Source: Chryseobacterium sp. G0162 (GTDB lineage Bacteria; Bacteroidota; Bacteroidia; Flavobacteriales; Weeksellaceae). Taken from it: DNA of 64,000 bases. Below, one piece after another: positions 1 through 64,000 of the stretch (its first letter is position 1; the number at the start of each line of letters is the position of its first letter). The stretch covers positions 3,148,001 to 3,212,000 of the forward strand of contig NZ_CP033922.1 of assembly GCF_003815715.1 (NCBI RefSeq). Direction: 5' to 3'. The notes beneath the pieces are model-generated. The model saw only the letters and a list, made by a program, of their open reading frames with translations, was not told the origin of the DNA and ran no database searches. The translations under genes were made by a program, and so were the position numbers.

Positions 1-489
1 CCTCCTGATATATCCATTGAAAGAATTTTTAGGGTGAAGGATGATTTTCATGCCCGTTTCGATGCGACCTACAGAACCTATGAATATTATATTTCGTTGG
101 AAAAAAATCCGTTTACTCAGGAATCTGCCTGGCAGCACTGGAAAAGACCTTTGGATATCAACAAAATGAACGAAGCTTGTAAAATTCTTTTTGAATACGA
201 AGATTTTACAAGTTTTGCTAAATTAAAAACCGACAATAAAACGAACATCTGCAAAATGTACATCGCAAAATGGGAACAGAATGGAGCGGAACTGAAGTTC
301 ACGGTCTCTGCCAACCGTTTTCTGAGAAATATGGTGCGTGCGATTGTAGGAACAATGATAGAGATTGGTACAGGAAAATTAAAACCGGAAGATCTTCGCA
401 GAGTCATTGAAGATAAAAACCGTAATGCTGCCGGAACCTCTGCTCCTGCCCATGGATTATATCTTGTAGATGTAGGCTATGAATTTTAA
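1..489 (+). CDS. truA: tRNA pseudouridine synthase A, C-terminal part (5' end outside window)
   Basis: The frame is open from base 1, so the gene begins before the window; only about 162 C-terminal residues are visible. TruA isomerises U38-U40 in the anticodon arm of tRNAs to pseudouridine in the cytoplasm. The motif FHARFDATYRTYEYYI is the typical segment just after the catalytic aspartate region, and RFLRNMVRAIVGTMIEIGTG is the C-terminal TruA signature (F-x-RNMVR-x-IVGT). The ATG at 34 is internal and not the real start. A small membrane protein gene follows after 22 bp, probably co-transcribed. Family call is firm. Confidence 0.95.
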   Translation, partial: PPDISIERIFRVKDDFHARFDATYRTYEYYISLEKNPFTQESAWQHWKRPLDINKMNEACKILFEYEDFTSFAKLKTDNKTNICKMYIAKWEQNGAELKFTVSANRFLRNMVRAIVGTMIEIGTGKLKPEDLRRVIEDKNRNAAGTSAPAHGLYLVDVGYEF

Positions 490-511
490 ATAAAAACTAA
501 AAACTATAATC

Positions 512-865
512 ATGTTATCAATTCTTATTCTCATTGGAGCTTATCGATATTATGCAAGATTAGCAGAAAAATTCGGAAAAGTGAAATGGCAGCTGGGACT
601 TTTGGCGGTAGGGGTTTATTTGGGTACTCAGATCATTTTAGGAATGTCTTACGGAGTTTACTTAGCTTCAACTGATCCAGAGGCTGTGAATAATGTAAAT
701 TATACAGGTTTTTCTGCCGCTAACCTTGTCGGTTGGTTACTTTCTCTTCTTGCAGTATGGGGAGTTTATCTTCTTCTGGAACAAAAATATAAAAAAGAAA
801 ATCTGCAAAAGCCCTCTATAGAAATTCAACAGATCGGTAAGGTTTCGGATGATTCACAGAATTGA
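512..865 (+). CDS. small integral membrane protein, unknown function
   Basis: This 117-residue protein has about three hydrophobic segments: one at the N-terminus (LSILILIGAY), one around residues 28-50 (LGLLAVGVYLGTQIILG) and one around 73-92 (VGWLLSLLAVWGVYLLL), then a charged, polar tail. It starts 22 bp after truA and is likely in the same transcript. I do not recognise a named family. Small flavobacterial membrane proteins of this size after housekeeping genes are common, and nothing in the sequence gives a catalytic role. Confidence 0.75.
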   Translation: MLSILILIGAYRYYARLAEKFGKVKWQLGLLAVGVYLGTQIILGMSYGVYLASTDPEAVNNVNYTGFSAANLVGWLLSLLAVWGVYLLLEQKYKKENLQKPSIEIQQIGKVSDDSQN

Positions 866-968
866 AATTGAAGCGTTCAAGAGGTTTGATAAAAATGAGA
901 TTAGCTGCGAAAGATATTCATTCTGTAAATGACAGGCATCTTATATTTTCTATGACGATTTGCAAAAG

Positions 969-1004
969 TTGTACAGGCTGAGAATTTAGAAAGTCTTATT
1001 TTTG
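969..1004 (+). promoter_or_regulatory. candidate sigma-A promoter for the ABC exporter
   Basis: A perfect Bacteroidota-type -7 box TATTTTTG (TAnnTTTG) lies at 997-1004, 35 bp before the exporter ATG. A TTG at 969-971 could serve as the -33 element, though the 25-nt spacer is a little long. The rest of the 866-1038 gap shows no convincing gene. Confidence 0.45.
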
Positions 1005-1038
1005 CATAGAATTTTAATTCTTTTCTTCGATTCGTATA

Positions 1039-2799
1039 ATGAAAAAACAAGATACCTGGGGAATTGTAAAAAGGCTGTTCTTTATTGGAATGAAATTTCG
1101 TTCTTGGTTCATCCTTACTTTAATAATTTCCGTCATACTCTCTATAGTTTCTACTTACAGACCATACCTTACCATGGAAGTGGTGGATAATGACATTACA
1201 AAGCTGCAGGATAAGGCTTTGATGATGAAGCATATCTATATTCTTGTGGGATTGGTCTTTGCTGAAACCATTTTAAACTTTTTCCTGGTTTATTTCTCAA
1301 ATTTTATCTCACAGAATGTAATCAGGGATATCAGAGAGCGTCTATATTCTAAACTGATTTATTTCAAAACATCATTCTTTGATAAAACACCGATCGGTCA
1401 GTTGGTAACCCGTGCAGTAGGAGATGTTGAAACCATTGCTATAGTATATACAGACGGGTTCCTGATGGTTTTCGGAGATATTCTGAGAATTGTATTTGTG
1501 TTGGTTATGATGTTCAGTACGAACGTTCACCTGAGTTATATTACGCTTGCTATTCTGCCTTTAATGGTCGTGATTACAAGGTTTTTTCAGAAAAGACTTA
1601 AAAAAGCTTTTGGGGACGAAAGAAACTGGACTGCTACCCAAAACTCTTTTGTACAGGAAAGATTGGCCGGAATGTCTATCATCCAGGTATTCAACAGGCA
1701 GGAATCAGAATTTAAGAAATTTGATGATATCAATATTACCTTGAAAGGAGCATTGTTGAGAACTGTTTTCATTTTTTCACTTTTCTTTCCGGTAGTAGAA
1801 CTTATTTCCTCATTATTTATAGGATTTATCCTGTTTTATGGTGGATATATTACGATCAGTGCTGGGGTAGTCATTGCCTTTATTCAGTATATTTCCATGT
1901 TGATCCGTCCATTAAGACAGATTGCAGACCGATTCAATAATATCCAGCGAGGAATTGTAGGGGCAGAAAGAGTATTGGGATTAATGGATGAAGAAAATTC
2001 AATGACCAATACAGGTACTGTGAAAAAAGACCACTTTGCCGGTAAAATTGAATTCCAGAAAGTACGCTTTGCTTATGATGAAAAACAGGAAGTACTGAAG
2101 GGTATTGACTTTAAAGTAAATCCTGGAGAAACCGTTGCTATTGTAGGAGCAACCGGAGCGGGTAAATCTACCATTATCAGTTTGATTACAAGACTTTATG
2201 ATATCAATTCAGGAAATATTCTTATCGATGATGTAGATTTAAAAGACTATGAGCTTTATAATCTGAGAAGTCATATCGGAGTAGTATTGCAGGATGTATT
2301 TCTTTTCCATGGAAGTATTTTTGAAAACCTTGCGTTTGGAGACGATAGTATTACCCTTGAAAAAATAAAGGCCGGAGCTAAAGAAATTGAAGTAGATCAG
2401 TTCATTGAACAGCTTCCGGGCGGCTATGATTATGTGGTAAGTGAAAGAGGGTCATCTATTTCCTTAGGCCAAAGACAATTACTGTCGTTCCTGAGAGCTT
2501 ATTTATCTGATCCCAAAATTCTGATCCTGGATGAAGCCACATCTTCTATTGACCATGAAAGTGAAAAACTGATTCAGAGAGCCACAGAAAAAATTACTAA
2601 AAACAGAACGTCCATTATTATTGCTCATAGACTTTCCACTATTGAAAAAGCAGATAAAATTATTGTGATGGAGCATGGTAAAATTGTAGAAGAAGGAAGA
2701 CATTTGGAACTTTTGGATAAAAACGGATACTACGCTACTTTATACAAGGCACAACTTCGACATGAAGTGGAATTGGAAGAAGAAAAGGAATCAAAATAA
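1039..2799 (+). CDS. ABC exporter half-transporter (MsbA-like, fused permease and ATPase)
   Basis: This 586-residue type IV ABC exporter half-molecule should work as an inner-membrane homodimer or heterodimer moving lipids, drugs or peptides outward. The membrane domain covers about residues 20-300 with roughly six helices; the nucleotide-binding domain follows. Walker A is GATGAGKS (about 370-377), the signature is ISLGQRQ, and Walker B with D-loop is ILILDEATSSID, followed by the switch histidine in IIAHRLST. All catalytic residues are present. There is no peptidase domain, so it is not an obvious exporter for GG-leader peptides. The substrate cannot be told from sequence. A hairpin terminator follows at 2824. 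Confidence 0.92.
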   Translation: MKKQDTWGIVKRLFFIGMKFRSWFILTLIISVILSIVSTYRPYLTMEVVDNDITKLQDKALMMKHIYILVGLVFAETILNFFLVYFSNFISQNVIRDIRERLYSKLIYFKTSFFDKTPIGQLVTRAVGDVETIAIVYTDGFLMVFGDILRIVFVLVMMFSTNVHLSYITLAILPLMVVITRFFQKRLKKAFGDERNWTATQNSFVQERLAGMSIIQVFNRQESEFKKFDDINITLKGALLRTVFIFSLFFPVVELISSLFIGFILFYGGYITISAGVVIAFIQYISMLIRPLRQIADRFNNIQRGIVGAERVLGLMDEENSMTNTGTVKKDHFAGKIEFQKVRFAYDEKQEVLKGIDFKVNPGETVAIVGATGAGKSTIISLITRLYDINSGNILIDDVDLKDYELYNLRSHIGVVLQDVFLFHGSIFENLAFGDDSITLEKIKAGAKEIEVDQFIEQLPGGYDYVVSERGSSISLGQRQLLSFLRAYLSDPKILILDEATSSIDHESEKLIQRATEKITKNRTSIIIAHRLSTIEKADKIIVMEHGKIVEEGRHLELLDKNGYYATLYKAQLRHEVELEEEKESK

Positions 2800-2823
2800 A
2801 AGCGTATTTAAAACTATAAAAAA

Positions 2824-2848
2824 AAGAGAGCAAAATGCTCTCTTTTTT
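2824..2848. terminator. bidirectional intrinsic terminator
   Basis: GAGAGCA / TGCTCTC form a 7-bp stem with a 3-nt AAA loop, preceded by an A-run and followed by six T. It lies between the convergent ABC exporter (+) and M43 protease (-) genes and can serve both. Confidence 0.85.
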
Positions 2849-2862
2849 GTTATTGAAGGTAT

Positions 2863-4647
2863 CTAGAATTTTAATTTTTTAGTCAGTACCTTTCCATCTT
2901 TTAGAACAACATTCACTGTGATGATTGTGCTCCTTTGATTGACAGGAAATCTAAATTCAGAAGCATTGATGTCTGTTCTGTTTACCAATAGCTTTCCTGA
3001 TGCATCATAGATATGTAATGAAGCAATTTTTGATTCCCCTTTTACATATACTGAATTTTCATCCTTGGTGATGAATGAATTATTTTTTGAAGTTATATCA
3101 TTTACAGATAATGAAGCCTGCGGTACTATGGTTACGGAATAATCTTCCACTTGTCCATATTCTGGAGTATAGCATGACGTAATGGTAATACCTGCCAAAT
3201 CACCGATAACCCTCATTCTTAAAGGAGTATTTAATACAGCATCTGATGGAGGGGTGACAGAAGCAGTCGCAAATGAACCACTGGTTACTCCCGTTTGATT
3301 TAAAATCGCTTCTGTAATTTCATTAAACTGACCATCATTGTTGTAATCAATATATGCTTTTATTCTGTGGCTGTTATTTAGTCCCGGAGCCACCTGAATG
3401 GTAGTGGCTGTATTGCTGGGAATTGTCGTTTTGCTGATTCCCATACAGTAGTTGCCGGTAAAGTTTTCATAGAAGTTATTAATTGCCTGTTTGTAGCTGT
3501 TGGAAGAGTTATTGATGCTTCCAAACTTTACTGAAGTAATTCCAATGTTATAATTTCCAGGAGCATTTATTGTTGTTGGAGTACATGCGCTAGTAAGAGA
3601 TACACTGTTATTAGGAGTTGTACTTGCAGCAACCGGAGAGTTGATTAATGATTGTCTGTACTTCAGAAGTTGTGCTGTTGCACGATCTGTTTGTCCCTGA
3701 GTAAATAAATCTCTGAAGCAAAAGGTATAAGCCATTACATTTCTTTCTCCACCAGCATATAGCTGACTGGTACATGGGTTGATTTGTCCGGTCTGACAAT
3801 TTCTGGGAACAGAGGCATGATAAAGACTTTTCATAGGTTCAGTATCACATACCAAATCACCATTCAAGGTACAGTCTGTATTGACAGGGCAATCTCCTGT
3901 AGTCGCATTATATCCTTCGTGGGTATGTCTTAAGCCTAAAGCATGGCCAAACTCGTGAGCCAAAGTCTGCGCATTGACTGCTGAGGCACTGGTGGCCATA
4001 AAAGAATAATCGTTGCTCCCGCCCGGATAATAAGCATATCCATTCAATGCCCCTGCGTTTGAAGTCAGTTTTTTCACAACATAGATATTGTAGTATTTGC
4101 TGGTGTCCCATTGTCCCATTGCGGTAATCTCTGTTGCTGGAACTGCGTTGGTTGTGTTGTCATCATTTACTCCGCCACTTACGTATTTTGGAAGGCTGGA
4201 AGCATCAATTCTATTAATACCATTGGTAGGATTGCAATTAGGATCTACCTTCGCAAAAACGAATTTTACAGGTAAAGGAGAACTTGTAGCGGCCATTCCA
4301 CTGGATGCATTTCCTGCAAAGACACCATTGGTATAGTTTACCCAGGCAATGATATCAGCATCGGATTTGTTATTAATACTTCCTATTGGGCTTCCATCTC
4401 CTACAACGTGTATAACAATTGGAATTTCATAGATCTGGTTTTGACCATTCTTCGCCGCTAATTTGCCGCTTTTGACCATTTTTGATAATTCCAGATTGAA
4501 GGTATCATCCTGAACCTTTTCATTGGGGAACTTGGCGTAATGTTTTCTCATTAATTCGTCAGTTCCACATTCTAAAAATTCTACATTCTGTGAATAAAAA
4601 TTTGAAGATAAAGTTGTTGTAATAAGCAGAAATAATAGTTTTTTCAA
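2863..4647 (-). CDS. secreted M43-type (pappalysin/cytophagalysin) zinc metalloprotease with T9SS sorting domain
   Basis: This 594-residue extracellular protease starts with a signal peptide ending near SNFYSQ. The catalytic motif HEFGHALGLRH (residues 231-241) is the metzincin HExxHxxGxxH, and NVMAYTFC further on fits the Met-turn. Cysteines around residues 253-268 resemble the M43 calcium/disulfide region. A GEVED-like domain follows (DYNNDGQFNE to YGQVEDYSV, about residues 430-510). The last 80 residues (VYVKGESKIASLHIYDASGK to LKDGKVLTKKLKF) form a type A T9SS C-terminal sorting domain, so the protein should be secreted through the outer membrane. It is transcribed convergently with the ABC exporter. 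Confidence 0.92.
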   Translation of the reverse strand: MKKLLFLLITTTLSSNFYSQNVEFLECGTDELMRKHYAKFPNEKVQDDTFNLELSKMVKSGKLAAKNGQNQIYEIPIVIHVVGDGSPIGSINNKSDADIIAWVNYTNGVFAGNASSGMAATSSPLPVKFVFAKVDPNCNPTNGINRIDASSLPKYVSGGVNDDNTTNAVPATEITAMGQWDTSKYYNIYVVKKLTSNAGALNGYAYYPGGSNDYSFMATSASAVNAQTLAHEFGHALGLRHTHEGYNATTGDCPVNTDCTLNGDLVCDTEPMKSLYHASVPRNCQTGQINPCTSQLYAGGERNVMAYTFCFRDLFTQGQTDRATAQLLKYRQSLINSPVAASTTPNNSVSLTSACTPTTINAPGNYNIGITSVKFGSINNSSNSYKQAINNFYENFTGNYCMGISKTTIPSNTATTIQVAPGLNNSHRIKAYIDYNNDGQFNEITEAILNQTGVTSGSFATASVTPPSDAVLNTPLRMRVIGDLAGITITSCYTPEYGQVEDYSVTIVPQASLSVNDITSKNNSFITKDENSVYVKGESKIASLHIYDASGKLLVNRTDINASEFRFPVNQRSTIITVNVVLKDGKVLTKKLKF

Positions 4648-4705
4648 AGTTATTTATTTAAGTGTTGTTTTTCTCCACCAAAAATAAATAAAAAAACAAT
4701 AAGGG

Positions 4706-5320
4706 TCAGTGCTTTTTAAAACTGCAGAAAACAAAGTTTTGAGTGGTTTCGAAAGGAGTCGTGTGATCTTCCGTAATACATTGGATCTTATCGAAACTTT
4801 CCATAAATTTTTCAGAAAGAGAAGCCTCATCATATTGCTGAATATCCAGTCCGCTGCATTTGGTTGGTCCATTTTTGGAAAAAGTTCCTAGAACTAAAAA
4901 TTTATTTATATTTTTCTCTGCAATATCAATATATGCTGAAATCTGCTCCGGAGTTGTTAAGAAATGGAAGGCCGCTCTGTCATGCCAGATATCATAAGTT
5001 TCAGTGGGTTCAAATGCTGTAATGTCTGTAGCAATCCATTTTACCTTCTCTGCCTGGTCTCCTAGCCTCTCTTTTGCTTTTTCCAAAGCCTTGGCAGAAA
5101 TATCCAATACAGTAATATTTTCATAACCTTCTTCAAGAAGAAAATCAACCAGAGTACTATCTCCACCACCAATGTCTATGATTTTAGCTTCTTTTCCCAA
5201 TCCGAAAGAATGAATAAAATTAAGGGACGTTTGAGGTTTTTCCTGTGTCCAGCTTACCTGGTCAGGATTTTTAGTTTCATACACATTTTCCCAGTGGTTT
5301 TTATTGGTGGAAGAATTCAT
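4706..5320 (-). CDS. class I SAM-dependent methyltransferase
   Basis: This 204-residue cytoplasmic protein has a Rossmann methyltransferase motif I, KIIDIGGGDSTLVDFLLEEG (about 45-65), an acidic residue at the end of beta 2 (VLDIS), and the later IWHDRAAFHFLT segment typical of small thiopurine/tellurite-type methyltransferases. The N-terminal NHWENVYETKNPDQVSW matches the same family. The start codon overlaps the stop of the preceding membrane protein gene by 4 bp, so it is translationally coupled as the last gene of an ECF sigma operon. The substrate is unknown. Confidence 0.88.
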   Translation of the reverse strand: MNSSTNKNHWENVYETKNPDQVSWTQEKPQTSLNFIHSFGLGKEAKIIDIGGGDSTLVDFLLEEGYENITVLDISAKALEKAKERLGDQAEKVKWIATDITAFEPTETYDIWHDRAAFHFLTTPEQISAYIDIAEKNINKFLVLGTFSKNGPTKCSGLDIQQYDEASLSEKFMESFDKIQCITEDHTTPFETTQNFVFCSFKKH

Positions 5321-5910
5321 GAGTCCTTTAATTGATTATTTATTTGTTCAAATTTATTAATTAATTCGTCAACTTTTCCTTGTTGTTTCTTTATAGTTTT
5401 AGGTCTGATATAAAACCAATTGAAACCTATCCATATCAAAGTTGCGGCGTATACTAAAATGGCAGAAACGGATGACATTTTTAGGGCATATTCATACATA
5501 TACAGGCATATTCCAAGGAACAACATAATGAAATACAGATTAAGCATAGTGGTTTGCATGAATTTCTGTTTATTCTTAACCAGATATAGATTCTGAAGAT
5601 ATTCACTGTTAGATTGGGTATTGTCAATTTTATAAAAAATCATAAACATTCTGTTGTAAGCCAGCAGAAAAATAACCATAGCCAGAATGACAAGTACAAT
5701 CCCGATTTTTGTACTGGTAAACTGGGGCTGATAACGATACCATATAAAAGCAATGCATAAACTGGTTGCAATCAATAGGAGGTTGGTAAAGATCAGTTTG
5801 CGAAGGTTTTCATTTTTAAACTTTTTCAGTCTATTAAGGAGCTCTTCTATATTAGGTTTTGGAGAAGTCTGTTGTTTCCATATATTTTTAAAATCGATAT
5901 TAGTATCCAT
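5317..5910 (-). CDS. membrane protein encoded with an ECF sigma factor; possible anti-sigma partner
   Basis: This 197-residue protein has a cytoplasmic N-terminal part of about 40 residues (FKNIWKQQTSPKPNIEELLNRLKKFKNENLRKL), then about four membrane helices between residues 42 and 165, and a short charged tail. It overlaps the sigma factor gene by 11 bp and the methyltransferase gene by 4 bp. Position and topology (soluble N-terminus then membrane helices) fit a membrane-bound regulator of the sigma factor, but no named anti-sigma domain is recognisable, so this remains inference. Confidence 0.75.
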   Translation of the reverse strand: MDTNIDFKNIWKQQTSPKPNIEELLNRLKKFKNENLRKLIFTNLLLIATSLCIAFIWYRYQPQFTSTKIGIVLVILAMVIFLLAYNRMFMIFYKIDNTQSNSEYLQNLYLVKNKQKFMQTTMLNLYFIMLFLGICLYMYEYALKMSSVSAILVYAATLIWIGFNWFYIRPKTIKKQQGKVDELINKFEQINNQLKDS

Positions 5911-6370
5911 TGTGCTTAAATTTTTGTGTTAATTTTTCTTTGATCCTATGAATTTTTACCCGGATATTGGATTCCGAGAGCCCTGTAATCTGAGCGATTT
6001 CCGCTTGCTTTACTTCTTCCAGTTCCAGAGAGATAATAATTCTGTCCGTTTCCGGAAGCTCTGAAATAAACTGATAGAGTAATTGTATTTGCGGTTCCAT
6101 AGATTCCTGTTTTTTTTCTTCCAGATTGATGGGGAGATCTGTTTTGGAAAATCTTTTTTCCTTTTCAATCTGTCGGAGACAATTATTGGAAGCGATTCTG
6201 AAGATCCATGTTCCGATGTTGGATTCATTTCTAAATTTCGGGAGCTGCTGCCATACGATGATGAAGGTTTCCTGAGCTAGATCCTGAGCTAGATCGGTAT
6301 CATTGACATATCCCATACACAAACGGAATATCTTTTGCCAGTAGAGTTCGTAAATGTCCTCAAATACCAT
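5900..6370 (-). CDS. ECF-type RNA polymerase sigma factor (sigma-70 family)
   Basis: A 156-residue ECF sigma factor. Region 2 spans about residues 5-70 (YELYWQKIFRLCMGYVNDTD, then DLAQETFIIVWQ and the -10 recognition segment IGTWIFRIASNNCLR). Region 4 is a helix-turn-helix around residues 105-150 (LPETDRIIISLEL, AEIAQITGLSESNIRVKIHR). It overlaps the upstream hydrolase gene by one base and the downstream membrane protein by 11 bp. It probably controls its own operon after an envelope signal; no target promoter could be identified here. Confidence 0.93.
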   Translation of the reverse strand: MVFEDIYELYWQKIFRLCMGYVNDTDLAQDLAQETFIIVWQQLPKFRNESNIGTWIFRIASNNCLRQIEKEKRFSKTDLPINLEEKKQESMEPQIQLLYQFISELPETDRIIISLELEEVKQAEIAQITGLSESNIRVKIHRIKEKLTQKFKHNGY

Positions 6371-7221
6371 TATTTCGAAGATAAAAAGTTATTGAGCTGA
6401 TTAAAATACCATTCTTTGTCATCATACATAATGAAATGAAGTCCTTTTGTGGAATATTGAAAATTGGCGTTTTTAAGATTTGTATACTGTGCTTCAATTG
6501 ATGGTTTCATAAATACAAAATAAGATTCCAGAAGAATAAGAGAAGGACATTGTATATTTTTGATGGTTTCCCTTAGATCAGTATTAGAGAAATCGCAGTA
6601 CATTTTGGCAAATGTTTTTCTGTCAGATTTCATGCTCCAGTCAATGACGGTACTCTGCATAGAAGTATCTGCCAGAAGGCGAGGAATAGACTGAGTCTGC
6701 ATTTTACGGAAGTCTTCATCGGTCATTGTTGTAAATTTAGTAATGGTTGATGAGCAATCGTTGTTTTCTTTGGGTGTAAAATTAGGATTAGAGATTGCAG
6801 CCAGGCAGGGTAAAGTATCCACAATAACAATTTTGCCTACCAGCTCAGGATAATCTGCTGCGATGGCCAGCGCAAGACCGCCTCCCATACTGTGTCCAAT
6901 GATAACAGGTTTTTCAATTTTATAAGCCTTTATATAAGCTGCAATTCCCTTTTCCCAATCTTTGAAGCTGGCATCAGCATCAGGTTTTGCTCCTGCAAAT
7001 CCCGCCATGGTTAACGTGTAGCAGGTGAAATCTTTTTCAAACTTTGCAGTTGTTTCATTCCATACCTCTCCTGAAGAAGCAAATCCGGGAATAAGAATTA
7101 AAGACTGTTTTCCCTTTCCGGTTTTCTTTACCTCAAACGGGTATGTTTTTTCCTGACCAAATATATTACATACTGCTGCAAAAAATAACATGATGATAAG
7201 AAGGAATGTAAATTTTTTCAT
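6370..7221 (-). CDS. exported alpha/beta hydrolase
   Basis: This 283-residue protein begins with a signal peptide (MKKFTFLLIIMLFFAAVCNI, cleavage near FGQ). The alpha/beta hydrolase fold is shown by LILIPGFASSG (oxyanion region) and the nucleophile elbow GHSMGG with Ser111; a C-terminal catalytic histidine is likely in KGLHFIMYDD. It is the first gene of a four-gene run with the ECF sigma factor, membrane protein and methyltransferase. Envelope esterase or lipase activity is likely, with unknown substrate. Confidence 0.88.
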   Translation of the reverse strand: MKKFTFLLIIMLFFAAVCNIFGQEKTYPFEVKKTGKGKQSLILIPGFASSGEVWNETTAKFEKDFTCYTLTMAGFAGAKPDADASFKDWEKGIAAYIKAYKIEKPVIIGHSMGGGLALAIAADYPELVGKIVIVDTLPCLAAISNPNFTPKENNDCSSTITKFTTMTDEDFRKMQTQSIPRLLADTSMQSTVIDWSMKSDRKTFAKMYCDFSNTDLRETIKNIQCPSLILLESYFVFMKPSIEAQYTNLKNANFQYSTKGLHFIMYDDKEWYFNQLNNFLSSK

Positions 7222-7656
7222 GATTTCTAAAGTTTTAAGGTTTATTTGTCTTTTAGAGACCTGCTTTTTTAAAATGTTACACTATTTTTTTACTTTTTTT
7301 GAAAAAAGATTATCTCTTCTGTGCAATCCGTTATGATAAGGGAAAAAATACCATTTGAAATTTTATAATTATTCTTTCTCTACGGTTAGATTTTTAGAGA
7401 CAGATATGATAAAAATCATGATTCATGCGATGTTTAGGTCTGTTTATCTGTGTTTCCTCTCTGGTATGTGATTAATGTGGTTATGAAATAAATTAAATTT
7501 TTACGTTTTGGGTGTTTAGAATTAAAAAATAATGACTTAATAGTATTTATATTGATAAAAATTATTAAATTTATTGAAAGTTTAAGTCGCTGCCCCGGGA
7601 AGTGATGGGGTAGGCAGACAAAAATGGAATTTTTAACTAAAAACTAAAAAATATAA
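7222..7656. other. 435-bp intergenic region with a GC-rich hairpin in the leader of a small protein
   Basis: No convincing gene was seen on either strand. The region is very AT-rich apart from 7590-7617, where CTGCC and GGCAG bracket a CC..GG inner stem, a structure that stands out 40 bp before the ATG at 7657. It could be a leader RNA structure or part of a small RNA. Confidence 0.4.
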
Positions 7657-7872
7657 ATGAGTAATAATATTCAAGATGAATTTAAAGTTTTTAAGGACGA
7701 ACTAAAAAAACTTAATATCGAAGTACAGAAAGTAGTAAAAGTAGGAAATGGAAGTATGGATTTTCATGAAGTTTTCTACAAATCGCCGCGATATGAAGAG
7801 GTGAAGACTGTGTATGTTCAGCGTCATAATCTGGACAGTATGATAGAAAAATTCAAACAAGCTTATCATTAA
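7657..7872 (+). CDS. small hypothetical protein (71 residues)
   Basis: A soluble, charged protein of 71 residues with a predicted helical N-terminal half (EFKVFKDELKKLNIEVQKVV) and helical C-terminus (LDSMIEKFKQAYH). It has no signal peptide or membrane segment. It stands alone, with a long structured leader upstream and a strong terminator directly downstream, so it is a monocistronic unit, which supports that it is a real gene. No family recognised. Confidence 0.7.
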   Translation: MSNNIQDEFKVFKDELKKLNIEVQKVVKVGNGSMDFHEVFYKSPRYEEVKTVYVQRHNLDSMIEKFKQAYH

Positions 7873-7880
7873 AATATAAC

Positions 7881-7914
7881 CAGCGCCGCAGAAAATATGC
7901 GGCGCTGATTTTTT
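7881..7914 (+). terminator. strong intrinsic terminator
   Basis: CAGCGCCGC and GCGGCGCTG form a perfect 9-bp GC-rich stem around AGAAAATAT, followed by ATTTTTTAT. It begins 8 bp after the stop codon of the 71-residue protein. Confidence 0.9.
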
Positions 7915-7982
7915 ATAGGTTCAAACGTGAATAGAAGACGTTAGAATATTAGCGGAAAAATGTTCCTGAGCATAGCTCTCCT

Positions 7983-9275
7983 TTAATCTTTGTCTAGTGT
8001 TGACGTCTTTTTAGTGTCCTTCATTCCGATATACACTATGAGAGAAAATAAGATACAACCAGTAATATACCAGTAAAAATATTCTTCGGAACCGATCTTT
8101 TTAAACCAAAGGGCAATATATTCTGCAGTTCCTCCGAAAATAGCTACTGTAATGGCGTAAGGAAGACCTACCCCCAACGCCCTGATCTCAGACGGAAAAA
8201 GTTCAGCCTTTACCACTGCATTAATGGAGGTATAACCACTTACAATGATGAGTGCTGCCATAATAAGGAAAAAGGCACCCCACATTGAAGTTGTGGTACT
8301 GAGTGCTGTTAGAAGCGGAACCGTACATAAAGTTCCCAGAACCCCAAATCCCAGAAGCAGTGGACGTCTTCCTATTTTATCAGATAATCCTCCGAAGACA
8401 GGCTGAAGACACGCAAATATAAATAAAGAGATAAAAGAAATTAAGGTAGACTGTTCTTTGCTAAGATGTACTGTATTTACCAGAAATTTCTGCATATAGG
8501 TGGTATAGGTATAAAATGCCAATGTTCCTCCCAATGTAAGACCTACCACAGTAAGCAAAGCTTTAGGATGTTTAAGAAGCTCTTTAATGGTTCCTTTTTT
8601 CTTTTCATTGAAATCTTTTTTATTTTCAAAAGCTTCCGTTTCGTGAAGATTAGCTCGTAGATATAACGCTATAATGGAAAGCATAGCTCCGATGACGAAA
8701 GGAATTCTCCAGCCCCATTCTTCCAGTTGAGTTTCCGTTAATATTAATTTTTGCAGAATCAGTTGAATTCCTAATGCAATAAGCTGCCCGCCAATCAGAG
8801 TAACATATTGAAAACTTGAATAGAAACCTCTTCTGTCTTCCGTTGCCATCTCACTGAGATAAGTAGCTGAAACACCATACTCTCCACCCACACTTAGGCC
8901 TTGTAATAATCTTGCAATTAAAAGTAGAATAGGAGCCAGGATACCTATGGTTTTATAAGTTGGGGTAAGGGCAATAAGAAGGGAACCAAACGACATCAGC
9001 AGTACGGAAAGAGTCATTGCTTTTTTTCTTCCGATTTTGTCGGCTATACTTCCAAATAGCCATCCCCCGATAGGACGCATAAGAAAACCGACAGCGAAAA
9101 TCCCTGCAGTATTCATTAATTGAGCATTGAGATCAGAATCCGGGAAAAAGGAATTGGAGAAATAAATAGCAAAGGCAGCATAGGCATACCAGTCATACCA
9201 TTCAACAAGATTTCCTATAGATCCGCCTACAATGGCTTTGATTCTTTGAGCAGTAGTAATTGAGGTAGTATTCAT
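7983..9275 (-). CDS. MFS transporter of the metabolite:H+ symporter (MHS) family, alpha-ketoglutarate permease-like
   Basis: A 430-residue inner membrane transporter with about 12 helices. The N-terminus (AIVGGSIGNLVEWYDWYAY) and the signature region LLIARLLQGLSVGGEYG followed by ATYLSEMA and RRGFYSSFQYVTLIGGQL are hallmarks of the MHS family and resemble KgtP-type alpha-ketoglutarate:H+ symporters. MFS loop 2-3 motif GSIADKIGRKKAM and loop 8-9 GGLSDKIGRRPLL are present. The porin gene lies 21 bp upstream on the same strand, so the two likely form an uptake pair across outer and inner membranes. Substrate is inferred to be an organic acid. Confidence 0.9.
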   Translation of the reverse strand: MNTTSITTAQRIKAIVGGSIGNLVEWYDWYAYAAFAIYFSNSFFPDSDLNAQLMNTAGIFAVGFLMRPIGGWLFGSIADKIGRKKAMTLSVLLMSFGSLLIALTPTYKTIGILAPILLLIARLLQGLSVGGEYGVSATYLSEMATEDRRGFYSSFQYVTLIGGQLIALGIQLILQKLILTETQLEEWGWRIPFVIGAMLSIIALYLRANLHETEAFENKKDFNEKKKGTIKELLKHPKALLTVVGLTLGGTLAFYTYTTYMQKFLVNTVHLSKEQSTLISFISLFIFACLQPVFGGLSDKIGRRPLLLGFGVLGTLCTVPLLTALSTTTSMWGAFFLIMAALIIVSGYTSINAVVKAELFPSEIRALGVGLPYAITVAIFGGTAEYIALWFKKIGSEEYFYWYITGCILFSLIVYIGMKDTKKTSTLDKD

Positions 9276-9296
9276 AAGAGTAAGATATTAAATTTT

Positions 9297-10709
9297 TTAA
9301 AGTACGATTTGCAGAGACAGAAGGAATTCACCTTTTCTGTCAAAAATAGTTTTAGATGTGATATCATATAAGGGTCGGCTGCTATACTGAGCAACAATTC
9401 TTGCATTTTGACCATATAAATAGAAATTGGCACCTATATCATAATAACTTCCGCTTTGGTTAAGGGCTTCCATATTTTTCAGGGCATAGTTGAAGAAGGG
9501 CTGAATTTTTAAAACCTTACTGAATTTTGGAATAACGAAGCCCGCCTGTGAAAACCAGATATTTCCTGTTCCCATTAAAACCCTGTTATTTCCTGCTCCT
9601 TCTAATGCCCTCTGACCGGTAAATGTCTGATCCGGAGTTCCGGGATTAAGGAGTCCGCTCATCCTTAGGTGATTGGGTCCATAATTATAATTGTAGTATA
9701 CCGAATAGAGCGTGAGTCCCATTTCTTTATTTTTATTACCTAAAGGTATTTCCGAATAAATGTCAGCTCCAAAAATATTGGCGGGATGAGATTCAAAAGT
9801 ATTTTCTGAAGGTTGGCTTTGTGTAGCATCTTTACTGGTATAGAAACCAGCGCCTATATTCAGGACTTTTTTCACTGCAAGGTTATTTCCTGGTAAAAAA
9901 GAGGTGACGGTAGTTTCTTTATTAAAGAACTGATAAAAGGCATATCCTGAATAAGACAATTTTCCACTTTGATTATTGTCTACTGCAGGCCCTCCAACCA
10001 CTGGCTTTAAGTTCGTGGCAAAAGGTTTATTGATGCTGAATCTATAGTTAAGTCTGTCAAACTCTCCATGGATGAAGACTCCCAATTGCCTTGAAAACTG
10101 ATCTGCAATTTCAATGGATGGGAAATTGAAAATAGGAATATCTCCTGCAAGCATTTTGGTTGTGCTGGCACTGGTAAGACGGCTCACCCCATTCCAGGAA
10201 TGCAGACCCGCTCCCAGATAGAGATTATTTTTATTGGGTTTTCCAGTCTGAAAATTATTTCTTGGAATAATAGCCAATTCATTATAGGCATCATGGAAAA
10301 AAAAGGATGCTTTTTTTCCGGCTCCATTATTACCGGTTCCGGTCCCTCCACCTGAAATAAAATTCTGATTATTAATCCCCATTTGTAAGAAAACAGAATA
10401 AAAAGGAGTCAGTTGACTCTGAATCGTTAATCTCATTCTCCGGATTCCTGCATCATAAGTTTGTTCCTGCGGCACTCCATTGACGCTTGTGCCTGGATTA
10501 TTTTCGATACTTCGAAGCCAGATCTGGCTGGAAATACCAAATTTAAGCCATTGGTCACCTTTGGAATTGAGCTTTATTTTAAGCTCTCCAACCTCCAGAG
10601 GGCTTTTCTCTGAAGTATTTTCCATAGGATTCTTTTTGATATTAACCGTATCCTGGCTATAAATGTTTTGTATGACCATTACACTGAAAATAATGAGCAA
10701 TTTTTTCAT
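9297..10709 (-). CDS. outer membrane porin, cotranscribed with the MHS transporter
   Basis: This 470-residue protein has a signal peptide (MKKLLIIFSVMVIQNIYSQ) and a long run of alternating hydrophobic/polar segments with aromatic girdles, ending in FLLSLQIVL, typical of a beta-barrel C-terminus. The opening LKINSKGDQWLKFGISSQIWLR and IRRMRLTIQSQLTPFYSVFLQMG resemble porins of the OprO/OprP or DcaP type. It is 21 bp upstream of the permease gene, so it probably admits the same solute into the periplasm. Confidence 0.82.
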   Translation of the reverse strand: MKKLLIIFSVMVIQNIYSQDTVNIKKNPMENTSEKSPLEVGELKIKLNSKGDQWLKFGISSQIWLRSIENNPGTSVNGVPQEQTYDAGIRRMRLTIQSQLTPFYSVFLQMGINNQNFISGGGTGTGNNGAGKKASFFFHDAYNELAIIPRNNFQTGKPNKNNLYLGAGLHSWNGVSRLTSASTTKMLAGDIPIFNFPSIEIADQFSRQLGVFIHGEFDRLNYRFSINKPFATNLKPVVGGPAVDNNQSGKLSYSGYAFYQFFNKETTVTSFLPGNNLAVKKVLNIGAGFYTSKDATQSQPSENTFESHPANIFGADIYSEIPLGNKNKEMGLTLYSVYYNYNYGPNHLRMSGLLNPGTPDQTFTGQRALEGAGNNRVLMGTGNIWFSQAGFVIPKFSKVLKIQPFFNYALKNMEALNQSGSYYDIGANFYLYGQNARIVAQYSSRPLYDITSKTIFDRKGEFLLSLQIVL

Positions 10710-10800
10710 AGGTGCTTTTGTTTGCTCCTAAACAAGATATAAATTCTGAAGAAATTTTGAAGTTTGTATAAAATTTAAACTTTCGTTATTGTTTTGCTTG

Positions 10801-12081
10801 TTAATCAGGGATTTGTTTTGAGAAAATGATTTTTATGGTGTGCAGGTTGTTCTCAAAATGATAAGAGATTTCATCATTATAAATCTCCAAAATCTTTCTT
10901 ACAAGTGCCAATCCGATCCCAATAGAGTTTTGATTGGGGTTTCCACGCCTGAATCTTTTAAATAATTCATCCGTAGAAACAGTAGGTGGATTTCCGGTAT
11001 TTGAAATCTGTAAATAAGTCTTTGTGAGGACTACAGAAATTTTACCATGATGTATATTGTGTCTTTTAGAATTATTGATGAGATTATTGATAACAATGGT
11101 TGCCAGGTTTTTATCAAAATCAATAAATACCTCTTCCTGAATTTCTTTTGTCAGTGTAAGGTTTTGAATTTCAAACAGGTCTTCAAAGTAATGCAGTCTT
11201 TCTTTCAGTAATTCTGAAAAATTGATCAGGTGTACATCTTTTTTTTCAAAGTGGTCCAGTTTGGCCAAAAGGATAAGAGACTGGTTGATAGATGAGAGTC
11301 TGTCCAGTTCATCATTCATTGAAGAAAGTGTGATAAGCTGGTTTTCCGAAAGTTCACTGTCCATTAATAGTTCTATTTTTCCTTTGATAGAAGCTAAAGG
11401 AGTCTGCAGTTCGTGGGAAGTATTTTCTGATAGTTCTTCTAACAGGTGATAATCTTTTTTAGAGCTTTCGGACATTTTTATGAGAAAGGTATTCAATGAT
11501 TTAAATTCCTCTGTCTGGGTTTTCATTAGATTCATGGACCGGCTGTCTTTCAAACTGAATTTTTTGATTTCGTCCATTGCGTGATAAAAAGGTTCAAGAA
11601 TTTTTTTGGAAACCAAAACACTCACAATAATAGTGAGGATAATAAGAAAGACCATAATCCATGCGACAACCATAATGATACTGATCAAGAAATTGTTTTC
11701 AATAATCGTAATGTACCGCACACTTGTTATGGCGTGTTTTTTTTGGTGAATTACGGGATATGTAATCACCGTAATCCTGTTGATATAAGACTGGATGCTT
11801 TTATTCCAGATATATTTTTCTTCAATAATTTTTTCCTTTGTATTCTGGGAAGTAGAGGGAAGAATTTTTACACGGGTTTGCCGATGATGTGCTGTAAGAT
11901 AATCGTAGTTTGGGTCTTGTTCTAGCTTGTTAGTTACATATGCATTCAAATCTTCAAGCTTAAGAATGGCAGATTGCATAGTTGCTCTTTCAAAGGCGAA
12001 ATAAAGAATAGCAAAGCCGGTAATAAGGACAAAAAATACCAAGGTGGTAAATGCTCTGGCAAAACGGAAACTTAAATTCAT
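10801..12081 (-). CDS. two-component sensor histidine kinase
   Basis: A 426-residue membrane kinase with helices at about 10-30 and 130-158 enclosing a roughly 100-residue periplasmic sensor domain. The H-box is ENTSHELQTPLASIKG with phospho-acceptor His223; the N-box is NNLINNSKRHN and the G-box SIGIGLALVRKI. Its start overlaps the response regulator stop by 4 bp, so they are translationally coupled. It lies beside the porin/permease pair, same strand, and may control it. The periplasmic domain has no named family that I recognise. Confidence 0.93.
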   Translation of the reverse strand: MNLSFRFARAFTTLVFFVLITGFAILYFAFERATMQSAILKLEDLNAYVTNKLEQDPNYDYLTAHHRQTRVKILPSTSQNTKEKIIEEKYIWNKSIQSYINRITVITYPVIHQKKHAITSVRYITIIENNFLISIIMVVAWIMVFLIILTIIVSVLVSKKILEPFYHAMDEIKKFSLKDSRSMNLMKTQTEEFKSLNTFLIKMSESSKKDYHLLEELSENTSHELQTPLASIKGKIELLMDSELSENQLITLSSMNDELDRLSSINQSLILLAKLDHFEKKDVHLINFSELLKERLHYFEDLFEIQNLTLTKEIQEEVFIDFDKNLATIVINNLINNSKRHNIHHGKISVVLTKTYLQISNTGNPPTVSTDELFKRFRRGNPNQNSIGIGLALVRKILEIYNDEISYHFENNLHTIKIIFSKQIPD

Positions 12082-12755
12082 TGATCAATCCATTTATAGC
12101 CTAATCCGTACACCGTATGAAGATAATCCCGTCCTCCCACATCAAGAATTTTTTTGCGTAGGTTTTTTAAATGCTGGTAAACAAAGTCTATATTATCAAC
12201 ACTGTAGGTGTAATCTCCCCATAGATGGCTTGCAATCGCCTGCTTTGAAAGCATCCTGTTTTGATTGTTGATAAAATAGATCAGAAGGTGTAATTCTTTT
12301 TTAGTAAAATTAACTAGCTGTCCATTAATTTTACATTCTTTGGATTCCAGATCTACTGTAATTTCATTAAAAATGAGAAGGCGATTGGTTTCAGGAGTTT
12401 TTCTTCTCAAAACAGCCTTGATTCTCGAATGAAGCTCAGGAAGAGAAAAAGGTTTGGTTATATAATCATCAGCCCCGTCGTCTAATCCGGTCAATTTTGT
12501 ATCCAACGAATTTTTTGCTGAAACTATAATCACACTTGCCTGTGGAAGATCATTTTTGATCTGTCTTAAAATTTCCAGTCCATTACCATCAGGCAGCATA
12601 AGATCCAGAAGAATACAATCATATTCAAAAAGTTCAATTTTTTCTAAAGCCTCTTTTGCGGTAGAGGCTACTTCACAGATATAATCTTCTTTCTTGAGAT
12701 AATCTATAGTATTCGCTGCAAGTTCTTTATGGTCTTCTATGATAAGGATTTTCAT
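12078..12755 (-). CDS. OmpR/PhoB-family response regulator
   Basis: A 225-residue regulator with an N-terminal receiver domain (acidic pocket IIEDHK, phospho-acceptor Asp51 in LLDLMLPDG, Thr/Ser and Lys in VSAKNS and ITKPF) and a C-terminal winged-helix domain (about 125-223; KELHLLIYFINNQNRMLSKQ, IDFVYQHLKNLRKKI, TVYGLGYKW). It is coupled to the kinase gene downstream by a 4-bp overlap. Likely targets are the neighbouring porin/MHS transporter genes, by position only. Confidence 0.95.
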   Translation of the reverse strand: MKILIIEDHKELAANTIDYLKKEDYICEVASTAKEALEKIELFEYDCILLDLMLPDGNGLEILRQIKNDLPQASVIIVSAKNSLDTKLTGLDDGADDYITKPFSLPELHSRIKAVLRRKTPETNRLLIFNEITVDLESKECKINGQLVNFTKKELHLLIYFINNQNRMLSKQAIASHLWGDYTYSVDNIDFVYQHLKNLRKKILDVGGRDYLHTVYGLGYKWIDQ

Positions 12756-12855
12756 ACCGGTATTAATCCAAAATAAGCAATTATTTGGTTTAAAGATAGA
12801 AAAAACCGTTCACAAAAGAATAATTTGTGATGATTTTGGATTTTTATTACGATTC

Positions 12856-13608
12856 TTAAAATCTATATCCCAGAGAAAGTCCGCTTCTGAAACCGGCCCA
12901 TGGTCCATCTACTTTTATTTTGGCTCCGTTAGCATTGGTTTCTACTGTGTATTTCACAAATGGAATATCCAGATTTTCTATTTCTTTTTTTAATTGGGCT
13001 TGCATATCCGGAGTAAGAACATAATCTGAAGTCATTGTAAAATCACCTTTTCCACTTCCGTAATGGGCTCCGGCAATCCAGAAATCCAGTACCAGATTCT
13101 GGCTTCGGGTAAGGAAAAACTGTACTCCTACCATAAGTCCTCCACTATTTCCTTTAGTATTTCCCTGGCCTTTCAATGGAATCTGATAGGTGATGCCATT
13201 CGGACCATTATAATCATAGTAGAAATCAAAGGTATTGGAAGAAACATCAGAATACCGGTAATACGGAGCAAAATAGAATCCTTTACCGAACCCTTTTCCA
13301 ATATAAAATCTTGGTTCAATGGTGAAATTGGTAGCTTTTACCTTTAGATTTTCAAATCTTTTTTCATCATTATCTTTCAGGAAAGCATTAATAAAAGGTA
13401 CTTTTCCTTCCGGCATGGTTCCGAAGCCAATATTTAGGGAAAACCATTGATTAAAAGCTCGTTCGTAAGACAGGTTGATATTCCTGAATGCATAAGCAGT
13501 AACATTCGTCTTGATGATATTCATCTTTTCATTCGAAACGTTCTGGTTCTCCTGTGCCTGAAATACAGCGAACAGAAGGAATGGGATGAATAGGATTACT
13601 TTTTTCAT
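12856..13608 (-). CDS. outer membrane beta-barrel protein (DUF3575-like)
   Basis: The ATG at 13608 is chosen because MKKVILFIPFLLFAVFQAQ gives a clean signal peptide; the frame is open further upstream (to 13665) but that adds an unlikely leader. The 250-residue protein has the pattern of a small 8- to 12-strand barrel (IKTNVTAYAFRNINLSYERA, FTIEPRFYIG, GFYFAPYYRY) and ends FRSGLSLGYRF, a typical barrel C-terminal signal. The start NIIKTNVTAYAFRNINLSYE resembles DUF3575 proteins. Function is unknown. Confidence 0.8.
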   Translation of the reverse strand: MKKVILFIPFLLFAVFQAQENQNVSNEKMNIIKTNVTAYAFRNINLSYERAFNQWFSLNIGFGTMPEGKVPFINAFLKDNDEKRFENLKVKATNFTIEPRFYIGKGFGKGFYFAPYYRYSDVSSNTFDFYYDYNGPNGITYQIPLKGQGNTKGNSGGLMVGVQFFLTRSQNLVLDFWIAGAHYGSGKGDFTMTSDYVLTPDMQAQLKKEIENLDIPFVKYTVETNANGAKIKVDGPWAGFRSGLSLGYRF

Positions 13609-13791
13609 AATCTTATATTTTGAGGTGTAGAAAAAGAACAGCAAAAAACGGGCTGAATTTAACATAATAATTTGGATTTGTAGAAGAAAACATTAAAATT
13701 CTTAATGATAATGGTGTTTTTTTATGTTGAAATTAAAATGAATGTAATGGATTGTACCAATAGATTGTTCTAAAAGTATAACCATTCTGAC

Positions 13792-15876
13792 ATGAAAAAA
13801 ACGATATATACCATTTGCTTTCTTTCCGGAGTTCTGGCTTTTTCACAGGAAGTAAAAAATGATACCTTAAGTTCTTCCGGGACAAAAGAACTGCAGGAAA
13901 TCATTGTAAAGGCACAACGTAAGAAACAGTTTGCTGATAAAGCGGTATATACTTTTGATAAAGAAGCATTGGAAAAAGCACGGTATGCAAAGGATTTGCT
14001 GGGTACACTTCCGGAACTGCAGCTGGATCCGGTTTCCAATACGATCATGAGTACAAAAGGGGGAACTACCTTATTTCTAATCAATGGAGTTGAAGCTACA
14101 GACCTTCAGATCAGAAGTATTGCTCCTGGTGAAGTGGTAAAAGTGGAGTATTATGATATTCCACCGGCACGATGGGCAACAAGATCAGATACTGTTGTTA
14201 ATATTCTGACCAGATCTACTGAAACCGGTTATGTTTTTGGAGCAGAGGAGTCTTCAGCATTGAATACAGGTTTTGTTAACGCATCTGCCTATGCTAATTA
14301 TACAAAGGGTAAAAATGATATAGGTTTTGAGTATTCCATTAACTTAAGGGATTACACAGACAGAAGGGTGAACAGTATCTACGATTATCAATTGGATGGC
14401 CGGCATTACCGCTCTAATGAAGACAGAAAAGATCACTTTGGATATACTTTTCAGAGTGTAGCATTACGATATACCCGTTTGGTTGCTGATGATTATGCTT
14501 TTCAGGCAAAGCTGAATATGGATATTTTCAGCCGGTTTTCAAAAGGAACAGGACAAAGTGTTTTTACGGTCGATAATACTGGTGAAGAGCATAGTATGTT
14601 TAAAAATAATGGTTCTGATTATGTAATTCCTAAGCTGGATCTTTATTATTCTAAAAAACTAGGAGTAAAAGATGAGCTGAGTATTAATGTTGTAGGCTCA
14701 GACTATACAACCAATACTTCGGAAACCGCTAAAGAATGGGTGACAGGAACTGGTCTTTCTGTGTATGAGAATGACATGATTTTGAAGGCAAAGCAGACAA
14801 GTTTTGTAGGTGAACTGGCACACGTTCATGATTTTGCAGCAGGAAAACTTTCGTCAGGATATCGTATCTCCAGATCTTCAATTGCCAATGATCTGAATAA
14901 TCTTTCCGGCTATTCTCAATATAAGGTCACTTATCTGGAACAATATTTTTACACTGAATTTGCAGGAAAAATAGATAAGTTTAGCTATCGTATCGGAGCA
15001 GGGCTGACTAATATCCACAATAAAAGTGCAGAAAATACCTTTGATGAATGGTCTTTTACTCCCAAAATAGTATTGGCTTATCAGCTTAAAAACAATCAGA
15101 GCCTTCGTTTTACGAGTAGCTATAAGCCCATAAGTCCATGGAGTAATGCGCTCAGCAGTAATGTGGTACAGCTGGCCCCCAATATTGTGCAAAAAGGGAA
15201 CCCTTTTCTTACATCCCAGCAGAAATGGACCAATAGCCTGACCTATTCATTGAATAATAAGTATTTTGATTTTAATGCCAATATATTCTATTCTTATACA
15301 GACCGGGTTATTAATCAATATTATGTATTGGATGATGTATTTGGAGGATATGCGCTTACTTATGAAAATGGAAAATATGCGCAGCAGTATGGAGTTCAGC
15401 TTACAGGTTCTTATAAACCTTTTGGGAATAATTTTTTGGTGCTGAAAGTAGTGTTAACTCCTACTTCAGAAATGGTGAAAACAAGTTCTGGAGCGGTGAT
15501 TAAAAACGATTATCTCGGCAATAATTTTGTGCTGGCTTCAGAGTATAAAAATTTTTCTCTTCAGTATCAGTTCAATATCCCGACGTATAGCCTTAGTGGA
15601 GCTTTTCTGAATACGAATGAAAACAAGAATAATATTTTTATCAGCTATAAACATAAAAATCTGACGTTTTCTACTGGGATGTACTGGATAGGCATGCCTT
15701 CGGAGTATAAAACAAAAAGTTTATCTGAGAGTCTGGTGGATTATAAGATTCATACCCAGATTATGAACAATAAATCAATGTTTGTACTGGGATTAAGTTA
15801 TGATTTTTCTAAAGGAAAGAAAACAGAAATTCAGAAGAAACTGAATAATGATACAGCTCCGGCTGCTACTTTTTAG
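13792..15876 (+). CDS. TonB-dependent receptor-like outer membrane protein with short plug domain
   Basis: A 694-residue protein with signal peptide (MKKTIYTICFLSGVLAFSQ), then a short plug region of about 100 residues (ELQEIIVKAQRKK as a TonB-box-like start, KDLLGTLPELQLDPVSNT, TLFLINGVEATDLQIRSIAP, VVKVEYYDIPPARW) followed by a large barrel. There is no N-terminal carboxypeptidase-like regulatory domain and no SusD partner nearby. It resembles the outer membrane beta-barrel families often annotated as TonB receptors in flavobacteria. The ligand is unknown. Confidence 0.85.
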   Translation: MKKTIYTICFLSGVLAFSQEVKNDTLSSSGTKELQEIIVKAQRKKQFADKAVYTFDKEALEKARYAKDLLGTLPELQLDPVSNTIMSTKGGTTLFLINGVEATDLQIRSIAPGEVVKVEYYDIPPARWATRSDTVVNILTRSTETGYVFGAEESSALNTGFVNASAYANYTKGKNDIGFEYSINLRDYTDRRVNSIYDYQLDGRHYRSNEDRKDHFGYTFQSVALRYTRLVADDYAFQAKLNMDIFSRFSKGTGQSVFTVDNTGEEHSMFKNNGSDYVIPKLDLYYSKKLGVKDELSINVVGSDYTTNTSETAKEWVTGTGLSVYENDMILKAKQTSFVGELAHVHDFAAGKLSSGYRISRSSIANDLNNLSGYSQYKVTYLEQYFYTEFAGKIDKFSYRIGAGLTNIHNKSAENTFDEWSFTPKIVLAYQLKNNQSLRFTSSYKPISPWSNALSSNVVQLAPNIVQKGNPFLTSQQKWTNSLTYSLNNKYFDFNANIFYSYTDRVINQYYVLDDVFGGYALTYENGKYAQQYGVQLTGSYKPFGNNFLVLKVVLTPTSEMVKTSSGAVIKNDYLGNNFVLASEYKNFSLQYQFNIPTYSLSGAFLNTNENKNNIFISYKHKNLTFSTGMYWIGMPSEYKTKSLSESLVDYKIHTQIMNNKSMFVLGLSYDFSKGKKTEIQKKLNNDTAPAATF

Positions 15877-15960
15877 AAAGGCAGCAAGCTAAGCTATTTA
15901 AAGGTATAAAAAGAGATATCGCTATTCTTTAGGAACTTCTTTTACAACCAAAAGGATTAA

Positions 15961-15995
15961 AAAAACTCGTTCATCAGCTTTGAACGAGTTTTTTA
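15961..15995. terminator. bidirectional intrinsic terminator
   Basis: AACTCGTTCA and TGAACGAGTT form a perfect 10-bp stem around a 7-nt loop, with A-run and T-run on the two sides. It lies between the convergent receptor (+) and T9SS cargo (-) genes. Confidence 0.9.
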
Positions 15996-15998
15996 GTG

Positions 15999-16997
15999 TT
16001 ATTTTTTGATAAATTTTATATTCTTTTTCGTTTCATGATTTTTTCCACTTACTTCAATAAAATAGGACGCTGGTGGAAGTTCTGAGATCTGTATGTTTCC
16101 GGAATTGAGATCAGTTGTTTTGATAAGTTTTCCGTCTAAGCTGTAAATATTCGCTTTTAAATACTGATCTGTATTTCCTTTAACCCTGATAAAATCCTGT
16201 GCAGGATTAGGGTATATACTAAAGTTTTCTTTTTTAATTATATTATTTACTCCTAGTGTAGTAATATTCAATGCTGCCGCACTTGAAGTCGTCTGATTGA
16301 TCCCTAATCCAGGTACTGATAAATTGACGGTAGTAGCGCTAAGCAACGGATATCTGTGGGTGGCATCATAATACGAATAGGCGGTATTGGTAACAGAGCC
16401 TAAAGGATTAGTAAATGTTATGTCGATAGGTAAGTGTAAATTAAAATTTTGTACAAATTTTACCCTAAGGACATTGTTATAAGTCTGGCCATTCAAAATC
16501 AATGTGCCATAAGCATCAGCCTGTGTAGATAAGGTACCTACGCATATTCCGCTGGCTAAAGAAGCGGTGAAAGTTCCTTTGGCAGTATCATTCTGTGCGG
16601 GTCCGAAGGTGGTAGGATAATTGATATAAGTTCCGTTATCCATACTTAAATTTAAAGTGACTTGTGGATTTATAACTCCTGTAATTTCTAGCTTTGTAGG
16701 AGAAGCTTTATAAAATATAGTATTGGTTCCATCAGACATTTTAATAGTAGACCCAGGAAAAGTGCTAATCTCAGTACCGGTTGGTGCTGTATAATTCATA
16801 GGTAAAGCAGTTCCCAAGGTAAGACTGCCGTTTGAAAAGACGACATTGGCTCCGATTGCAGAGTTATCCACAGTTCCGGTAACAAGTTTATTATCAACAA
16901 TATCATTGAGAATAGGATCATGGGATGCTTTTGTAAGCGTGATCTGAGCTGAAAACATTGCAGAAGTTCCCAATAGAAAAAGGATAGATTTTTTCAT
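15999..16997 (-). CDS. secreted protein with T9SS C-terminal sorting domain
   Basis: The ATG at 16997 is preferred over a TTG two codons upstream because it starts directly at MKKSILFLLGTSAMFSAQ, a signal peptide. The 332-residue protein has a middle region rich in Ser/Thr/Asn/Gly without a recognisable catalytic motif. The last 75 residues (FSIYPNPAQDFIRVKGNT, LIKTTDLNSGNIQISELPPA, SYFIEVSGKNHETKKNIKFI) are a textbook type A T9SS sorting domain. It is therefore predicted to be exported to the surface or medium; role unknown. Confidence 0.88.
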   Translation of the reverse strand: MKKSILFLLGTSAMFSAQITLTKASHDPILNDIVDNKLVTGTVDNSAIGANVVFSNGSLTLGTALPMNYTAPTGTEISTFPGSTIKMSDGTNTIFYKASPTKLEITGVINPQVTLNLSMDNGTYINYPTTFGPAQNDTAKGTFTASLASGICVGTLSTQADAYGTLILNGQTYNNVLRVKFVQNFNLHLPIDITFTNPLGSVTNTAYSYYDATHRYPLLSATTVNLSVPGLGINQTTSSAAALNITTLGVNNIIKKENFSIYPNPAQDFIRVKGNTDQYLKANIYSLDGKLIKTTDLNSGNIQISELPPASYFIEVSGKNHETKKNIKFIKK

Positions 16998-17073
16998 GGT
17001 CAATTTTTTTATTAAAGTTAGTTAAAAAGATGAAATAATTTTTATATTAAGTTGTTTATAATGAAATAATTAA

Positions 17074-17105
17074 ATAAAAAACCGCCCAACATTGTTGGAC
17101 GGTTA
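17074..17105 (-). terminator. intrinsic terminator after ribB
   Basis: Read on the minus strand, ACCGTCCAAC and GTTGGGCGGT pair fully (one U-G wobble) around AAT and are followed by a T-run. The wobble places the good fold on the minus strand, matching ribB. Confidence 0.85.
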
Positions 17106-17130
17106 TTCTGTGTATTAAATAAGGCTAAGT

Positions 17131-17778
17131 CTAGTTACTCATAATCATTGTACGGTAGGCGTGGATGTCTTCAATGGTTACCACGCTCATCCCTTTTTTG
17201 ATTGCAAAATCTACGATTTCCGGAAGTCTTGCCATGGAACCGTCTTCATTGGTCAGTTCACAAAGTACGGCATCATCACCAAGATTAGCCATCTTTACAA
17301 GATCTACACTTCCTTCTGTATGTCCACGTCTGTCAAATACTCCATCTTTTTTAGCGATCAGAGGAAATACGTGTCCCGGACTTGCAATATGCTCAGCGAT
17401 AGCATCTGTTGCAACAGCTGTTCTGATGGTTGTTACACGGTCTTTTGCTGAAACTCCGGATTCTACGCCCTCTCTGGCTTCAATAGAAATGGTAAATGCT
17501 GTTTGATTTTTTGAATTGTTATTTTCCACCATCGGACGAAGGTTCAGGTGCTTGCTTTTTTCCTCGGAAATGCATAGGCAAACGATCCCGCTGCATTCGC
17601 GGATCAGAAGTGCCATATCCTGTTCTGTAATAGTGGAAGCGGGAAAGATGATGTCACCTTCGTTTTCACGGTTTTCATCGTCTACTAAAAGAATACCTTT
17701 TCCCTGTTGTAATGTTGAAAGTGCTTTTTCTACACGTTCTTTGGAGGTTGCTCCGAATTGTTCTAATAATTTTTCCAT
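17131..17778 (-). CDS. ribB: 3,4-dihydroxy-2-butanone 4-phosphate synthase (stand-alone)
   Basis: This 215-residue enzyme converts ribulose 5-phosphate into 3,4-dihydroxy-2-butanone 4-phosphate plus formate for riboflavin synthesis. Motifs visible are [10 protein letters not shown] (acidic Mg-binding loop, about 34-43), [28 protein letters not shown] (substrate phosphate/His) and [13 protein letters not shown]. Its length matches the single-domain RibB; there is no fused GTP cyclohydrolase II domain, which is often present in other bacteria. An FMN riboswitch directly upstream indicates feedback control by FMN. Confidence 0.96.
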
Positions 17779-17873
17779 GTTATTTTACTTTTAAAAGTTA
17801 AAATAGTCTTCGGTACATGGAAATGAAATACAATACCGCAAGAGCCCATGAAGGATCTTACCGTATGTCTCAT

Positions 17874-17991
17874 TTTCTTCTCCCATCCAGACTTTAACTG
17901 TCGGTTTTGGAATTTCACCAAATCAGTCCCTTCAAATGAAAGGAGTCGCGGACTGTAACCGCCGGTAGGGAATTACACCCTGCCCCGAAGA
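17874..17991 (-). promoter_or_regulatory. FMN riboswitch (RFN element)
   Basis: On the minus strand the conserved RFN blocks appear in order: TTCGGGGCAGGGTG, AATTCCCTACCGGCGGT, AGTCCGCGA, CTGATTTGGTGAAATTCC, AAAACCGACAGT and AGTCTGGATGGGAGAAGA. It sits about 95 bp upstream of the ribB start and should bind FMN to shut down ribB. No obvious terminator was seen between aptamer and ATG, so control of translation is plausible. Aptamer identity is firm; mechanism is inference. Confidence 0.97.
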
Positions 17992-18140
17992 AAACTTATA
18001 CTAAGTTTTACTGTATGTTTTGATTTAAATTTTTATTTCATTAAAAATATTTAATACACAGGCCGCTAATTTCGGAAAGTTTTCTGAAATGAGAAAGGGT
18101 TTTTCGATAGGAATTTTCAATGGCTGATTGGTTTTTTAAA

Positions 18141-18174
18141 TAAAAATCCACTCCCATAATAGGAGCGGATTTTG
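18141..18174 (-). terminator. intrinsic terminator after the GDYXXLXY gene
   Basis: On the minus strand AAAATCCGCTCC pairs with GGAGTGGATTTT around TATTATG, followed by more T. It ends the DUF2157/DUF4401/GDYXXLXY operon. The rest of 17992-18203 holds no gene that I can see. Confidence 0.8.
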
Positions 18175-18203
18175 TATGTGTTTTTTTCTAATATGAATAG
18201 ATT

Positions 18204-18692
18204 TTACTTGATCTGTTTTAGCTGTTCATCGTATAATCCTATGAGCAGACTATTTCCGTCTTTGTCTGTTTTTATTCCTCCATAGGCGGCTTTATTATAT
18301 TTTTCTGCCTGTCCTTCCTGGAAAAAGAAAGATTCTGCTCCGATATTAATTCTCCAATCGTCGGGTGAAGAATACTTGATGAGGTATTCGCCTGCTTTCA
18401 ATGGAGTGGCATCTTTTTGAAAACGAACCCGTTGAGCAACGCCTTGCGGATCAAGTTTTACAACACAGTAACCGCGTTTTGGAATCTTTTCAGCATTAAC
18501 AGTATTGGAAATATCATATCGTAAGGTCATATAATCGCCCTGCATCAGTGAACGGGGATCTACAGGTGCTAATTTTAATAAGATAGGCTGTCCGTTCTTT
18601 AATAAAGTCTCTTTTTCCATCACTGAATAATTGAAATAGACTAATAAAAGAACAAGGTTGAAAATGATGATAAGCCATTTATATTTTTTCAT
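18204..18692 (-). CDS. GDYXXLXY domain-containing protein
   Basis: A 162-residue protein anchored by one N-terminal helix (KWLIIIFNLVLLLVYFNYSV), with the family-defining motif GDYMTLRY (about residues 53-60) preceded by APVDPRSLMQ. The rest is a small periplasmic domain (ISNTVNAEKIPKRGYCVVKLDP, YGGIKTDKDGNSLLIGLYDE). It overlaps the DUF4401 gene by 14 bp and is the last gene of a DUF2157-DUF4401-GDYXXLXY trio. That gene order recurs across Gram-negative bacteria; function unknown. Confidence 0.9.
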   Translation of the reverse strand: MKKYKWLIIIFNLVLLLVYFNYSVMEKETLLKNGQPILLKLAPVDPRSLMQGDYMTLRYDISNTVNAEKIPKRGYCVVKLDPQGVAQRVRFQKDATPLKAGEYLIKYSSPDDWRINIGAESFFFQEGQAEKYNKAAYGGIKTDKDGNSLLIGLYDEQLKQIK

Positions 18693-19749
18693 GAGCTGTC
18701 AGTTTTTTGTGAGCGAAGAAATACATTGCCAAAAAGAAAATCCCGGATCCAAACAGAAGTATGGATTTGGTCAACAATGTAAATTGAAGGTCATAATAAA
18801 ATCTTCCGATAAAGCAGATCAAGGCAATGATGGATAAAACAAATCCGGTTTTGTAATGGGTATAAAAACTTAACAGCATTATGAGAATAGCTCCCGCAAT
18901 GGTTGGTGTTAATAAGGTGGGTGATAAAACCAGAACCGTTAATGCATAAATAGCGATTTTATAGAGTGTATTAGTCACCTGTAATGTTTTGAACAGGAGA
19001 GATATCACGTAAAGTATTGTTATGACAATCATAACAGACGGTATCCAGTCATAATAATATTCTGTAACACGGAAAAAAGATCCAAATCCCAAAAATGCAA
19101 GGGTCAATATAAATGAAAAAATCATTCCTGTACGAATCGGATCATACAATTTAGATAGAACTTTGCTTTTGGTTATTATTTTTGATTCCTGAAGAAACAG
19201 ATAAGTAGTGAAGATCGTCTGAAGTATAATAATTGCAGAGGTTAAATGATAAATATGGTTGACCTGAGCCAATGCAAATATGCTTCCGTTGATAATTAAT
19301 ATGGAAATGAAGGAAAGAATATAGCTTTGTACCAAAAATAAAGTGCATAATGCAAGGGCTATGAATACAGGATAAATAGTATCCCCTTCCGTAGAGAGGG
19401 CAAGACCCAGCAGTGAAAATCCGGTAATGAAAAAAGAGACGCTCAGGGTATCTATGATGGTTTTTCCGGATATTCTACTGATCAAAGAAGATCCGGCAAT
19501 ACAGATGACTCCCAATATTCCTGCTCCTATTTGTGAATCGAAAATCTGCATCATGAAAACAAAACCTAAAAAAGCAAGACAGGCCATTATTCCTCCAAAA
19601 ATGGATAATATTTTAATAGATAATGATTGATGATTAGTATCTTTTTCCTGATAATCAGCCATAATTGCTTCTTCATCAAAATGAATCTCTTTGTTGCTTA
19701 CTGTACGAAGATGATTCATGAGTTCTATGATATTTTCTTTATTTCTCAT
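18679..19749 (-). CDS. DUF4401-type polytopic membrane protein
   Basis: A 356-residue protein with a short cytoplasmic N-terminus and about ten hydrophobic helices from residue 43 onward (ILSIFGGIMACLAFLGFVFMM, AGILGVICIAGSSLISRISG, TLSVSFFITGFSLLGLALS). It overlaps its neighbours on both sides (11 and 14 bp), so translation is coupled. Identification as DUF4401 rests on the layout and its place between DUF2157 and GDYXXLXY proteins. No enzyme motif is visible. Confidence 0.85.
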   Translation of the reverse strand: MRNKENIIELMNHLRTVSNKEIHFDEEAIMADYQEKDTNHQSLSIKILSIFGGIMACLAFLGFVFMMQIFDSQIGAGILGVICIAGSSLISRISGKTIIDTLSVSFFITGFSLLGLALSTEGDTIYPVFIALALCTLFLVQSYILSFISILIINGSIFALAQVNHIYHLTSAIIILQTIFTTYLFLQESKIITKSKVLSKLYDPIRTGMIFSFILTLAFLGFGSFFRVTEYYYDWIPSVMIVITILYVISLLFKTLQVTNTLYKIAIYALTVLVLSPTLLTPTIAGAILIMLLSFYTHYKTGFVLSIIALICFIGRFYYDLQFTLLTKSILLFGSGIFFLAMYFFAHKKLTAHEKI

Positions 19750-20692
19750 TTTTCCATTTTTTTTGAAGATTCATCAGGTTTTTAATAATGAACGTGATAC
19801 TCACGATGACAAAGAAGAAAACCAATAAGAATATGGCTTCATTATCTCCTATTTTGAATAGCAAAGAGCAGATAATAATGACAATACTCAACGGAATAAT
19901 GGCAAAATAAAAACTGTTTTTTGTTTTGAAACCGTACCAGATTCCTAAAGTGTAGGTAACAATGCTAAGTGGAATTAAAAAGGATAATAATGTTCTGTGG
20001 CTATCAACAAAATCAAGACAAAGTCCAAAGGTGGATACACTCACAACGGCCAGAGATAGAATGTTGGTAAACCAATTGGGGATGCTGAGTTTTTTATAAT
20101 GAGAAAGGAGGATCGAGCCTATCAAAATAGCTGCATTAAGAACAAAAAGTAAAAGAATAATAATACTGTCATCCCAGTCTTTGGCCACTTGATTTGAATA
20201 TAAAATAAGAGTGGTATTGATTAAAACCACATACAGTAGCCATAAAGGAGCAAAATCTGATATAATGACCCAAAGTGTTATAAAAATAGTCCATGCCAGA
20301 AAGAAGTCATAAGCATCTGCACCGGTTTGATAAATCTGACCGAATACAGCAAATAAAACTCCTACAAGGGCTGAGGCACCAGTGAGAATAATATTTCTGG
20401 TATTGTTGTTAATTTTAGGCAATAATGCGAAGACAGTAGCTGCAATAACCAGTACTTCCGTAAGTCCGATTTTAGCAAATTTTGGCAGATCTGCCCAATT
20501 ATAAGCAAAGAAGAAAATAATCCCGGATACGGTAAACCCGATTCCCAGGCTGATAAGAAATAATTTAAGAAATTTTTGCCATGCTTCTTCGCTGCTGTAA
20601 ATATTGTCTTCAAGTAATGTTTTGAGATCTTCTTCACTCAGGTTGCTGTGCCGGCTGAGGATTTGAAGGTCTTCTCTCTGTATGTTTTTCAT
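19739..20692 (-). CDS. DUF2157 domain-containing membrane protein
   Basis: A 317-residue protein with a soluble N-terminal region (REDLQILSRHSNLSEEDLKTLLEDNIYSSEEAWQKFLKLF, about 1-45) followed by about ten membrane helices. SLGIGFTVSGIIFFFAYNWADLPKFAKIGL is the typical DUF2157 core, and GVLFAVFGQIYQTGADAYDFFLAW is the next conserved segment. First gene of the trio. Role unknown, but the conserved gene set suggests a membrane complex. Confidence 0.9.
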   Translation of the reverse strand: MKNIQREDLQILSRHSNLSEEDLKTLLEDNIYSSEEAWQKFLKLFLISLGIGFTVSGIIFFFAYNWADLPKFAKIGLTEVLVIAATVFALLPKINNNTRNIILTGASALVGVLFAVFGQIYQTGADAYDFFLAWTIFITLWVIISDFAPLWLLYVVLINTTLILYSNQVAKDWDDSIIILLLFVLNAAILIGSILLSHYKKLSIPNWFTNILSLAVVSVSTFGLCLDFVDSHRTLLSFLIPLSIVTYTLGIWYGFKTKNSFYFAIIPLSIVIIICSLLFKIGDNEAIFLLVFFFVIVSITFIIKNLMNLQKKWKNEK

Positions 20693-20821
20693 TGAGGTGT
20701 TTAAGTGTTTTTTTTCTTAATAAATTGCAATCTGCTTATTTTGATTTTTATATGTTGCTATCAGGTATGCAATTATTTCTGTCTTTTGTTTTTAGTTGTG
20801 ATTATTACAGGTTAGCTAAAA

Positions 20822-21172
20822 TTATTCCCTTAATATTTTTTCCATCTTTTTTCCTTTGGCCAGTTCATCAATCAACTTATCCAGATAGCGGATATTTCTC
20901 ATCAGTTCATCTTCTATTTCCTCTATACGATATCCGCAAATAACTCCTTTGATTAATGATGCATTAGGATTCATCTGAGGAGCTTGTTCAAAAAAAGTCT
21001 TAAAATCATTTTTATTATCCAGTTGTTCCTGAAGTCCTTGTTCATTATAGCCTGTCAGCCAGTGAATAATTTCATGAACTTCAGATTTTGTCCGTCCCTT
21101 TTTTTCTGCTTTTTGAATATAATGTGGATAAACACTGGCAAAAGCTGTGGTGAAGATTCTTGTATTCTGCAT
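20822..21172 (-). CDS. DUF2200 domain-containing protein
   Basis: A 116-residue soluble protein matching the DUF2200 pattern: [23 protein letters not shown] at the N-terminus, [12 protein letters not shown] in the middle, and [35 protein letters not shown] at the end. Its family has no known activity. It lies 18 bp after an alpha/beta hydrolase gene on the same strand and is probably co-transcribed with it. Confidence 0.88.
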
Positions 21173-21190
21173 GGCTTTTGTATCGGATGT

Positions 21191-21967
21191 TTAGATTAAC
21201 TTTTTTAATACTTCATCAAGAATTATATTGAATTCTCCTGGTTTTTCGAGCATAGGATAGTGGCCCACTCCTGTAATCGTTACATAGTTATAATTTTTTA
21301 AATACTTACGGTTGTTTTCAACGTGAGTAGGAGATGCATCAGAATTAATAGCTATTACAGGAATCTGAACCTGCTTTGCAATATTTCTGAAATCAGTTGT
21401 GTATAAAGGTTTCAGTACATTGATTGCTTTTTCCGGTTCATTTTGAAGAAACTCTTGCTGTAATCTTTCCTTTACAGCAGGAGGTGTTTGTTCTGCAAAA
21501 AGATATTGAGGAAGAATGTTTTCTACAGCATATTTAAAATCGGAACGATACATGGATAGTATTTCTTCTACCTGTTCTGCGGTAAAAGATTCATCCAGAT
21601 CTTTTAAAGTATCTATCAAAACCAAAGCTTTAACTTTTGGAATCTTTAAAGAAGCTTCAAGCACATAAGCACCACTCATGGAATGCCCAACAAGGATAAT
21701 TTCCCGAGCTTCTACAGCATCAGCTACTGCTTTTATATCATCAGCATATCGAGAACTGTTCCAGTTTTCTCTGGCAGAATCAGATTTTCCGTGTCCGGCA
21801 AGATCCATTTGTATAATATGATAATTGGGAGCTAAAAATTTCTGTTGCTCATCCCACCATTCAGTATTTCCAAGCCAGCCATGAATTAGAATTATGGCTG
21901 TATTCCCGTTTCCGGATTCCTTGTAATGAATTTTTTGGTTATCTGAAGAAACTGCATATTTTTCCAT
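21191..21967 (-). CDS. cytoplasmic alpha/beta hydrolase
   Basis: A 258-residue hydrolase without signal peptide. IILIHGWLGNTEWWDEQ carries the oxyanion HG motif, DLAGHGKSDSA follows, and the nucleophile elbow is GHSMSG (Ser96). The acid is likely in AINSDASPTH and the catalytic histidine in GVGHYPMLEKP near the end. All parts of the fold are intact. The substrate is unknown; related proteins include esterases and haloperoxidase-like enzymes. Confidence 0.9.
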   Translation of the reverse strand: MEKYAVSSDNQKIHYKESGNGNTAIILIHGWLGNTEWWDEQQKFLAPNYHIIQMDLAGHGKSDSARENWNSSRYADDIKAVADAVEAREIILVGHSMSGAYVLEASLKIPKVKALVLIDTLKDLDESFTAEQVEEILSMYRSDFKYAVENILPQYLFAEQTPPAVKERLQQEFLQNEPEKAINVLKPLYTTDFRNIAKQVQIPVIAINSDASPTHVENNRKYLKNYNYVTITGVGHYPMLEKPGEFNIILDEVLKKLI

Positions 21968-22075
21968 TGAAATTTTATTTTATGTTGGTGGGTGAATAAT
22001 TAGAAAACTAAGGTACAAAAAGACTGCAAAAAGGAAGGTTATTTCTTTTTTTAGAGCCTGTTTATATTTTTTCTT

Positions 22076-22831
22076 TTATTGAATTTTGAATAAGGTGATG
22101 GTATAGTCAAGTAATTTCTGATTCCCATATTCACCATGGCCCGGAACAACAATTTTTACATTGGGGTATTCCTTTTTTACTTTTTCAACAGTGGCAGACC
22201 ATGTAGAAACATTGGCATCACCCAAATATCCTTTGCTGGCTTCCAGTTCTTTTAGCAGACAGCCGCCAAAAAGAATATTTTCACTGGGAAAATAAGCTAC
22301 GGTATTATCTTTTGTGTGTCCTTCTCCGAAGAATTTAGTAATCGCTTTTTCATTCCCAACTTTTAATATCAAGGAATCACTAAAACTGTTTTGAGGAATC
22401 ACAAAATTATTTTGTTGGGCTAATTCAATGGTTTTAGAATACGAATACGAAGGAATATGATGATTGTGAAATGCCTGTAAGCCACCTAAACTGTCATCGT
22501 GAAAATGGGTGGGAATAACAGCATTGATTTTAGCATGAAGTGTTTGGTTAATCCATTGGATCAGTTCTTCGGAACTCTTGTCGTTCGTAGGAGTATCAAA
22601 AATAATGGTCTCTGTACCGTTTTTTACAATAAGCCCATTGCAGGGAACGTTCCCGAAGTCATTAGTTTGTTTAAAAGAGGTATGTATAAAAGCATTTTCT
22701 GAAATCTGCGTAATGATGAGGGTTTCAGATTTATAAATTTCTTTTGCTGTAAAGTTGTTGGAGTGTTGAGAACCACAACTTAAGATGATAAAAGAAAATA
22801 AGATGATGAATAAACTTTTAATGATTCTCAT
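22076..22831 (-). CDS. subclass B1 metallo-beta-lactamase with lipoprotein signal
   Basis: A 251-residue protein with all B1 zinc ligands: HFHDD (His109, His111, Asp113), His172 in GEGHTKDN, Cys191 in FGGCLLKE and His232 in VVPGHGEYG. This set of three histidines for Zn1 and Asp-Cys-His for Zn2 is that of active B1 enzymes, which hydrolyse penicillins and usually carbapenems. The N-terminus (SLFIILFSFIILSCG) has a lipobox with Cys19, so it is predicted to be a membrane-anchored periplasmic lipoprotein, as is NDM-1; many other B1 enzymes are soluble. It stands alone with no mobile element nearby, suggesting a resident chromosomal gene. Confidence 0.93.
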   Translation of the reverse strand: MRIIKSLFIILFSFIILSCGSQHSNNFTAKEIYKSETLIITQISENAFIHTSFKQTNDFGNVPCNGLIVKNGTETIIFDTPTNDKSSEELIQWINQTLHAKINAVIPTHFHDDSLGGLQAFHNHHIPSYSYSKTIELAQQNNFVIPQNSFSDSLILKVGNEKAITKFFGEGHTKDNTVAYFPSENILFGGCLLKELEASKGYLGDANVSTWSATVEKVKKEYPNVKIVVPGHGEYGNQKLLDYTITLFKIQ

Positions 22832-22961
22832 TGTTTTATTTTTTACAGGGTCTTTTTGATTGATATTCTGTAGTTTAAATTACAAAATTTTAACTGATGA
22901 AAATAAGTCAGGATTTTTTTTAATCCAATTCATCATATTTTTGAGTTTGAAAATAAGAAGT

Positions 22962-23175
22962 TTTTACACAAGATAAAGGGGCAATAATAGATCTATAAAA
23001 AAGTTATCCACATAAATTTATTCACATTTATTGTTGGTTGTGGAAAACTTTATGTGGATATTTATTTATTTTAAATTATTGATTTTTAAGTATTTATTTA
23101 ATGTTTAAAAGAGGTGTCGAAAAGTTATCCACATTTTTTAATGAACATTTATTAATTGAGATAAAGTTATCCACA
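22962..23175. other. cluster of DnaA boxes with AT-rich stretch: candidate replication origin or DnaA-titration site
   Basis: Three perfect TTATCCACA boxes lie at 23004, 23125 and 23167 (+). Matches to TTWTNCACA lie at 22962 (TTTTACACA), 23018 (TTATTCACA) and 23039-23047 (minus, TTTTCCACA). One near match is at 23053-23061 (minus, ATATCCACA). Between 23059 and 23106 there is an almost pure A/T stretch that could serve as an unwinding element. The perfect boxes share AAGTT immediately upstream. The whole 22832-23259 interval has no gene. No dnaA gene and no strand switch of neighbouring genes is visible, so origin status is unproven. Confidence 0.6.
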
Positions 23176-23259
23176 TGTTTTGCTCTTAGCCTGACAAACC
23201 ATAGATTTTTGTATTCTTATAATGAAAGGAATAACGACACGATTGGAGAATTCTGTTTA

Positions 23260-24249
23260 TTATAATCCTTCTATATATTTTTCGTAACCGCTTTTTTCCA
23301 AAAGATCTTTAGCACTTAAATGATAGACATCCTTCCAAGAATCCGGACCGTTTTTGTCAACATATTTTTCGATGATCCGGAATCCCAGCCAATAGTTCAT
23401 AGATTTTGGAGCATCCGGAAATAGTTTAAGCTTATCATTTCTTAATAATGGATTATTTCCTGAAGTATCAGAGAAATAAGGCTTTAATTTTGTAAATATT
23501 TCTTTTTCGTTGTTGAGGTACCAGTTCCAGTTCTCCTTTGTCATGTTTTCCACTGCTTCATATTTTTTTATTTTATGGGCAAAGAAAACGTAGGTGAAGT
23601 AGCAGGCAAAGCCCTCATCTATGGTCTGGCTCAACGCAGATCCTCCATTGTTGTCAGCGTTTCTGAAATGTTCATAAACGAGATGATTTAATTCATGGGG
23701 AAGCCCTTTTTCAAGCGTGTAGGGTATATCTACATTTTTATCATTAAGTTCTAATGCAAATTGTTCTGCATTGCATCCCCCAAATGAAATTCCTGTGATG
23801 GGTGTGAAAATTAAACTGATTGTAGCTTTAGGCTGATAAGGAACCAGTTTGTTGAATCTGATAAGGGTTTCCTGAAAATGTTTTTGGAGATCAATATTCA
23901 AAATAATATTGGCTTTTTCTTCGAACTCCTGCTTATTTTTTTCATATAAAGTTTTGTTCCAGGCAATCATGCCTTTAGGGTTGTTGAAAAGCTGGGCATT
24001 TTCATCTCCGAAAATAACACCATAGCAGCTGTCCCATAATTTTTTATGAGGTAAATAAACATTTTTTACAATCCTTGCAGAGTCGTATTGTTGGTTTTTA
24101 TGGGCAAGAAGCTGATGCTTAAATAAGTTTTTAATGACAACATTCTCAACTTTCACACTATCGGAAACTTTTTCTAATCTGCTATAATCAAATTTTTTAT
24201 TAACAATAGAGGATGAATTTCTTGTAGAACAAGAAATTATGACAAACAT
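23260..24249 (-). CDS. putative zinc-dependent protease lipoprotein (DUF2268-like), start region frameshifted
   Basis: The body shows a gluzincin-type site: HELNH in GLPHELNHLVYEH and a downstream glutamate in QTIDEGFACYF, as in DUF2268-type predicted proteases. From the first usable ATG (24249) it reads MFVIISCSTRNSS, a lipobox with too short a leader. An ATG at 24275 reads MKKIF and then leaves frame. One more A in the A7 run (24266-24272) would give MKKNILFLSMFVIISC, a perfect lipoprotein signal. So this is a sequencing error, a real frameshift or a slippage-controlled start. It lies 16 bp after the next gene, likely an operon. Confidence 0.75.
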   Translation of the reverse strand: MFVIISCSTRNSSSIVNKKFDYSRLEKVSDSVKVENVVIKNLFKHQLLAHKNQQYDSARIVKNVYLPHKKLWDSCYGVIFGDENAQLFNNPKGMIAWNKTLYEKNKQEFEEKANIILNIDLQKHFQETLIRFNKLVPYQPKATISLIFTPITGISFGGCNAEQFALELNDKNVDIPYTLEKGLPHELNHLVYEHFRNADNNGGSALSQTIDEGFACYFTYVFFAHKIKKYEAVENMTKENWNWYLNNEKEIFTKLKPYFSDTSGNNPLLRNDKLKLFPDAPKSMNYWLGFRIIEKYVDKNGPDSWKDVYHLSAKDLLEKSGYEKYIEGL

Positions 24250-24290
24250 TGATAAAAATAGAATATTTTTTTCATGGAAAAGGTCTCTGA

Positions 24291-25349
24291 TTATTGTATA
24301 GGCGTTAAAGCTTTGGAATTTCTTGTTATCACAACGTATTGGAAATAATCAAGTGTATGAGTATTTTGTTGTGGAGTGAAGCTTTCTCCAAACATTCTGG
24401 ATTTTATAGAGATTAATTGATCGGCCTGTTGGTAAGGAGAATTCTTAGCATTGAGCTTGAATAGTGTTACAGAATTAGATGGAGAGAAGTCTTTAAAATC
24501 ATTAATTCCTTTTACCAGCATGAATGGGCCGTCTGCATTGATCCAGTCTATTTTCTCATCTTCTGGAGTAGGGAACTGTGGATTTTTTGGAAGATACATC
24601 TCACTGTCCAAAGGAAAGCTTACAATGCTTGAGGTTTTAAAACCTGAGTTTTTAAGTCTTTCTGCGAAAGGTTTCTCATTCTTTTTTACTCCATGCTGTA
24701 AAACATGATAAAATCCGAAAAGCCCATAGAATTTCTCATGCTCAATGTTCAGTTTTTTTACAGCGTTTTTAAAATTTATAATCATGGCAGAATCCCTGGA
24801 GATTTTGCGGGAATTGTCATTGAAATCCGTATCAATTCCAATGACGGATATCTTTAAAGAATTTTTTAGGGTTTGGTTATAATCATAGATGGCATTCCAT
24901 TTTTCCATCAATTCTTTACTGGATTGCTGTGGAATTCTCTTTTTTACGGCTAGTACCACTTCCTTAAGCAAATTTTGGTCTTTTGAACTTCCATGAAGGA
25001 ACAGATTCAGCTTATGCGAATAAGTACTGTCCATTTCAGCAATATAATATTTAATACCTGTTTTTTGGTTTAAAAATTTTAAAAAATCCAGATCCAGTTT
25101 TTGATTGTCTGCATATCCATGAATTTCACCTAAAAGGATAACCTGTGAATTATAAAAAGGAGCATCAAATAATTTACCGTCTATTTTATCATGAAGTGAA
25201 GTATGATTATTTTTCAGATAGTCTGTCAATTCAGAATCTTTTCCGCCGATAAAGATTTTGTTACTGATAAATACGTACAAAATAGAAATTAAAATGATGA
25301 CAAATACAGAGAGTAAAAAGTATTTGAAGAATTTGAAAACTTTTTTCAT
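24291..25349 (-). CDS. membrane-anchored EreA/ChaN-like superfamily protein
   Basis: A 352-residue protein with one N-terminal helix (YFLLSVFVIILISILYVFIS). The motif VILLGEIHGYADNQ (about residues 70-83) and YYIAEMDSTYSHKLN are like the GExHG and EMD segments of the erythromycin esterase/ChaN/TIKI-type fold. A further histidine lies in GLFGFYHVLQHG. The fold includes esterases, haem-binding lipoproteins and metalloproteases, so activity cannot be assigned; macrolide resistance should not be assumed. Followed at 16 bp by the DUF2268-like lipoprotein. Confidence 0.7.
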   Translation of the reverse strand: MKKVFKFFKYFLLSVFVIILISILYVFISNKIFIGGKDSELTDYLKNNHTSLHDKIDGKLFDAPFYNSQVILLGEIHGYADNQKLDLDFLKFLNQKTGIKYYIAEMDSTYSHKLNLFLHGSSKDQNLLKEVVLAVKKRIPQQSSKELMEKWNAIYDYNQTLKNSLKISVIGIDTDFNDNSRKISRDSAMIINFKNAVKKLNIEHEKFYGLFGFYHVLQHGVKKNEKPFAERLKNSGFKTSSIVSFPLDSEMYLPKNPQFPTPEDEKIDWINADGPFMLVKGINDFKDFSPSNSVTLFKLNAKNSPYQQADQLISIKSRMFGESFTPQQNTHTLDYFQYVVITRNSKALTPIQ

Positions 25350-25460
25350 GGGTTATTTTTAGACGAATATATTATAAAAAAGAGAATGGAAAGATATTTT
25401 ATAGACCGAATGGTTGAATTTTATCTCTGAATGGTCATCGTGAAAAAAGCTTTGAAAAAG

Positions 25461-25487
25461 TTATCCACAATATCAGATTGTGAATTA
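25461..25487. other. additional DnaA box pair
   Basis: A perfect TTATCCACA (25461-25469, again preceded by AAAAAG) and a one-mismatch minus-strand box (25479-25487, TAATTCACA) lie in the gene gap 25350-25528. Another perfect box lies inside the DinB gene on the minus strand (25952-25960). They extend the DnaA-box-rich zone centred on 23.1 kb. Confidence 0.5.
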
Positions 25488-25528
25488 GCAATGTTCTTAA
25501 ATTTTCTCTTTTTTAAAGGTCAAAAGAT

Positions 25529-26035
25529 TCATATTTTATCTTTATAAATATTCCAGAAGTTAAAGTCTGTCATAGGAGCATCTGTAATTCCTACATTACG
25601 GCCCATTGTCACGATTTGTCCTCTGTGGTAAGTTCCGTGAAGAACTACATGTTGGATATATTCATATTTTGAAAAGTCACATTGAAACCATTGAGACTCT
25701 ATCTTTACATTTTTAGATAAATCCTCTTCGGATAAGCTTTCCACATAATCTACCAGCTTTTGAGAGTTATTTTTTATGTTGTTGAAAACTTCTTCTTTAC
25801 TGGTCTCAGCGGCTGTTTTGGCAAAATCGAAATCGTTGCTTTCAGAAATATGACTCCACCAGTATTCCTGAGTCTGCCAGATATGATGCAGGGTTTTTAG
25901 AATCGTTGGAAAGCTGGAAATTACTTCTTGATTGAGTTGTTCATCAGATTTTGTGGATAACCAGTCAATGTATTTATTGACTACCCAATTGTTGTACTGT
26001 ACGGTTTTGTTGATTAAAGTTTTTAAGCTCATCAT
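25529..26035 (-). CDS. DinB-family (YfiT-like) protein
   Basis: The ATG at 26035 is chosen: upstream frame is open to a TTG at 26068 but MMSLKTLINKTVQYNNW is the usual DinB start. The 168-residue protein is a four-helix bundle with the family's metal histidines: His in TILKTLHHIWQTQEYWW and the later HVVLHGTYHRGQIV. DinB-like proteins include thiol-dependent transferases and resistance proteins. It is coupled to the isomerase gene just upstream (about 30 bp apart). Specific reaction unknown. Confidence 0.88.
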   Translation of the reverse strand: MMSLKTLINKTVQYNNWVVNKYIDWLSTKSDEQLNQEVISSFPTILKTLHHIWQTQEYWWSHISESNDFDFAKTAAETSKEEVFNNIKNNSQKLVDYVESLSEEDLSKNVKIESQWFQCDFSKYEYIQHVVLHGTYHRGQIVTMGRNVGITDAPMTDFNFWNIYKDKI

Positions 26036-26064
26036 ATTAATATTTGGTGGTTTACAAATGAGAA

Positions 26065-26448
26065 TCAAAGCCCAAAATGTCGATCATGGTTCTTATTTTC
26101 AGGATTAATCAGGGCTTTATTGCTGTAAGTTGCTGCTTCAAATTCATAGATACTCACAGACAGAAATGAAATGTCAGGAAGTAATTCCGTAAGCTGGGTA
26201 CTTATTTGCTTTGAGAGATTAGTTTTTTGCTCAGTACTGCGCCCCTGCATAATGTATCCGAAGACATGCAGAAAGTTATTTTTATGCTCTCCCAGCCGAT
26301 AGTATTGATAAGGCTGAAGCCTTACTTTAATGTCATTCATTGCAAATAAACCCGCTGATTCAGCCACGCTGTATACAGCATCCATGATCTCATCCGGCGC
26401 TTTTTGTTGGAGAATATCCTGCGAGCATTCTATAATGAAATGAGGCAT
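26065..26448 (-). CDS. 5-carboxymethyl-2-hydroxymuconate delta-isomerase family protein
   Basis: A 127-residue tautomerase-superfamily protein. The first residues MPHFIIECSQDI give the catalytic Pro1 after methionine removal, and IKVRLQPYQYYRLG and FLHVFGYIMQGRS match the HpaF/CHMI family, which acts in homoprotocatechuate breakdown. No other genes of that pathway lie nearby, so its physiological role here may differ. It is followed by the DinB gene on the same strand. Confidence 0.88.
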   Translation of the reverse strand: MPHFIIECSQDILQQKAPDEIMDAVYSVAESAGLFAMNDIKVRLQPYQYYRLGEHKNNFLHVFGYIMQGRSTEQKTNLSKQISTQLTELLPDISFLSVSIYEFEAATYSNKALINPENKNHDRHFGL

Positions 26449-26515
26449 ACGGAATATGTTGTGATATGATTTTTGTCATGTAAAAATAAGAAAAATTTGA
26501 ATTGAATTTCAAATA

Positions 26516-26545
26516 AAAAACCGCTCAAAATAGAACGGTTTTTAT
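26516..26545 (-). terminator. intrinsic terminator
   Basis: Minus strand: AAACCGTTC pairs with GAGCGGTTT around TATTTT, with a T-run after it and one U-G wobble. It ends the serine hydrolase gene at 26557. Confidence 0.85.
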
Positions 26546-26556
26546 ACTATTAATTT

Positions 26557-28167
26557 TTACAAAGTAGATTTTTTAATACTGTATTGCGGTTTTATAGGAT
26601 CAGACATATCCAATACAATATCATACTGGCCGTCTTCTGCTATCGGGAAATCATAGGCATTAAGGGCTATGGTTTTGCCATCATTGTTAAGGCCAAGATT
26701 ATATCCCCAGTCGTTATCTACTCTGAATTTTAAATTCCCTTTTTTCAGATGAAAGTTTTTAAGGAAATAAAGATTCGGATGATGGGAATCTACCTGTAAT
26801 GGGGTGTCTTTTCCATCCCATCCGCCTGGAGTTGCATTTCCGATGATTCCCCATAAATAATTGGCGTTCTTTTTTGTTCCTGTTTTTATACTTCCATCAC
26901 GAAACTTAACCACAAGAGCATTCATTTTTCCTGTTTGGTCCGGTTTAAAGGTAAAAGTGAAATTTTCATCCAATTGAAATGATGTATTGCTGATAGGGAA
27001 TAATGAACAGGTTGGATATCCCTTTTCCCTGAAAAGAACTTGTCCGTCCACAACTTTTACATAAAAATCAGTAGCCCCTGTAGAATAGATTCCTTCCAGT
27101 TTTTTGAGTTGCTTTGGATTAGTTTTTACGGCTGTAGGGATCTTATAAGGTTTATTGTATAATATGTTTTCAATTTTTGGAACAATAGTATCCGTATGTG
27201 ATAAATCAGAATTTGAGAATACAATAATACAAATGTCATCTTCCAGAACTCTGTAATATCTGCTTCGGTAGCCTGGTCCGCCACCATCATGTCCAATTCT
27301 TTTTTTTCCATCAACGGTTAAGACAGTACTGCCCAATCCATAATGATCATTAAGATACGTGGTAAACATTTTTGCAATGGTTTCTTTTTTAAGGATAGTG
27401 TTGCTTTTAAAAGACTCATTGAATTTGAATAGGTCCTCAACGGTAGAGTACATAGCCCCGGCAGCAAAAGGATGATCGGTTTTAAAACGTAAGGCTTCGT
27501 TGGAAGTATTATCGGATAAAAATTCATACCCGAAAGCTTTGTTTTCATCAGTAACATTGTTAAAATGAAAACCTGTGTGATTCATTTGCAGAGGCTTCAG
27601 GATGTAACTTTCGATAGCTTTATCATAATCCATTCCGGTCACTTTATTGATGATATATCCTAGGATATAATAGCCAGAGTTTGAATAATCCCATTTTTTC
27701 CCTGGTGAAAAGTCTAATGGTTTTGCAGAAATGAACTTTATGAATGTTTCTTCATCTACCGTATTTTCTGATGCCGTATCATTGGGAATTCCGGAAGTAT
27801 GGGAAAGAAGATTGGCTATCGTAATGCTATCTCCTTTTGGAAAATTTGGATAATATTTTGAAAGTTTATCATCGACAGATAATTTTCCTTCTTCTTCCAG
27901 TTTCAGAATAACGGTTGCCGTAAACATTTTTGTGGTAGAGAAAATCCGATAGAGACTGTTATTGGTATTTTTCTCTTTTTTGGGAGCATTTCTATAACCA
28001 TAACTTTTTTCAAAAATAATTTTTCCTTTTTCAGCAACCAATACAGTACCACTGAATTGACCAGCCTGATCGTAAGCCGCTAATAATTGTTCCAGCTGTT
28101 TTGTTTTTTGGGAAAAAAGAGGATTCACTGCCAATAGTACCATAAGGCAGGTTAAAATAGTTCTCAT
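26557..28167 (-). CDS. exported serine hydrolase, beta-lactamase (class C/PBP4*) fold
   Basis: ATG 28167 is selected because MRTILTCLMVLLAVNPLFSQ is a good signal peptide; an upstream ATG adds seven residues. The 536-residue protein has the SxxK motif STTK (Ser77, Lys80), YSN at 161-163 in WDYSNSGYYILGYI, and a third motif HDGGG in RIGHDGGGPGYRSRYYR. The last 180 residues form an additional beta-rich domain. It is a penicillin-binding-protein-like esterase or peptidase; true beta-lactamase activity is not implied. Confidence 0.9.
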   Translation of the reverse strand: MRTILTCLMVLLAVNPLFSQKTKQLEQLLAAYDQAGQFSGTVLVAEKGKIIFEKSYGYRNAPKKEKNTNNSLYRIFSTTKMFTATVILKLEEEGKLSVDDKLSKYYPNFPKGDSITIANLLSHTSGIPNDTASENTVDEETFIKFISAKPLDFSPGKKWDYSNSGYYILGYIINKVTGMDYDKAIESYILKPLQMNHTGFHFNNVTDENKAFGYEFLSDNTSNEALRFKTDHPFAAGAMYSTVEDLFKFNESFKSNTILKKETIAKMFTTYLNDHYGLGSTVLTVDGKKRIGHDGGGPGYRSRYYRVLEDDICIIVFSNSDLSHTDTIVPKIENILYNKPYKIPTAVKTNPKQLKKLEGIYSTGATDFYVKVVDGQVLFREKGYPTCSLFPISNTSFQLDENFTFTFKPDQTGKMNALVVKFRDGSIKTGTKKNANYLWGIIGNATPGGWDGKDTPLQVDSHHPNLYFLKNFHLKKGNLKFRVDNDWGYNLGLNNDGKTIALNAYDFPIAEDGQYDIVLDMSDPIKPQYSIKKSTL

Positions 28168-28311
28168 GTAATTTTTATTATAAGACAATTGTTACAGAAG
28201 AGTTATTACATCTTACTTTACAATAAAATAGGAGTTTATTTAACCAATTTTCCTATTGATCTCAAATAGTGGCGTTCATCAATGCTTTAAAATGAATTTT
28301 ATGTTCAAAAA

Positions 28312-28497
28312 TTAATGAGTATCTTTAATCTGTATTAATGTTTTTACTCCTTGAATCATTACCATTGAGGCTTTTCCTATTTCAATAAAGTATTTTAATT
28401 CTTTTTCCTGTTTCAAACTAATTTTTCCAAAAGTGAAATTTTCGGTTTTATAATCTTTAAAGTCTCCATAATTTTTTCCTTTACCTTTTAATTGAAG
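28312..28497 (-). pseudogene. remnant of a coding sequence
   Basis: The minus strand is open for 61 codons and reads with normal protein-like composition: GKGKNYGDFKDYKTENFTFG, then KISLKQEKELKYFIEIGKAS and so on to a stop at 28312. It lies in frame just behind the stop of the next gene (28507), separated by two stops, and has no start codon near its beginning. It looks like the 3' end of a gene whose front was lost. The rest of 28168-28506 holds nothing recognisable. Confidence 0.5.
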
Positions 28498-28506
28498 TTA
28501 CTTAGT

Positions 28507-29025
28507 CTATTGAATATCTTTTCGTTGATACAATATTCTTTTTTCAGCTCCAGAGTTATTTCTAATAATTGGAGAATCAGTTTTCCAATTCGGAAGATGT
28601 TTAGCAAGTTGGTCTATGAGTTTTTCAATTCCTGGAGTATTTTCATAGGTGAATTCATATCTGTTTCCACTAGTAATTATTTCTAGTCCAGTTTGTTTTG
28701 CAGTGTTTAATATCGGAATACTGAATGAGTGTACAGAAATAATTTGATTCCATTGAATCCACTCTGATGTTTTTTTCTGTTTCACATAAAAACCATCAAT
28801 ACTATATTGAAAAAGTCCATTGTAGGTATGGAGTTTATCCATTTTTTTTTCGACAGATTCATAATTTTCTTTATCACTTGGAGCATACATTTTTGCTATC
28901 GAAAAACAAAGAATAGTAAAACATGAAAAAATAATAAAATAAGATATTTTCTCACTATCAAAAACCGGATAATAAAAATAAACTAAGGCTATAATAAGAA
29001 GGTCAACAGTAATTATTTTTTTCAT
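28507..29025 (-). CDS. membrane protein with PH-like cytoplasmic domain, unknown function
   Basis: The ATG at 29025 is preferred over a TTG one codon upstream. The 172-residue protein has two N-terminal helices (ITVDLLIIALVYFYYPV and ISYFIIFSCFTILCFSIAK), then a soluble domain with a repeating strand pattern (LFQYSIDGFYVKQKKTSEWIQWNQIISVHSF, GLEIITSGNRYEFTYEN, a final helix IEKLIDQLAKHLP). This arrangement resembles bacterial PH-domain proteins. Function is unknown. Confidence 0.72.
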   Translation of the reverse strand: MKKIITVDLLIIALVYFYYPVFDSEKISYFIIFSCFTILCFSIAKMYAPSDKENYESVEKKMDKLHTYNGLFQYSIDGFYVKQKKTSEWIQWNQIISVHSFSIPILNTAKQTGLEIITSGNRYEFTYENTPGIEKLIDQLAKHLPNWKTDSPIIRNNSGAEKRILYQRKDIQ

Positions 29026-29066
29026 CAAGAGTTGGATTTGTGGTCATCATTAATACAAACGTGAAT

Positions 29067-29849
29067 TTACATTTTCTCAAAATATTTTCCCTTAAACTGA
29101 TACCTGATCTTTTTATTGGTGACTTTAGAATCTGCCTGTATTAAAGGAATACTGATAATTTTATTTTTAGAATCATATTCAATCTCATAATCTCTGCCTT
29201 GATAGTTTCTGTTGGCTGAAGCTGTAAGATCTACTTCATAGCTTAGTTGATTTTTTATTCCGCTTTGAGTCTTGATGAGCTGAGCTTTATCATTCAGCTG
29301 CTGTTTATCAATAGAAAAGACTTTGATAACATGGTAGCTCATTCCGGAGCTTAGTATTGCTTTACTTTGAGTAAGATAATATTTTTTGTTCTCTGAAATA
29401 ATATCATTGATCTGATAATAATAACATCCCGGATCACCTTCTCCCTGACTTTCTACAGCTTTAGAATATATTTTTTTATCAATGGTTTCGTATTGAAAGA
29501 CATTCTTAAAGAAATGCATCGTTCCTCCTGTCCATGTATCCCATGAATATATCCGGAATTTACCATCTTCTGAGGTCTTTACAATGAGCCCGTTTTTCTC
29601 CAGAGATTTAAAATCATGACTGATCGTCTGAGGTTGAGAAGAGGTATATCGTACTAATAATTTTTCAAACTTTGTGTTGGCAACAGCTAAAGAATCATAA
29701 GAATCTTTATGATCTCTGCCTTCGGAAGACCAATAATTAATCTTTTGGAAGGATTCATTCAGTTGTTTTTCAATAACGGACATATTTTGGCCGAACAAGA
29801 AATGAGTAGTGATACACAACAAACCCCCAAATATTTTCTTTATTTTCAT
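29067..29849 (-). CDS. exported hypothetical protein
   Basis: A 260-residue protein with a signal peptide (MKIKKIFGGLLCITTHFLFGQ). The rest is soluble with several beta segments (GKFRIYSWDTWTGGTMHFFKNVFQYE, GCYYYQINDIISENKKYYLTQSK). No catalytic motif or named family is recognised. It lies 41 bp before the PH-like membrane protein on the same strand and may share its transcript. Confidence 0.75.
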   Translation of the reverse strand: MKIKKIFGGLLCITTHFLFGQNMSVIEKQLNESFQKINYWSSEGRDHKDSYDSLAVANTKFEKLLVRYTSSQPQTISHDFKSLEKNGLIVKTSEDGKFRIYSWDTWTGGTMHFFKNVFQYETIDKKIYSKAVESQGEGDPGCYYYQINDIISENKKYYLTQSKAILSSGMSYHVIKVFSIDKQQLNDKAQLIKTQSGIKNQLSYEVDLTASANRNYQGRDYEIEYDSKNKIISIPLIQADSKVTNKKIRYQFKGKYFEKM

Positions 29850-29938
29850 GGAATTAAATTTAGTTTGTTAAGAAGTAGTTTGATTTTCCATCAACTTAAA
29901 TGCTAAAAAATGAAGTTGAAAAATTTTAATCCTATTTA

Positions 29939-30313
29939 TTATTTTTTGCATTTCAGCTGAAATACATTTCCTTCAGGATCTATGCCGTCACACAACCAGA
30001 AATCATAGTTTTCAAAAGTTTTGATGGCTCTCATCTCAACTTTTTTTGACAGCAGTTCATTTCTTGCCGATTCAATATCTGTCTCCACTTCAAAAACAAG
30101 TTTGGTATTGTTATCAAATTGATAACCGGTTTCTATTTTCTCCAAATATTGATTTCCAATTTTGTGAAGTCCGATATTGGCAGTTCCGGCATTCATCAAA
30201 ACCCAGATGGAATCTTCTTCCATCACTTTTAAGTTAAAGTTTTCAACATAAAATTTTTTGAGTAAACTGATATTTTGTACATACAGGATGATGGAGTCTA
30301 ATTTTATCTTCAT
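29939..30313 (-). CDS. VOC-superfamily (glyoxalase/bleomycin-resistance-like) protein
   Basis: The ATG at 30313 (MKIKLDSIILYVQNISLLKKFY) is the typical start of a VOC domain; the frame extends upstream to 30355 but that leader is unlikely. At 124 residues it is a single beta-alpha-beta-beta-beta repeat pair, with KLVFEVETDIESARNEL opening the second module and DPEGNVFQLKCK ending it (metal-ligand glutamate replaced by glutamine in VFQL). It may be a metal-free binding protein rather than an enzyme. Confidence 0.85.
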   Translation of the reverse strand: MKIKLDSIILYVQNISLLKKFYVENFNLKVMEEDSIWVLMNAGTANIGLHKIGNQYLEKIETGYQFDNNTKLVFEVETDIESARNELLSKKVEMRAIKTFENYDFWLCDGIDPEGNVFQLKCKK

Positions 30314-30358
30314 GGTTGGGAAATATGTTTTTATTAAAGATTGCAGGCAATTCAATGA

Positions 30359-30808
30359 TTAGTTATGACGTTTACTGTCATTGTATTGCCAAAGAACATT
30401 TACTATTTTCCATGTGCCGTTTAGCTTGGCAAGATGCATATAATCTATCCATTCATCTGCCATTAATTTTACCGAGGCTGTATTGTCAGAAATATCCAGC
30501 AGTTTTATTTTTTTTTTGGGAGAGGCAGGAAATTTATCACCGTTTTTATTATAGTTTTCAGCCAGTAAAACCATAGATTCTGTGTTGGTCTCACGGAGGT
30601 AATCTTTAGCTGTAGCTTTATCTTTCCAAAAGGTACGTTTTACCATGCGGGGATGTAGGGCCCGTTCCATTCTGTTGGGAGCCGGTGAGTGCTGGGATTC
30701 TATATAATCAAGAGCTGCCTGTCGGATGCTCAGTGTGTCTTGTTTCGTTTGTGCTGACATCCATTGGATGGTTAAAAAGAGCAGAAGAAAAGAAGTATAA
30801 TATTTCAT
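30359..30808 (-). CDS. exported NTF2-like protein (putative lumazine-binding type)
   Basis: A 149-residue protein with signal peptide (MKYYTSFLLLFLTIQWMSAQ). LSIRQAALDYIESQHSPAPNRMERALHP and NTASVKLMADEWIDYMHLAK, then GTWKIVNVLWQ, are typical of the NTF2-like/Lumazine_bd_2 fold. Such proteins bind small ligands or act as simple enzymes; no catalytic residues can be named. It follows a DHFR-like gene by 13 bp. Confidence 0.85.
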   Translation of the reverse strand: MKYYTSFLLLFLTIQWMSAQTKQDTLSIRQAALDYIESQHSPAPNRMERALHPRMVKRTFWKDKATAKDYLRETNTESMVLLAENYNKNGDKFPASPKKKIKLLDISDNTASVKLMADEWIDYMHLAKLNGTWKIVNVLWQYNDSKRHN

Positions 30809-30821
30809 ATGCTATGATTTA

Positions 30822-31361
30822 TTATGGATGATAAATAAGCTGTACCACACCTGACTTGAAAACATTGGTTTCAACAAGTTTTAAATTTAATCTTTCTTTT
30901 AAATCTTCAAAAAGAGGTTTTCCACTTCCTAAAGCAACCGGATGTACAGAAATTCGGTAAACATCAATGAGATTATTTTGAATGAAAGTTTTGATAAGAC
31001 TTGCTCCGCCATACAGCCAGATATCTTTTCCGCCCTGCTTTTTTATCTCTGAAACTTTTTCCACAAGATCGGAGTGAATAAATGTTGCCTTTTCATCTTC
31101 ACGGTTTTGACTTGAAAATACAAACTTCTTCTTTGCATGAATGGTTTTCCAGAATTCCAGTTCTTCCGGAGCTGCATTTTCATCAGGTCGGTAATTTCCC
31201 CATGCATCATAGCTTACTCTTCCATAGAAAATGGTGTCAATTCCTGATATAAAGCTATCAAAATTCATATCATCATCCATAATGCACCAGTCGATTTCTC
31301 CGTTGGGGCCTTCAATAAATCCGTCTAAGGTTGTTGCTAAATCCAGAATAACTTTTTTCAT
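30822..31361 (-). CDS. dihydrofolate reductase-like (RibD C-terminal) protein
   Basis: A 179-residue protein with MKKVILDLATTLDGFIEGPNGEIDWC at the N-terminus, DTIFYGRVSYDAW, and KDIWLYGGASLIKTFIQNNLIDVYRISVHPVALGSGKPLF, all standard for the RibD_C/DHFR-like reductase family. This is an NADPH-binding fold; substrates are mostly unknown for these stand-alone versions. It is followed closely by the NTF2-like gene. A second, different member lies at 41618-42127. Confidence 0.9.
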   Translation of the reverse strand: MKKVILDLATTLDGFIEGPNGEIDWCIMDDDMNFDSFISGIDTIFYGRVSYDAWGNYRPDENAAPEELEFWKTIHAKKKFVFSSQNREDEKATFIHSDLVEKVSEIKKQGGKDIWLYGGASLIKTFIQNNLIDVYRISVHPVALGSGKPLFEDLKERLNLKLVETNVFKSGVVQLIYHP

Positions 31362-31455
31362 AATAATCGTCAGTAAGAAGTGTTGGGTGATTTTTCTGAT
31401 ACCAACGAAAGATAGTATATTTTTACTTTTTAGAGAAACTGATTGATAGGTATTT

Positions 31456-32175
31456 TTATTGGGGTTCTGTAATTCCTATCATTACTCCAAAGTCTCCATC
31501 AACTTGCAGCCAGTTTTTCTCAGGAAGATACGTTCTGGAAACATAACCGTCGAGATATAATGCCTTTTTGCAGTCCATTTCCTTAAAAAATTGGGCAAGG
31601 GTATAGAAATTAATTTCTTTTTTAGACATGGCAAAAATAATTTCTCCGTTTTCCAGCATTCCAACGCCGTTTCTGATGTTAAGATTCTTAGAATCTTTTT
31701 GAAAGATGGGATTTATTTTTCCATCAATCAACAATATCGGTCCGGATTGAGTGGCATATTTAATGGTGGGATTTTGTTTATATTTTTTAGTATCAACAAT
31801 TCCCGGCTCATTGTTTTGGGTTATATAAAATATTCCATTAGGCTGAAGATAAAAGTTTCCGAAGCCTTGCAATGGGTCAATAGGTTTTAGAATTTTGAAA
31901 TTCTCTATATAAAGTCCTTTTGGTGAATTATCAGGTTCAAACATTCCGCCATTCATGGCGAAAATTAATTTTTCATTGTTAGATTCCGCTTCATTTTTGA
32001 GATTGCCGATGCTTTTCAGTATTTCATTTTTACTGTTTTTCCAATACAATTTTACCGTTTGCTTTTTAGGATTCACCTGATACATGATAAAGTTGTTTTT
32101 ATCCTGTATCTTTTCGCTACAGGAGATGATGAGAAAGAGTAGGAGGGCGAGCAGATAATTATATTGTTTTGGCAT
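31456..32175 (-). CDS. lipoprotein of the phosphodiester glycosidase (NAGPA/DUF2233) family
   Basis: ATG 32175 gives MPKQYNYLLALLLFLIISCS, a lipoprotein signal with lipobox LIISC; the open frame continues upstream and would overlap the next gene. The 239-residue protein shows FAMNGGMFEPDNSPKGLYIE, TQSGPILLIDGKI, NIRNGVGMLENGEIIFAMS and CKKALYLDGYVS, the ordered motifs of the DUF2233/phosphodiester glycosidase fold (usual GG after LYLD reads GY here). It is predicted to act on sugar phosphodiesters in the periplasm. Confidence 0.88.
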   Translation of the reverse strand: MPKQYNYLLALLLFLIISCSEKIQDKNNFIMYQVNPKKQTVKLYWKNSKNEILKSIGNLKNEAESNNEKLIFAMNGGMFEPDNSPKGLYIENFKILKPIDPLQGFGNFYLQPNGIFYITQNNEPGIVDTKKYKQNPTIKYATQSGPILLIDGKINPIFQKDSKNLNIRNGVGMLENGEIIFAMSKKEINFYTLAQFFKEMDCKKALYLDGYVSRTYLPEKNWLQVDGDFGVMIGITEPQ

Positions 32176-32200
32176 CGGATAATGAAGATACAACAGTTTT

Positions 32201-32968
32201 CTAATAGTTTGTAATGACAAAATCAGGGTTCAAAACTACAAAAAGATAGTTGTAAATATAGTCTTCATTGGGTGGAAGCTCATATTTCTTTTTCAGCTGA
32301 GCAATCTCCTTTTTTGACATTCCACGGGTATTTTTTCTTGATAGATCCCATTCTTTACTTGTATTCCAGCCTTCATAATAGTTTTTTACTTCAGTTTTAT
32401 ATTCTTCAGTTTTTTTGAAATCCATAAATTGTCTGACTTTAAAGTCCATAAAACCATCTTTATCCAACTCTTTTTCTTTTATAATATTATCATTCTGAAT
32501 CGTTATAAGGTGATATTTATCATATAGTGAAGCATATCCAAAATTAGCAGCCTCAAGCATTTTGCCTATTGGAATGATTAATATTCCGGTATAATTAAGG
32601 ACTATTTTCCTATCACCAAATGTTTTTTTAAAAACAGAAATATATTCATATTCATCAGAGGTCGGATTTTGAATCTTAATATCAACAAGACTTAAAAGAT
32701 TGTTTTCAATTTTAAATGTCGCAATGTAACCACGATGGTTGGATGTTGAACCAATAAAAATCGTTTCTTCTTTACCCTCTTTTTTAATGGTGTTTTTAGA
32801 TCCATAAATAGGATGGTGCTCAGGATGGTCTGTAAAATATTTCTCTAGTGGGTTATTGAGTAATTTATATTCTTTATTGTTGATGATGATCCTGTCCGGT
32901 TCCTGACCTGTAGCTAGAATTTTTATGACTGAAAAAGTAAAAAATAAGATAAATAATTTGAACTTCAT
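32201..32968 (-). CDS. exported hypothetical protein
   Basis: A 255-residue protein with a signal peptide (MKFKLFILFFTFSVIKILATGQ). The mature part has mixed alpha/beta character with basic and acidic clusters (VRQFMDFKKTEEYKTEVKNYYEGWNTSKEWD, KKEIAQLKKKYELPPNEDY). No named family is recognised. It lies 25 bp before the phosphodiester glycosidase gene on the same strand. Confidence 0.75.
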   Translation of the reverse strand: MKFKLFILFFTFSVIKILATGQEPDRIIINNKEYKLLNNPLEKYFTDHPEHHPIYGSKNTIKKEGKEETIFIGSTSNHRGYIATFKIENNLLSLVDIKIQNPTSDEYEYISVFKKTFGDRKIVLNYTGILIIPIGKMLEAANFGYASLYDKYHLITIQNDNIIKEKELDKDGFMDFKVRQFMDFKKTEEYKTEVKNYYEGWNTSKEWDLSRKNTRGMSKKEIAQLKKKYELPPNEDYIYNYLFVVLNPDFVITNY

Positions 32969-32987
32969 TTTAGATTATTGAATGGAA

Positions 32988-33413
32988 TTAGGATTTTTGA
33001 GTGTAGCCATATTGTATGGCAGCTTTAAGAGCCTCAATGTTGATATTTTTCAATGTTTTAAACTTAATACAATATCCGGTTATGCTGGCTTTCCCTATTC
33101 CTTTTCCAAAGGTTCTGGCTAAATAAGTTTTATCATCTATTCCCATAATATAAACAGATATTCCTGTGGTATTGGCGCTCATTCCGATCTGGTAGAATTC
33201 TTTGCTTTTTCCATCAGCATATTGCATGATCTGAGACCCGTAGCCTATATTGGGGTTAGAAACTGTTTTACCTTCATCGTTTTTACCGTCCAGAAACCAT
33301 AATTTACGATTCGGCATAAGTTCGAGCATGATGTGGTGAAGTTCCCACATCTCGGAACGTTTGGGTTCAGATTGTGCTGCAATATATTCTTTGATCTGTT
33401 CCTGGATGTTCAT
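32988..33413 (-). CDS. DUF1801-like protein
   Basis: A 141-residue soluble protein. IQEQIKEYIAAQSEPKRSEMWELHHIMLELMP and the later YADGKSKEFYQIGMSANTTGISVYIMG and IGKASITGYCIKFKTLKNINIEALKAAIQYG fit the DUF1801 (YdhG-like) fold, whose members are small soluble proteins of unknown activity. It is 8 bp before the stop-side of the 33422 gene and 19 bp before the 32968 gene, so all three are likely in one transcript. Confidence 0.82.
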   Translation of the reverse strand: MNIQEQIKEYIAAQSEPKRSEMWELHHIMLELMPNRKLWFLDGKNDEGKTVSNPNIGYGSQIMQYADGKSKEFYQIGMSANTTGISVYIMGIDDKTYLARTFGKGIGKASITGYCIKFKTLKNINIEALKAAIQYGYTQKS

Positions 33414-33421
33414 GTCTTATT

Positions 33422-34792
33422 TTATTTGGAATTGGCAAAAAAAGTCTCAATAGGAGATTGCTGTTGGTTAATGATCAAAAGCTGGCTTTTGTCATCCAAA
33501 AGAATCTTGTACTGAAATTCTTTATCAGGATTAAAGCTCCACTGGTTCAATTCTTTGAATTGGCTTTTAACGAGGTTAAGTTTTTCGTTATGGTTTTGGG
33601 AGATAATAATGATTTTTGTTAGAGGAGTTTTCTTCATTTTTTCAAGACTGAGCATGGTAATTTGTGTTTCAGATTCCTCACTTGAACGCATAGGATACAT
33701 TTGACCTATCTTATTAAAATCTTTTTTATTCTCAGACAGGATATATCTGTATGTCATAATATGGTCAAGTTCGTTGATCCATCCAGGAAAGTTTTCTTCA
33801 TAAATCCTGATATAAGTATTAATAAAATTTTTATCAATAGGTTTTTTCTGAGCGATATATTCCTTTACTGTCGGATATATTTTCTTTGCCATCAGATTAA
33901 CGTATTGGCTGTAATACCAGTCATTGGTGTCTGTTTTCCCATTAAGGCTTTCATAGACGTATCCATTTCCCATAGCGGTTGCCAGTGCTTCATTCATTAA
34001 TTGATAGGCATAGTTGCTGTATTTCGATGGATTGTCCTTAAAGTTTTTTGCAATCTCTTTTTTCACAGCAAGAGACTGTTCATCATTAAGGATGTGGTAG
34101 GTTTCATGCAGCATAACACTGAAAAAGCCTGTGTAATCTTTTAAATTGGTTTGAACGGCACTTATAAAGTTATTGTAAAAAGCCTGGGCTGTAAACCCCA
34201 TTGAATTGGGCAAAGGATACATTGCGATTTCAAAAGGGATCGAAACATCCCAGGTTGAGTTATAGAACAATAAACCTGTCTGAAAATAATATTCCATGTT
34301 TTTCTCCCTGGAGTACATGCTGATTTTCTTTAGTTGTGGTTCAAACTGATCTTTATTAGGAATATAAATAAGCTCATTGTAAATCGGAGTAAATGCTGAA
34401 ATAATTTCAGAGATACTCTGCAAAGTTACATTAGGCAGGATTCCGATGGAACGAAGCTTAAAATCATTTAAATTATTTGTTTCAATCAGATTCTTTTTCA
34501 GAATATCTCTGGACTGCATGGGTATTTTTGAACCATAAGGATATTCATCAAATGAATAACTGTAATCGATTGGCAGTCGCTCGAACTTTACAATAAGATC
34601 CTTGTACTTTTGAGTATTATACTTTGATTGAGTGAATGCAGTCTTAAATACATTTTCCGGATAATGATCAGAAAGGTTCTGTATAAAAACAAAGACAGCC
34701 AACTGCTCAGAATACTTAATATTGAAGCTGACTTTCTGCCCGAATGCCCAAAAGGACAACAAAAAAAATAATGCGAAAAAACTTTGTTTCAT
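33422..34792 (-). CDS. exported putative gluzincin metalloprotease
   Basis: A 456-residue protein with signal peptide (MKQSFFALFFLLSFWAFGQ). It contains HETYH in FFSVMLHETYHILNDEQ and, about 35 residues later, NEALATAMGNGYVYE; the HExxH plus downstream Glu layout fits a gluzincin zinc peptidase of the DUF4932-like type. No further domain is seen. The protease call is by motif only. It is cotranscribed with the DUF1801-like gene (8 bp apart). Confidence 0.7.
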   Translation of the reverse strand: MKQSFFALFFLLSFWAFGQKVSFNIKYSEQLAVFVFIQNLSDHYPENVFKTAFTQSKYNTQKYKDLIVKFERLPIDYSYSFDEYPYGSKIPMQSRDILKKNLIETNNLNDFKLRSIGILPNVTLQSISEIISAFTPIYNELIYIPNKDQFEPQLKKISMYSREKNMEYYFQTGLLFYNSTWDVSIPFEIAMYPLPNSMGFTAQAFYNNFISAVQTNLKDYTGFFSVMLHETYHILNDEQSLAVKKEIAKNFKDNPSKYSNYAYQLMNEALATAMGNGYVYESLNGKTDTNDWYYSQYVNLMAKKIYPTVKEYIAQKKPIDKNFINTYIRIYEENFPGWINELDHIMTYRYILSENKKDFNKIGQMYPMRSSEESETQITMLSLEKMKKTPLTKIIIISQNHNEKLNLVKSQFKELNQWSFNPDKEFQYKILLDDKSQLLIINQQQSPIETFFANSK

Positions 34793-34849
34793 AGTGTTGT
34801 TATCGTTTATGTTTCAGCTTCTATTTTAAGGATAAAAAAATAACAGCTA

Positions 34850-35254
34850 CTAATCCAATAAATTATTTTCGTGTAAGCTGTCAAAAATTATTTGATCTAC
34901 TTCTGATATTTTATCTTTGTCTGAATAATGAAGCCATTTCATTTCTTCAATTTCAGAGTTGGTTTTTAGCTCCCCGGAATATTCTCCGGAATAACAGGTC
35001 ATTTTTACAAGGATACCTTCAGCATGTCCATGGGCCTGAGCCTCAAAAGTTCCGATATAGTGAAGTGTTTTAGGATCAATGGTAACGCTTAATTCTTCAC
35101 TTATTTCACGAATCAGAGCCTGTTCATCTGTTTCTCCGGATTCTCTTTTTCCACCAGGAATATAATATTTGTCTTTTCCGTAGCTTTTTGTGGACAAAAT
35201 GGATTTGTTTTTTAATTCGATCCAGGCTAGTTTGTCAATGATTTTGTGTTCCAT
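34850..35254 (-). CDS. Nudix hydrolase
   Basis: A 134-residue enzyme. The Nudix box runs from Gly35: G-KRESG-E-TDEQALI-REISEELSV, matching GX5EX7REUXEEXGU except that the late Gly is Ser. These enzymes cleave nucleoside diphosphates linked to another moiety using Mg2+. The PGGKRESGETD and TFEAQAHGHAEG segments resemble MutT-like ADP-ribose or oxidised nucleotide pyrophosphatases; the exact substrate cannot be told. Confidence 0.92.
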   Translation of the reverse strand: MEHKIIDKLAWIELKNKSILSTKSYGKDKYYIPGGKRESGETDEQALIREISEELSVTIDPKTLHYIGTFEAQAHGHAEGILVKMTCYSGEYSGELKTNSEIEEMKWLHYSDKDKISEVDQIIFDSLHENNLLD

Positions 35255-35280
35255 TGTTATTTTTTAGAGTATTATATTTT

Positions 35281-36294
35281 TTATTTTTTTAAAATTACTG
35301 TAATCGCATCAGAAATTTCAAATAGTTTTCCGTTATAATTATTGCCCAGTAAGATAATGGTTAGCTTTTCATTCAGATCAGAAACCAAAAGGGCTTCATA
35401 GTTTCCGGCTCTTCCATCATGAGAGTGAGTAACTAATTTTTTGTTTTTAAATTTGGCTTCGCCCAAAGAAGATTGAGTATCCGGTAAATCAAACTGCTGT
35501 CCCAATTCAAACAATGAATTTTCATTAATTACTTTATTGGAATAGAGGCAATCTGACCATTTTAGCAAATCAGTTGTAGGTAAGAAAGTTCCACCCACCA
35601 AAAAATCAGGTTTATCTTCTGTTAATTTGTTATTAAATCCTTTTGCAATCAATTTTTCATCAACAATAGGCGTAATTTCAGACGAATTCATTTTACATGG
35701 CTGGAAAATATTTTTACTTACATACTTTTTGTAAGGCATTCCGGTAATTTTTTCAACTATAAACTGTCTTAGAAAAACATTGTTCATGTTGTAATCGTAT
35801 TGAGTTCCCGGCACAAAATCAAGTTTGTCGATTAATTTTAAATCATCGAAAATATCTTTATTACTTTTAATTTTTTTCCAATTTACATTGGGCAGTCCGC
35901 TTGTGTATTGTAATAAATCCTTTATAGTGACTTCATTGGCCCATTTGGGTAATTCCGGAATGTGTTGGGAGATATGATCTTCTATTTTCAATTTGCCCTT
36001 TTCCTGTAACTGTAATAATGCAACACCGCTGAATTCTTTGGTAATAGAACCGATATTAAACCTGTAATCAGTGGATAGTTTCTTTGTTTTTGCAGCATCT
36101 GTAAAGCCAAAGGAAGCGTTGTAAATGATTTTATTATTTTTTGAAACCAAAACATTTCCGTTAAAAGTCCCATTTTGACTGAACTGCTTCATTAAAGAAT
36201 CAATTTGAGCTGCCTTTTTTGTCTGGGCAAATGCAGAGCAGCTTAGGAGCAGGAGTGTGGTGAAAAATAAAAAGAATTGTTTATGGTAATGCAT
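35281..36294 (-). CDS. exported serine hydrolase, beta-lactamase (class C/PBP) fold
   Basis: A 337-residue protein with an N-terminal export signal (FFLFFTTLLLLSCSAFAQ; a lipobox-like LLSCS is also present). The active site motif is SITK (Ser83, Lys86), the second motif YNM is in YDYNMNNVFLRQFIVEKITG, and the third is HSHDGRAG. It is shorter than the 26557 protein and lacks the extra C-terminal domain. Probably a peptidoglycan-related or esterase-like enzyme; beta-lactam hydrolysis is not implied. Confidence 0.9.
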   Translation of the reverse strand: MHYHKQFFLFFTTLLLLSCSAFAQTKKAAQIDSLMKQFSQNGTFNGNVLVSKNNKIIYNASFGFTDAAKTKKLSTDYRFNIGSITKEFSGVALLQLQEKGKLKIEDHISQHIPELPKWANEVTIKDLLQYTSGLPNVNWKKIKSNKDIFDDLKLIDKLDFVPGTQYDYNMNNVFLRQFIVEKITGMPYKKYVSKNIFQPCKMNSSEITPIVDEKLIAKGFNNKLTEDKPDFLVGGTFLPTTDLLKWSDCLYSNKVINENSLFELGQQFDLPDTQSSLGEAKFKNKKLVTHSHDGRAGNYEALLVSDLNEKLTIILLGNNYNGKLFEISDAITVILKK

Positions 36295-36315
36295 GGTTAT
36301 TGTATGTCAGAGAAA

Positions 36316-36975
36316 TTAAAATAAAGGTTCTCCGTTAAGATCCGTTGTCAGAACTTCACTCATATAATCAAAAAAGGGACGCATGGCCAGTAGGGTCAAC
36401 ACTACTTCTTTTTGAAAATTATCAGATAAAACTTCTTTATCGGTAAATTTTCGCATAACGATGTATTGTTTTTTTCTGATGAGATCTATAGCCGGATGAT
36501 TTTTATCAAAGCCTCGAGGAGCTGTTTTTACAGCATCCCCTTTGAGTTCTTCAAAATATTTTACAAACGTTTCATCAGCGGTAATCTTTTCGATTTCCCT
36601 AGTACTGATTTCAAATTCTTTGCGGATACGAAGTAAATCCTTGGCATCAGGTCCCCAAAAACCACCGCCTACAAAACTGTTACCGGGTTCCAACTGAATA
36701 TAATATCCGCCTCTTAGCATGGGCTTTGAACGGGAAAATCCAACTCCAAAATTGTTTTTATAAGGAGTCTGATCCTTAGAAAATCGAACATCTCTGTAAA
36801 TCCTGAAAATATGAATGCCTTTTAAATTATCATATTCCTGAAGTTCAGTATATATCTGGTTGAAAAAAACTTTGTTTTCTTTTACGATCAAATCATATTC
36901 AGATTTGTGCTGTGCAAACCATTCCCGGTTGTTGTTTTTTTCTAATTGTTTAAGAAATTCAAATGCTTTTTTCAT
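36316..36975 (-). CDS. DUF2461 domain-containing protein
   Basis: The ATG at 36975 (MKKAFEFLKQLEKNNNREWF) fits the family start; the frame is open upstream to 37005. The 219-residue protein carries the DUF2461 features NNREWFAQHKSEYD, IHIFRIYRDVRFSKDQTPYK, GGYYIQLEPGNSFVGGGFWGP and APRGFDKNHPAIDLIRKKQY. These proteins are widespread, cytoplasmic and of unknown function. Confidence 0.92.
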   Translation of the reverse strand: MKKAFEFLKQLEKNNNREWFAQHKSEYDLIVKENKVFFNQIYTELQEYDNLKGIHIFRIYRDVRFSKDQTPYKNNFGVGFSRSKPMLRGGYYIQLEPGNSFVGGGFWGPDAKDLLRIRKEFEISTREIEKITADETFVKYFEELKGDAVKTAPRGFDKNHPAIDLIRKKQYIVMRKFTDKEVLSDNFQKEVVLTLLAMRPFFDYMSEVLTTDLNGEPLF

Positions 36976-37071
36976 ATAGGTGTTTGAATTTATTGATCTG
37001 TACAATAAATGTAAATCAATATAAAATGTAATGTTTGTTCTAACTCGGGATTGATATTTGAACGCTCGTGA

Positions 37072-38244
37072 TTATATCATCACTCTAATCTTCTGCAAAA
37101 CCCCCTTCTCATTTTTATAAGTAAAAATGTAAGTTCCCCGTTGTACTTTTGTTAAATCTATATTTCTATTATAATAGGCAAACCCTTTCCCGATTTGCTT
37201 TCCGTTCATTGTAAAAATGGTATATTCAAATTGATTGCTATTGTTTTTATTACTGATGACAAAGCCGTCTCTATGAACATTGGTAAACACCCTTGTTTTA
37301 GTTTCATAATCTTCAGTGATTACGTTTGAAGAGAGTGCACTTTCATTAATATCTGCAACCTGGGTGCTTTTAATAGATGAGTTGGCAACAGAAGTGGTGC
37401 TTCCGCCCATGATGTATAATTTATTATTATATACCTCCACCGCTGAGTGCCTTCGGGGAATCATATTGGAAGATAACTCATGTAATTCATTGGTCGTAGT
37501 ATCAAAATAGGCTAAAAAAGTTTGATTATCATAACCACCTACCACAAAAATCTTATTATCGGATACGGCTAATGAATGCCCGGATACACCGGCTGGCATT
37601 GTATATTGATCGGTCCAAAGATTAGTTTTAAGGTCGTAAACATTGATCAGATTAGAGGAGGTTCCATTAAAACCGCCAATAACATAGAGTTTATCATTAA
37701 CAATTTTGCCTTTTGTTTCTTTAGCTGTAGGCATGTCCGGTAATGAATTCCATGTATTTGAAGCAATATCGTAATACTGAAAATGATTAGAAAATACAGT
37801 GTTTGCAGCTCCGTTTAATCCACTGCCTCCAAACACATAGATTTTACCATTGTATATTGCAGAACCAGAATTTCCTGCATAAAAAGGATTAACTGCTCCA
37901 TGTGTTGTAGTGTTGGTGGTAAGATCTAAAATTTCAAGTTGACTATTTCCTACGCCGTTAAAAATATAAATTTTATTGTTGTACGTTTCTGAATTGGCAA
38001 ATCTTTTGGGAACCAGAGTAGTATTGAGAATACTCCATTTATTATCTGTAATATTATATTTCTCAATATAATTAGTATTTCCTTCGATGGTATAGCCGTT
38101 GGTCACATACATGTTGTCATTTACTATTACACTTGTTGTGGCGCCTCTGCCTGCAGACATATCTGCCAGCTTTTGAAAGTGAAGGTTTTGGGCATGGGCT
38201 AAGAATGAACCCAAAAGAGAAAGGAAAAATAATTTTGTTTTCAA
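37072..38244 (-). CDS. secreted Kelch-repeat protein with T9SS sorting domain
   Basis: A 390-residue protein with a signal peptide (MKTKLFFLSLLGSFLAHAQ) and about six Kelch blades, each with a pattern such as NKIYIFNGVGNSQLEI, GKIYVFGGSGLN, DKLYVIGGFNG and NKLYIMGGS followed by W/L at strand ends. The last 75 residues (DGFVISNKNNSNQFEYTIFT, KQIGKGFAYYN, KVQRGTYIFTYKNEKG) form a T9SS C-terminal sorting domain. It should be a surface or secreted beta-propeller for binding. A close paralogue at 40431 lacks the sorting domain. Confidence 0.92.
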   Translation of the reverse strand: MKTKLFFLSLLGSFLAHAQNLHFQKLADMSAGRGATTSVIVNDNMYVTNGYTIEGNTNYIEKYNITDNKWSILNTTLVPKRFANSETYNNKIYIFNGVGNSQLEILDLTTNTTTHGAVNPFYAGNSGSAIYNGKIYVFGGSGLNGAANTVFSNHFQYYDIASNTWNSLPDMPTAKETKGKIVNDKLYVIGGFNGTSSNLINVYDLKTNLWTDQYTMPAGVSGHSLAVSDNKIFVVGGYDNQTFLAYFDTTTNELHELSSNMIPRRHSAVEVYNNKLYIMGGSTTSVANSSIKSTQVADINESALSSNVITEDYETKTRVFTNVHRDGFVISNKNNSNQFEYTIFTMNGKQIGKGFAYYNRNIDLTKVQRGTYIFTYKNEKGVLQKIRVMI

Positions 38245-38414
38245 TGGTGTTAAGATTTAGTGTTTGGTTTTGATAGATGTTATAGAAGCAATTCGGGGAT
38301 TGTTTTTTAGTGCCGAATCGTAATAAAACATCGTTTTTCAAAGATAGGGAAAAGTTTAATATTTTTTCGTTTTGCCTTGAGTGAGATTAAATAATAATGT
38401 GATTAAATTCAAAA

Positions 38415-38445
38415 AATAAAAACCGCTCTGAGAACAGAACGGTTA
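38415..38445 (-). terminator. intrinsic terminator
   Basis: Minus strand: AACCGTTCTG pairs with CAGAGCGGTT around TTCT (one U-G wobble), followed by a T-run. It ends the SHOCT-domain gene at 38456. Confidence 0.85.
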
Positions 38446-38455
38446 TGCATGAAAG

Positions 38456-39016
38456 CTATTTTTCAGCCATTATTTTATCTTTTTCCTTTTGGAATTCTTC
38501 TTCAGACAGGACGCCGGACTCTTTTAATTCTTTAATTTTCTTCAGTCTGTCATATTTCGTTTCCGAATTCAGACGCTGAGATTTTTCTTTAGGTAAAAAT
38601 TCATCCGGAACAATCAGCTCACCTGATCTGATAGCGTTTTCAAGATCTATTTCATAATTCATGAGACCGCTACCGATTTTAGCATAATACACAAAACCAT
38701 TTTTTTTGTTCCCTCTCGACATTATTTTTTTAACCTTGAATGACAGCCCGGAGTTGCTTCTTTTAAAAGAATTTGCCTGATTGGCCAGTCCCTGATATCC
38801 TGTAGTTGAAGAATAATTGAATAGGGAAGAGGCATTGGTCCTGATAAATTTAAAATCGCCATCATTCATAGAGCCTGTGCCGATTTTCAGGTCTAAACCT
38901 TCATACACCTTAAAACCTGTTGAGGTAGTAAGGGTATCATTTTCAAATGTTGGAGTGTTTTGCGCGTAAGAACTTCCAAAAATCAGCATGGTAAATAATA
39001 AGACTAGTCTTTTCAT
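38456..39016 (-). CDS. exported SHOCT-domain protein
   Basis: ATG 39016 is selected for its signal peptide MKRLVLLFTMLIFGSSYAQ; the frame runs upstream to 39061. The mature part of this 186-residue protein has strands with the pattern STGFKVYEGLDLKIGTGSMN, and the C-terminus YDRLKKIKELKESGVLSEEEFQKEKDKIM is a standard SHOCT domain. SHOCT often marks oligomerising or ligand-handling proteins. Function unknown; the same protein type is common in flavobacteria. Confidence 0.85.
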   Translation of the reverse strand: MKRLVLLFTMLIFGSSYAQNTPTFENDTLTTSTGFKVYEGLDLKIGTGSMNDGDFKFIRTNASSLFNYSSTTGYQGLANQANSFKRSNSGLSFKVKKIMSRGNKKNGFVYYAKIGSGLMNYEIDLENAIRSGELIVPDEFLPKEKSQRLNSETKYDRLKKIKELKESGVLSEEEFQKEKDKIMAEK

Positions 39017-39182
39017 TGTTTTATTTTTAATAATCAAAATTGAAAGCCAAAAATAAAACATGGGGCAGAGCTTACCTTACGGGAATCCTTATTAGTTTTT
39101 TCAAAATATAACAAACCCTTTCATCAAATAAAATGCCGTTTTAAGAGTAATTTTACATTTCTCAAATACGTCATTGTTTTGT

Positions 39183-39692
39183 TTACTCATTCTCAAAAAC
39201 AAAACCACTTTCCTTGTCCATCTGCTCCCGCTCTTCCTTTGATATTCTTTTCCTTAACACTCTGGTAGTATACGCTCCTTTTACTATGTTTTTATCAATA
39301 TACATCCAATCCGTGATATTCTGAGAATTAATTTCAATAGTGTCTCCCAGTTTAACCTCCGTTGTTGAAATGGGGTCTCCATCCACGATTCCATAGAACT
39401 TATGGTCAGAATATTGCACTTCGCTTATCCAGATATGTTCATAACTGGAATCTGCTGCGGCAAATCTTTCTTTCAATGCGAAATTATAATAATCCGGATT
39501 GTGACTTTCTATTGCTTGTTTAAATTGATATAAAGAGTTTTGTGCGTTTTCTATTGCGGTATTCATTTCGCTGTCTTCTCCTTGTAAAATGTGAATACCG
39601 GGCTCATTATCTACTTTTACAATTTTATCTTTTTTCTGACAGTTTAGTAGGGCAAGACATGAAAGTAGATAGATTGGAAACTTAAAATGCAT
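39183..39692 (-). CDS. lipoprotein with DUF2314 domain
   Basis: A 169-residue protein with a lipoprotein signal (FPIYLLSCLALLNCQ, lipobox LLNC). The domain shows MNTAIENAQNSLYQFKQAI, FAAADSSYEHIWISEVQY, FYGIVDGDPISTTEVKLGDTIEI and NITDWMYIDKNIVKGAYT, all typical for DUF2314. It is probably an inner or outer membrane lipoprotein of unknown role. Confidence 0.88.
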   Translation of the reverse strand: MHFKFPIYLLSCLALLNCQKKDKIVKVDNEPGIHILQGEDSEMNTAIENAQNSLYQFKQAIESHNPDYYNFALKERFAAADSSYEHIWISEVQYSDHKFYGIVDGDPISTTEVKLGDTIEINSQNITDWMYIDKNIVKGAYTTRVLRKRISKEEREQMDKESGFVFENE

Positions 39693-39763
39693 GATTTAAT
39701 CTAATAATATTAATTTGATTTTCTAAATGGCTATCCATTGTTCTTATTCTCTGCTCTTTATTA

Positions 39764-40330
39764 TTATATTTTTAATTCGTAATGGGTAATGAGTTGGTTG
39801 GCATTCTTTAAAATGATTCCGCGAGTATGCTTTTCAGCTCCAAGTTTTTTCTCAATATAATTTTTAAGTTTTCTTTGATCGGAGCGAATAAGTTTCCAGT
39901 CTAATTGATGAGCTTCTTGTTCATGATCCGGATGTATAGAATCTTTTGCTATAGCTCCTTTTTCGTTAAATCCCATAAACTGGGATGCATTGAGAAAACC
40001 ATTTTGGATTCCGCCAAAATATAATCTTTGGATTCCCCAGCCTTCACTTGTGTATCGAAACGTATGTCCGTTACAATATTTAGGATCTAACGTCACTTTT
40101 CGAACGATATTTTTTGTTTTATCTAGCGGATTCCAAAGCCCAAATGTAACGGCATTTTGTTTGCCGTTTTCTAAATCAAATTTTTCCAGAATTTCGTTGG
40201 TTGAAAAATACTGTTTTAATTCTTCTCCAAATCCAGAATAATGATCAAAAACGAGATAATTAGTTTCTGAAAATATAAAATCCAATATTAATTTTTTATC
40301 CTCCACTGTTCCGAAAAAATCTGTTTGCAT
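39764..40330 (-). CDS. hypothetical protein
   Basis: A 188-residue soluble protein without signal peptide. It is rich in aromatic residues (VTFGLWNPLDKTKNIVRKV, NGHTFRYTSEGWGIQRLYFGGIQNG) and ends in a helical KYIEKKLGAEKHTRGII segment. It resembles small flavobacterial proteins sometimes found near toxin or immunity loci, but no family is recognised and no partner is adjacent. Confidence 0.7.
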   Translation of the reverse strand: MQTDFFGTVEDKKLILDFIFSETNYLVFDHYSGFGEELKQYFSTNEILEKFDLENGKQNAVTFGLWNPLDKTKNIVRKVTLDPKYCNGHTFRYTSEGWGIQRLYFGGIQNGFLNASQFMGFNEKGAIAKDSIHPDHEQEAHQLDWKLIRSDQRKLKNYIEKKLGAEKHTRGIILKNANQLITHYELKI

Positions 40331-40430
40331 GGTATTGTATGGTTATTACTATTCAAATTTATCCATTGTTTTACTATTATGTATGCACCACTACATTACC
40401 ATTATATTATTTTTTGCTATCTGAAGCTTT

Positions 40431-41402
40431 CTAGTGTTGGGAGTATGCTTTGGAATTTTTGTTTAAAGTCGGGTGACTTTGTGCAGCGAGTACACTTTCG
40501 CTGATATCTGCCACTTGTATGCTTTTAATAGCTGAACTGGTAACAGACGTTGTACTTCCGCCGATGATGTATAGTTTATTGTTATATATTTCCGCTGTGG
40601 CATGCCTTCTGGGAATCATATTGGATGATAATTGGTGTAACTTATTGGTTGTCGTATCAAAATAGGCTATAAAAGCTTGATTATTAACACCCCCTGCAAT
40701 AAAAATCTTATTACCGGATACCGCTAATGAGTGTCCGGATATTCCGGCAGGCATCGTATATTGCTTGATCCAGAGATTAGTGTTGAGGTCGTAAACGTTG
40801 ATCAGACGGGAGGGAGTACCGTTAAAACCACCAATGACATAAAGCTTGTCATTCACAATTTTGCCCTTTGTTTCCCTGGCTGTGGGCATATCGGGTAATG
40901 AATGCCATGTATTGGTAGCAATATCATAATATTGGAATCTATTAGAAAATACAGTGGTTGCCGCTCCATTGAGTCCGCTTCCGCCAAACACATATATTTT
41001 GCCGTTATAGAGGGCAGAACCTGCATTTCCTGTATAGGAACGATTAACAGCTCCTTTCGTTATAGTATTGGTGGAAAGGTCTACAATTTCAAGATGGCTA
41101 TTTCCCCAACCGTTAAAAATATACATCTTATTATTGTCAGTCTCTGAGTTAGCAAATTTTTTGGTAAGTAGACTAGCATTGAGAACACTCCATTTGTTAT
41201 CAGTAATATTATATTTCTCAATATAATTGGCATTACCTCCCTTTTCCTGATATCCATTGCTCACATAGATATTATCATCCACGATTACACTGGCTGTAGC
41301 ACCTCTGCCTACAGACATATTGGCAAAATTTTTAAAAGCAAGGGTTTGAGCTTGGGTGAACAGTGTACCTAAAAAAGAAAGGAATACTAATTTTGTTTTC
41401 AA
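40431..41402 (-). CDS. truncated Kelch-repeat paralogue lacking the T9SS sorting domain
   Basis: A 323-residue protein closely matching the Kelch protein at 37072 from its signal peptide (MKTKLVFLSFLGTLFTQAQ) through the last blade and on to VADISESVL. There the similarity stops. The remaining residues AAQSHPTLNKNSKAYSQH are encoded by an inserted palindromic repeat (40437-40495), so the sorting domain present in the paralogue is gone. The product would be exported to the periplasm but not secreted by T9SS. It is either a decaying copy or a relocated one. Confidence 0.85.
   Translation of the reverse strand: MKTKLVFLSFLGTLFTQAQTLAFKNFANMSVGRGATASVIVDDNIYVSNGYQEKGGNANYIEKYNITDNKWSVLNASLLTKKFANSETDNNKMYIFNGWGNSHLEIVDLSTNTITKGAVNRSYTGNAGSALYNGKIYVFGGSGLNGAATTVFSNRFQYYDIATNTWHSLPDMPTARETKGKIVNDKLYVIGGFNGTPSRLINVYDLNTNLWIKQYTMPAGISGHSLAVSGNKIFIAGGVNNQAFIAYFDTTTNKLHQLSSNMIPRRHATAEIYNNKLYIIGGSTTSVTSSAIKSIQVADISESVLAAQSHPTLNKNSKAYSQH
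40461..40498. repeat. palindromic repeat element, copy 1 (inside the truncated Kelch gene)
   Basis: AAAGTC-GGGT-GACTTTG followed by TGCAGCGAG. It matches copies at 45014-45052 and, less well, at 43983-44012. It supplies the aberrant C-terminus and stop of the Kelch paralogue. Confidence 0.6.
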
Positions 41403-41617
41403 TGGAAGGCGTTTTAGTGTTTGGTTCTATTTGATTTTCTTTCAATGATTCAGGTTTATTTTTTATACCGGATTCTTTAAGAGAATAATCGTATTTCAAA
41501 GATAAGGAAAAGTTGATGAGCTTCTTTCTTTTCCTCTTTAGTAAGATTGACAGAAGAATATTTTTTTCATCCAGAATATATCCAAGACTGTATTCACCTT
41601 TTTGGCTCGGTGTTATT

Positions 41618-42127
41618 TCAGTCTTCTTTGCTTAGATGCAGTTGAATGAAACCGTTTTTAAGGTTATATTCTTTATGTTTAAATTTTGAGTTCAGTTCAC
41701 TGCTGTTTCCTAAAACATCGCCAGCTCCTGTGATGAGTGGATGAATATTAAAATAAATGTCCGTTACCAAATCTTTGTCTATAAAGGCATTAAAAGCACT
41801 TGTTCCACCGCCAATTGCCATTTCGTGCCAACCTTTTTCTGACATATATTCAATAGCTTCTTCAGGACTTTTAACCGTCTTGTAGTCTTTTGATGAGTAA
41901 GGTTTTTCTGAGAGTATTACGATTTCTATTCCGCTGAAATGGTCTTTGACTTCCTGTGGGAAGGTTAAAAAATTTTCAAAGGTTTTAAAGCCTATGACAA
42001 GGTTCCCCACTTTTTTCGCGAATTCTAAATAAAAATCCATTGCTTCTGGTGGTAATTGATGATGTGGATGATCGGATAATAATACTTTACCATTAGCTGA
42101 AATGTTGGCAATTACTGTTACTTTCAT
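41618..42127 (-). CDS. dihydrofolate reductase-like protein
   Basis: A 169-residue RibD_C/DHFR-like protein: MKVTVIANISANGKVLL (start of the fold), NLVIGFKTFENFL, and EMAIGGGTSAFNAFIDKDLVTDIYFNIHPLITGAGD. It differs clearly from the 30822 protein. It is divergent from a HxlR-type regulator 85 bp away; such regulators often control a neighbouring reductase. The region 41403-41617 upstream of the Kelch paralogue has no gene. Confidence 0.88.
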   Translation of the reverse strand: MKVTVIANISANGKVLLSDHPHHQLPPEAMDFYLEFAKKVGNLVIGFKTFENFLTFPQEVKDHFSGIEIVILSEKPYSSKDYKTVKSPEEAIEYMSEKGWHEMAIGGGTSAFNAFIDKDLVTDIYFNIHPLITGAGDVLGNSSELNSKFKHKEYNLKNGFIQLHLSKED

Positions 42128-42182
42128 TTTTAATTTTTTTACTGTGTAAAATTATCTGAAAGAAACTTTACCTTTACTATCC

Positions 42183-42202
42183 GTTACCTTTTGGAAAGTA
42201 AC
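42183..42202. promoter_or_regulatory. candidate HxlR operator
   Basis: GTTAC-N10-GTAAC lies in the 85-bp divergent gap between the DHFR-like gene and the HxlR-type regulator. The core TTACCTTT is also repeated upstream (42163-42170 region). It could be the regulator's binding site; inference only. Confidence 0.4.
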
Positions 42203-42212
42203 TATTGTATGT

Positions 42213-42560
42213 ATGAGTACTAAAAAAAATGACATCAGTAAAGAACAAATATTGGCCCTTAAAGATGCCATTGAATTGTTGGGTGGCAAATGGAAATTCT
42301 GTATTCTGCATAATTTGTATCATCACGAAACAATGCGGTTCAAAGATCTGCAGGAAACGGCTCTGGGAATAAGTCCAAAAGTTTTATCCAAAGTGCTGCA
42401 GGAGCTGGAAGATAATTTACTGATCACCCGAACAGTTAATAACACCAAACCTGTCACCGTTTCGTATGCACTTACCACACACGCTGCAGAAACTGAAGAG
42501 GTTGTCAATGCTTTAATTAATTTTGGGTTGAAGCATAGAAAGAAAATAAAGGAGAAGTGA
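42213..42560 (+). CDS. HxlR-family winged-helix transcriptional regulator
   Basis: A 115-residue regulator with the HxlR hallmarks: AIELLGGKWKFCILHNLYHHETMRF, then DLQETALGISPKVLSKVLQELEDNLLITRT (recognition helix), and the wing VSYALTTHAAE. Members often sense electrophiles or redox stress through a cysteine; here Cys31 (KFCIL) is the only candidate. It is divergent from a DHFR-like reductase gene, its likely target. Confidence 0.95.
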   Translation: MSTKKNDISKEQILALKDAIELLGGKWKFCILHNLYHHETMRFKDLQETALGISPKVLSKVLQELEDNLLITRTVNNTKPVTVSYALTTHAAETEEVVNALINFGLKHRKKIKEK

Positions 42561-42583
42561 TTTATATCATTAAGAAGTTGAGT

Positions 42584-43138
42584 TTACATCAAATCACCTT
42601 TCTTGATTTTGAAAGCTTTATTTTCTCTTCTTTCAGTAATAAGGTGCGCTGCATCCAGCATTTTAATCAGATGAATGTAGGGGTTTATCATATTCCTTTC
42701 CGGTAGCTTGTCATAGATTCCCATTGAGAAGTAGACCATCCCAGAAATAAAGTAATCAAATTCATTGATGCTGTATTCTTTGAAAGCTTTTTTAAAGACC
42801 AACAGCGGATTTTGATATTCTTTCTCAGAAAGCAGACCAAGAACCAATGGAGAGACCTCTTCCAACTGAGTATTGATTGTATATTTCTTTTCTTTCAGCA
42901 TGATGAAGTAACTTGCACGGATGAATGACCGCATTGCCTGGTGAAAATGATAAATGACAGAAGGTTCTTCCTTTATCCAGCTATTTCTTTTAAGGGCATA
43001 GCTCATAATGTTGTTTAACAGCTCTTTGGTGGCTGTCAGATCATTGAGTTGAAAAAATGTTTCTATCTGCTGTAAGCCACAATATTTCTTCCGGCCTTTC
43101 CCAAGCCGGGATTGAAAGTCTGTTCTGTTTTTTTTCAT
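42584..43138 (-). CDS. hypothetical helical protein
   Basis: The ATG at 43138 (MKKNRTDFQSRLG) is chosen over an open stretch reaching 43195. The 184-residue protein is mostly helical (LQQIETFFQLNDLTATKELLNNIMSYALKR, VIYHFHQAMRSFIRASYFIML, LVLGLLSEKEYQNPLLVFKKAFKEY). It has no signal peptide and no named family that I recognise. A broken paralogue with similar spacing of YHFH and LGLLSEKEY lies just upstream (43165-43398). Confidence 0.7.
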   Translation of the reverse strand: MKKNRTDFQSRLGKGRKKYCGLQQIETFFQLNDLTATKELLNNIMSYALKRNSWIKEEPSVIYHFHQAMRSFIRASYFIMLKEKKYTINTQLEEVSPLVLGLLSEKEYQNPLLVFKKAFKEYSINEFDYFISGMVYFSMGIYDKLPERNMINPYIHLIKMLDAAHLITERRENKAFKIKKGDLM

Positions 43139-43164
43139 GAGTGTGTATTTTTTGTTGTACGATT

Positions 43165-43398
43165 TTACCCGGCAGTAAAGAAGTAAGTCCTGCAATGCCT
43201 GAACTTCCTTCTCATACTAGCCGAATGAATATGATAGAATTTGTGTTTTTCTAAAAGCCCGAAAGCCGCAATGGATTGTACACCCCATTGTACCGTATCA
43301 TAATACTTTATATTGTAAAGCAGGCTTAGAAAAAGATGATTGTAGAAAAGCAGAATGGCATGAAAATAAAACGGCATAGACTCTACAATATCTGCCAT
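43165..43398 (-). pseudogene. fragment of a paralogue of the 42584 gene
   Basis: The frame is open from 43440 to 43165. ESMPFYFHAILLFYNHLFLSLLYN and QSIAAFGLLEKHKFY align by pattern with SVIYHFHQAMRSFIRASYFIML and LVLGLLSEKEYQ of the downstream protein. The reading then drifts off (SASMRRKFRHCRT) and ends about 120 residues short. It is most likely the remnant of a tandem duplicate. Confidence 0.5.
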
Positions 43399-43448
43399 TG
43401 AGGTACTGGTATACCAGGGAACAGATAAGAGAGCCCACGCCTAGGTCG

Positions 43449-43521
43449 TGAGCTTCTAGCTTATCGTCTCGTTCCTAAAAATTACCAGTTTCCAATGGCG
43501 AGATTCTAAGCAATAGCTTCT
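43449..43521. other. imperfect long inverted repeat upstream of the paralogue fragment
   Basis: The strand segments CTTATCGTCTCG and CGAGATTCTAAG can pair at their ends (CTTA/TAAG and CTCG/CGAG, four mismatched bases between) around a ~26-nt loop. It could be a structured RNA or an insertion scar. No gene was seen in 43441-43658 apart from the regulatory palindromes. Confidence 0.3.
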
Positions 43522-43595
43522 ATATTTCTTTGAAGTATCGCAAAATTACATCTTCATATGTAATCTATAGACAAATATAATAAAAATATTTTCAT

Positions 43596-43613
43596 ATTAC
43601 CGAATTCGGTAAT
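43596..43613. promoter_or_regulatory. 18-bp perfect palindrome upstream of the XRE-like regulator
   Basis: ATTACCGAATTCGGTAAT is a perfect palindrome 46 bp before the ATG at 43659. Its size suits a dimeric helix-turn-helix repressor, so autoregulation by the adjacent regulator is likely but unproven. Confidence 0.55.
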
Positions 43614-43638
43614 GGTAATTTATATCAATAATTACAAT

Positions 43639-43656
43639 TTGCACTAAAGAGTGCAA
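43639..43656. promoter_or_regulatory. inverted repeat at the translation start of the XRE-like regulator
   Basis: TTGCACT and AGTGCAA bracket a 4-nt loop (AAAG) and end 3 bp before the ATG. It may be a second operator or an RNA hairpin covering the ribosome entry site. Confidence 0.45.
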
Positions 43657-43658
43657 TT

Positions 43659-43916
43659 ATGAACGAGTATAAAACTGATGAAATCAAAAGAATGGTCTCA
43701 GAAAAAATAAAAGAAATAAAAGGTGAAACTCCATATTCTAAGGTTTCTGAAAGATGTAATGTTACTGCTGCAAGGATTAGTGATGTTGCTAATAACAAAA
43801 TCGATTGCCAACTCAGTACTTTCATTGAAATTGCAACTGGATTAAGAATACATCCAAAAGAATTATTTGATATTATTTTTGATTTTGAAGAATACTATTC
43901 TGAATTAGATAAATAA
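43659..43916 (+). CDS. XRE/Cro-like helix-turn-helix regulator
   Basis: An 85-residue protein. VSEKIKEIKGETPYSKVSERCNVTAARISDVANNKIDCQLSTFIEIATGLRIHPKEL follows the XRE helix-turn-helix layout (helix 2 YSKVSERCNV, recognition helix TAARISDVANN, then TFIEIATGLRIHPKELFDI). It is preceded by two palindromes and followed by a terminator, so it is a single-gene unit. Plausible role: control of the nearby endonuclease or an accessory element. A decayed relative of its C-terminus lies at 45050. Confidence 0.88.
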   Translation: MNEYKTDEIKRMVSEKIKEIKGETPYSKVSERCNVTAARISDVANNKIDCQLSTFIEIATGLRIHPKELFDIIFDFEEYYSELDK

Positions 43917-43923
43917 AATAAGC

Positions 43924-43957
43924 TCCGGAGTATGAAGACTTCGGAGATTATTTTTTA
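43924..43957 (+). terminator. intrinsic terminator of the XRE-like gene
   Basis: CTCCGGAGT and ACTTCGGAG form a 9-bp stem (one G-U) around ATGAAG, followed by ATTATTTTTT. A closely similar stem follows the XRE remnant at 45162. Confidence 0.85.
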
Positions 43958-43982
43958 ATAGATTGGTTTTATTTTATTGACA

Positions 43983-44012
43983 AGATCAGGGGGACTTTGT
44001 GGAGCTTGGGAA
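43983..44012. repeat. palindromic repeat element, copy 2 (degenerate)
   Basis: AGATCAGGGGGACTTTGTGG and the following AGCTTGGGAA match the element copies at 40461 and 45014 with several substitutions. It lies between the XRE terminator and the 3' end of the Mrr-type endonuclease gene. Confidence 0.4.
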
Positions 44013-44040
44013 TAGAGGCATTTGTGGTAAGTTTAATCTT

Positions 44041-44925
44041 TTAAAGACTATTCATAGGATTCTCCCAATTGTAACTATGTAGCTTGTTTTTTAAAGCTGA
44101 TTCAAGTTTATTTCTAATATTTTCTTTGTCAATTTTAGATTCAGTAGTTAACTTTAAAATATCATAAAATCTTTTAGAGTTTATAAGTTCAATAGGTAGA
44201 CCTCTATCATGTGACTTTTTAATGGTTTTATTTGCTCCGCTTTGAAAATCTGATGTAGTAATAAAAATACCTTTTGGTATACCAGAAAGAAAAAGAGCAC
44301 CTGTTAACTCTCTTATTTGATCAACCTTTATTTTATTCTTGTATCTTTTAACTTGGACACCAATTTGTTTTCCTTCCTTTTCTAGGATAACATCAATTCC
44401 TCCATCATTTGAATAACCTGTCACGATAGTCTCATATCCAAGATTCTTAAAAACCTGTCCTGTAACATCTTCAAATAACTTTGGATGTAAACTAAATCTT
44501 GCTTCATATTTAGCTAGAAGATATTTTGAAATTTCATTGATTGGAGCGTCAACATTATGCAAATCTAATTTTTTCAATAGACCTGCAGTACCATAGAAAA
44601 ATTGCCATAACTGTGATACTTTAGCACTAACTGTCACATCTTTTATTATTCTCCACCAACCACATTTATTACAGTGATGAAAAAATACTTCACAGGAATA
44701 TCTAGAAAGATCAAGCTCCCACATTTCTTCATCCATTCCTTCTTCATAACACCAGCTCTTTCCCAATTGATGAAAGTTATAAATTTCTTTTAAATCTACA
44801 TCCCAATAATCATCTATTGAAAACACTTCTAATTTGTTTCGACAAAAGATACATTCTTGCATATGGGGGTTGTCATCACCAACTTTTAATGGGCTATCAA
44901 AATGATCATATTCGAAGATTGACAT
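44041..44925 (-). CDS. Mrr-type restriction endonuclease with N-terminal zinc ribbon
   Basis: A 294-residue protein. The N-terminal half carries CxxC pairs at Cys25/Cys28 (ECIFCRNK) and Cys85/Cys88 (HCNKC), consistent with a zinc ribbon. The C-terminal half (about 148-260) is an Mrr_cat PD-(D/E)xK domain: FEDVTGQVFKNLGYETIVTG, Asp178 in NDGGIDVIL, and the QVK motif (Gln191, Lys193), then LTGALFLSGIPKGIFITTSDF. This would make it a DNA endonuclease, possibly acting on modified DNA. It belongs to the accessory region and is likely a defence gene. Confidence 0.88.
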   Translation of the reverse strand: MSIFEYDHFDSPLKVGDDNPHMQECIFCRNKLEVFSIDDYWDVDLKEIYNFHQLGKSWCYEEGMDEEMWELDLSRYSCEVFFHHCNKCGWWRIIKDVTVSAKVSQLWQFFYGTAGLLKKLDLHNVDAPINEISKYLLAKYEARFSLHPKLFEDVTGQVFKNLGYETIVTGYSNDGGIDVILEKEGKQIGVQVKRYKNKIKVDQIRELTGALFLSGIPKGIFITTSDFQSGANKTIKKSHDRGLPIELINSKRFYDILKLTTESKIDKENIRNKLESALKNKLHSYNWENPMNSL

Positions 44926-44970
44926 AATTATAAATATTAGGAAGTATAAATTTACGGATTATTAAAAAGT

Positions 44971-44996
44971 AAACCACTCAATATGTAAAGTGGTTT
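44971..44996. other. hairpin upstream of the Mrr-type gene
   Basis: AAACCACT and AGTGGTTT form an 8-bp stem around a 10-nt loop. On the minus strand it is followed by ACTTTTTAAT and could act as a terminator protecting the Mrr gene from read-through. Confidence 0.45.
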
Positions 44997-45013
44997 AGGC
45001 GATTTATTTTAAT

Positions 45014-45052
45014 TGCGCAAAGTCGGGAGACTTTGCGCAGCGGGGAAACTTT
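45014..45052. repeat. palindromic repeat element, copy 3 (best preserved)
   Basis: TGCGCAAAGTC-GGGA-GACTTTGCGCA is a perfect 11-bp inverted repeat with a 4-nt loop, followed by GCGGGGAAACTTTG. It directly abuts the first in-frame codon of the XRE remnant at 45050, as if it had replaced the front of that gene. Confidence 0.65.
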
Positions 45053-45139
45053 GCATTTACTACATTAATTGATTTGGCCAGAGGTCTAAATGTATCACCT
45101 AAAGACTTATTGGATTTTAAAATAGATGAGAAATCCTAG
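45050..45139 (+). pseudogene. C-terminal remnant of an XRE-like regulator
   Basis: Codons 45050-45139 read FAFTTLIDLARGLNVSPKDL then LDFKIDEKS and a stop. This matches the C-terminal part of XRE regulators and resembles TFIEIATGLRIHPKELFDI of the intact gene at 43659. The DNA-binding part is missing, and the palindromic element lies where it should be. Confidence 0.6.
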
Positions 45140-45161
45140 ATTTGTCCTTAACAAAAAAAAT

Positions 45162-45205
45162 AAAAACTAAGCTCCGAAGTCTTCAGGCATCGGAGCTTAG
45201 TTTTT
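45162..45205. terminator. strong hairpin terminator after the XRE remnant
   Basis: AAAAACTAAGCTCCGA and TCGGAGCTTAGTTTTT form a perfect 16-bp stem around a 12-nt loop, with T-runs on both strands. The GCTCCGAAGTC core is shared with the terminator of the intact XRE gene. No other gene was seen in 44926-45331. Confidence 0.85.
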
Positions 45206-45331
45206 AAGGATTATTTTTATTGGTTCAGAATTGGAGTAGAGTTCTGAGGTTCTTAATGGATAAAAAATAAAGTACTCTGAACGAGAGGGACTATAATTAT
45301 TAAAATTTAAAATACAAATATTATATTTGCA

Positions 45332-46318
45332 TTAGTTGGAAAGTGGTATTTTTTTTCTCCATTTTTGCATTACTTCCCCCCAATGCGATTCCTTCATTTT
45401 TTCAGGTCTTTTTTTCCAATAAATATCAGATTTTAGGTCTAACAGGGCTCGGATAATACCTATTTGAAACATTCTACCCTCTGTCATAATTTCTTCTTCT
45501 ACTTTTGGTAAGATATCAATCGTTTCAACTCTATATCTTTCAATTTCTTCCAAACTAATTCCTAATTTTTTAAGCTCTTCTAATAAATCACTGGTATCAA
45601 TTTTTTTTCTATCAGGAAAATTAAAGTCTAAATAGGCTTGGAGTGAGTCCAAATTTAAATCACTTTTAATATCAAAGAAATCACTACCTTCTTTATCACT
45701 TTTTATTAAAGAAGATTTAAAGTTTTCTTTATTATTCTTTAATTCTTGAAATTGTGCATCTGCAATTTCTAATAAAGCACTTAACTGATATAACTTTCTT
45801 CTAAATTCCTTTGGAATATCGTCTTGCTTTTTATAAGCTAATTTGTGTTCAATATCAGCCCAACTATGCATCAATATTGTTCGTACTTGAATTTCTGCTT
45901 TTAAATGCTCAAGTCCTCTATAATTTGGTGCTTTTAACCAATCTTTTTTTATTTTTACAATATAGTGATTAGATCTATAGCCAAATCTATCAGCTTCCAT
46001 GTTGGCAGATTTATCTATTGATTCGATAACTTCGAATTCATCATTAATGATAGTTGCTATTTTATCTAGATCTAATGGGTAATAACATATGATTCTTACG
46101 CCACAAAAATCTTCAATTTGCTCTATAGGATTTTCATATCCTTTTCTATCAATTTTTTCAATATATGACTCCAGTTCTTTTATTCGGGATGAAATTGAAT
46201 GAAAAGAAATATTATTTTCTCCAAAGAATGTTTTTAAAGCTTGTTTAATATTATCAGCTAAATTTTCATACTGAGATTTATTTTCGCTATAGTGTTTCTC
46301 AATGTCTTCTTTGTTCAT
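45332..46318 (-). CDS. RelA/SpoT nucleotidyltransferase-domain protein (small alarmone synthetase-like)
   Basis: ATG 46318 (MNKEDIEKHYSENKSQYENL) is preferred; the frame is open to 46372. The 328-residue protein has the synthetase motifs SRIKELESYIEKI, EDFCGVRIICYY (ED at 69-70), RFGYRSNHYIVKI (111-123), and EIQVRTILMHSWADIEHKLAYK (142-163), which bind ATP and GTP/GDP and transfer pyrophosphate. There is no HD hydrolase, TGS or ACT domain. The C-terminal ~150 residues are unassigned. In this setting it may be a toxic alarmone synthetase (toxSAS/CapRel-like) rather than a housekeeping one. Confidence 0.88.
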   Translation of the reverse strand: MNKEDIEKHYSENKSQYENLADNIKQALKTFFGENNISFHSISSRIKELESYIEKIDRKGYENPIEQIEDFCGVRIICYYPLDLDKIATIINDEFEVIESIDKSANMEADRFGYRSNHYIVKIKKDWLKAPNYRGLEHLKAEIQVRTILMHSWADIEHKLAYKKQDDIPKEFRRKLYQLSALLEIADAQFQELKNNKENFKSSLIKSDKEGSDFFDIKSDLNLDSLQAYLDFNFPDRKKIDTSDLLEELKKLGISLEEIERYRVETIDILPKVEEEIMTEGRMFQIGIIRALLDLKSDIYWKKRPEKMKESHWGEVMQKWRKKIPLSN

Positions 46319-46420
46319 GGCGTTTTTATGAGTTGTATAATTTAAAATTACAGTAAAAATATAACTTCTCAAATTATTGATATCAATAATTTTGGCTAAA
46401 TTAAAACATCAAAATATCGC

Positions 46421-46530
46421 TTCCTTACGGGAAATCATATTCTGTACAAAAAAAACCGCTCCACAAAAGCAGAACGGTTAGTATAAATTGCCTCAGCGAC
46501 ACACTGTTACATCATTCCTGGCATTCCACT
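46421..46530 (-). pseudogene. remnant of the groEL 3' end plus terminator, copy C
   Basis: On the minus strand it ends a gene with SGMPGMM and a stop, then the groEL downstream sequence, a terminator (46451-46479) and TTTCCCGTAAGG. This aligns with 49458-49570 (true groEL end). It lies between the repeat-protein gene and the RelA/SpoT gene, and is the most degraded of the copies. Confidence 0.75.
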
Positions 46531-46573
46531 AGTTTTATGTTATTTACTTTAGTTATAAAAAAGATCGGTTTTG

Positions 46574-46975
46574 TCAATTAATTTTTCTCCCATAAACGGT
46601 GATTTTTATATTTGGAATAATATGTAAAATAATGCCTTTACCCAAACTTATACTAAAACTGGATTGTTTTGTAATTTTACCGTTAGCATCATAAAATGTT
46701 CCAGTTGAAGAGTATGCTATTTTACCATTGTCATGATAAGCAGTTCCAGTTGGAGAGTATGCTATTTTGCCATTATCATGATAAGCAGTTCCGGTTGAAG
46801 AGTATGCTATTTTACCATTGTCATGATAAGCGGTTCCAGTTGAGGAGTATGCTATTTTACCATTGTCATGATAAGCAGTTCCAGTTGAAGAGTATGCTAT
46901 TTTGCCATTGGCATGATAAGCAGTTCCTGAGTCTGACCATTTAATTTTTTTATTTTCATGATATGTTGTTGACAT
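46574..46975 (-). CDS. short MORN-like tandem-repeat protein
   Basis: A 133-residue protein built of about six 15-residue repeats of the type GTAYHDNGKIAYSST, encoded by 45-bp DNA repeats. The pattern resembles MORN/toxin_YwqK-type repeats (Y-x-N-G-K). The ends are a short N-terminal cap and a C-terminal hydrophobic strand region (ISLGKGIILHIIPNIKITVYG). It has no signal peptide. Repeat number could change by slippage. It sits between two groEL 3' remnants. Confidence 0.75.
   Translation of the reverse strand: MSTTYHENKKIKWSDSGTAYHANGKIAYSSTGTAYHDNGKIAYSSTGTAYHDNGKIAYSSTGTAYHDNGKIAYSPTGTAYHDNGKIAYSSTGTFYDANGKITKQSSFSISLGKGIILHIIPNIKITVYGRKIN
46694..46923. repeat. 45-bp in-frame tandem repeats
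   Basis: About five near-identical 45-bp units containing GAGTATGCTATTTTRCCATT and TCATGATAAGCAGTTCC. They encode the 15-residue repeats of the overlapping protein; units differ by a few bases. Confidence 0.9.
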
Positions 46976-47060
46976 AATTTTTTTTGTTTTAATTTTTAGT
47001 TTTGTAAGTAATAATTAATGTTCTAGAACTTTTGAACTAAATTAAAATTTTAGATTGTTA

Positions 47061-47251
47061 TCTCCTTACGGAAAACCATAAAAACAAAAAAAACCGCCCT
47101 ATAAAAATAGAGCAGTTAGTATATTAAATTGTCTCAACGGCACGTTGTTACATCATTCCTGGCATTCCACTACCCATTGGCATTGCTGGTTAAGCGCTCT
47201 TCACTTCAGTGCTCTACATTCAGAAGCATTCCGGATACAGAAGCTGCGTTG
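47061..47251 (-). pseudogene. remnant of the groEL 3' end plus terminator, copy B
   Basis: Minus strand, from 47251: codons for [10 protein letters not shown] match groEL, then deletions and a GAA to TAA change break the frame, then MPMGSGMPGMM and stop, followed by a groEL-like trailer, terminator (47088-47117) and TTTTCCGTAAGG. It aligns over about 190 bp with 49458-49650. The rest of 46976-47449 shows no full gene; 47342-47437 has a codon-like fragment that cannot be named. Confidence 0.85.
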
Positions 47252-47449
47252 TGTATGAGGTTCCTAAGTTTGGATTACTTGGCTTTATTGATGTAAGTTT
47301 AGCACCTTTATTAAGTGAGATAATTTATGATTAAATAAATTCTAATTTCGTTCCATTATCCGATACCAATTTTTTTCTAGTTTCCAATTATGTTCAAGTT
47401 TTTTGTACTTATTCAGTTATTTCGCCCAATCCCTGTTAATTCTAGTTTT

Positions 47450-49327
47450 TTATATATTGAATTCAAAGTTATGAGGTATTGTAGATTCCGAAAAGTATAT
47501 TTCTTGATGAATACTTGTTAAAGATTTATTTATTTTTATTTTACATACAAATCTTTTATCATCTTCAATTTTCAAGTCTACAACTTCAATAATCTGACTG
47601 AATAGGTTGTAATCAATCTTAGAATTAATTTTTAAACCAGTAATATCTGTTATATCGCCTTTTGATATCGCTCTTTGTACTGTTTGTAACCATTCTACAA
47701 TTTGAAATTTAAGATGTTTGCTTAAATCAACTTTAATTTGAGGAACTGAAGATTTCAATATTGAAATAAGTTCTCCATAGTTTTCTTCTAGCTTATTGGA
47801 ATCTGTCGAAGATAAAATATAATCACGTTCAGTATGAAAAGAAGTATTTTTATCTTTGTCTGTAAAGTTCAAATAATCTATTTCTGTTTGAGTGTAATAA
47901 TGCTCAATTTCTCCTTTTGGAAATATAAATATGCTTGCAGCTTTAAAGGCTTCTAGTAAATGTGTAAATCTTGCAAGAATGTAATGTATTTCTCCTTGAT
48001 GTTTTGATGATAATTGTACTAATATTTTATCTTTAAACTTTACTAGAGCAATCAACATTGAAGTAATAACAGAATTTCTTTTGTCGGAAGTTCCAATTAT
48101 TGGTTTTAAGTAGTCAATTATATGATTAATATCCTTATCCAAAACTGTTTTAGTAATTAATTCATCAGCTATGGATTTTAATTTTTGATCTAATTCACCA
48201 ATTAGTCGCGACAAATCAGTTCCTAAACCATTATTTTGAATATATTTTGTACAATTTTCATCTTGTTGTGCAACTTCTCTTAATTTACCTTTAAATAAAG
48301 CATCTAAATCTGCTATTATTTTTGCTTTGATATTTAGTGTTTTACAAAGTCTAAAGAAAACTGCTAATTCATCTTTTCCTCCAACATCAATAACGCTAGA
48401 ACCTGAAGCACTAATGTTATAATCTAATTTATCAAAAAGTAAAGTAATTATTTGCTGATCAGTATACCCTTCAACAAAAACTGGATTTGGTGAAAAGAAA
48501 AATTGTTTATGATGAGTGTTGAATCGAGGTAAAAATTTTCTTAGTATATATTCATCTTGTGCTTCTAAATTGTCCACATAGTTTGGTGGTTCATTATAAT
48601 GACAAACAAGAATGCTTTTTAAATCATCAAGACTTCGTAAGTCTAATAAGTATGGTGAATGTGTAATAATGAAAAATAATTTTTTGGTAGAGTCAACCTT
48701 TGGGTCGCCAGCAAATCTTCGTATTTCACTTAGTAAGAATGATTGAAATTGAGGATGTAAATGTAATTCTGGTTCATCAAAAATTAAGCAATTTTTACTA
48801 TCATCATACAAAAATGTAAGAAGTGTCAACAATTCTTTTAAACCGTGGCACTCCTTCTCTTTTAAACCGTATTCTTCACCTCCTGAATTATTTTGAATTT
48901 TTGGTTTAAGATAGCCACCTTCTTCAACTAAACGAATTGTTTTATTAAATATATCAGATAGTAAAGCTTCGATTTTTACTCTTATATCGAGTCTTTCTTT
49001 TAGTATAATAAAAGCAGATGATGATAATCCAAATTCTTCGCCATATGCCTTTAAACGATTAAAATCTGAAATATTAAAGCCAGAATCTATTCTACTAATT
49101 CCAAAGTAGTCATAATTTCGCTTCTCAAGTCCACTTAGCCTTTCAGCATTTAAAAGTCTTGGATTATAGCCATTTAGTTGAATCTGACTTTTAAGTTGAT
49201 CCGCAAAAAGTGATTTTCCAGTTCCATTTGGTCCGACTATTAAGTTAATTTCTCCCCAATCATTTTTAGTAAATGTTTTTGATGTCCAAAGATCAGGTAA
49301 ATTAATATTTATTGGTATTTTTATCAT
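47450..49327 (-). CDS. OLD-family-like ATPase with TOPRIM nuclease domain
   Basis: ATG 49327 is selected because a consensus -7 box lies just upstream of it, inside the longer open frame to 49387. The 625-residue protein has Walker A GPNGTGKS (32-39), Walker B CLIFDEPELHLHP (180-192), H-loop His223 (THSPYLLDL), then a TOPRIM domain with Glu286 (FVEGYTD) and Asp340/Asp342 (IIADLDAL). This is the OLD/GajA architecture: an ABC-type ATPase joined to a nicking or cleaving nuclease, usually in phage defence. No helicase partner is next to it. Confidence 0.88.
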   Translation of the reverse strand: MIKIPININLPDLWTSKTFTKNDWGEINLIVGPNGTGKSLFADQLKSQIQLNGYNPRLLNAERLSGLEKRNYDYFGISRIDSGFNISDFNRLKAYGEEFGLSSSAFIILKERLDIRVKIEALLSDIFNKTIRLVEEGGYLKPKIQNNSGGEEYGLKEKECHGLKELLTLLTFLYDDSKNCLIFDEPELHLHPQFQSFLLSEIRRFAGDPKVDSTKKLFFIITHSPYLLDLRSLDDLKSILVCHYNEPPNYVDNLEAQDEYILRKFLPRFNTHHKQFFFSPNPVFVEGYTDQQIITLLFDKLDYNISASGSSVIDVGGKDELAVFFRLCKTLNIKAKIIADLDALFKGKLREVAQQDENCTKYIQNNGLGTDLSRLIGELDQKLKSIADELITKTVLDKDINHIIDYLKPIIGTSDKRNSVITSMLIALVKFKDKILVQLSSKHQGEIHYILARFTHLLEAFKAASIFIFPKGEIEHYYTQTEIDYLNFTDKDKNTSFHTERDYILSSTDSNKLEENYGELISILKSSVPQIKVDLSKHLKFQIVEWLQTVQRAISKGDITDITGLKINSKIDYNLFSQIIEVVDLKIEDDKRFVCKIKINKSLTSIHQEIYFSESTIPHNFEFNI

Positions 49328-49359
49328 TCCTAGTCTATATTTAAATTGCAGGTAATATT

Positions 49360-49387
49360 CAAATTTACGCGTTGTGTTAATGTACAA
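49360..49387 (-). promoter_or_regulatory. candidate promoter of the OLD-like gene
   Basis: On the minus strand TTG (49385-49387), a 17-bp spacer and a perfect -7 box TAAATTTG (49360-49367) lie 33 bp before the ATG at 49327. This argues against translation from further upstream. Confidence 0.6.
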
Positions 49388-49483
49388 TTACGCTAATGTT
49401 GTTTTGATTTTAGTTACTTATTTATCAATCGTCAATTTAAAAATTAAATATATTATTTCCTTACGGAAAACCATAAAAACAAA

Positions 49484-49512
49484 AAACCGTCCCACAAAAA
49501 GCAGAACGGTTT
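49484..49512 (-). terminator. groEL terminator
   Basis: Minus strand: AAACCGTTCT pairs with GGGACGGTTT (U-G wobbles) around a loop and is followed by a T-run. Degraded copies follow the two groEL remnants. Confidence 0.8.
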
Positions 49513-49541
49513 ATATATTAAATTTGTCTTAGCTTACACTA

Positions 49542-51206
<1,665 letters not shown>

Positions 51207-51235
51207 TTAGCAATTCGCGTGTTTAATTTTATTTT

Positions 51236-51592
51236 TTAATTTCCATTGAGCCTGTTCCATAGAGCGACAAGCTTCTTTTTGAGTATTGTTAACTCTTCCA
51301 AAAGATTTTGATAATCATTTTCATGAATGTATTCTAAGTCTTTTGCAAGAATTAATTGGTTTTCAGCTTCATTGGATGATCCCAGAGCAATATTGATGAA
51401 GTTGGCAAATTCTTTATCTGAATTTCTGCCGCTTCCTTCTGAAATATTATATCCAATAGATGCAAATGATCTTCTGATCTGAGAGGTCAGTCCAAAAATT
51501 TCTTCTTTCGGAAAGTTTTTGGTTGAAGTGTAGATTTTTAAAGTCAATTGATGGCTCAATTGCCAAACTTCAAATTTTTTAAAATCTCTCAT
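51236..51592 (-). CDS. four-helix-bundle protein (S23/23S rRNA intervening-sequence type) inserted between groES and groEL
   Basis: ATG 51592 (MRDFKKFEVWQLSHQLTLKIY) fits the family; a TTG lies one codon upstream. The 118-residue protein shows the four-helix-bundle family pattern FEVWQLSHQLTLKIYTSTKNFPKEEIFGLTSQIRRSFASIGYNISEGSGRNSDKEFANFINIALGSSNEAENQL with conserved IREG-like NISEGSGR. Members are encoded in 23S rRNA intervening sequences or stand alone; function unclear. Here it breaks up the groESL operon and is bracketed by inverted repeats, as if inserted. Confidence 0.93.
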   Translation of the reverse strand: MRDFKKFEVWQLSHQLTLKIYTSTKNFPKEEIFGLTSQIRRSFASIGYNISEGSGRNSDKEFANFINIALGSSNEAENQLILAKDLEYIHENDYQNLLEELTILKKKLVALWNRLNGN

Positions 51593-51630
51593 CAATTAAT
51601 TTCTATGTAGAAAGAAGCCATTTGCAAGAA

Positions 51631-51646
51631 GCCAATAGCCAGCAGC
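51631..51646. repeat. inverted repeat flanking the four-helix-bundle gene, groES side
   Basis: GCCAATAGCCAGCAGC ends exactly before the groES stop codon and pairs with 51190-51205 in reverse orientation with one mismatch. Confidence 0.65.
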
Positions 51647-51925
51647 TTACCCTATAATTCCTAATAAGTCAGCTTCTTTTACAATTAAGTAATCTTTACC
51701 TTCTAACTTCAATTCAGAACCTGAATATTTTCCATAAAGAACTTTGTCACCTACCTGAACCGTTGTAGGTTCATCTTTTTTACCAGGTCCTACTGCCACT
51801 ACAGTACCTTCTTGCGGCTTTTCCTTTGCAGTATCCGGGATAATAATACCTGAAGCTGTTTTAGTTTCTGCTGCGATTGGCTCTACCAGAACTCTGTCTG
51901 CCAATGGTTTAAAGTTTACTGACAT
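51647..51925 (-). CDS. groES: co-chaperonin GroES (10 kDa chaperonin)
   Basis: A complete 92-residue Gro[46 protein letters not shown] contains the mobile loop (around [12 protein letters not shown]), then [34 protein letters not shown]. It caps the GroEL ring. It is the first gene of the groES-[S23]-groEL unit. Two TGGCAGA direct repeats 31 bp apart lie upstream and may be regulatory. Confidence 0.99.
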
Positions 51926-51998
51926 AATATATTTATTTTTTAATTATTTCTGTGTTGTAATTCTCTAAATGTATGCCATGAGACGGTGACGGCTGAAA

Positions 51999-52036
51999 TG
52001 GCAGACTTTTATGACGGAATGTGAAAATTTGGCAGA
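51999..52036. promoter_or_regulatory. TGGCAGA direct repeats upstream of groES
   Basis: TGGCAGA at 51999-52005 and 52030-52036 are 31 bp apart (three helical turns), 75 to 110 bp upstream of the groES start. They may be binding sites for a heat-shock or other regulator. No CIRCE element was seen. Confidence 0.35.
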
Positions 52037-52051
52037 AAAATAAAAAACAGA

Positions 52052-52073
52052 AAGCCGGAAAATTCCGGCTTTT
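52052..52073. terminator. perfect hairpin terminator after mini-peptide gene 1
   Basis: AAAGCCGGAA and TTCCGGCTTT form a perfect 10-bp stem around a 2-nt loop, with A- and T-rich flanks on both sides. It separates the peptide cluster from the groES promoter region. Confidence 0.9.
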
Positions 52074-52106
52074 ATTTTAGGTGTTTAATTTTTATGGAAC
52101 CTGTTT

Positions 52107-52241
52107 TTATGGACAATATTGTCCCGGTCCGATCCATAAGATACATTGTCCTTTGTAATTGTACTCACAGCAAAAGCGTCCTGCCGCACCGCCGTTGATT
52201 GATTTCTGAGCATCTCTGCTTAGTAATTTGGCATTTTTCAT
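52107..52241 (-). CDS. GG-leader mini-peptide 1 (cysteine-containing, bacteriocin/RiPP-like)
   Basis: A 44-residue peptide read from the ATG at 52241: leader MKNAKLLSRDAQKSINGG, then AAGRFCCEYNYKGQC and ILWIGPGQYCP. The leader ends in GG (residues 17-18), as in peptides matured by C39 peptidases on export. The core has CC-x7-C-x9-C and ends WIGPGQYCP. Two paralogues follow upstream with the same cysteine spacing. Four cysteines could form two disulfides or be modified. No dedicated exporter or modifying enzyme is next to the cluster. Peptide function is inferred, its reality is supported by strong conservation of three copies and by its own terminator. Confidence 0.88.
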   Translation of the reverse strand: MKNAKLLSRDAQKSINGGAAGRFCCEYNYKGQCILWIGPGQYCP

Positions 52242-52267
52242 AGTTAATAATATTTAATTTGTATACT

Positions 52268-52293
52268 TCCTGAGCGTTTAAAGTCAATCAGGA
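52268..52293. promoter_or_regulatory. shared upstream element of mini-peptide gene 1
   Basis: Minus strand TCCTGATTGAC-TTTAAACG-CTCAGGA: ends TCCTGA/TCAGGA are an inverted repeat. Mini-peptide gene 3 carries nearly the same segment at 52930-52953, at almost the same distance from its ATG. Confidence 0.5.
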
Positions 52294-52481
52294 TTTTGAC
52301 ATTTGGTGTTATAAAATCAATCAAAGATAAGTTTTTTTCCATTATGTGTGATATATTTTAATTTTTTTTTAAAAATTAATTAATTGGTTATCAGTTGTTA
52401 TCTGTTCTTTTTATATGGTTAAAAAAATGAATGATAAAACTTATTGAGATAAGATCGTTATAACAAAGGAGAATATAAAAA

Positions 52482-52509
52482 AAGAAGCCGGAAAAATTTC
52501 CAGCTTCTA
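52482..52509 (-). terminator. terminator after mini-peptide gene 2
   Basis: Minus strand: AGAAGCTGGAAA pairs with TTTCCGGCTTCT (one U-G) around TT, followed by TTTTTTT. Confidence 0.85.
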
Positions 52510-52530
52510 TATCATCTTTTTTATTAGGAT

Positions 52531-52671
52531 TTATGGACAATATTGCCCCGGTCCGATCCATAAAGTACAGTTCCCATTTCTGTCTTTTTCGCAGCATTTG
52601 ATTTTGGCTGTAACAATTCCTCCGCAAATCACTTTTTGAGCGTCTCTGTTTAATAGTTTTGCATTTTTCAT
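52531..52671 (-). CDS. GG-leader mini-peptide 2 (cysteine-containing, bacteriocin/RiPP-like)
   Basis: A 46-residue peptide from the ATG at 52671: leader MKNAKLLNRDAQKVICGG, then IVTAKIKCCEKDRNGNC and TLWIGPGQYCP. Leader and core agree with peptides 1 and 3: GG at 17-18, CC-x7-C-x9-C, invariant WIGPGQ-aromatic-CP end. An extra cysteine sits in the leader (ICGG). It has its own terminator at 52482, so the three peptides may be expressed separately. Its upstream region lacks a full copy of the element shared by 1 and 3. Confidence 0.88.
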   Translation of the reverse strand: MKNAKLLNRDAQKVICGGIVTAKIKCCEKDRNGNCTLWIGPGQYCP

Positions 52672-52764
52672 AGATAATGATGTTGAATTTGTATGATTCT
52701 TCAAGTATTCTTATTTAGTTCAGGATAATACTTTTGAAATCATTTTTTATTCTTACCCTTTATT

Positions 52765-52905
52765 CTATGGACAAAATTGCCCTGGTCCGATCCAGCGGAT
52801 ACATTTCATACGGTCATCATAATCACAACAAACAAGTTTTGCAGTAGATAACCCTCCACGAATGGATTTCTGTGTGTCTCTGTTTAGTAACTTTGCATTT
52901 TTCAT
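52765..52905 (-). CDS. GG-leader mini-peptide 3 (cysteine-containing, bacteriocin/RiPP-like)
   Basis: A 46-residue peptide from the ATG at 52905: leader MKNAKLLNRDTQKSIRGG, then LSTAKLVCCDYDDRMKC and IRWIGPGQFCP. It keeps the exact cysteine spacing CC-x7-C-x9-C and the WIGPGQ end (Phe in place of Tyr). The residues between cysteines vary freely among the three, as in diversified antimicrobial or signalling peptides. No terminator is seen directly after it. Confidence 0.88.
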   Translation of the reverse strand: MKNAKLLNRDTQKSIRGGLSTAKLVCCDYDDRMKCIRWIGPGQFCP

Positions 52906-52929
52906 AGATAATACCTTTGTTTTTTTTAA

Positions 52930-52953
52930 TCCTGAACATTTAATGTCAATCAG
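52930..52953. promoter_or_regulatory. shared upstream element of mini-peptide gene 3
   Basis: Minus strand CTGATTGACATTAAATGTTC followed by AGGA, matching the element at 52268-52293 in 20 or so positions and lying 25 bp before the ATG. Confidence 0.5.
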
Positions 52954-53066
52954 TTTTTTTGACAGCTTGTGTTTTTATTGTTGATTCAAAGGTAAATGTT
53001 TTTAATACAGGTTGTTAAATCGTTTGTAGACAGAGGGCTGTTGTTGATATTTTAATATCTGTCTTT

Positions 53067-53789
53067 TTATGAGGTCATCTCCAGAAACATTTTTCTTCCA
53101 TTCATATCCATTTCCTGTTTCACAATTTTTCTTGTTACAGGATCAATATAGTAGGTGGTGGTAGTGGTTTTGTTACTGATATCGTCATTTGTTTTCACAA
53201 CCCAGACCGTTTTTCCTTTATATTCTGACTTTTGGGTATCCAGAATATAAGCTTTCATCATTCCTTTTTTCTCAGATTTTGGGTTGTAGTCGAAAATAGA
53301 AATTTCGGCAGAATAGTGTTCTTTCCATGGAAGAAATCTTATCAACATTGCATAACTGCTGCTGTCAAAATATTGAATTGCCGGAATATCAATATTATCT
53401 TTTTTCTGCGTCTTTTTATCCAGATAATATCCGGTCACTTTATCTTTATCGGACTTCAGAACCATGTCTCGCATGGAGTTGTAAGAAGAATGATATTCCG
53501 GGGTGAAATTTGAGGTTTTTACAATAGTAGAATCTGTCCATTGAGCATCAGGAGCTTGTTTCATTTTCACTGTTGTTTTGATAAGAAGATCTGTTTTGTT
53601 CAGCTTTTTGATTTCTGTAATAATACTTCCGATTTCTATTTTTGTACCGGCATTTTCAGCATACCATACAGATTCTGATGTTTCATCTTTGATTAATTTA
53701 GAATTGATCTGTATATTTTCAGGAGTAAGAAGCTGCTGTGAAAGGAGATTCGCACTGCTCACTAATAAAAGGAATAAGAATGTTCTCAT
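53067..53789 (-). CDS. exported hypothetical protein
   Basis: A 240-residue protein with signal peptide (MRTFLFLLLVSSANLLSQQ). The mature part is beta-rich (AGTKIEIGSIITEIKKLNKTDLLIKTTVKMK, YYIDPVTRKIVKQEMDMNGRKMFLEM) and resembles DUF3108/LolA-like periplasmic or outer-membrane-associated proteins that carry a lipid-binding beta-sheet. No catalytic motif is visible. It lies upstream of the mini-peptide cluster on the same strand with no clear link. Confidence 0.72.
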   Translation of the reverse strand: MRTFLFLLLVSSANLLSQQLLTPENIQINSKLIKDETSESVWYAENAGTKIEIGSIITEIKKLNKTDLLIKTTVKMKQAPDAQWTDSTIVKTSNFTPEYHSSYNSMRDMVLKSDKDKVTGYYLDKKTQKKDNIDIPAIQYFDSSSYAMLIRFLPWKEHYSAEISIFDYNPKSEKKGMMKAYILDTQKSEYKGKTVWVVKTNDDISNKTTTTTYYIDPVTRKIVKQEMDMNGRKMFLEMTS

Positions 53790-53870
53790 GGTCTTTTTAT
53801 TAGTTAGTTGAGTTGAAATTCAAAAAGTTACAGGATTGAATACATTTTAATAACAATTTTTTAAATAATA

Positions 53871-55091
53871 TTAAACAGAAATCTTTTTACTTTTCTGTTG
53901 TTGATTGATCTTTGAAATAATAGCTCCGGAAACGGCAATTCCTATAAAGTTGGTTACCGATCTGGCCTCATTCATAAAACGATCCACACTGTAAAGAAGG
54001 GCAATATCTGTCAACGGAATTTTCCCGAATCTGTTCAAGGTGAAAATAAGAGCCAGAAATCCTGAACCAGGCACACCGGAGGCTGTTTTTGAGGTAATAG
54101 AAACGATGATAAAAAGCCACAGATAATCATTGAGACTTAACGAAATCGCATAAAACTGAACCAGAAAACAACAAGTCACGGAAAGATAGATACAGGCTCC
54201 GGCAAGATTAAAATTATATCCTAAAGGAATAATAAACCTTAAAATTTTCCTGCTGTATCCTTCAGATTCCATTTTTTCAAAAATGAGAGGGAAGGCTGCT
54301 TTAGAAGATGAGGTACTGACTACCAGGATAATTTCTTCTTTGATGTTCAGTAAAAATTTCCAAAGATTGAACTTGAAAACATAAGAAACAGCCCCCAGAA
54401 TTCCAAAAATAAATACAATATCCGCTATATATACAGTGGCAACTACTTTACTCAGGGGAAGAAGGGTATTGAGACCATATACAGAAACACCATAGGCGAT
54501 ATTACAGAAAATAATGAGGGGAAGAATGATGTAAAGGTACTTAATGACCGTATAAAAAATATTCACACCCTGATCCAATATATTCAGGAATTTTTCTTTT
54601 TTTGAAGAAAAATTCATAGCAATTCCGATCACAATAGAGAGGAATAGAAAAATACCATGCCTGTTGAGATAGATAAGGTTGGGCACACTATCATCTTTAA
54701 TTTCAAATGTTTTGGGTAAAGCTGTATTGATTTTGGTGACATCTATTCCTGTATCAGAACCGGGCTGCATCATTAACCCAAAAACGAAACCTAAGATAAT
54801 AGCGATGGAAGTGATTACCAAAAAATATAAAATCGTCTGCCATACAATATTTCGGGCATTTTTGAGATCAGATAGCTGGCTGATTCCATATACCACTGCC
54901 ATAAATATAACAGGAAGGATCAGTGTTTCCAGGATCATGAAAAAATACCGGCTCACCACTCCCATCCTTATACTTTCCTCAGGAACATAATGACCAGCCA
55001 ATACGCCTCCTATCATTGCTGTAAACACATACAATGTAAGATTTTTAAGATATTTTCCGGTAAATGTTTTTTGAGATTGTAAGGATTTCAT
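53871..55091 (-). CDS. DAACS-family dicarboxylate/amino acid symporter homologue with altered cation-site residues
   Basis: A 406-residue inner membrane protein of the GltPh/DctA family. Hairpin 1 STSSSKAAFPLIFE (serine-rich STSSS) and hairpin 2 SKTASGVPGSGF are typical. However, the TM7 motif usually NMDGT or NLDGT reads NLAGA (in GYNFNLAGACIYL), and in TM8 (SVDRFMNEARSVTNFIG) two acidic residues of the usual D-x3-D-x2-R-x3-N-x3-D pattern are replaced (second D to N, last D to I). Arg and Asn are kept. This suggests changed or lost sodium coupling. It may transport C4-dicarboxylates or amino acids. Confidence 0.9.
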   Translation of the reverse strand: MKSLQSQKTFTGKYLKNLTLYVFTAMIGGVLAGHYVPEESIRMGVVSRYFFMILETLILPVIFMAVVYGISQLSDLKNARNIVWQTILYFLVITSIAIILGFVFGLMMQPGSDTGIDVTKINTALPKTFEIKDDSVPNLIYLNRHGIFLFLSIVIGIAMNFSSKKEKFLNILDQGVNIFYTVIKYLYIILPLIIFCNIAYGVSVYGLNTLLPLSKVVATVYIADIVFIFGILGAVSYVFKFNLWKFLLNIKEEIILVVSTSSSKAAFPLIFEKMESEGYSRKILRFIIPLGYNFNLAGACIYLSVTCCFLVQFYAISLSLNDYLWLFIIVSITSKTASGVPGSGFLALIFTLNRFGKIPLTDIALLYSVDRFMNEARSVTNFIGIAVSGAIISKINQQQKSKKISV

Positions 55092-55179
55092 CTGAAAAAT
55101 AAGCTGTTTTTACAAAACAATTTTTAAGCTGTATTATTATTTCTGAGATTGAAGATACTCATTATTCATTACATTTTTA

Positions 55180-56466
55180 TCATATGGTTCCAAGAACTAA
55201 TGCTCCTAAAAGCATAATAATTGATGATCCAATTGCCCATTTTAAAGTATACTTCAGGTGGTCAGAATATTCTACACCGGCTAAGGATACCAACAGATAA
55301 GTGGAGGGAACCAACGGACTTAATAAGTGGGAAGCCTGACCAACAAGGCTTGCTCTTCCTAATATTTCAGGGGCAATATCCAGCTGACGTCCTGTAGCCT
55401 CAATAATAGGTAATATCCCAAAATAATACGCATCATTCGTAAGAAAGAAAGTAAGAGGAACACTGAAAATTGCTGTAATAATATTCAGATAACTGCCCCA
55501 ACTTTTGGGCACAATATCTATCATACTATTTCCCATAGCCTGCATGATGCCGGTTCCATTAAGAATCCCCGTAAAGATTCCTGCTCCAAAGATCATTCCT
55601 GCTACAGACAAAGCATTTCCGGCATGTTTTGAAATAATTTTCTGCTGGTCTTTCAACTTGGGATAATTGATGACAGAGGCAATACAAAAGGCAATCATAA
55701 AAGCAATCCCTAAAGGAACAATGTCTAATATCATTACCGTTAATAGAACGAGAGTCAATATTAAATTCACCCAGATCAGTTTTGGACGAAGAAGCTGAGG
55801 ATCAGATTCTCCCGCAATGTCTCCTGTACTGTATTTCGTATACTTCCCATATTTTGCAATGCGTTTCTTTTCTTTTTTTCCCAGAATGTAGGCCACAAAA
55901 ATTACCCAGATAATACCTAAAGCCATGATAGGAATCATAGGCACAAAAATTTCGGTGTGTCCCAGTTTCAGGGAGCTCATCACTCTTGCCGTAGGACCTC
56001 CCCAAGGTAAAATATTCATAATTCCACCAGCCAGCATGATGATGCAGGTCAGCGTTAATGGATTCATTCCTTGTTTTTTATATAAAGGAAGCATGGCTGC
56101 AACAACAATAATATAAGTGGAAGAACCATCACCATCCAGAGAAACCAATGTGGTAAGGATAGCGGTTCCAATCGTTGTTTTGACAGGGTTGTCTCCAACT
56201 GCTTTTAAAATAAGATTGACTAATGGCTCAAAAAGCCCGGTATCTATCATTAAACTGAAATAAAGGATGGCAAAGATGAGCATAACCCCTGTAAGGGCTA
56301 TTTCCTTGACTCCATTTTTCATCATTTCTCCCAACTGAGGTCCAAAACCTGCTAAAAATGCGATGGCTACAGGAATAATGACTAAGGCAGTAAGAGGAGT
56401 CATCTTTTTATTCATGATAAGCACCATAAAAATGATGATCATCAAAAATCCAAGGAATGTAAGCAT
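55180..56466 (-). CDS. CitMHS-family metal-citrate:proton symporter
   Basis: ATG 56466 (MLTFLGFLMIIIFMVLIMNKKM) is chosen; the open frame upstream overlaps the DUF2490 gene. The 428-residue protein has about 12 helices and the CitMHS features MTPLTALVIIPVAIAFLAGF, VSLDGDGSSTYIIVVAAMLPLYKKQGM and GGIMNILPWGGPTARVMSSL. The family imports citrate complexed with Mg2+ or Ca2+ and similar ions. It follows the DUF2490 outer membrane gene by 20 bp; a divergent LytS/LytTR system likely controls both. Confidence 0.92.
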   Translation of the reverse strand: MLTFLGFLMIIIFMVLIMNKKMTPLTALVIIPVAIAFLAGFGPQLGEMMKNGVKEIALTGVMLIFAILYFSLMIDTGLFEPLVNLILKAVGDNPVKTTIGTAILTTLVSLDGDGSSTYIIVVAAMLPLYKKQGMNPLTLTCIIMLAGGIMNILPWGGPTARVMSSLKLGHTEIFVPMIPIMALGIIWVIFVAYILGKKEKKRIAKYGKYTKYSTGDIAGESDPQLLRPKLIWVNLILTLVLLTVMILDIVPLGIAFMIAFCIASVINYPKLKDQQKIISKHAGNALSVAGMIFGAGIFTGILNGTGIMQAMGNSMIDIVPKSWGSYLNIITAIFSVPLTFFLTNDAYYFGILPIIEATGRQLDIAPEILGRASLVGQASHLLSPLVPSTYLLVSLAGVEYSDHLKYTLKWAIGSSIIMLLGALVLGTI

Positions 56467-56485
56467 AGATGGTTTGTATTTGAGG

Positions 56486-57178
56486 TTATTTATTTTTATT
56501 TTTTCTCCAGTCAAAATTGTTTCGATAGCCGATATAGGCATAGTTACTGGTAGATCCGGTTTCCAGCTGGTTGATAAAAGCAACTTCTATGGCTGAGTTT
56601 TTTCCTGTTTTTATTCCTATCCCGGCGGTTAAACGGTTGCTGTCGAATGTTTCTTCTTTGCTGGCATTCATTCGGATTTCATTTTTCAGGATCCCATAAA
56701 ATCTTTCTTTCTCCCCGGTTTTATTGAATGGGATTCTTAATGAAATAAGATAGCGAAGCCTTACAATGAATTCATCCGGATTGCTTATGAACCGTTCTTC
56801 CACACGAAATCGGTGAGAAATAGAAGTTCTTCCGATATTGCCCCCCAGGCTCACCTGTTGGAAAGGTCTTTTTTCATACCTTTCTTTTTTGGTATTATCA
56901 GACTTGTAAGAGTCCAGAATAAGAAACATGGCTCCTACAGCAGGCCTTACCTCATTAGCAACTTCATAATCTACGTAAGCAGAAACCAGAAAAAGTCTGG
57001 TGTCATAGGCCAGGTCAAAAGACCGGTATTGGGAAAGGGCTGTCAAGGTACTTTTATCTGTAAGTTTTGCAGACATAAGGTATTGGAACCACATATTATA
57101 ACTGTCCCGGCTTTGAGCCATCACAAATTGACTTGCACCTAGTAGAAAAAAGGTGATTAATGATAATTTAACTTTCAT
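56486..57178 (-). CDS. DUF2490 outer membrane protein
   Basis: A 230-residue protein with signal peptide (MKVKLSLITFFLLGASQFVMAQ). The mature part follows the DUF2490 pattern: YNMWFQYLMSAKLTDKSTLTALSQYRSFD, then VSAYVDYEVANEVRPAVGAMF, HRFRVEERFI and LRYLISLRIPFNK, an outer membrane barrel of likely 10-12 strands. It is the first gene of an operon with the citrate transporter, so it may serve as the outer membrane entry or as a structural partner. Confidence 0.88.
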   Translation of the reverse strand: MKVKLSLITFFLLGASQFVMAQSRDSYNMWFQYLMSAKLTDKSTLTALSQYRSFDLAYDTRLFLVSAYVDYEVANEVRPAVGAMFLILDSYKSDNTKKERYEKRPFQQVSLGGNIGRTSISHRFRVEERFISNPDEFIVRLRYLISLRIPFNKTGEKERFYGILKNEIRMNASKEETFDSNRLTAGIGIKTGKNSAIEVAFINQLETGSTSNYAYIGYRNNFDWRKNKNK

Positions 57179-57206
57179 GTAAAATTGAATTAATATCCTG
57201 CTTTCT

Positions 57207-57304
57207 CAAATATATTTATAAGAAGGAGCCGTGAATTTATTTTTCAATCAATGGCAGTTTTTATCAGTAAACTGCAATCCGGGGAGAAAAAGGTCTTATA
57301 TTTG
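57207..57304. promoter_or_regulatory. divergent promoter region with operator palindrome
   Basis: Two perfect -7 boxes face apart: TATATTTG on the minus strand (57207-57214) for the DUF2490/citrate operon, and TATATTTG on the plus strand (57297-57304) for the kinase gene. Between them lies GCAGTTT-N8-AAACTGC (57254-57275), a 7-bp inverted repeat about 22 bp upstream of the plus -7 and 40 bp upstream of the minus -7. It is a likely binding site for the LytTR regulator or another dimeric factor. Confidence 0.6.
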
Positions 57305-57329
57305 GAAGATTGAAAATTGGATATTTTAG

Positions 57330-58436
57330 ATGTTTTTTATTATAAATATTGTATTTATATTATTGATTTTTAGAGTTTTACTTAGTGGTAAGATTTTAAA
57401 GAGACTGATGGAATATCATTGGGGGCTTTTGCTGAAGTTTCAGCATATTTTCTTCTTTTTCTTCTTCTTTATCATCACTTTTTTCACCGAAAACTACTTT
57501 TTGGATGTTCCGGAGCTCATTTGGTCCGTATTATTTGTGATTATTTTCAATGTTGGGATTTACTATCTGGTCTATTTTTATCTGGTACCCAGGTTTTATC
57601 TTTCCAATAAGTATCCGGAGTTTATTCTGTATGCATTTATCTGCTTTTTGGTATCAAGCCTGTTTAGAATTTTGCTGGAACCTGCCGTGTTTAATATGAA
57701 ATTTGATGAAACACTATCCAACACAAAATTCCTTTACAATGTGTATACTGCTCAGGGTATTGTTATATTGGTAGCCTCATTTCTGGGAATTACTAAGGAT
57801 AAATTTCTGATTGAACAGGATTTTAAAAACTTAGGGGAAGAAAAAGACCAACTGTATCTTGACCTTTTAAAATCAAAATTAAACCCTCATTTTTTACTGA
57901 ATACCCTTAATAATATTTATTCGAAAAGCTTTAATCCATCTGAGAAAACATCGGAGTCTATCTTGCAGTTAAGCCGCTTATTGCAGTATGTTATTTATGA
58001 TACCAATAAGGAAAAGATTACGCTTATGCAGGAGTTTTCAACGATTAAATCATTAATTGGGCTTTACCAGTTAAAGTATAATAACCTACTGGATATCAGT
58101 TTTGAAATAAAAGATGAAGAAACATTGGAGCTCATTGAAGTACCTCCATCAGTTTGCCTTACCTTATTTGAAAATGCCCTGAAACATTCAGCAGTGGGGA
58201 TTGAAGGAAATAGCTTTATCAGTGTATTTTATAAAATACAGGATCAGGAACTATCATTTGAAATTAAAAATTCTGTGGCAAAGAACCGGAATCTTGTGAA
58301 TAACGTTAATGATAATGGATTGGGAAATGAAGCAGTCATCAGCATTCTGGAAAAATACTACCCTGAAAGATTTACTTTTATATCAGAAGCGGCTATGAAT
58401 AATACATACGAAACTACTTTAAAAATTAAACTATAA
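57330..58436 (+). CDS. LytS/YehU-type sensor histidine kinase
   Basis: A 368-residue kinase with about four to five hydrophobic helices in the first 155 residues, no large periplasmic domain, then a coiled linker and the His_kinase region KSKLNPHFLLNTLNNIYSKSF (phospho-acceptor His187) and a HATPase with NDNGLGNEAVISILEKYYP (G-box). This is the LytS-type layout. The start codon of the LytTR regulator gene overlaps its stop. Substrate sensing may be through the membrane helices, with the divergent citrate genes as likely targets. Confidence 0.93.
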   Translation: MFFIINIVFILLIFRVLLSGKILKRLMEYHWGLLLKFQHIFFFFFFFIITFFTENYFLDVPELIWSVLFVIIFNVGIYYLVYFYLVPRFYLSNKYPEFILYAFICFLVSSLFRILLEPAVFNMKFDETLSNTKFLYNVYTAQGIVILVASFLGITKDKFLIEQDFKNLGEEKDQLYLDLLKSKLNPHFLLNTLNNIYSKSFNPSEKTSESILQLSRLLQYVIYDTNKEKITLMQEFSTIKSLIGLYQLKYNNLLDISFEIKDEETLELIEVPPSVCLTLFENALKHSAVGIEGNSFISVFYKIQDQELSFEIKNSVAKNRNLVNNVNDNGLGNEAVISILEKYYPERFTFISEAAMNNTYETTLKIKL

Positions 58437-59134
58437 TGGCTAACCTCACTATCGTAGGAGTGGATGATGAATATCCCGCGTTAGAACTTATCCGGCACTA
58501 TTGTGACCGGATAGAAGATATCGATTTGCTGGAGATATTTCAGAACCCGGAAGAGGCGCTGCAATATTTGCAGAAGAATAGAGTAGATCTGGTTATTCTG
58601 GATATTAATATGCCTTATATCAATGGGATTGATCTTTTACTTAAACTTCCCTATAAACCATTATGTATATTTCTTACATTGGAAACTCAATATGCCGTTA
58701 AAGCATTTGAATTGGATGTTGTGCATTATCTGGTGAAACCTGTAGACTTTGAAACATTTAAAAGAGCAGTCTATAAAGCAAAGGATTTTTTACAGTTTAA
58801 ACAATCTGCAGAAGATAAAAAACAGGAAGATTTCATTATGTTCAAGTCTAATTATATCATGAATAAAGTTCTTCTTCAAGATATAAAATGGGTTCAGGGA
58901 TTTGGAGAATATATTATTTTAATCACCCATTTGAAAAAATATATGATCTTAGAGCGGATGTCTAATTTTGAAGAAAATTTTCAAAATTTAGGATTTATCA
59001 GGATTCATAAATCCTATATTGTTCTTTCTTCTCATATCAGTTCATATGATTCGAATACAATTTATCTGAAAGGAGGAGAGCAGCTCCCATTGGGAAGAAC
59101 TTACAAAAAACACCTGAAAGAATATTTGGGGTAA
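58436..59134 (+). CDS. LytTR-type response regulator
   Basis: A 232-residue regulator. The receiver domain has VGVDDEYPALEL, phospho-acceptor Asp56 (LVILDINMPYINGID), Thr in FLTLET and Lys in YLVKPVD. The C-terminal LytTR domain is about 128-230: FIMFKSNYIMNKVLLQDIKWVQGFGEYIILIT, NFEENFQNLGFIRIHKSYIVLSSHI and LPLGRTYKKHLKEYL. It overlaps the kinase gene by one base. LytTR domains bind DNA direct repeats; the palindrome in the divergent gap is a candidate target. Confidence 0.95.
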   Translation: MANLTIVGVDDEYPALELIRHYCDRIEDIDLLEIFQNPEEALQYLQKNRVDLVILDINMPYINGIDLLLKLPYKPLCIFLTLETQYAVKAFELDVVHYLVKPVDFETFKRAVYKAKDFLQFKQSAEDKKQEDFIMFKSNYIMNKVLLQDIKWVQGFGEYIILITHLKKYMILERMSNFEENFQNLGFIRIHKSYIVLSSHISSYDSNTIYLKGGEQLPLGRTYKKHLKEYLG

Positions 59135-59174
59135 AAAAATAGGCTAAACTTTTATAAACATTTCTAATGTAAAA

Positions 59175-59206
59175 AGAAAAAGCTCACTGATTCAGTGAGC
59201 TTTTTC
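59175..59206. terminator. bidirectional intrinsic terminator
   Basis: AAAAGCTCACTGA and TCAGTGAGCTTTT form a long, perfect stem with a minimal loop, A- and T-runs on both sides, between the LytTR gene (+) and M1 peptidase gene (-). Confidence 0.92.
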
Positions 59207-59247
59207 AATTATATTTTAATAGCAATGATTGCCAATAATTATGCTAT

Positions 59248-61632
59248 TTAGCTTTTTCCGGCTGCCTGCATAGGATTTACTTTTCCATTGGAGCTTCCTC
59301 TTGCAGGACCTCCTTCCTGTTTCTGTTTAAAGAGCTGGAATTTTGATGTTTCACCACCGGAAGCATTGCTGCTCCAGAAGTTATTGGTAGTGTCAATATC
59401 AGCCGTTTCTCTCATTGGATCTAACTGAATTGATTTCAATTTCTTGTCAAAATAATAGGTCTTAGAAACTTTTTGTTCATTCAGCCTCCAGATCTGTGCT
59501 GAAGATTTGTCATATAATTTTGAACCATCTTCAAAGGTAAATTCAAGAATGACTGGCATTACCAGGCCACCTTTGTTCAGCAAATCGATCTGATACGCTG
59601 TAATATTTTTAAATTTCTCTTTATCCTTAGCATCTAAAGGAAGAGTAGCCTCTACTTTTGTAGTGTATTCTTTAGTGCTTACTTTTTCTTGCCCTCTGTC
59701 ATATCGATAGTAGAAATCCTGAGCTTCTTTATCTTTATCAACATAGAACGTAATGTTCTTGTCTTCTCTGTTTCTGATTTTTGACAGGTCTTCAAAACTA
59801 TTCACTAAAGGCTTATCAACCTGGTATTTTATTTCCTCAGCTGCTTTTGGATTAGTTTCAAGGTTTGGAGTAGCTACGGTTACTTTATCAATCGCAATAT
59901 CTACAGGGTCTGTTCCATAAAACCATCCTCTCCAGAACCAGTCAAGGTCTTCACCACTGGCATCTTCCATAGTACGGAAAAGATCTGCCGGTTCAGGGTG
60001 TTTGAAGGCCCATCTTTTTGCATATGTTTTGAAAGCTTTATCAAAAAGTTCTCTTCCCATAATGGTTTCACGAAGAATATTCAATCCTGTAGCAGGTTTT
60101 GAGTAAGCATTCGGACCATACTGAACAATATTTTCAGAGTTGCTCATGATAGGCTCGAGCTGATCTTTGGGAAGTTTCATATAATCTACGATCGTCCATG
60201 CAGGACCTCTTTTAGACGGAAACTTATTATCCCATTTTTCTTCTGTAAGATATTCTGTGAAAGTATTCAGCCCTTCATCCATCCATGCCCATTGTCTTTC
60301 ATCTGAATTGATAATCATAGGAAAGAAGTTGTGGCCTACTTCATGGATAATTACTCCGATCATTCCGTTTTTAGTTCCTTCAGAATAAGTTCCATCTTTT
60401 TCCGTTCTTCCGAAGTTGAAACAGATCATTGGATATTCCATTCCGTTGGCTGCTTCTACAGATTGAGCTACAGGATATGGATAAGGAATGGTGAATTCCG
60501 AATACGTTTTAATGGTATGAGCTACTGCTTTTGTGGAAAATTTTCTGTAAAGTCCGTAAGATTCTTTAGGATAGAAACTCATAGCCATTACCTTATTGTT
60601 ATTTTCAGGAATGGTAACGCGCATGCCGTCCCAAACAAACTTTCTGGAAGAAGTCCAGGCAAAATCCCTTACATCATTTGCTTCAAAGACCCATGTCTTT
60701 CTTTGCTTTGAATGATTCTTTTCCGCTTTTTTAGCTTCATCTAAGGTGACAATTTCTATAGGTTCAGAAGCATTTTCTGCTTTTCTGTATCTTGAAAGCT
60801 GATCAGAAGTTAATACCTGATCATAATTTTTACATTCTCCTGTTCCGCCTACAATATGATCGGCCGGTACATTCATAGACACTTTAAAATTTCCGAAAAC
60901 CAAGGCAAATTCTCCTCTTCCGGTAAACTGATGATTTTGCCAGCCCTGGAAATCACTGTATACACACATTCTTGGATACCATTGTGCCATAGTGTACAAG
61001 TCGTTGCCATCTTCCGGGAAATTTTCATAACCTCCGCGGCCACCCATTTTGATCCTGTTTCCAATATTGTAATTCCAGTCTACTTTGAAAATGAATTTTT
61101 CTCCTTTTTTCAAAGCTTTTGGAAGGTCAATACGCATCATGGTTTTATTGACGGTATATTTTAAAGGACTTCCTGAGGGATCCGTTACTTTTTCAAGGGT
61201 CACTCCATAACCATTATCCTTTACAGGAAGTTCTGTTACCTTAAGCTGTTGATCCGTTGTTGATGGACGCAGAATAGAAGAGTTATCATATCCTGCATTT
61301 CTTATACTGGAATGTTCATTTTCATCCAACTGAAGCCAGATGTAATCCAGTTCATCAGGAGAATTATTATAATAAGTAACCGTTTCCGAACCTTTCAGAT
61401 TTCTTTTATCCTCATCAAGGTAAGCGGAAATATTGTAATCGGCTCTATTTTGCCAGTATCCGTGTCCTGGAGCACCAGAGGCAGTTCTATAAATGTTGGG
61501 TGTTGGCAGAATACTTCCCAGTTGCTCAAATTTATTTCCGTGGTTGCTACCTGGATTATTCTGAATATTTTGTGCGGTGAAACCTGTATAGGCAAATACA
61601 GAAAGTGAAAGTATAATAACTTTTAGTTTCAT
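59248..61632 (-). CDS. exported M1-family aminopeptidase-like metalloprotease
   Basis: A 794-residue protein with a signal peptide (MKLKVIILSLSVFAYTGFTA). The zinc site is HEVGH (430-434) with Glu431 catalytic and Glu453 in WAWMDEGLNTFTEYL as third ligand; the GMEYP segment (397-401) takes the place of the GxMEN exopeptidase motif. The catalytic domain is followed by helices and a C-terminal beta-rich region ending in a low-complexity GGPARGSSNG tail. M1 members of this kind (no typical ERAP C-domain) are common in flavobacteria; probable peptidase in the periplasm or surface. Confidence 0.92.
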   Translation of the reverse strand: MKLKVIILSLSVFAYTGFTAQNIQNNPGSNHGNKFEQLGSILPTPNIYRTASGAPGHGYWQNRADYNISAYLDEDKRNLKGSETVTYYNNSPDELDYIWLQLDENEHSSIRNAGYDNSSILRPSTTDQQLKVTELPVKDNGYGVTLEKVTDPSGSPLKYTVNKTMMRIDLPKALKKGEKFIFKVDWNYNIGNRIKMGGRGGYENFPEDGNDLYTMAQWYPRMCVYSDFQGWQNHQFTGRGEFALVFGNFKVSMNVPADHIVGGTGECKNYDQVLTSDQLSRYRKAENASEPIEIVTLDEAKKAEKNHSKQRKTWVFEANDVRDFAWTSSRKFVWDGMRVTIPENNNKVMAMSFYPKESYGLYRKFSTKAVAHTIKTYSEFTIPYPYPVAQSVEAANGMEYPMICFNFGRTEKDGTYSEGTKNGMIGVIIHEVGHNFFPMIINSDERQWAWMDEGLNTFTEYLTEEKWDNKFPSKRGPAWTIVDYMKLPKDQLEPIMSNSENIVQYGPNAYSKPATGLNILRETIMGRELFDKAFKTYAKRWAFKHPEPADLFRTMEDASGEDLDWFWRGWFYGTDPVDIAIDKVTVATPNLETNPKAAEEIKYQVDKPLVNSFEDLSKIRNREDKNITFYVDKDKEAQDFYYRYDRGQEKVSTKEYTTKVEATLPLDAKDKEKFKNITAYQIDLLNKGGLVMPVILEFTFEDGSKLYDKSSAQIWRLNEQKVSKTYYFDKKLKSIQLDPMRETADIDTTNNFWSSNASGGETSKFQLFKQKQEGGPARGSSNGKVNPMQAAGKS

Positions 61633-61699
61633 AACCGAAGTGATTTAATAATTATCAAAGATAATAATAAGCAGTTGAAATAATGAAAATATTTCACAT

Positions 61700-62278
61700 T
61701 TAGAAAGGAATTCTTTCTAATGTCATTTTTAAAGATAAAGCAAAGACCCCTGATGAGACAAAAAGGATCCAGTCCTTTTTATTGACTTTAAAAATAGTAA
61801 GCAGAATAAATAAGAATATCAAAATGGCACCTACAATAACGATCTGCCCCAGTTCCAATCCAATGTTAAATCCTAATAGTGGAATGGCAATGCCTTGGCT
61901 TTTGGCGATCATCACTCTTGCCGTATTGGCAAAACCCATTCCGTGAACCAATCCAAAGATTAAAGCAAGATAGTAGTTAGCCCGCATTAGCGTCTGCTTC
62001 TGGTTTTTCATAATAATATTATCCAGAGATGTCAGCACAATGGTGAGAGGGATTAAAAATTCTACCCAATCAGAAGGAACCCTGAAGACATCAAGAATAC
62101 TTAGAGCTAGCGTAATTGAATGTCCAATAGTGAATGCTGTTACAAGGATCAGTATTTTTTTCCAGTCACTAAAAGAGTAAACGGCAATCAGAGCCAGGAC
62201 AAAGAGCTGATGGTCTAAGGCATCAAGAGAAATAATGTGTTCCCATCCAAGGTTTAAATAAAATAGAAAATCCTGCAT
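61700..62278 (-). CDS. HupE/UreJ-family membrane protein
   Basis: A 192-residue protein with about six helices. LGWEHIISLDALDHQLFVLALIAVYSFSDWKKILILVTAFTIGHSITLALS and LALIFGLVHGMGFAN match the HupE/UreJ_2 pattern with conserved histidines (GHS and FGLVHGMGFA). Such proteins carry nickel or cobalt in some systems, but no hydrogenase or urease genes are adjacent, so its substrate is open. It lies 67 bp before the M1 peptidase gene, same strand. Confidence 0.88.
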   Translation of the reverse strand: MQDFLFYLNLGWEHIISLDALDHQLFVLALIAVYSFSDWKKILILVTAFTIGHSITLALSILDVFRVPSDWVEFLIPLTIVLTSLDNIIMKNQKQTLMRANYYLALIFGLVHGMGFANTARVMIAKSQGIAIPLLGFNIGLELGQIVIVGAILIFLFILLTIFKVNKKDWILFVSSGVFALSLKMTLERIPF

Positions 62279-62428
62279 TTTGATAATAGATTATTGGTTT
62301 TTGAATATTGTGTTAAAATAAGGGTATTGTAGTGTTTTTGTTTATTTTTTATTTGTATTGATTATTAATAATTTTACTTATTATTATTCTAGATAAAAAT
62401 TGTATAATTGTATTTTAAAAAAAAGACA

Positions 62429-64000
62429 ATGGATATTAGAAAACTATTTTTTACAAAAGTAAACATTTCGTATGGAGGAACGAAGCTTCTTAGAAATGCT
62501 ACAGTTGCTTTCTTGGGGTTGTATTCGTACGGATTTTATGGCCAGGTACAAAAACTTGATTCCCGATTTAGCTATTTATTGAAGAATAAGGAGAGCCTGA
62601 ATAGAGAAAACGTTTTAAAAGATTTGGAACGTGAAGATATGAAATTGGATAAACATTTAGTAGTTACTTCTAAGGGGGCGCAAACAATGTATTCATGTAT
62701 TATTTATACCAAAAATCCTGAAAAACTTAAATCTGATGGGTTTATAATCCAGAGTCAGCTGCCTACTTTTTCAACAGCACTTGTGAGCCTTGAAGATATT
62801 GAAAGGTTGATGGAGCTTCCTTATGTAACCTCTGTGATGGGGCCTACATTTGATGAGCTTCATAACGATGTAAGTAGAGCACAGTCCGGAGCAAGCCTTT
62901 TACAGGATGGTGTTTTTAATAATACAGCTTATAACGGAACAGGAATTCTTGTGGGGATTTTTGATACAGGGATAGACTGGAAGCACCCAGATTTCAGACA
63001 AGTTAACGATCAGACTAAAAGTAGAATTGTTTCAATTTGGGATCAGACCTTAACTCCTCAGGGAGCTGAAACGTCTCCTACAGGATTTACCACTGGCGTA
63101 GAATATACCAGAGCACAGATTGAAGATGAGTTGGATGGAAGTCCTACTAACTTTGTCCGTGAAAATGATATTAATGGTCATGGAACCCATGTGGCAGGAA
63201 CTGTTGCAGGAAACGGAGCTGGTTTTGCTAACAAAAGACATAAAGGATTTTCTTCGGAAGCAGACATTGTTTTTGTAAAAGGAGGAAACGGATCTTTTCC
63301 AACAACGAATACAATCAACGCATTGACTTATTTTAAAAATGTAGCAACAGCCTTAAACAAGCCGATCGTAGTAAATATGAGTATTGGTGGACAGGGAAGT
63401 GCTCATGATGGTACATCCTCTCATGAAGTAGCTGTTGATAATTTTACATCGTCAGGACCTGGAAGAGTAGTCGTTATTTCTGCGGGTAATGATTATGGTG
63501 CCAATCTCCATAGAAAAGTAGATATAGAGGCAGGTGGAACACAATCTTATACTTTTAATGTGGCAAGTAATACTTCTGCTGCATCTGTATTTGGTTTTCT
63601 GATGTATGCTAACGATAATACAGCCGTTACAGCAAAATTAACAGCTCCCGATGGTCAGCAATATATACAGAATGTAAGTACCGATACAACTCATAGTATA
63701 TTAGGAGGTGGTTTCACTGCTACTATGTATAATTATTGGGGGAATGATAATAATAAACGATATGTTCAGCTACTTGTAAATAGAGTAGCGGGATCTACGG
63801 CCAATTGCCAGGGAACATATACACTGGAAATTACCAATAACGGAACGCAGACAATTAATACGCATGGCTGGCTGTATGGTCAGGGAGTAGCAACTACCCT
63901 GGTAAATGGGGATAATGAATATATTGTTGGATCTCCAGGCAACGCAACAAGTGCTATTACAGTAGCTTCCTATTTGGGTAGAGTAAGCTGGATGGCTCCG
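62429..64000 (+). CDS. subtilisin-like S8-family serine protease (3' end outside window)
   Basis: The frame is open for 524 codons to the window end. An N-terminal segment of about 40 residues (VAFLGLYSYGFYGQ) is a probable signal peptide. The catalytic Asp is Asp179 in GIFDTGIDWKHPDF and the His is His251 in DINGHGTHVAGTVAG; the oxyanion/core segment VVNMSIGG and VVISAGND follow. The serine motif GTSMA is expected beyond the window. An insert with PA-type character follows the ND segment. It is divergent from the HupE-like gene and is presumably secreted. Confidence 0.92.
   Translation, partial: MDIRKLFFTKVNISYGGTKLLRNATVAFLGLYSYGFYGQVQKLDSRFSYLLKNKESLNRENVLKDLEREDMKLDKHLVVTSKGAQTMYSCIIYTKNPEKLKSDGFIIQSQLPTFSTALVSLEDIERLMELPYVTSVMGPTFDELHNDVSRAQSGASLLQDGVFNNTAYNGTGILVGIFDTGIDWKHPDFRQVNDQTKSRIVSIWDQTLTPQGAETSPTGFTTGVEYTRAQIEDELDGSPTNFVRENDINGHGTHVAGTVAGNGAGFANKRHKGFSSEADIVFVKGGNGSFPTTNTINALTYFKNVATALNKPIVVNMSIGGQGSAHDGTSSHEVAVDNFTSSGPGRVVVISAGNDYGANLHRKVDIEAGGTQSYTFNVASNTSAASVFGFLMYANDNTAVTAKLTAPDGQQYIQNVSTDTTHSILGGGFTATMYNYWGNDNNKRYVQLLVNRVAGSTANCQGTYTLEITNNGTQTINTHGWLYGQGVATTLVNGDNEYIVGSPGNATSAITVASYLGRVSWMAP

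Follow-up and report, generated by a model that had tools for sequence, protein, structure and literature searches.

The window, a stretch of 64,000 nt from Chryseobacterium sp. G0162, encodes three short peptides on the minus strand, next to the chaperonin genes (Table 1). The ORF translations agree with a preliminary description of this DNA in the position of the genes, in a leader with GG at residues 17-18 and in a CC-x7-C-x9-C / WIGPGQ[YF]CP core, and the Cys spacing is identical in peptides 1-3. The core that follows GG is 26-28 residues long. An additional leader Cys of peptide 2 is absent from that description. Also as described, two of the genes (1 and 3) share an upstream element, and terminator-like hairpins are present 3' of two (genes 1 and 2). 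The stretch contains three terminator-like sites, compared to 0.4 expected from shuffles, and one of the three is the plus strand reading of the hairpin after peptide 1. The gap between peptide 2 and peptide 3 is only 93 nt, and peptide 2, with no upstream element of its own, is probably co-transcribed with peptide 3. There would then be two transcription units (peptide 3-peptide 2, and peptide 1), each headed by the conserved element.

Table 1. Features of the peptide locus and its surroundings, in window coordinates.
Feature	Position	Strand	Description	Sequence
groEL			lower-coordinate side, beyond the 23S_rRNA_IVP-family ORF; named by eye	
23S_rRNA_IVP-family ORF, 119 aa	51236-51595	-	between groES and groEL	
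groES	51647-51925		lower-coordinate side of peptides; named by eye	
Terminator-like hairpin after peptide 1	52051..52072	-		
Peptide 1 precursor, 44 aa	52107..52241	-	leader 1-18 (GG), core with 4 Cys	MKNAKLLSRDAQKSINGG / AAGRFCCEYNYKGQCILWIGPGQYCP
Conserved element of peptide 1	52270..52300	-	potential H-type pseudoknot	GTCAA..CCTGATTGAC..TCAG
Candidate -7 promoter box of peptide 1	52322..52329	-		TATCTTTG
Terminator-like hairpin after peptide 2	52483..52508	-		
Peptide 2 precursor, 46 aa	52531..52671	-	leader 1-18 (extra Cys16), core with 4 Cys	MKNAKLLNRDAQKVICGG / IVTAKIKCCEKDRNGNCTLWIGPGQYCP
Peptide 3 precursor, 46 aa	52765..52905	-	leader 1-18 (GG), core with 4 Cys	MKNAKLLNRDTQKSIRGG / LSTAKLVCCDYDDRMKCIRWIGPGQFCP
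Same element upstream of peptide 3	52932..52963	-	outermost stem 2 pair lost (ACTGA)	
Candidate -7 box of peptide 3-peptide 2 unit	52987..52994	-		TACCTTTG
DUF3108	53067-53789		higher-coordinate side of peptides	
SDF symporter	53871-55091		higher-coordinate side	
CitMHS transporter	55180-56583		higher-coordinate side	
DUF2490	56486-57178		higher-coordinate side	
Histidine kinase (PF06580)	57330-58436	+	candidate partner; 4.4 kb from peptides	
LytTR-domain response regulator	58436-59134	+	candidate partner; DNA-binding	

A relative of the 23S_rRNA_IVP-family ORF was identified in 15 of 55 related loci, so this gene comes and goes inside the chaperonin operon. Elsewhere in the window, an FMN riboswitch at 17871-17996 (minus strand, 122.8 bits) is the only Rfam family match, and a 133-aa ORF of tandem TGTAYHDNGKIAYSS-type repeats is present at 46574-46975 (minus strand).

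The preliminary description tied the reality of the genes to homologues in related genomes and to selection on the peptide sequence, and both were found. The family occurs in 90 of 173 genus genomes (E<=1e-8); an earlier draw identified relatives in 83 of 148 genomes (E<=1e-5), some via a sister family only. A scan of one genome per species returned 55 loci, all of them from Chryseobacterium. Uncorrected core pN/pS in four orthologue groups is 0.041 (21 genes), 0.061 (12 genes), 0.052 (16 genes) and 0.045 (5 genes), in a set of 59 genes of which five fall outside every orthologue group. The value between paralogues of one genome is 0.286. Because of this distribution and the low core values within groups (0.04-0.06), we conclude that the peptides are genuine genes. 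The genes are short and easily missed by gene calling, which would suit spurious ORFs without a product, but the selection pattern and the wide occurrence of the family refute that explanation and leave it a negligible probability. Public names of the relatives are mostly "hypothetical" or "uncharacterized protein". The AF2 model, built on 8 sequences and with a pTM of 0.37, predicts a core beta-hairpin (strands 25-29 and 35-39; pLDDT block means of 84-93), and Foldseek returned no fold match to it below E 5.5. A PHROGs search with the peptides gave nothing usable. The sole solved-structure profile match, to a stretch of GABA-B receptor subunit 2 (best E 0.036), was taken as chance.

The preliminary description could match the peptides to no family. 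This holds for genes 2 and 3 in NCBIfam and for all three genes in Pfam, but gene 1 has sub-threshold similarity to two NCBIfam models, NF047798 (leader_Chryseo; 16.6 bits, under the 23.5 cut-off) and NF047792 (CCPGW putative bacteriocin; 12.4 bits, cut-off 80). NF047798 stands for GG leaders of 18 residues that precede a short, Cys-rich core in Chryseobacterium or its kin, and the peptides have each of these features. On sequence, their leader is a divergent NF047798 "bacteriocin-like" leader that scores below the cut-off: the length, the layout MKN..K.L.R...K.I.GG, the Cys-rich core and the genus are the same, but A is found at -15 and Q at -7, where L occupies 32 and 30 of 42 leaders, respectively. 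Double-glycine leaders exported by C39 proteins have G-G/A/S at -2/-1 and hydrophobic residues at -4, -7 and -12; the peptide leaders have GG, I at -4 and L at -12, with Q at -7. Within the same genome, three clustered genes at 1939844-1940660 are the nearest relatives; they share the CC-E core start and Q at -7 but have six Cys and finish in C-x2-C-x-CP where peptides 1-3 have WIGPGQ[YF]CP. The YGNGVxC motif of class IIa bacteriocins is absent from peptides 1-3. The peptides thus represent a divergent branch, with unusual conservation, of a class that is known but blank in function.

That class is large in the host genome (5.28 Mb, single contig). We identified at least 80 NF047798 matches, at least 45 of them over the cut-off, with counts that are lower bounds since scoring covered 150 of 173 first-look candidates. 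A repertoire set was made from 77 of the 80 places (three weak ones omitted) and three more from another genome search; removal of one 290-aa false positive left 79 precursors, which form 36 clusters across the genome. The core Cys count is even in 76 of these (one with two, 29 with four, 42 with six and four with eight), compared to 49 of 78 control ORFs from the window (30-110 codons, at least two Cys). Even counts are what intramolecular disulfides would give. They extend over 60 of the 63 distinct Cys spacings. Of the three exceptions, one is a 12-residue core that seems truncated and another has five Cys; the third, a peptide at 1452315, resembles by eye the TIGR04139 peptide at 1772542. 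Eight cores have the Cys order C-C-CC-C-C, familiar from knottins. A second local expansion comprises five tandem precursors at 1007761-1008634 (L079:2762-3635), four of which share a C-x5-C-x4-CC-x3-C-x4-C core. The precursor at 4870620-4870670 (L026) is unlike the others, with a long GGVVGGVIGGVG repeat followed by four Cys. Among the matches listed, the open-access literature contains no paper on a Chryseobacterium GG-leader peptide repertoire. The three window genes are probably a conserved subfamily of this repertoire, encoding exported, Cys-bridged peptides.

The preliminary description expected export by a C39 system and suggested a search for a linked exporter. Lacking in the neighbourhood of the peptide genes are both a C39 exporter and a named immunity gene; the likely exporter is encoded about 1.4 Mb away. 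The genome encodes two C39 proteins. One, matched at 1777755 (C39-ABC gene 1777746-1779938), belongs to a VKOR/C39/HlyD locus (1771000-1783000, L077). A VKOR and Thioredoxin_4 fusion precedes it and HlyD comes after it, GG precursors flank it on both sides, and a grasp-with-spasm pair is present farther upstream. The VKOR-Trx protein is single copy in the genome (protein search). The other C39 protein (L078:5346-7553) adjoins LanB-like and LanC-like proteins, which together with the C39-ABC form a probable class I lanthipeptide locus (4021000-4034000).

The leaders and the VKOR-Trx oxidase co-occur across 246 family genomes (leaders E<=0.01, VKOR-Trx E<=1e-10), where leader counts are lower bounds from at most 35 scored candidates per genome. 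Within the genus (n=99), 92 genomes have both, one has the leader only, none the oxidase only and six neither; outside it (n=147) the numbers are 13, 4, 6 and 124 (Fisher p = 6e-9 and 4e-11, respectively, kinship ignored). The oxidase is present in all 53 WIGPGQ genomes among the 99, and none of the seven genomes that lack it encodes WIGPGQ peptides. Family context and this co-occurrence support C39 export, though probably by a remote rather than a linked protein. We infer that the VKOR-linked C39-ABC locus exports, cleaves and oxidises the peptides. Given the A at -15 and the Q at -7 of the leader, it is uncertain whether the shared exporter recognises these peptides, and the additional leader Cys of peptide 2 also counts against this reading. 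The C39 domain of this ABC exporter, encoded remotely with HlyD and the VKOR-thioredoxin oxidase, would cut after GG, and the core would exit the cell and be closed by two disulfides into a small hairpin. The lanthipeptide-associated C39 exporter, the only other C39 protein found and the one with a slightly better C39 score, could handle the peptides instead, or both exporters could do so; this is quite unlikely, considering that it sits with LanB/LanC-like proteins whereas the VKOR-linked exporter is flanked by GG precursors.

The element upstream of genes 1 and 3, but not gene 2, has the form GTCAA-(A-rich)-CCTGA-TTGAC-(about 9 nt)-TCAGG. This order (A-B-A'-B') permits an H-type pseudoknot with two 5-bp stems, as do 41 of 20,000 dinucleotide shuffles. 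Some version of the element is present in 116 of 127 distinct family genes; gene 2 and five relatives of gene 2 are among the 11 that lack it. TAnnTTTG is the consensus of the Bacteroidota-type -7 box. It occurs within 50 nt upstream of the element in 107 of the 116 genes (chance is 1.5% anywhere in 50 nt), and the distance is 27-31 nt in 100 of these. The element should therefore be transcribed. With its end 18-29 nt from the start codon, it probably sits in the 5'-UTR. The exact pattern was found in 50 of the 246 family genomes, 49 of which bear WIGPGQ, and the reversed pattern in none; the two off-locus sites fall within open frames (1010 and 837 codons). A role as a general signal of the repertoire was rejected, as the exact pattern occurs only twice in the host genome, at genes 1 and 3. 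An Rfam search left the element itself unmatched at E<=1, and the hits close to the cluster fall far short of the gathering scores.

Alignment A2 (33 rows chosen from 42 distinct elements, some retrimmed) contains no double change and no covariation signal. Alignment A3 (34 rows, comprising 30 earlier and four divergent elements, with near-duplicates omitted) shows two double changes, which a single sequence carries in stem 2; this was reached by 4 of 500 shuffles, and slid structures show up to two pairs with double changes. The double changes occur in one lineage (G119, G312), in which stem 2 is CCCAA/TTGGG, and other copies have G-U forms of this stem. Sequence comparison therefore provides modest evidence for pairing of stem 2. 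The element could instead be a protein-binding DNA site with two interleaved dyads, a reading that we place only a little short of even. It would fit the lack of covariation of stem 1 in any alignment and the five copies that break an end pair (stem 2 outer in window peptide 3 and L054, stem 2 inner in L138, stem 1 outer in L051 and L052), but would not predict a position downstream of TAnnTTTG at a mostly fixed distance, nor the double changes and several G-U forms that preserve stem 2. Read as an RNA, the element is a small candidate regulatory RNA.

The histidine kinase and LytTR regulator are linked to the peptides well beyond this genome. Across 173 genomes (kinase E<=1e-50, at most 11 candidates scored per genome), 78 have both the kinase and WIGPGQ peptides, 12 the kinase only, 12 the peptides only and 71 neither (Fisher p = 5e-23, kinship ignored). 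The kinase is within 8 kb of the peptides in all 77 genomes with both on one contig, and within 1.2 kb in 31. Two gene orders were identified. groES comes after the peptides in 36 of 55 loci, and a convergent LytTR gene is located 55-215 nt past the last peptide in 18 of the 19 loci without groES; the contig of the remaining one ends after the last peptide. Five loci of the second order read peptides, LytTR, kinase, DUF2490, CitMHS, SDF, groES, groEL. In 15 of 20 longer stretches, mostly of the first order, this block lies at the opposite side of the peptides, which is also the arrangement of the window. In a set of loci (L252-L256) the peptides, with DUF3108 where seen, occur at either end of the LytTR-kinase-DUF2490-CitMHS-SDF block depending on the species, a local relocation. 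Short-range rearrangement keeps neighbours together even without function, and the kinase pair, which travels in one block with DUF2490, CitMHS and SDF, may serve those transporters instead. LytTR genes are common (20 matches in the host genome), and proximity to them is not significant across the repertoire (5 of 36 clusters within 8 kb, random-shift mean 2.3, 353 of 5000 shifts as high).

If partnered with the peptides, the linked pair would respond to them or control them. We consider it evenly balanced whether export and disulfides go together with some role beside the kinase pair. Any ranking of functions is weak: a signal falls somewhat below even odds, and a bacteriocin-like function and some other function are each unlikely. 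The conserved core, the kinase/LytTR neighbour and the peptides' own element suggest signalling, and we lean slightly to a signal over an antimicrobial because the linked pair steadily accompanies the peptides. A full Bacteroidota circuit, in which a conserved, disulfide-closed GG pheromone would leave by the remote exporter/oxidase that it shares with about eighty further peptides, be sensed by the linked kinase/LytTR pair and be controlled by a 5'-UTR pseudoknot, is improbable. Among the matches listed, no open-access paper deals with GG-peptide/LytTR signalling in Bacteroidota.

By analogy, the leader class and the bacteroidetocin precedent suggest antibacterial peptides. Unmodified class II bacteriocin-like peptides, likewise exported and oxidised, could hit a conserved target of related bacteria in the manner of bacteroidetocins, with the kinase pair incidental or merely controlling production. 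The leader class is named bacteriocin-like, UniRef applies the name "Bacteriocin" to 4 of 38 relatives, and bacteroidetocin loci are reported to pair C39-ABC with a thiol oxidoreductase and to lack an immunity protein (PMC6671954). However, the core hardly varies, unlike that expected from a narrow-spectrum arms race, and the kinase/LytTR pair is a constant neighbour, making this explanation doubtful. A binding or surface function of the secreted peptides, apart from any competition or signalling, is improbable too: the conserved vicinal CC, the WIGPGQ motif and the strong conservation would suit it, but the preference for even Cys numbers across 63 spacings is better matched by disulfides than by one metal site, and the kinase linkage also argues against this.

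If the reading of the peptides as exported and Cys-bridged is true, each genome of this one environmental genus would supply about eighty distinct secreted mini-peptides with disulfide bridges and more than sixty Cys spacings, exported largely via a single shared exporter/oxidase. Genome mining that relies on an exporter next to the precursor would overlook most of these. The WIGPGQ peptides, a conserved and regulated case with an adjoining candidate sensor pair, would provide a handle on the role of the repertoire.

Bacteroidetocins are reported to kill Bacteroidota by way of BamA. They have leaders of 15-16 aa and cores of 42-48 aa, and are encoded in a four-gene region (PMC6671954). They share with the window peptides a Bacteroidota host, a GG leader, four Cys, by count, in the mature peptide and, with the remote locus as the probable machinery of the window peptides, a C39-ABC exporter and a thiol oxidoreductase; in neither case was an immunity protein found. 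They differ in that the window peptides have an 18-aa leader, a 26-28-aa core, a remote exporter and a kinase pair nearby. The genes for an exporter, a thiol oxidoreductase and a TM protein that adjoin bacteroidetocins are replaced here by groES/groEL, DUF3108, SDF, CitMHS, DUF2490, the kinase and the LytTR regulator. Streptococcal quorum sensing by ComC/ComDE involves a GG-leader peptide beside a histidine kinase and a LytTR regulator. By analogy, the peptides and the kinase/LytTR pair, which show the same linkage, could be a pheromone circuit of this kind, with the difference that the kinase is of the PF06580 type, the linkage is looser and extends up to 8 kb, the host is Gram-negative, disulfides are expected and the response to the peptide is putative; 12 peptide-bearing genomes are without this kinase. 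In prochlorosins, many scattered precursors are lanthionine-modified by one enzyme. The repertoire resembles these in its many scattered precursors and few processing proteins, but disulfides, not lanthionine, are expected in the Chryseobacterium peptides.
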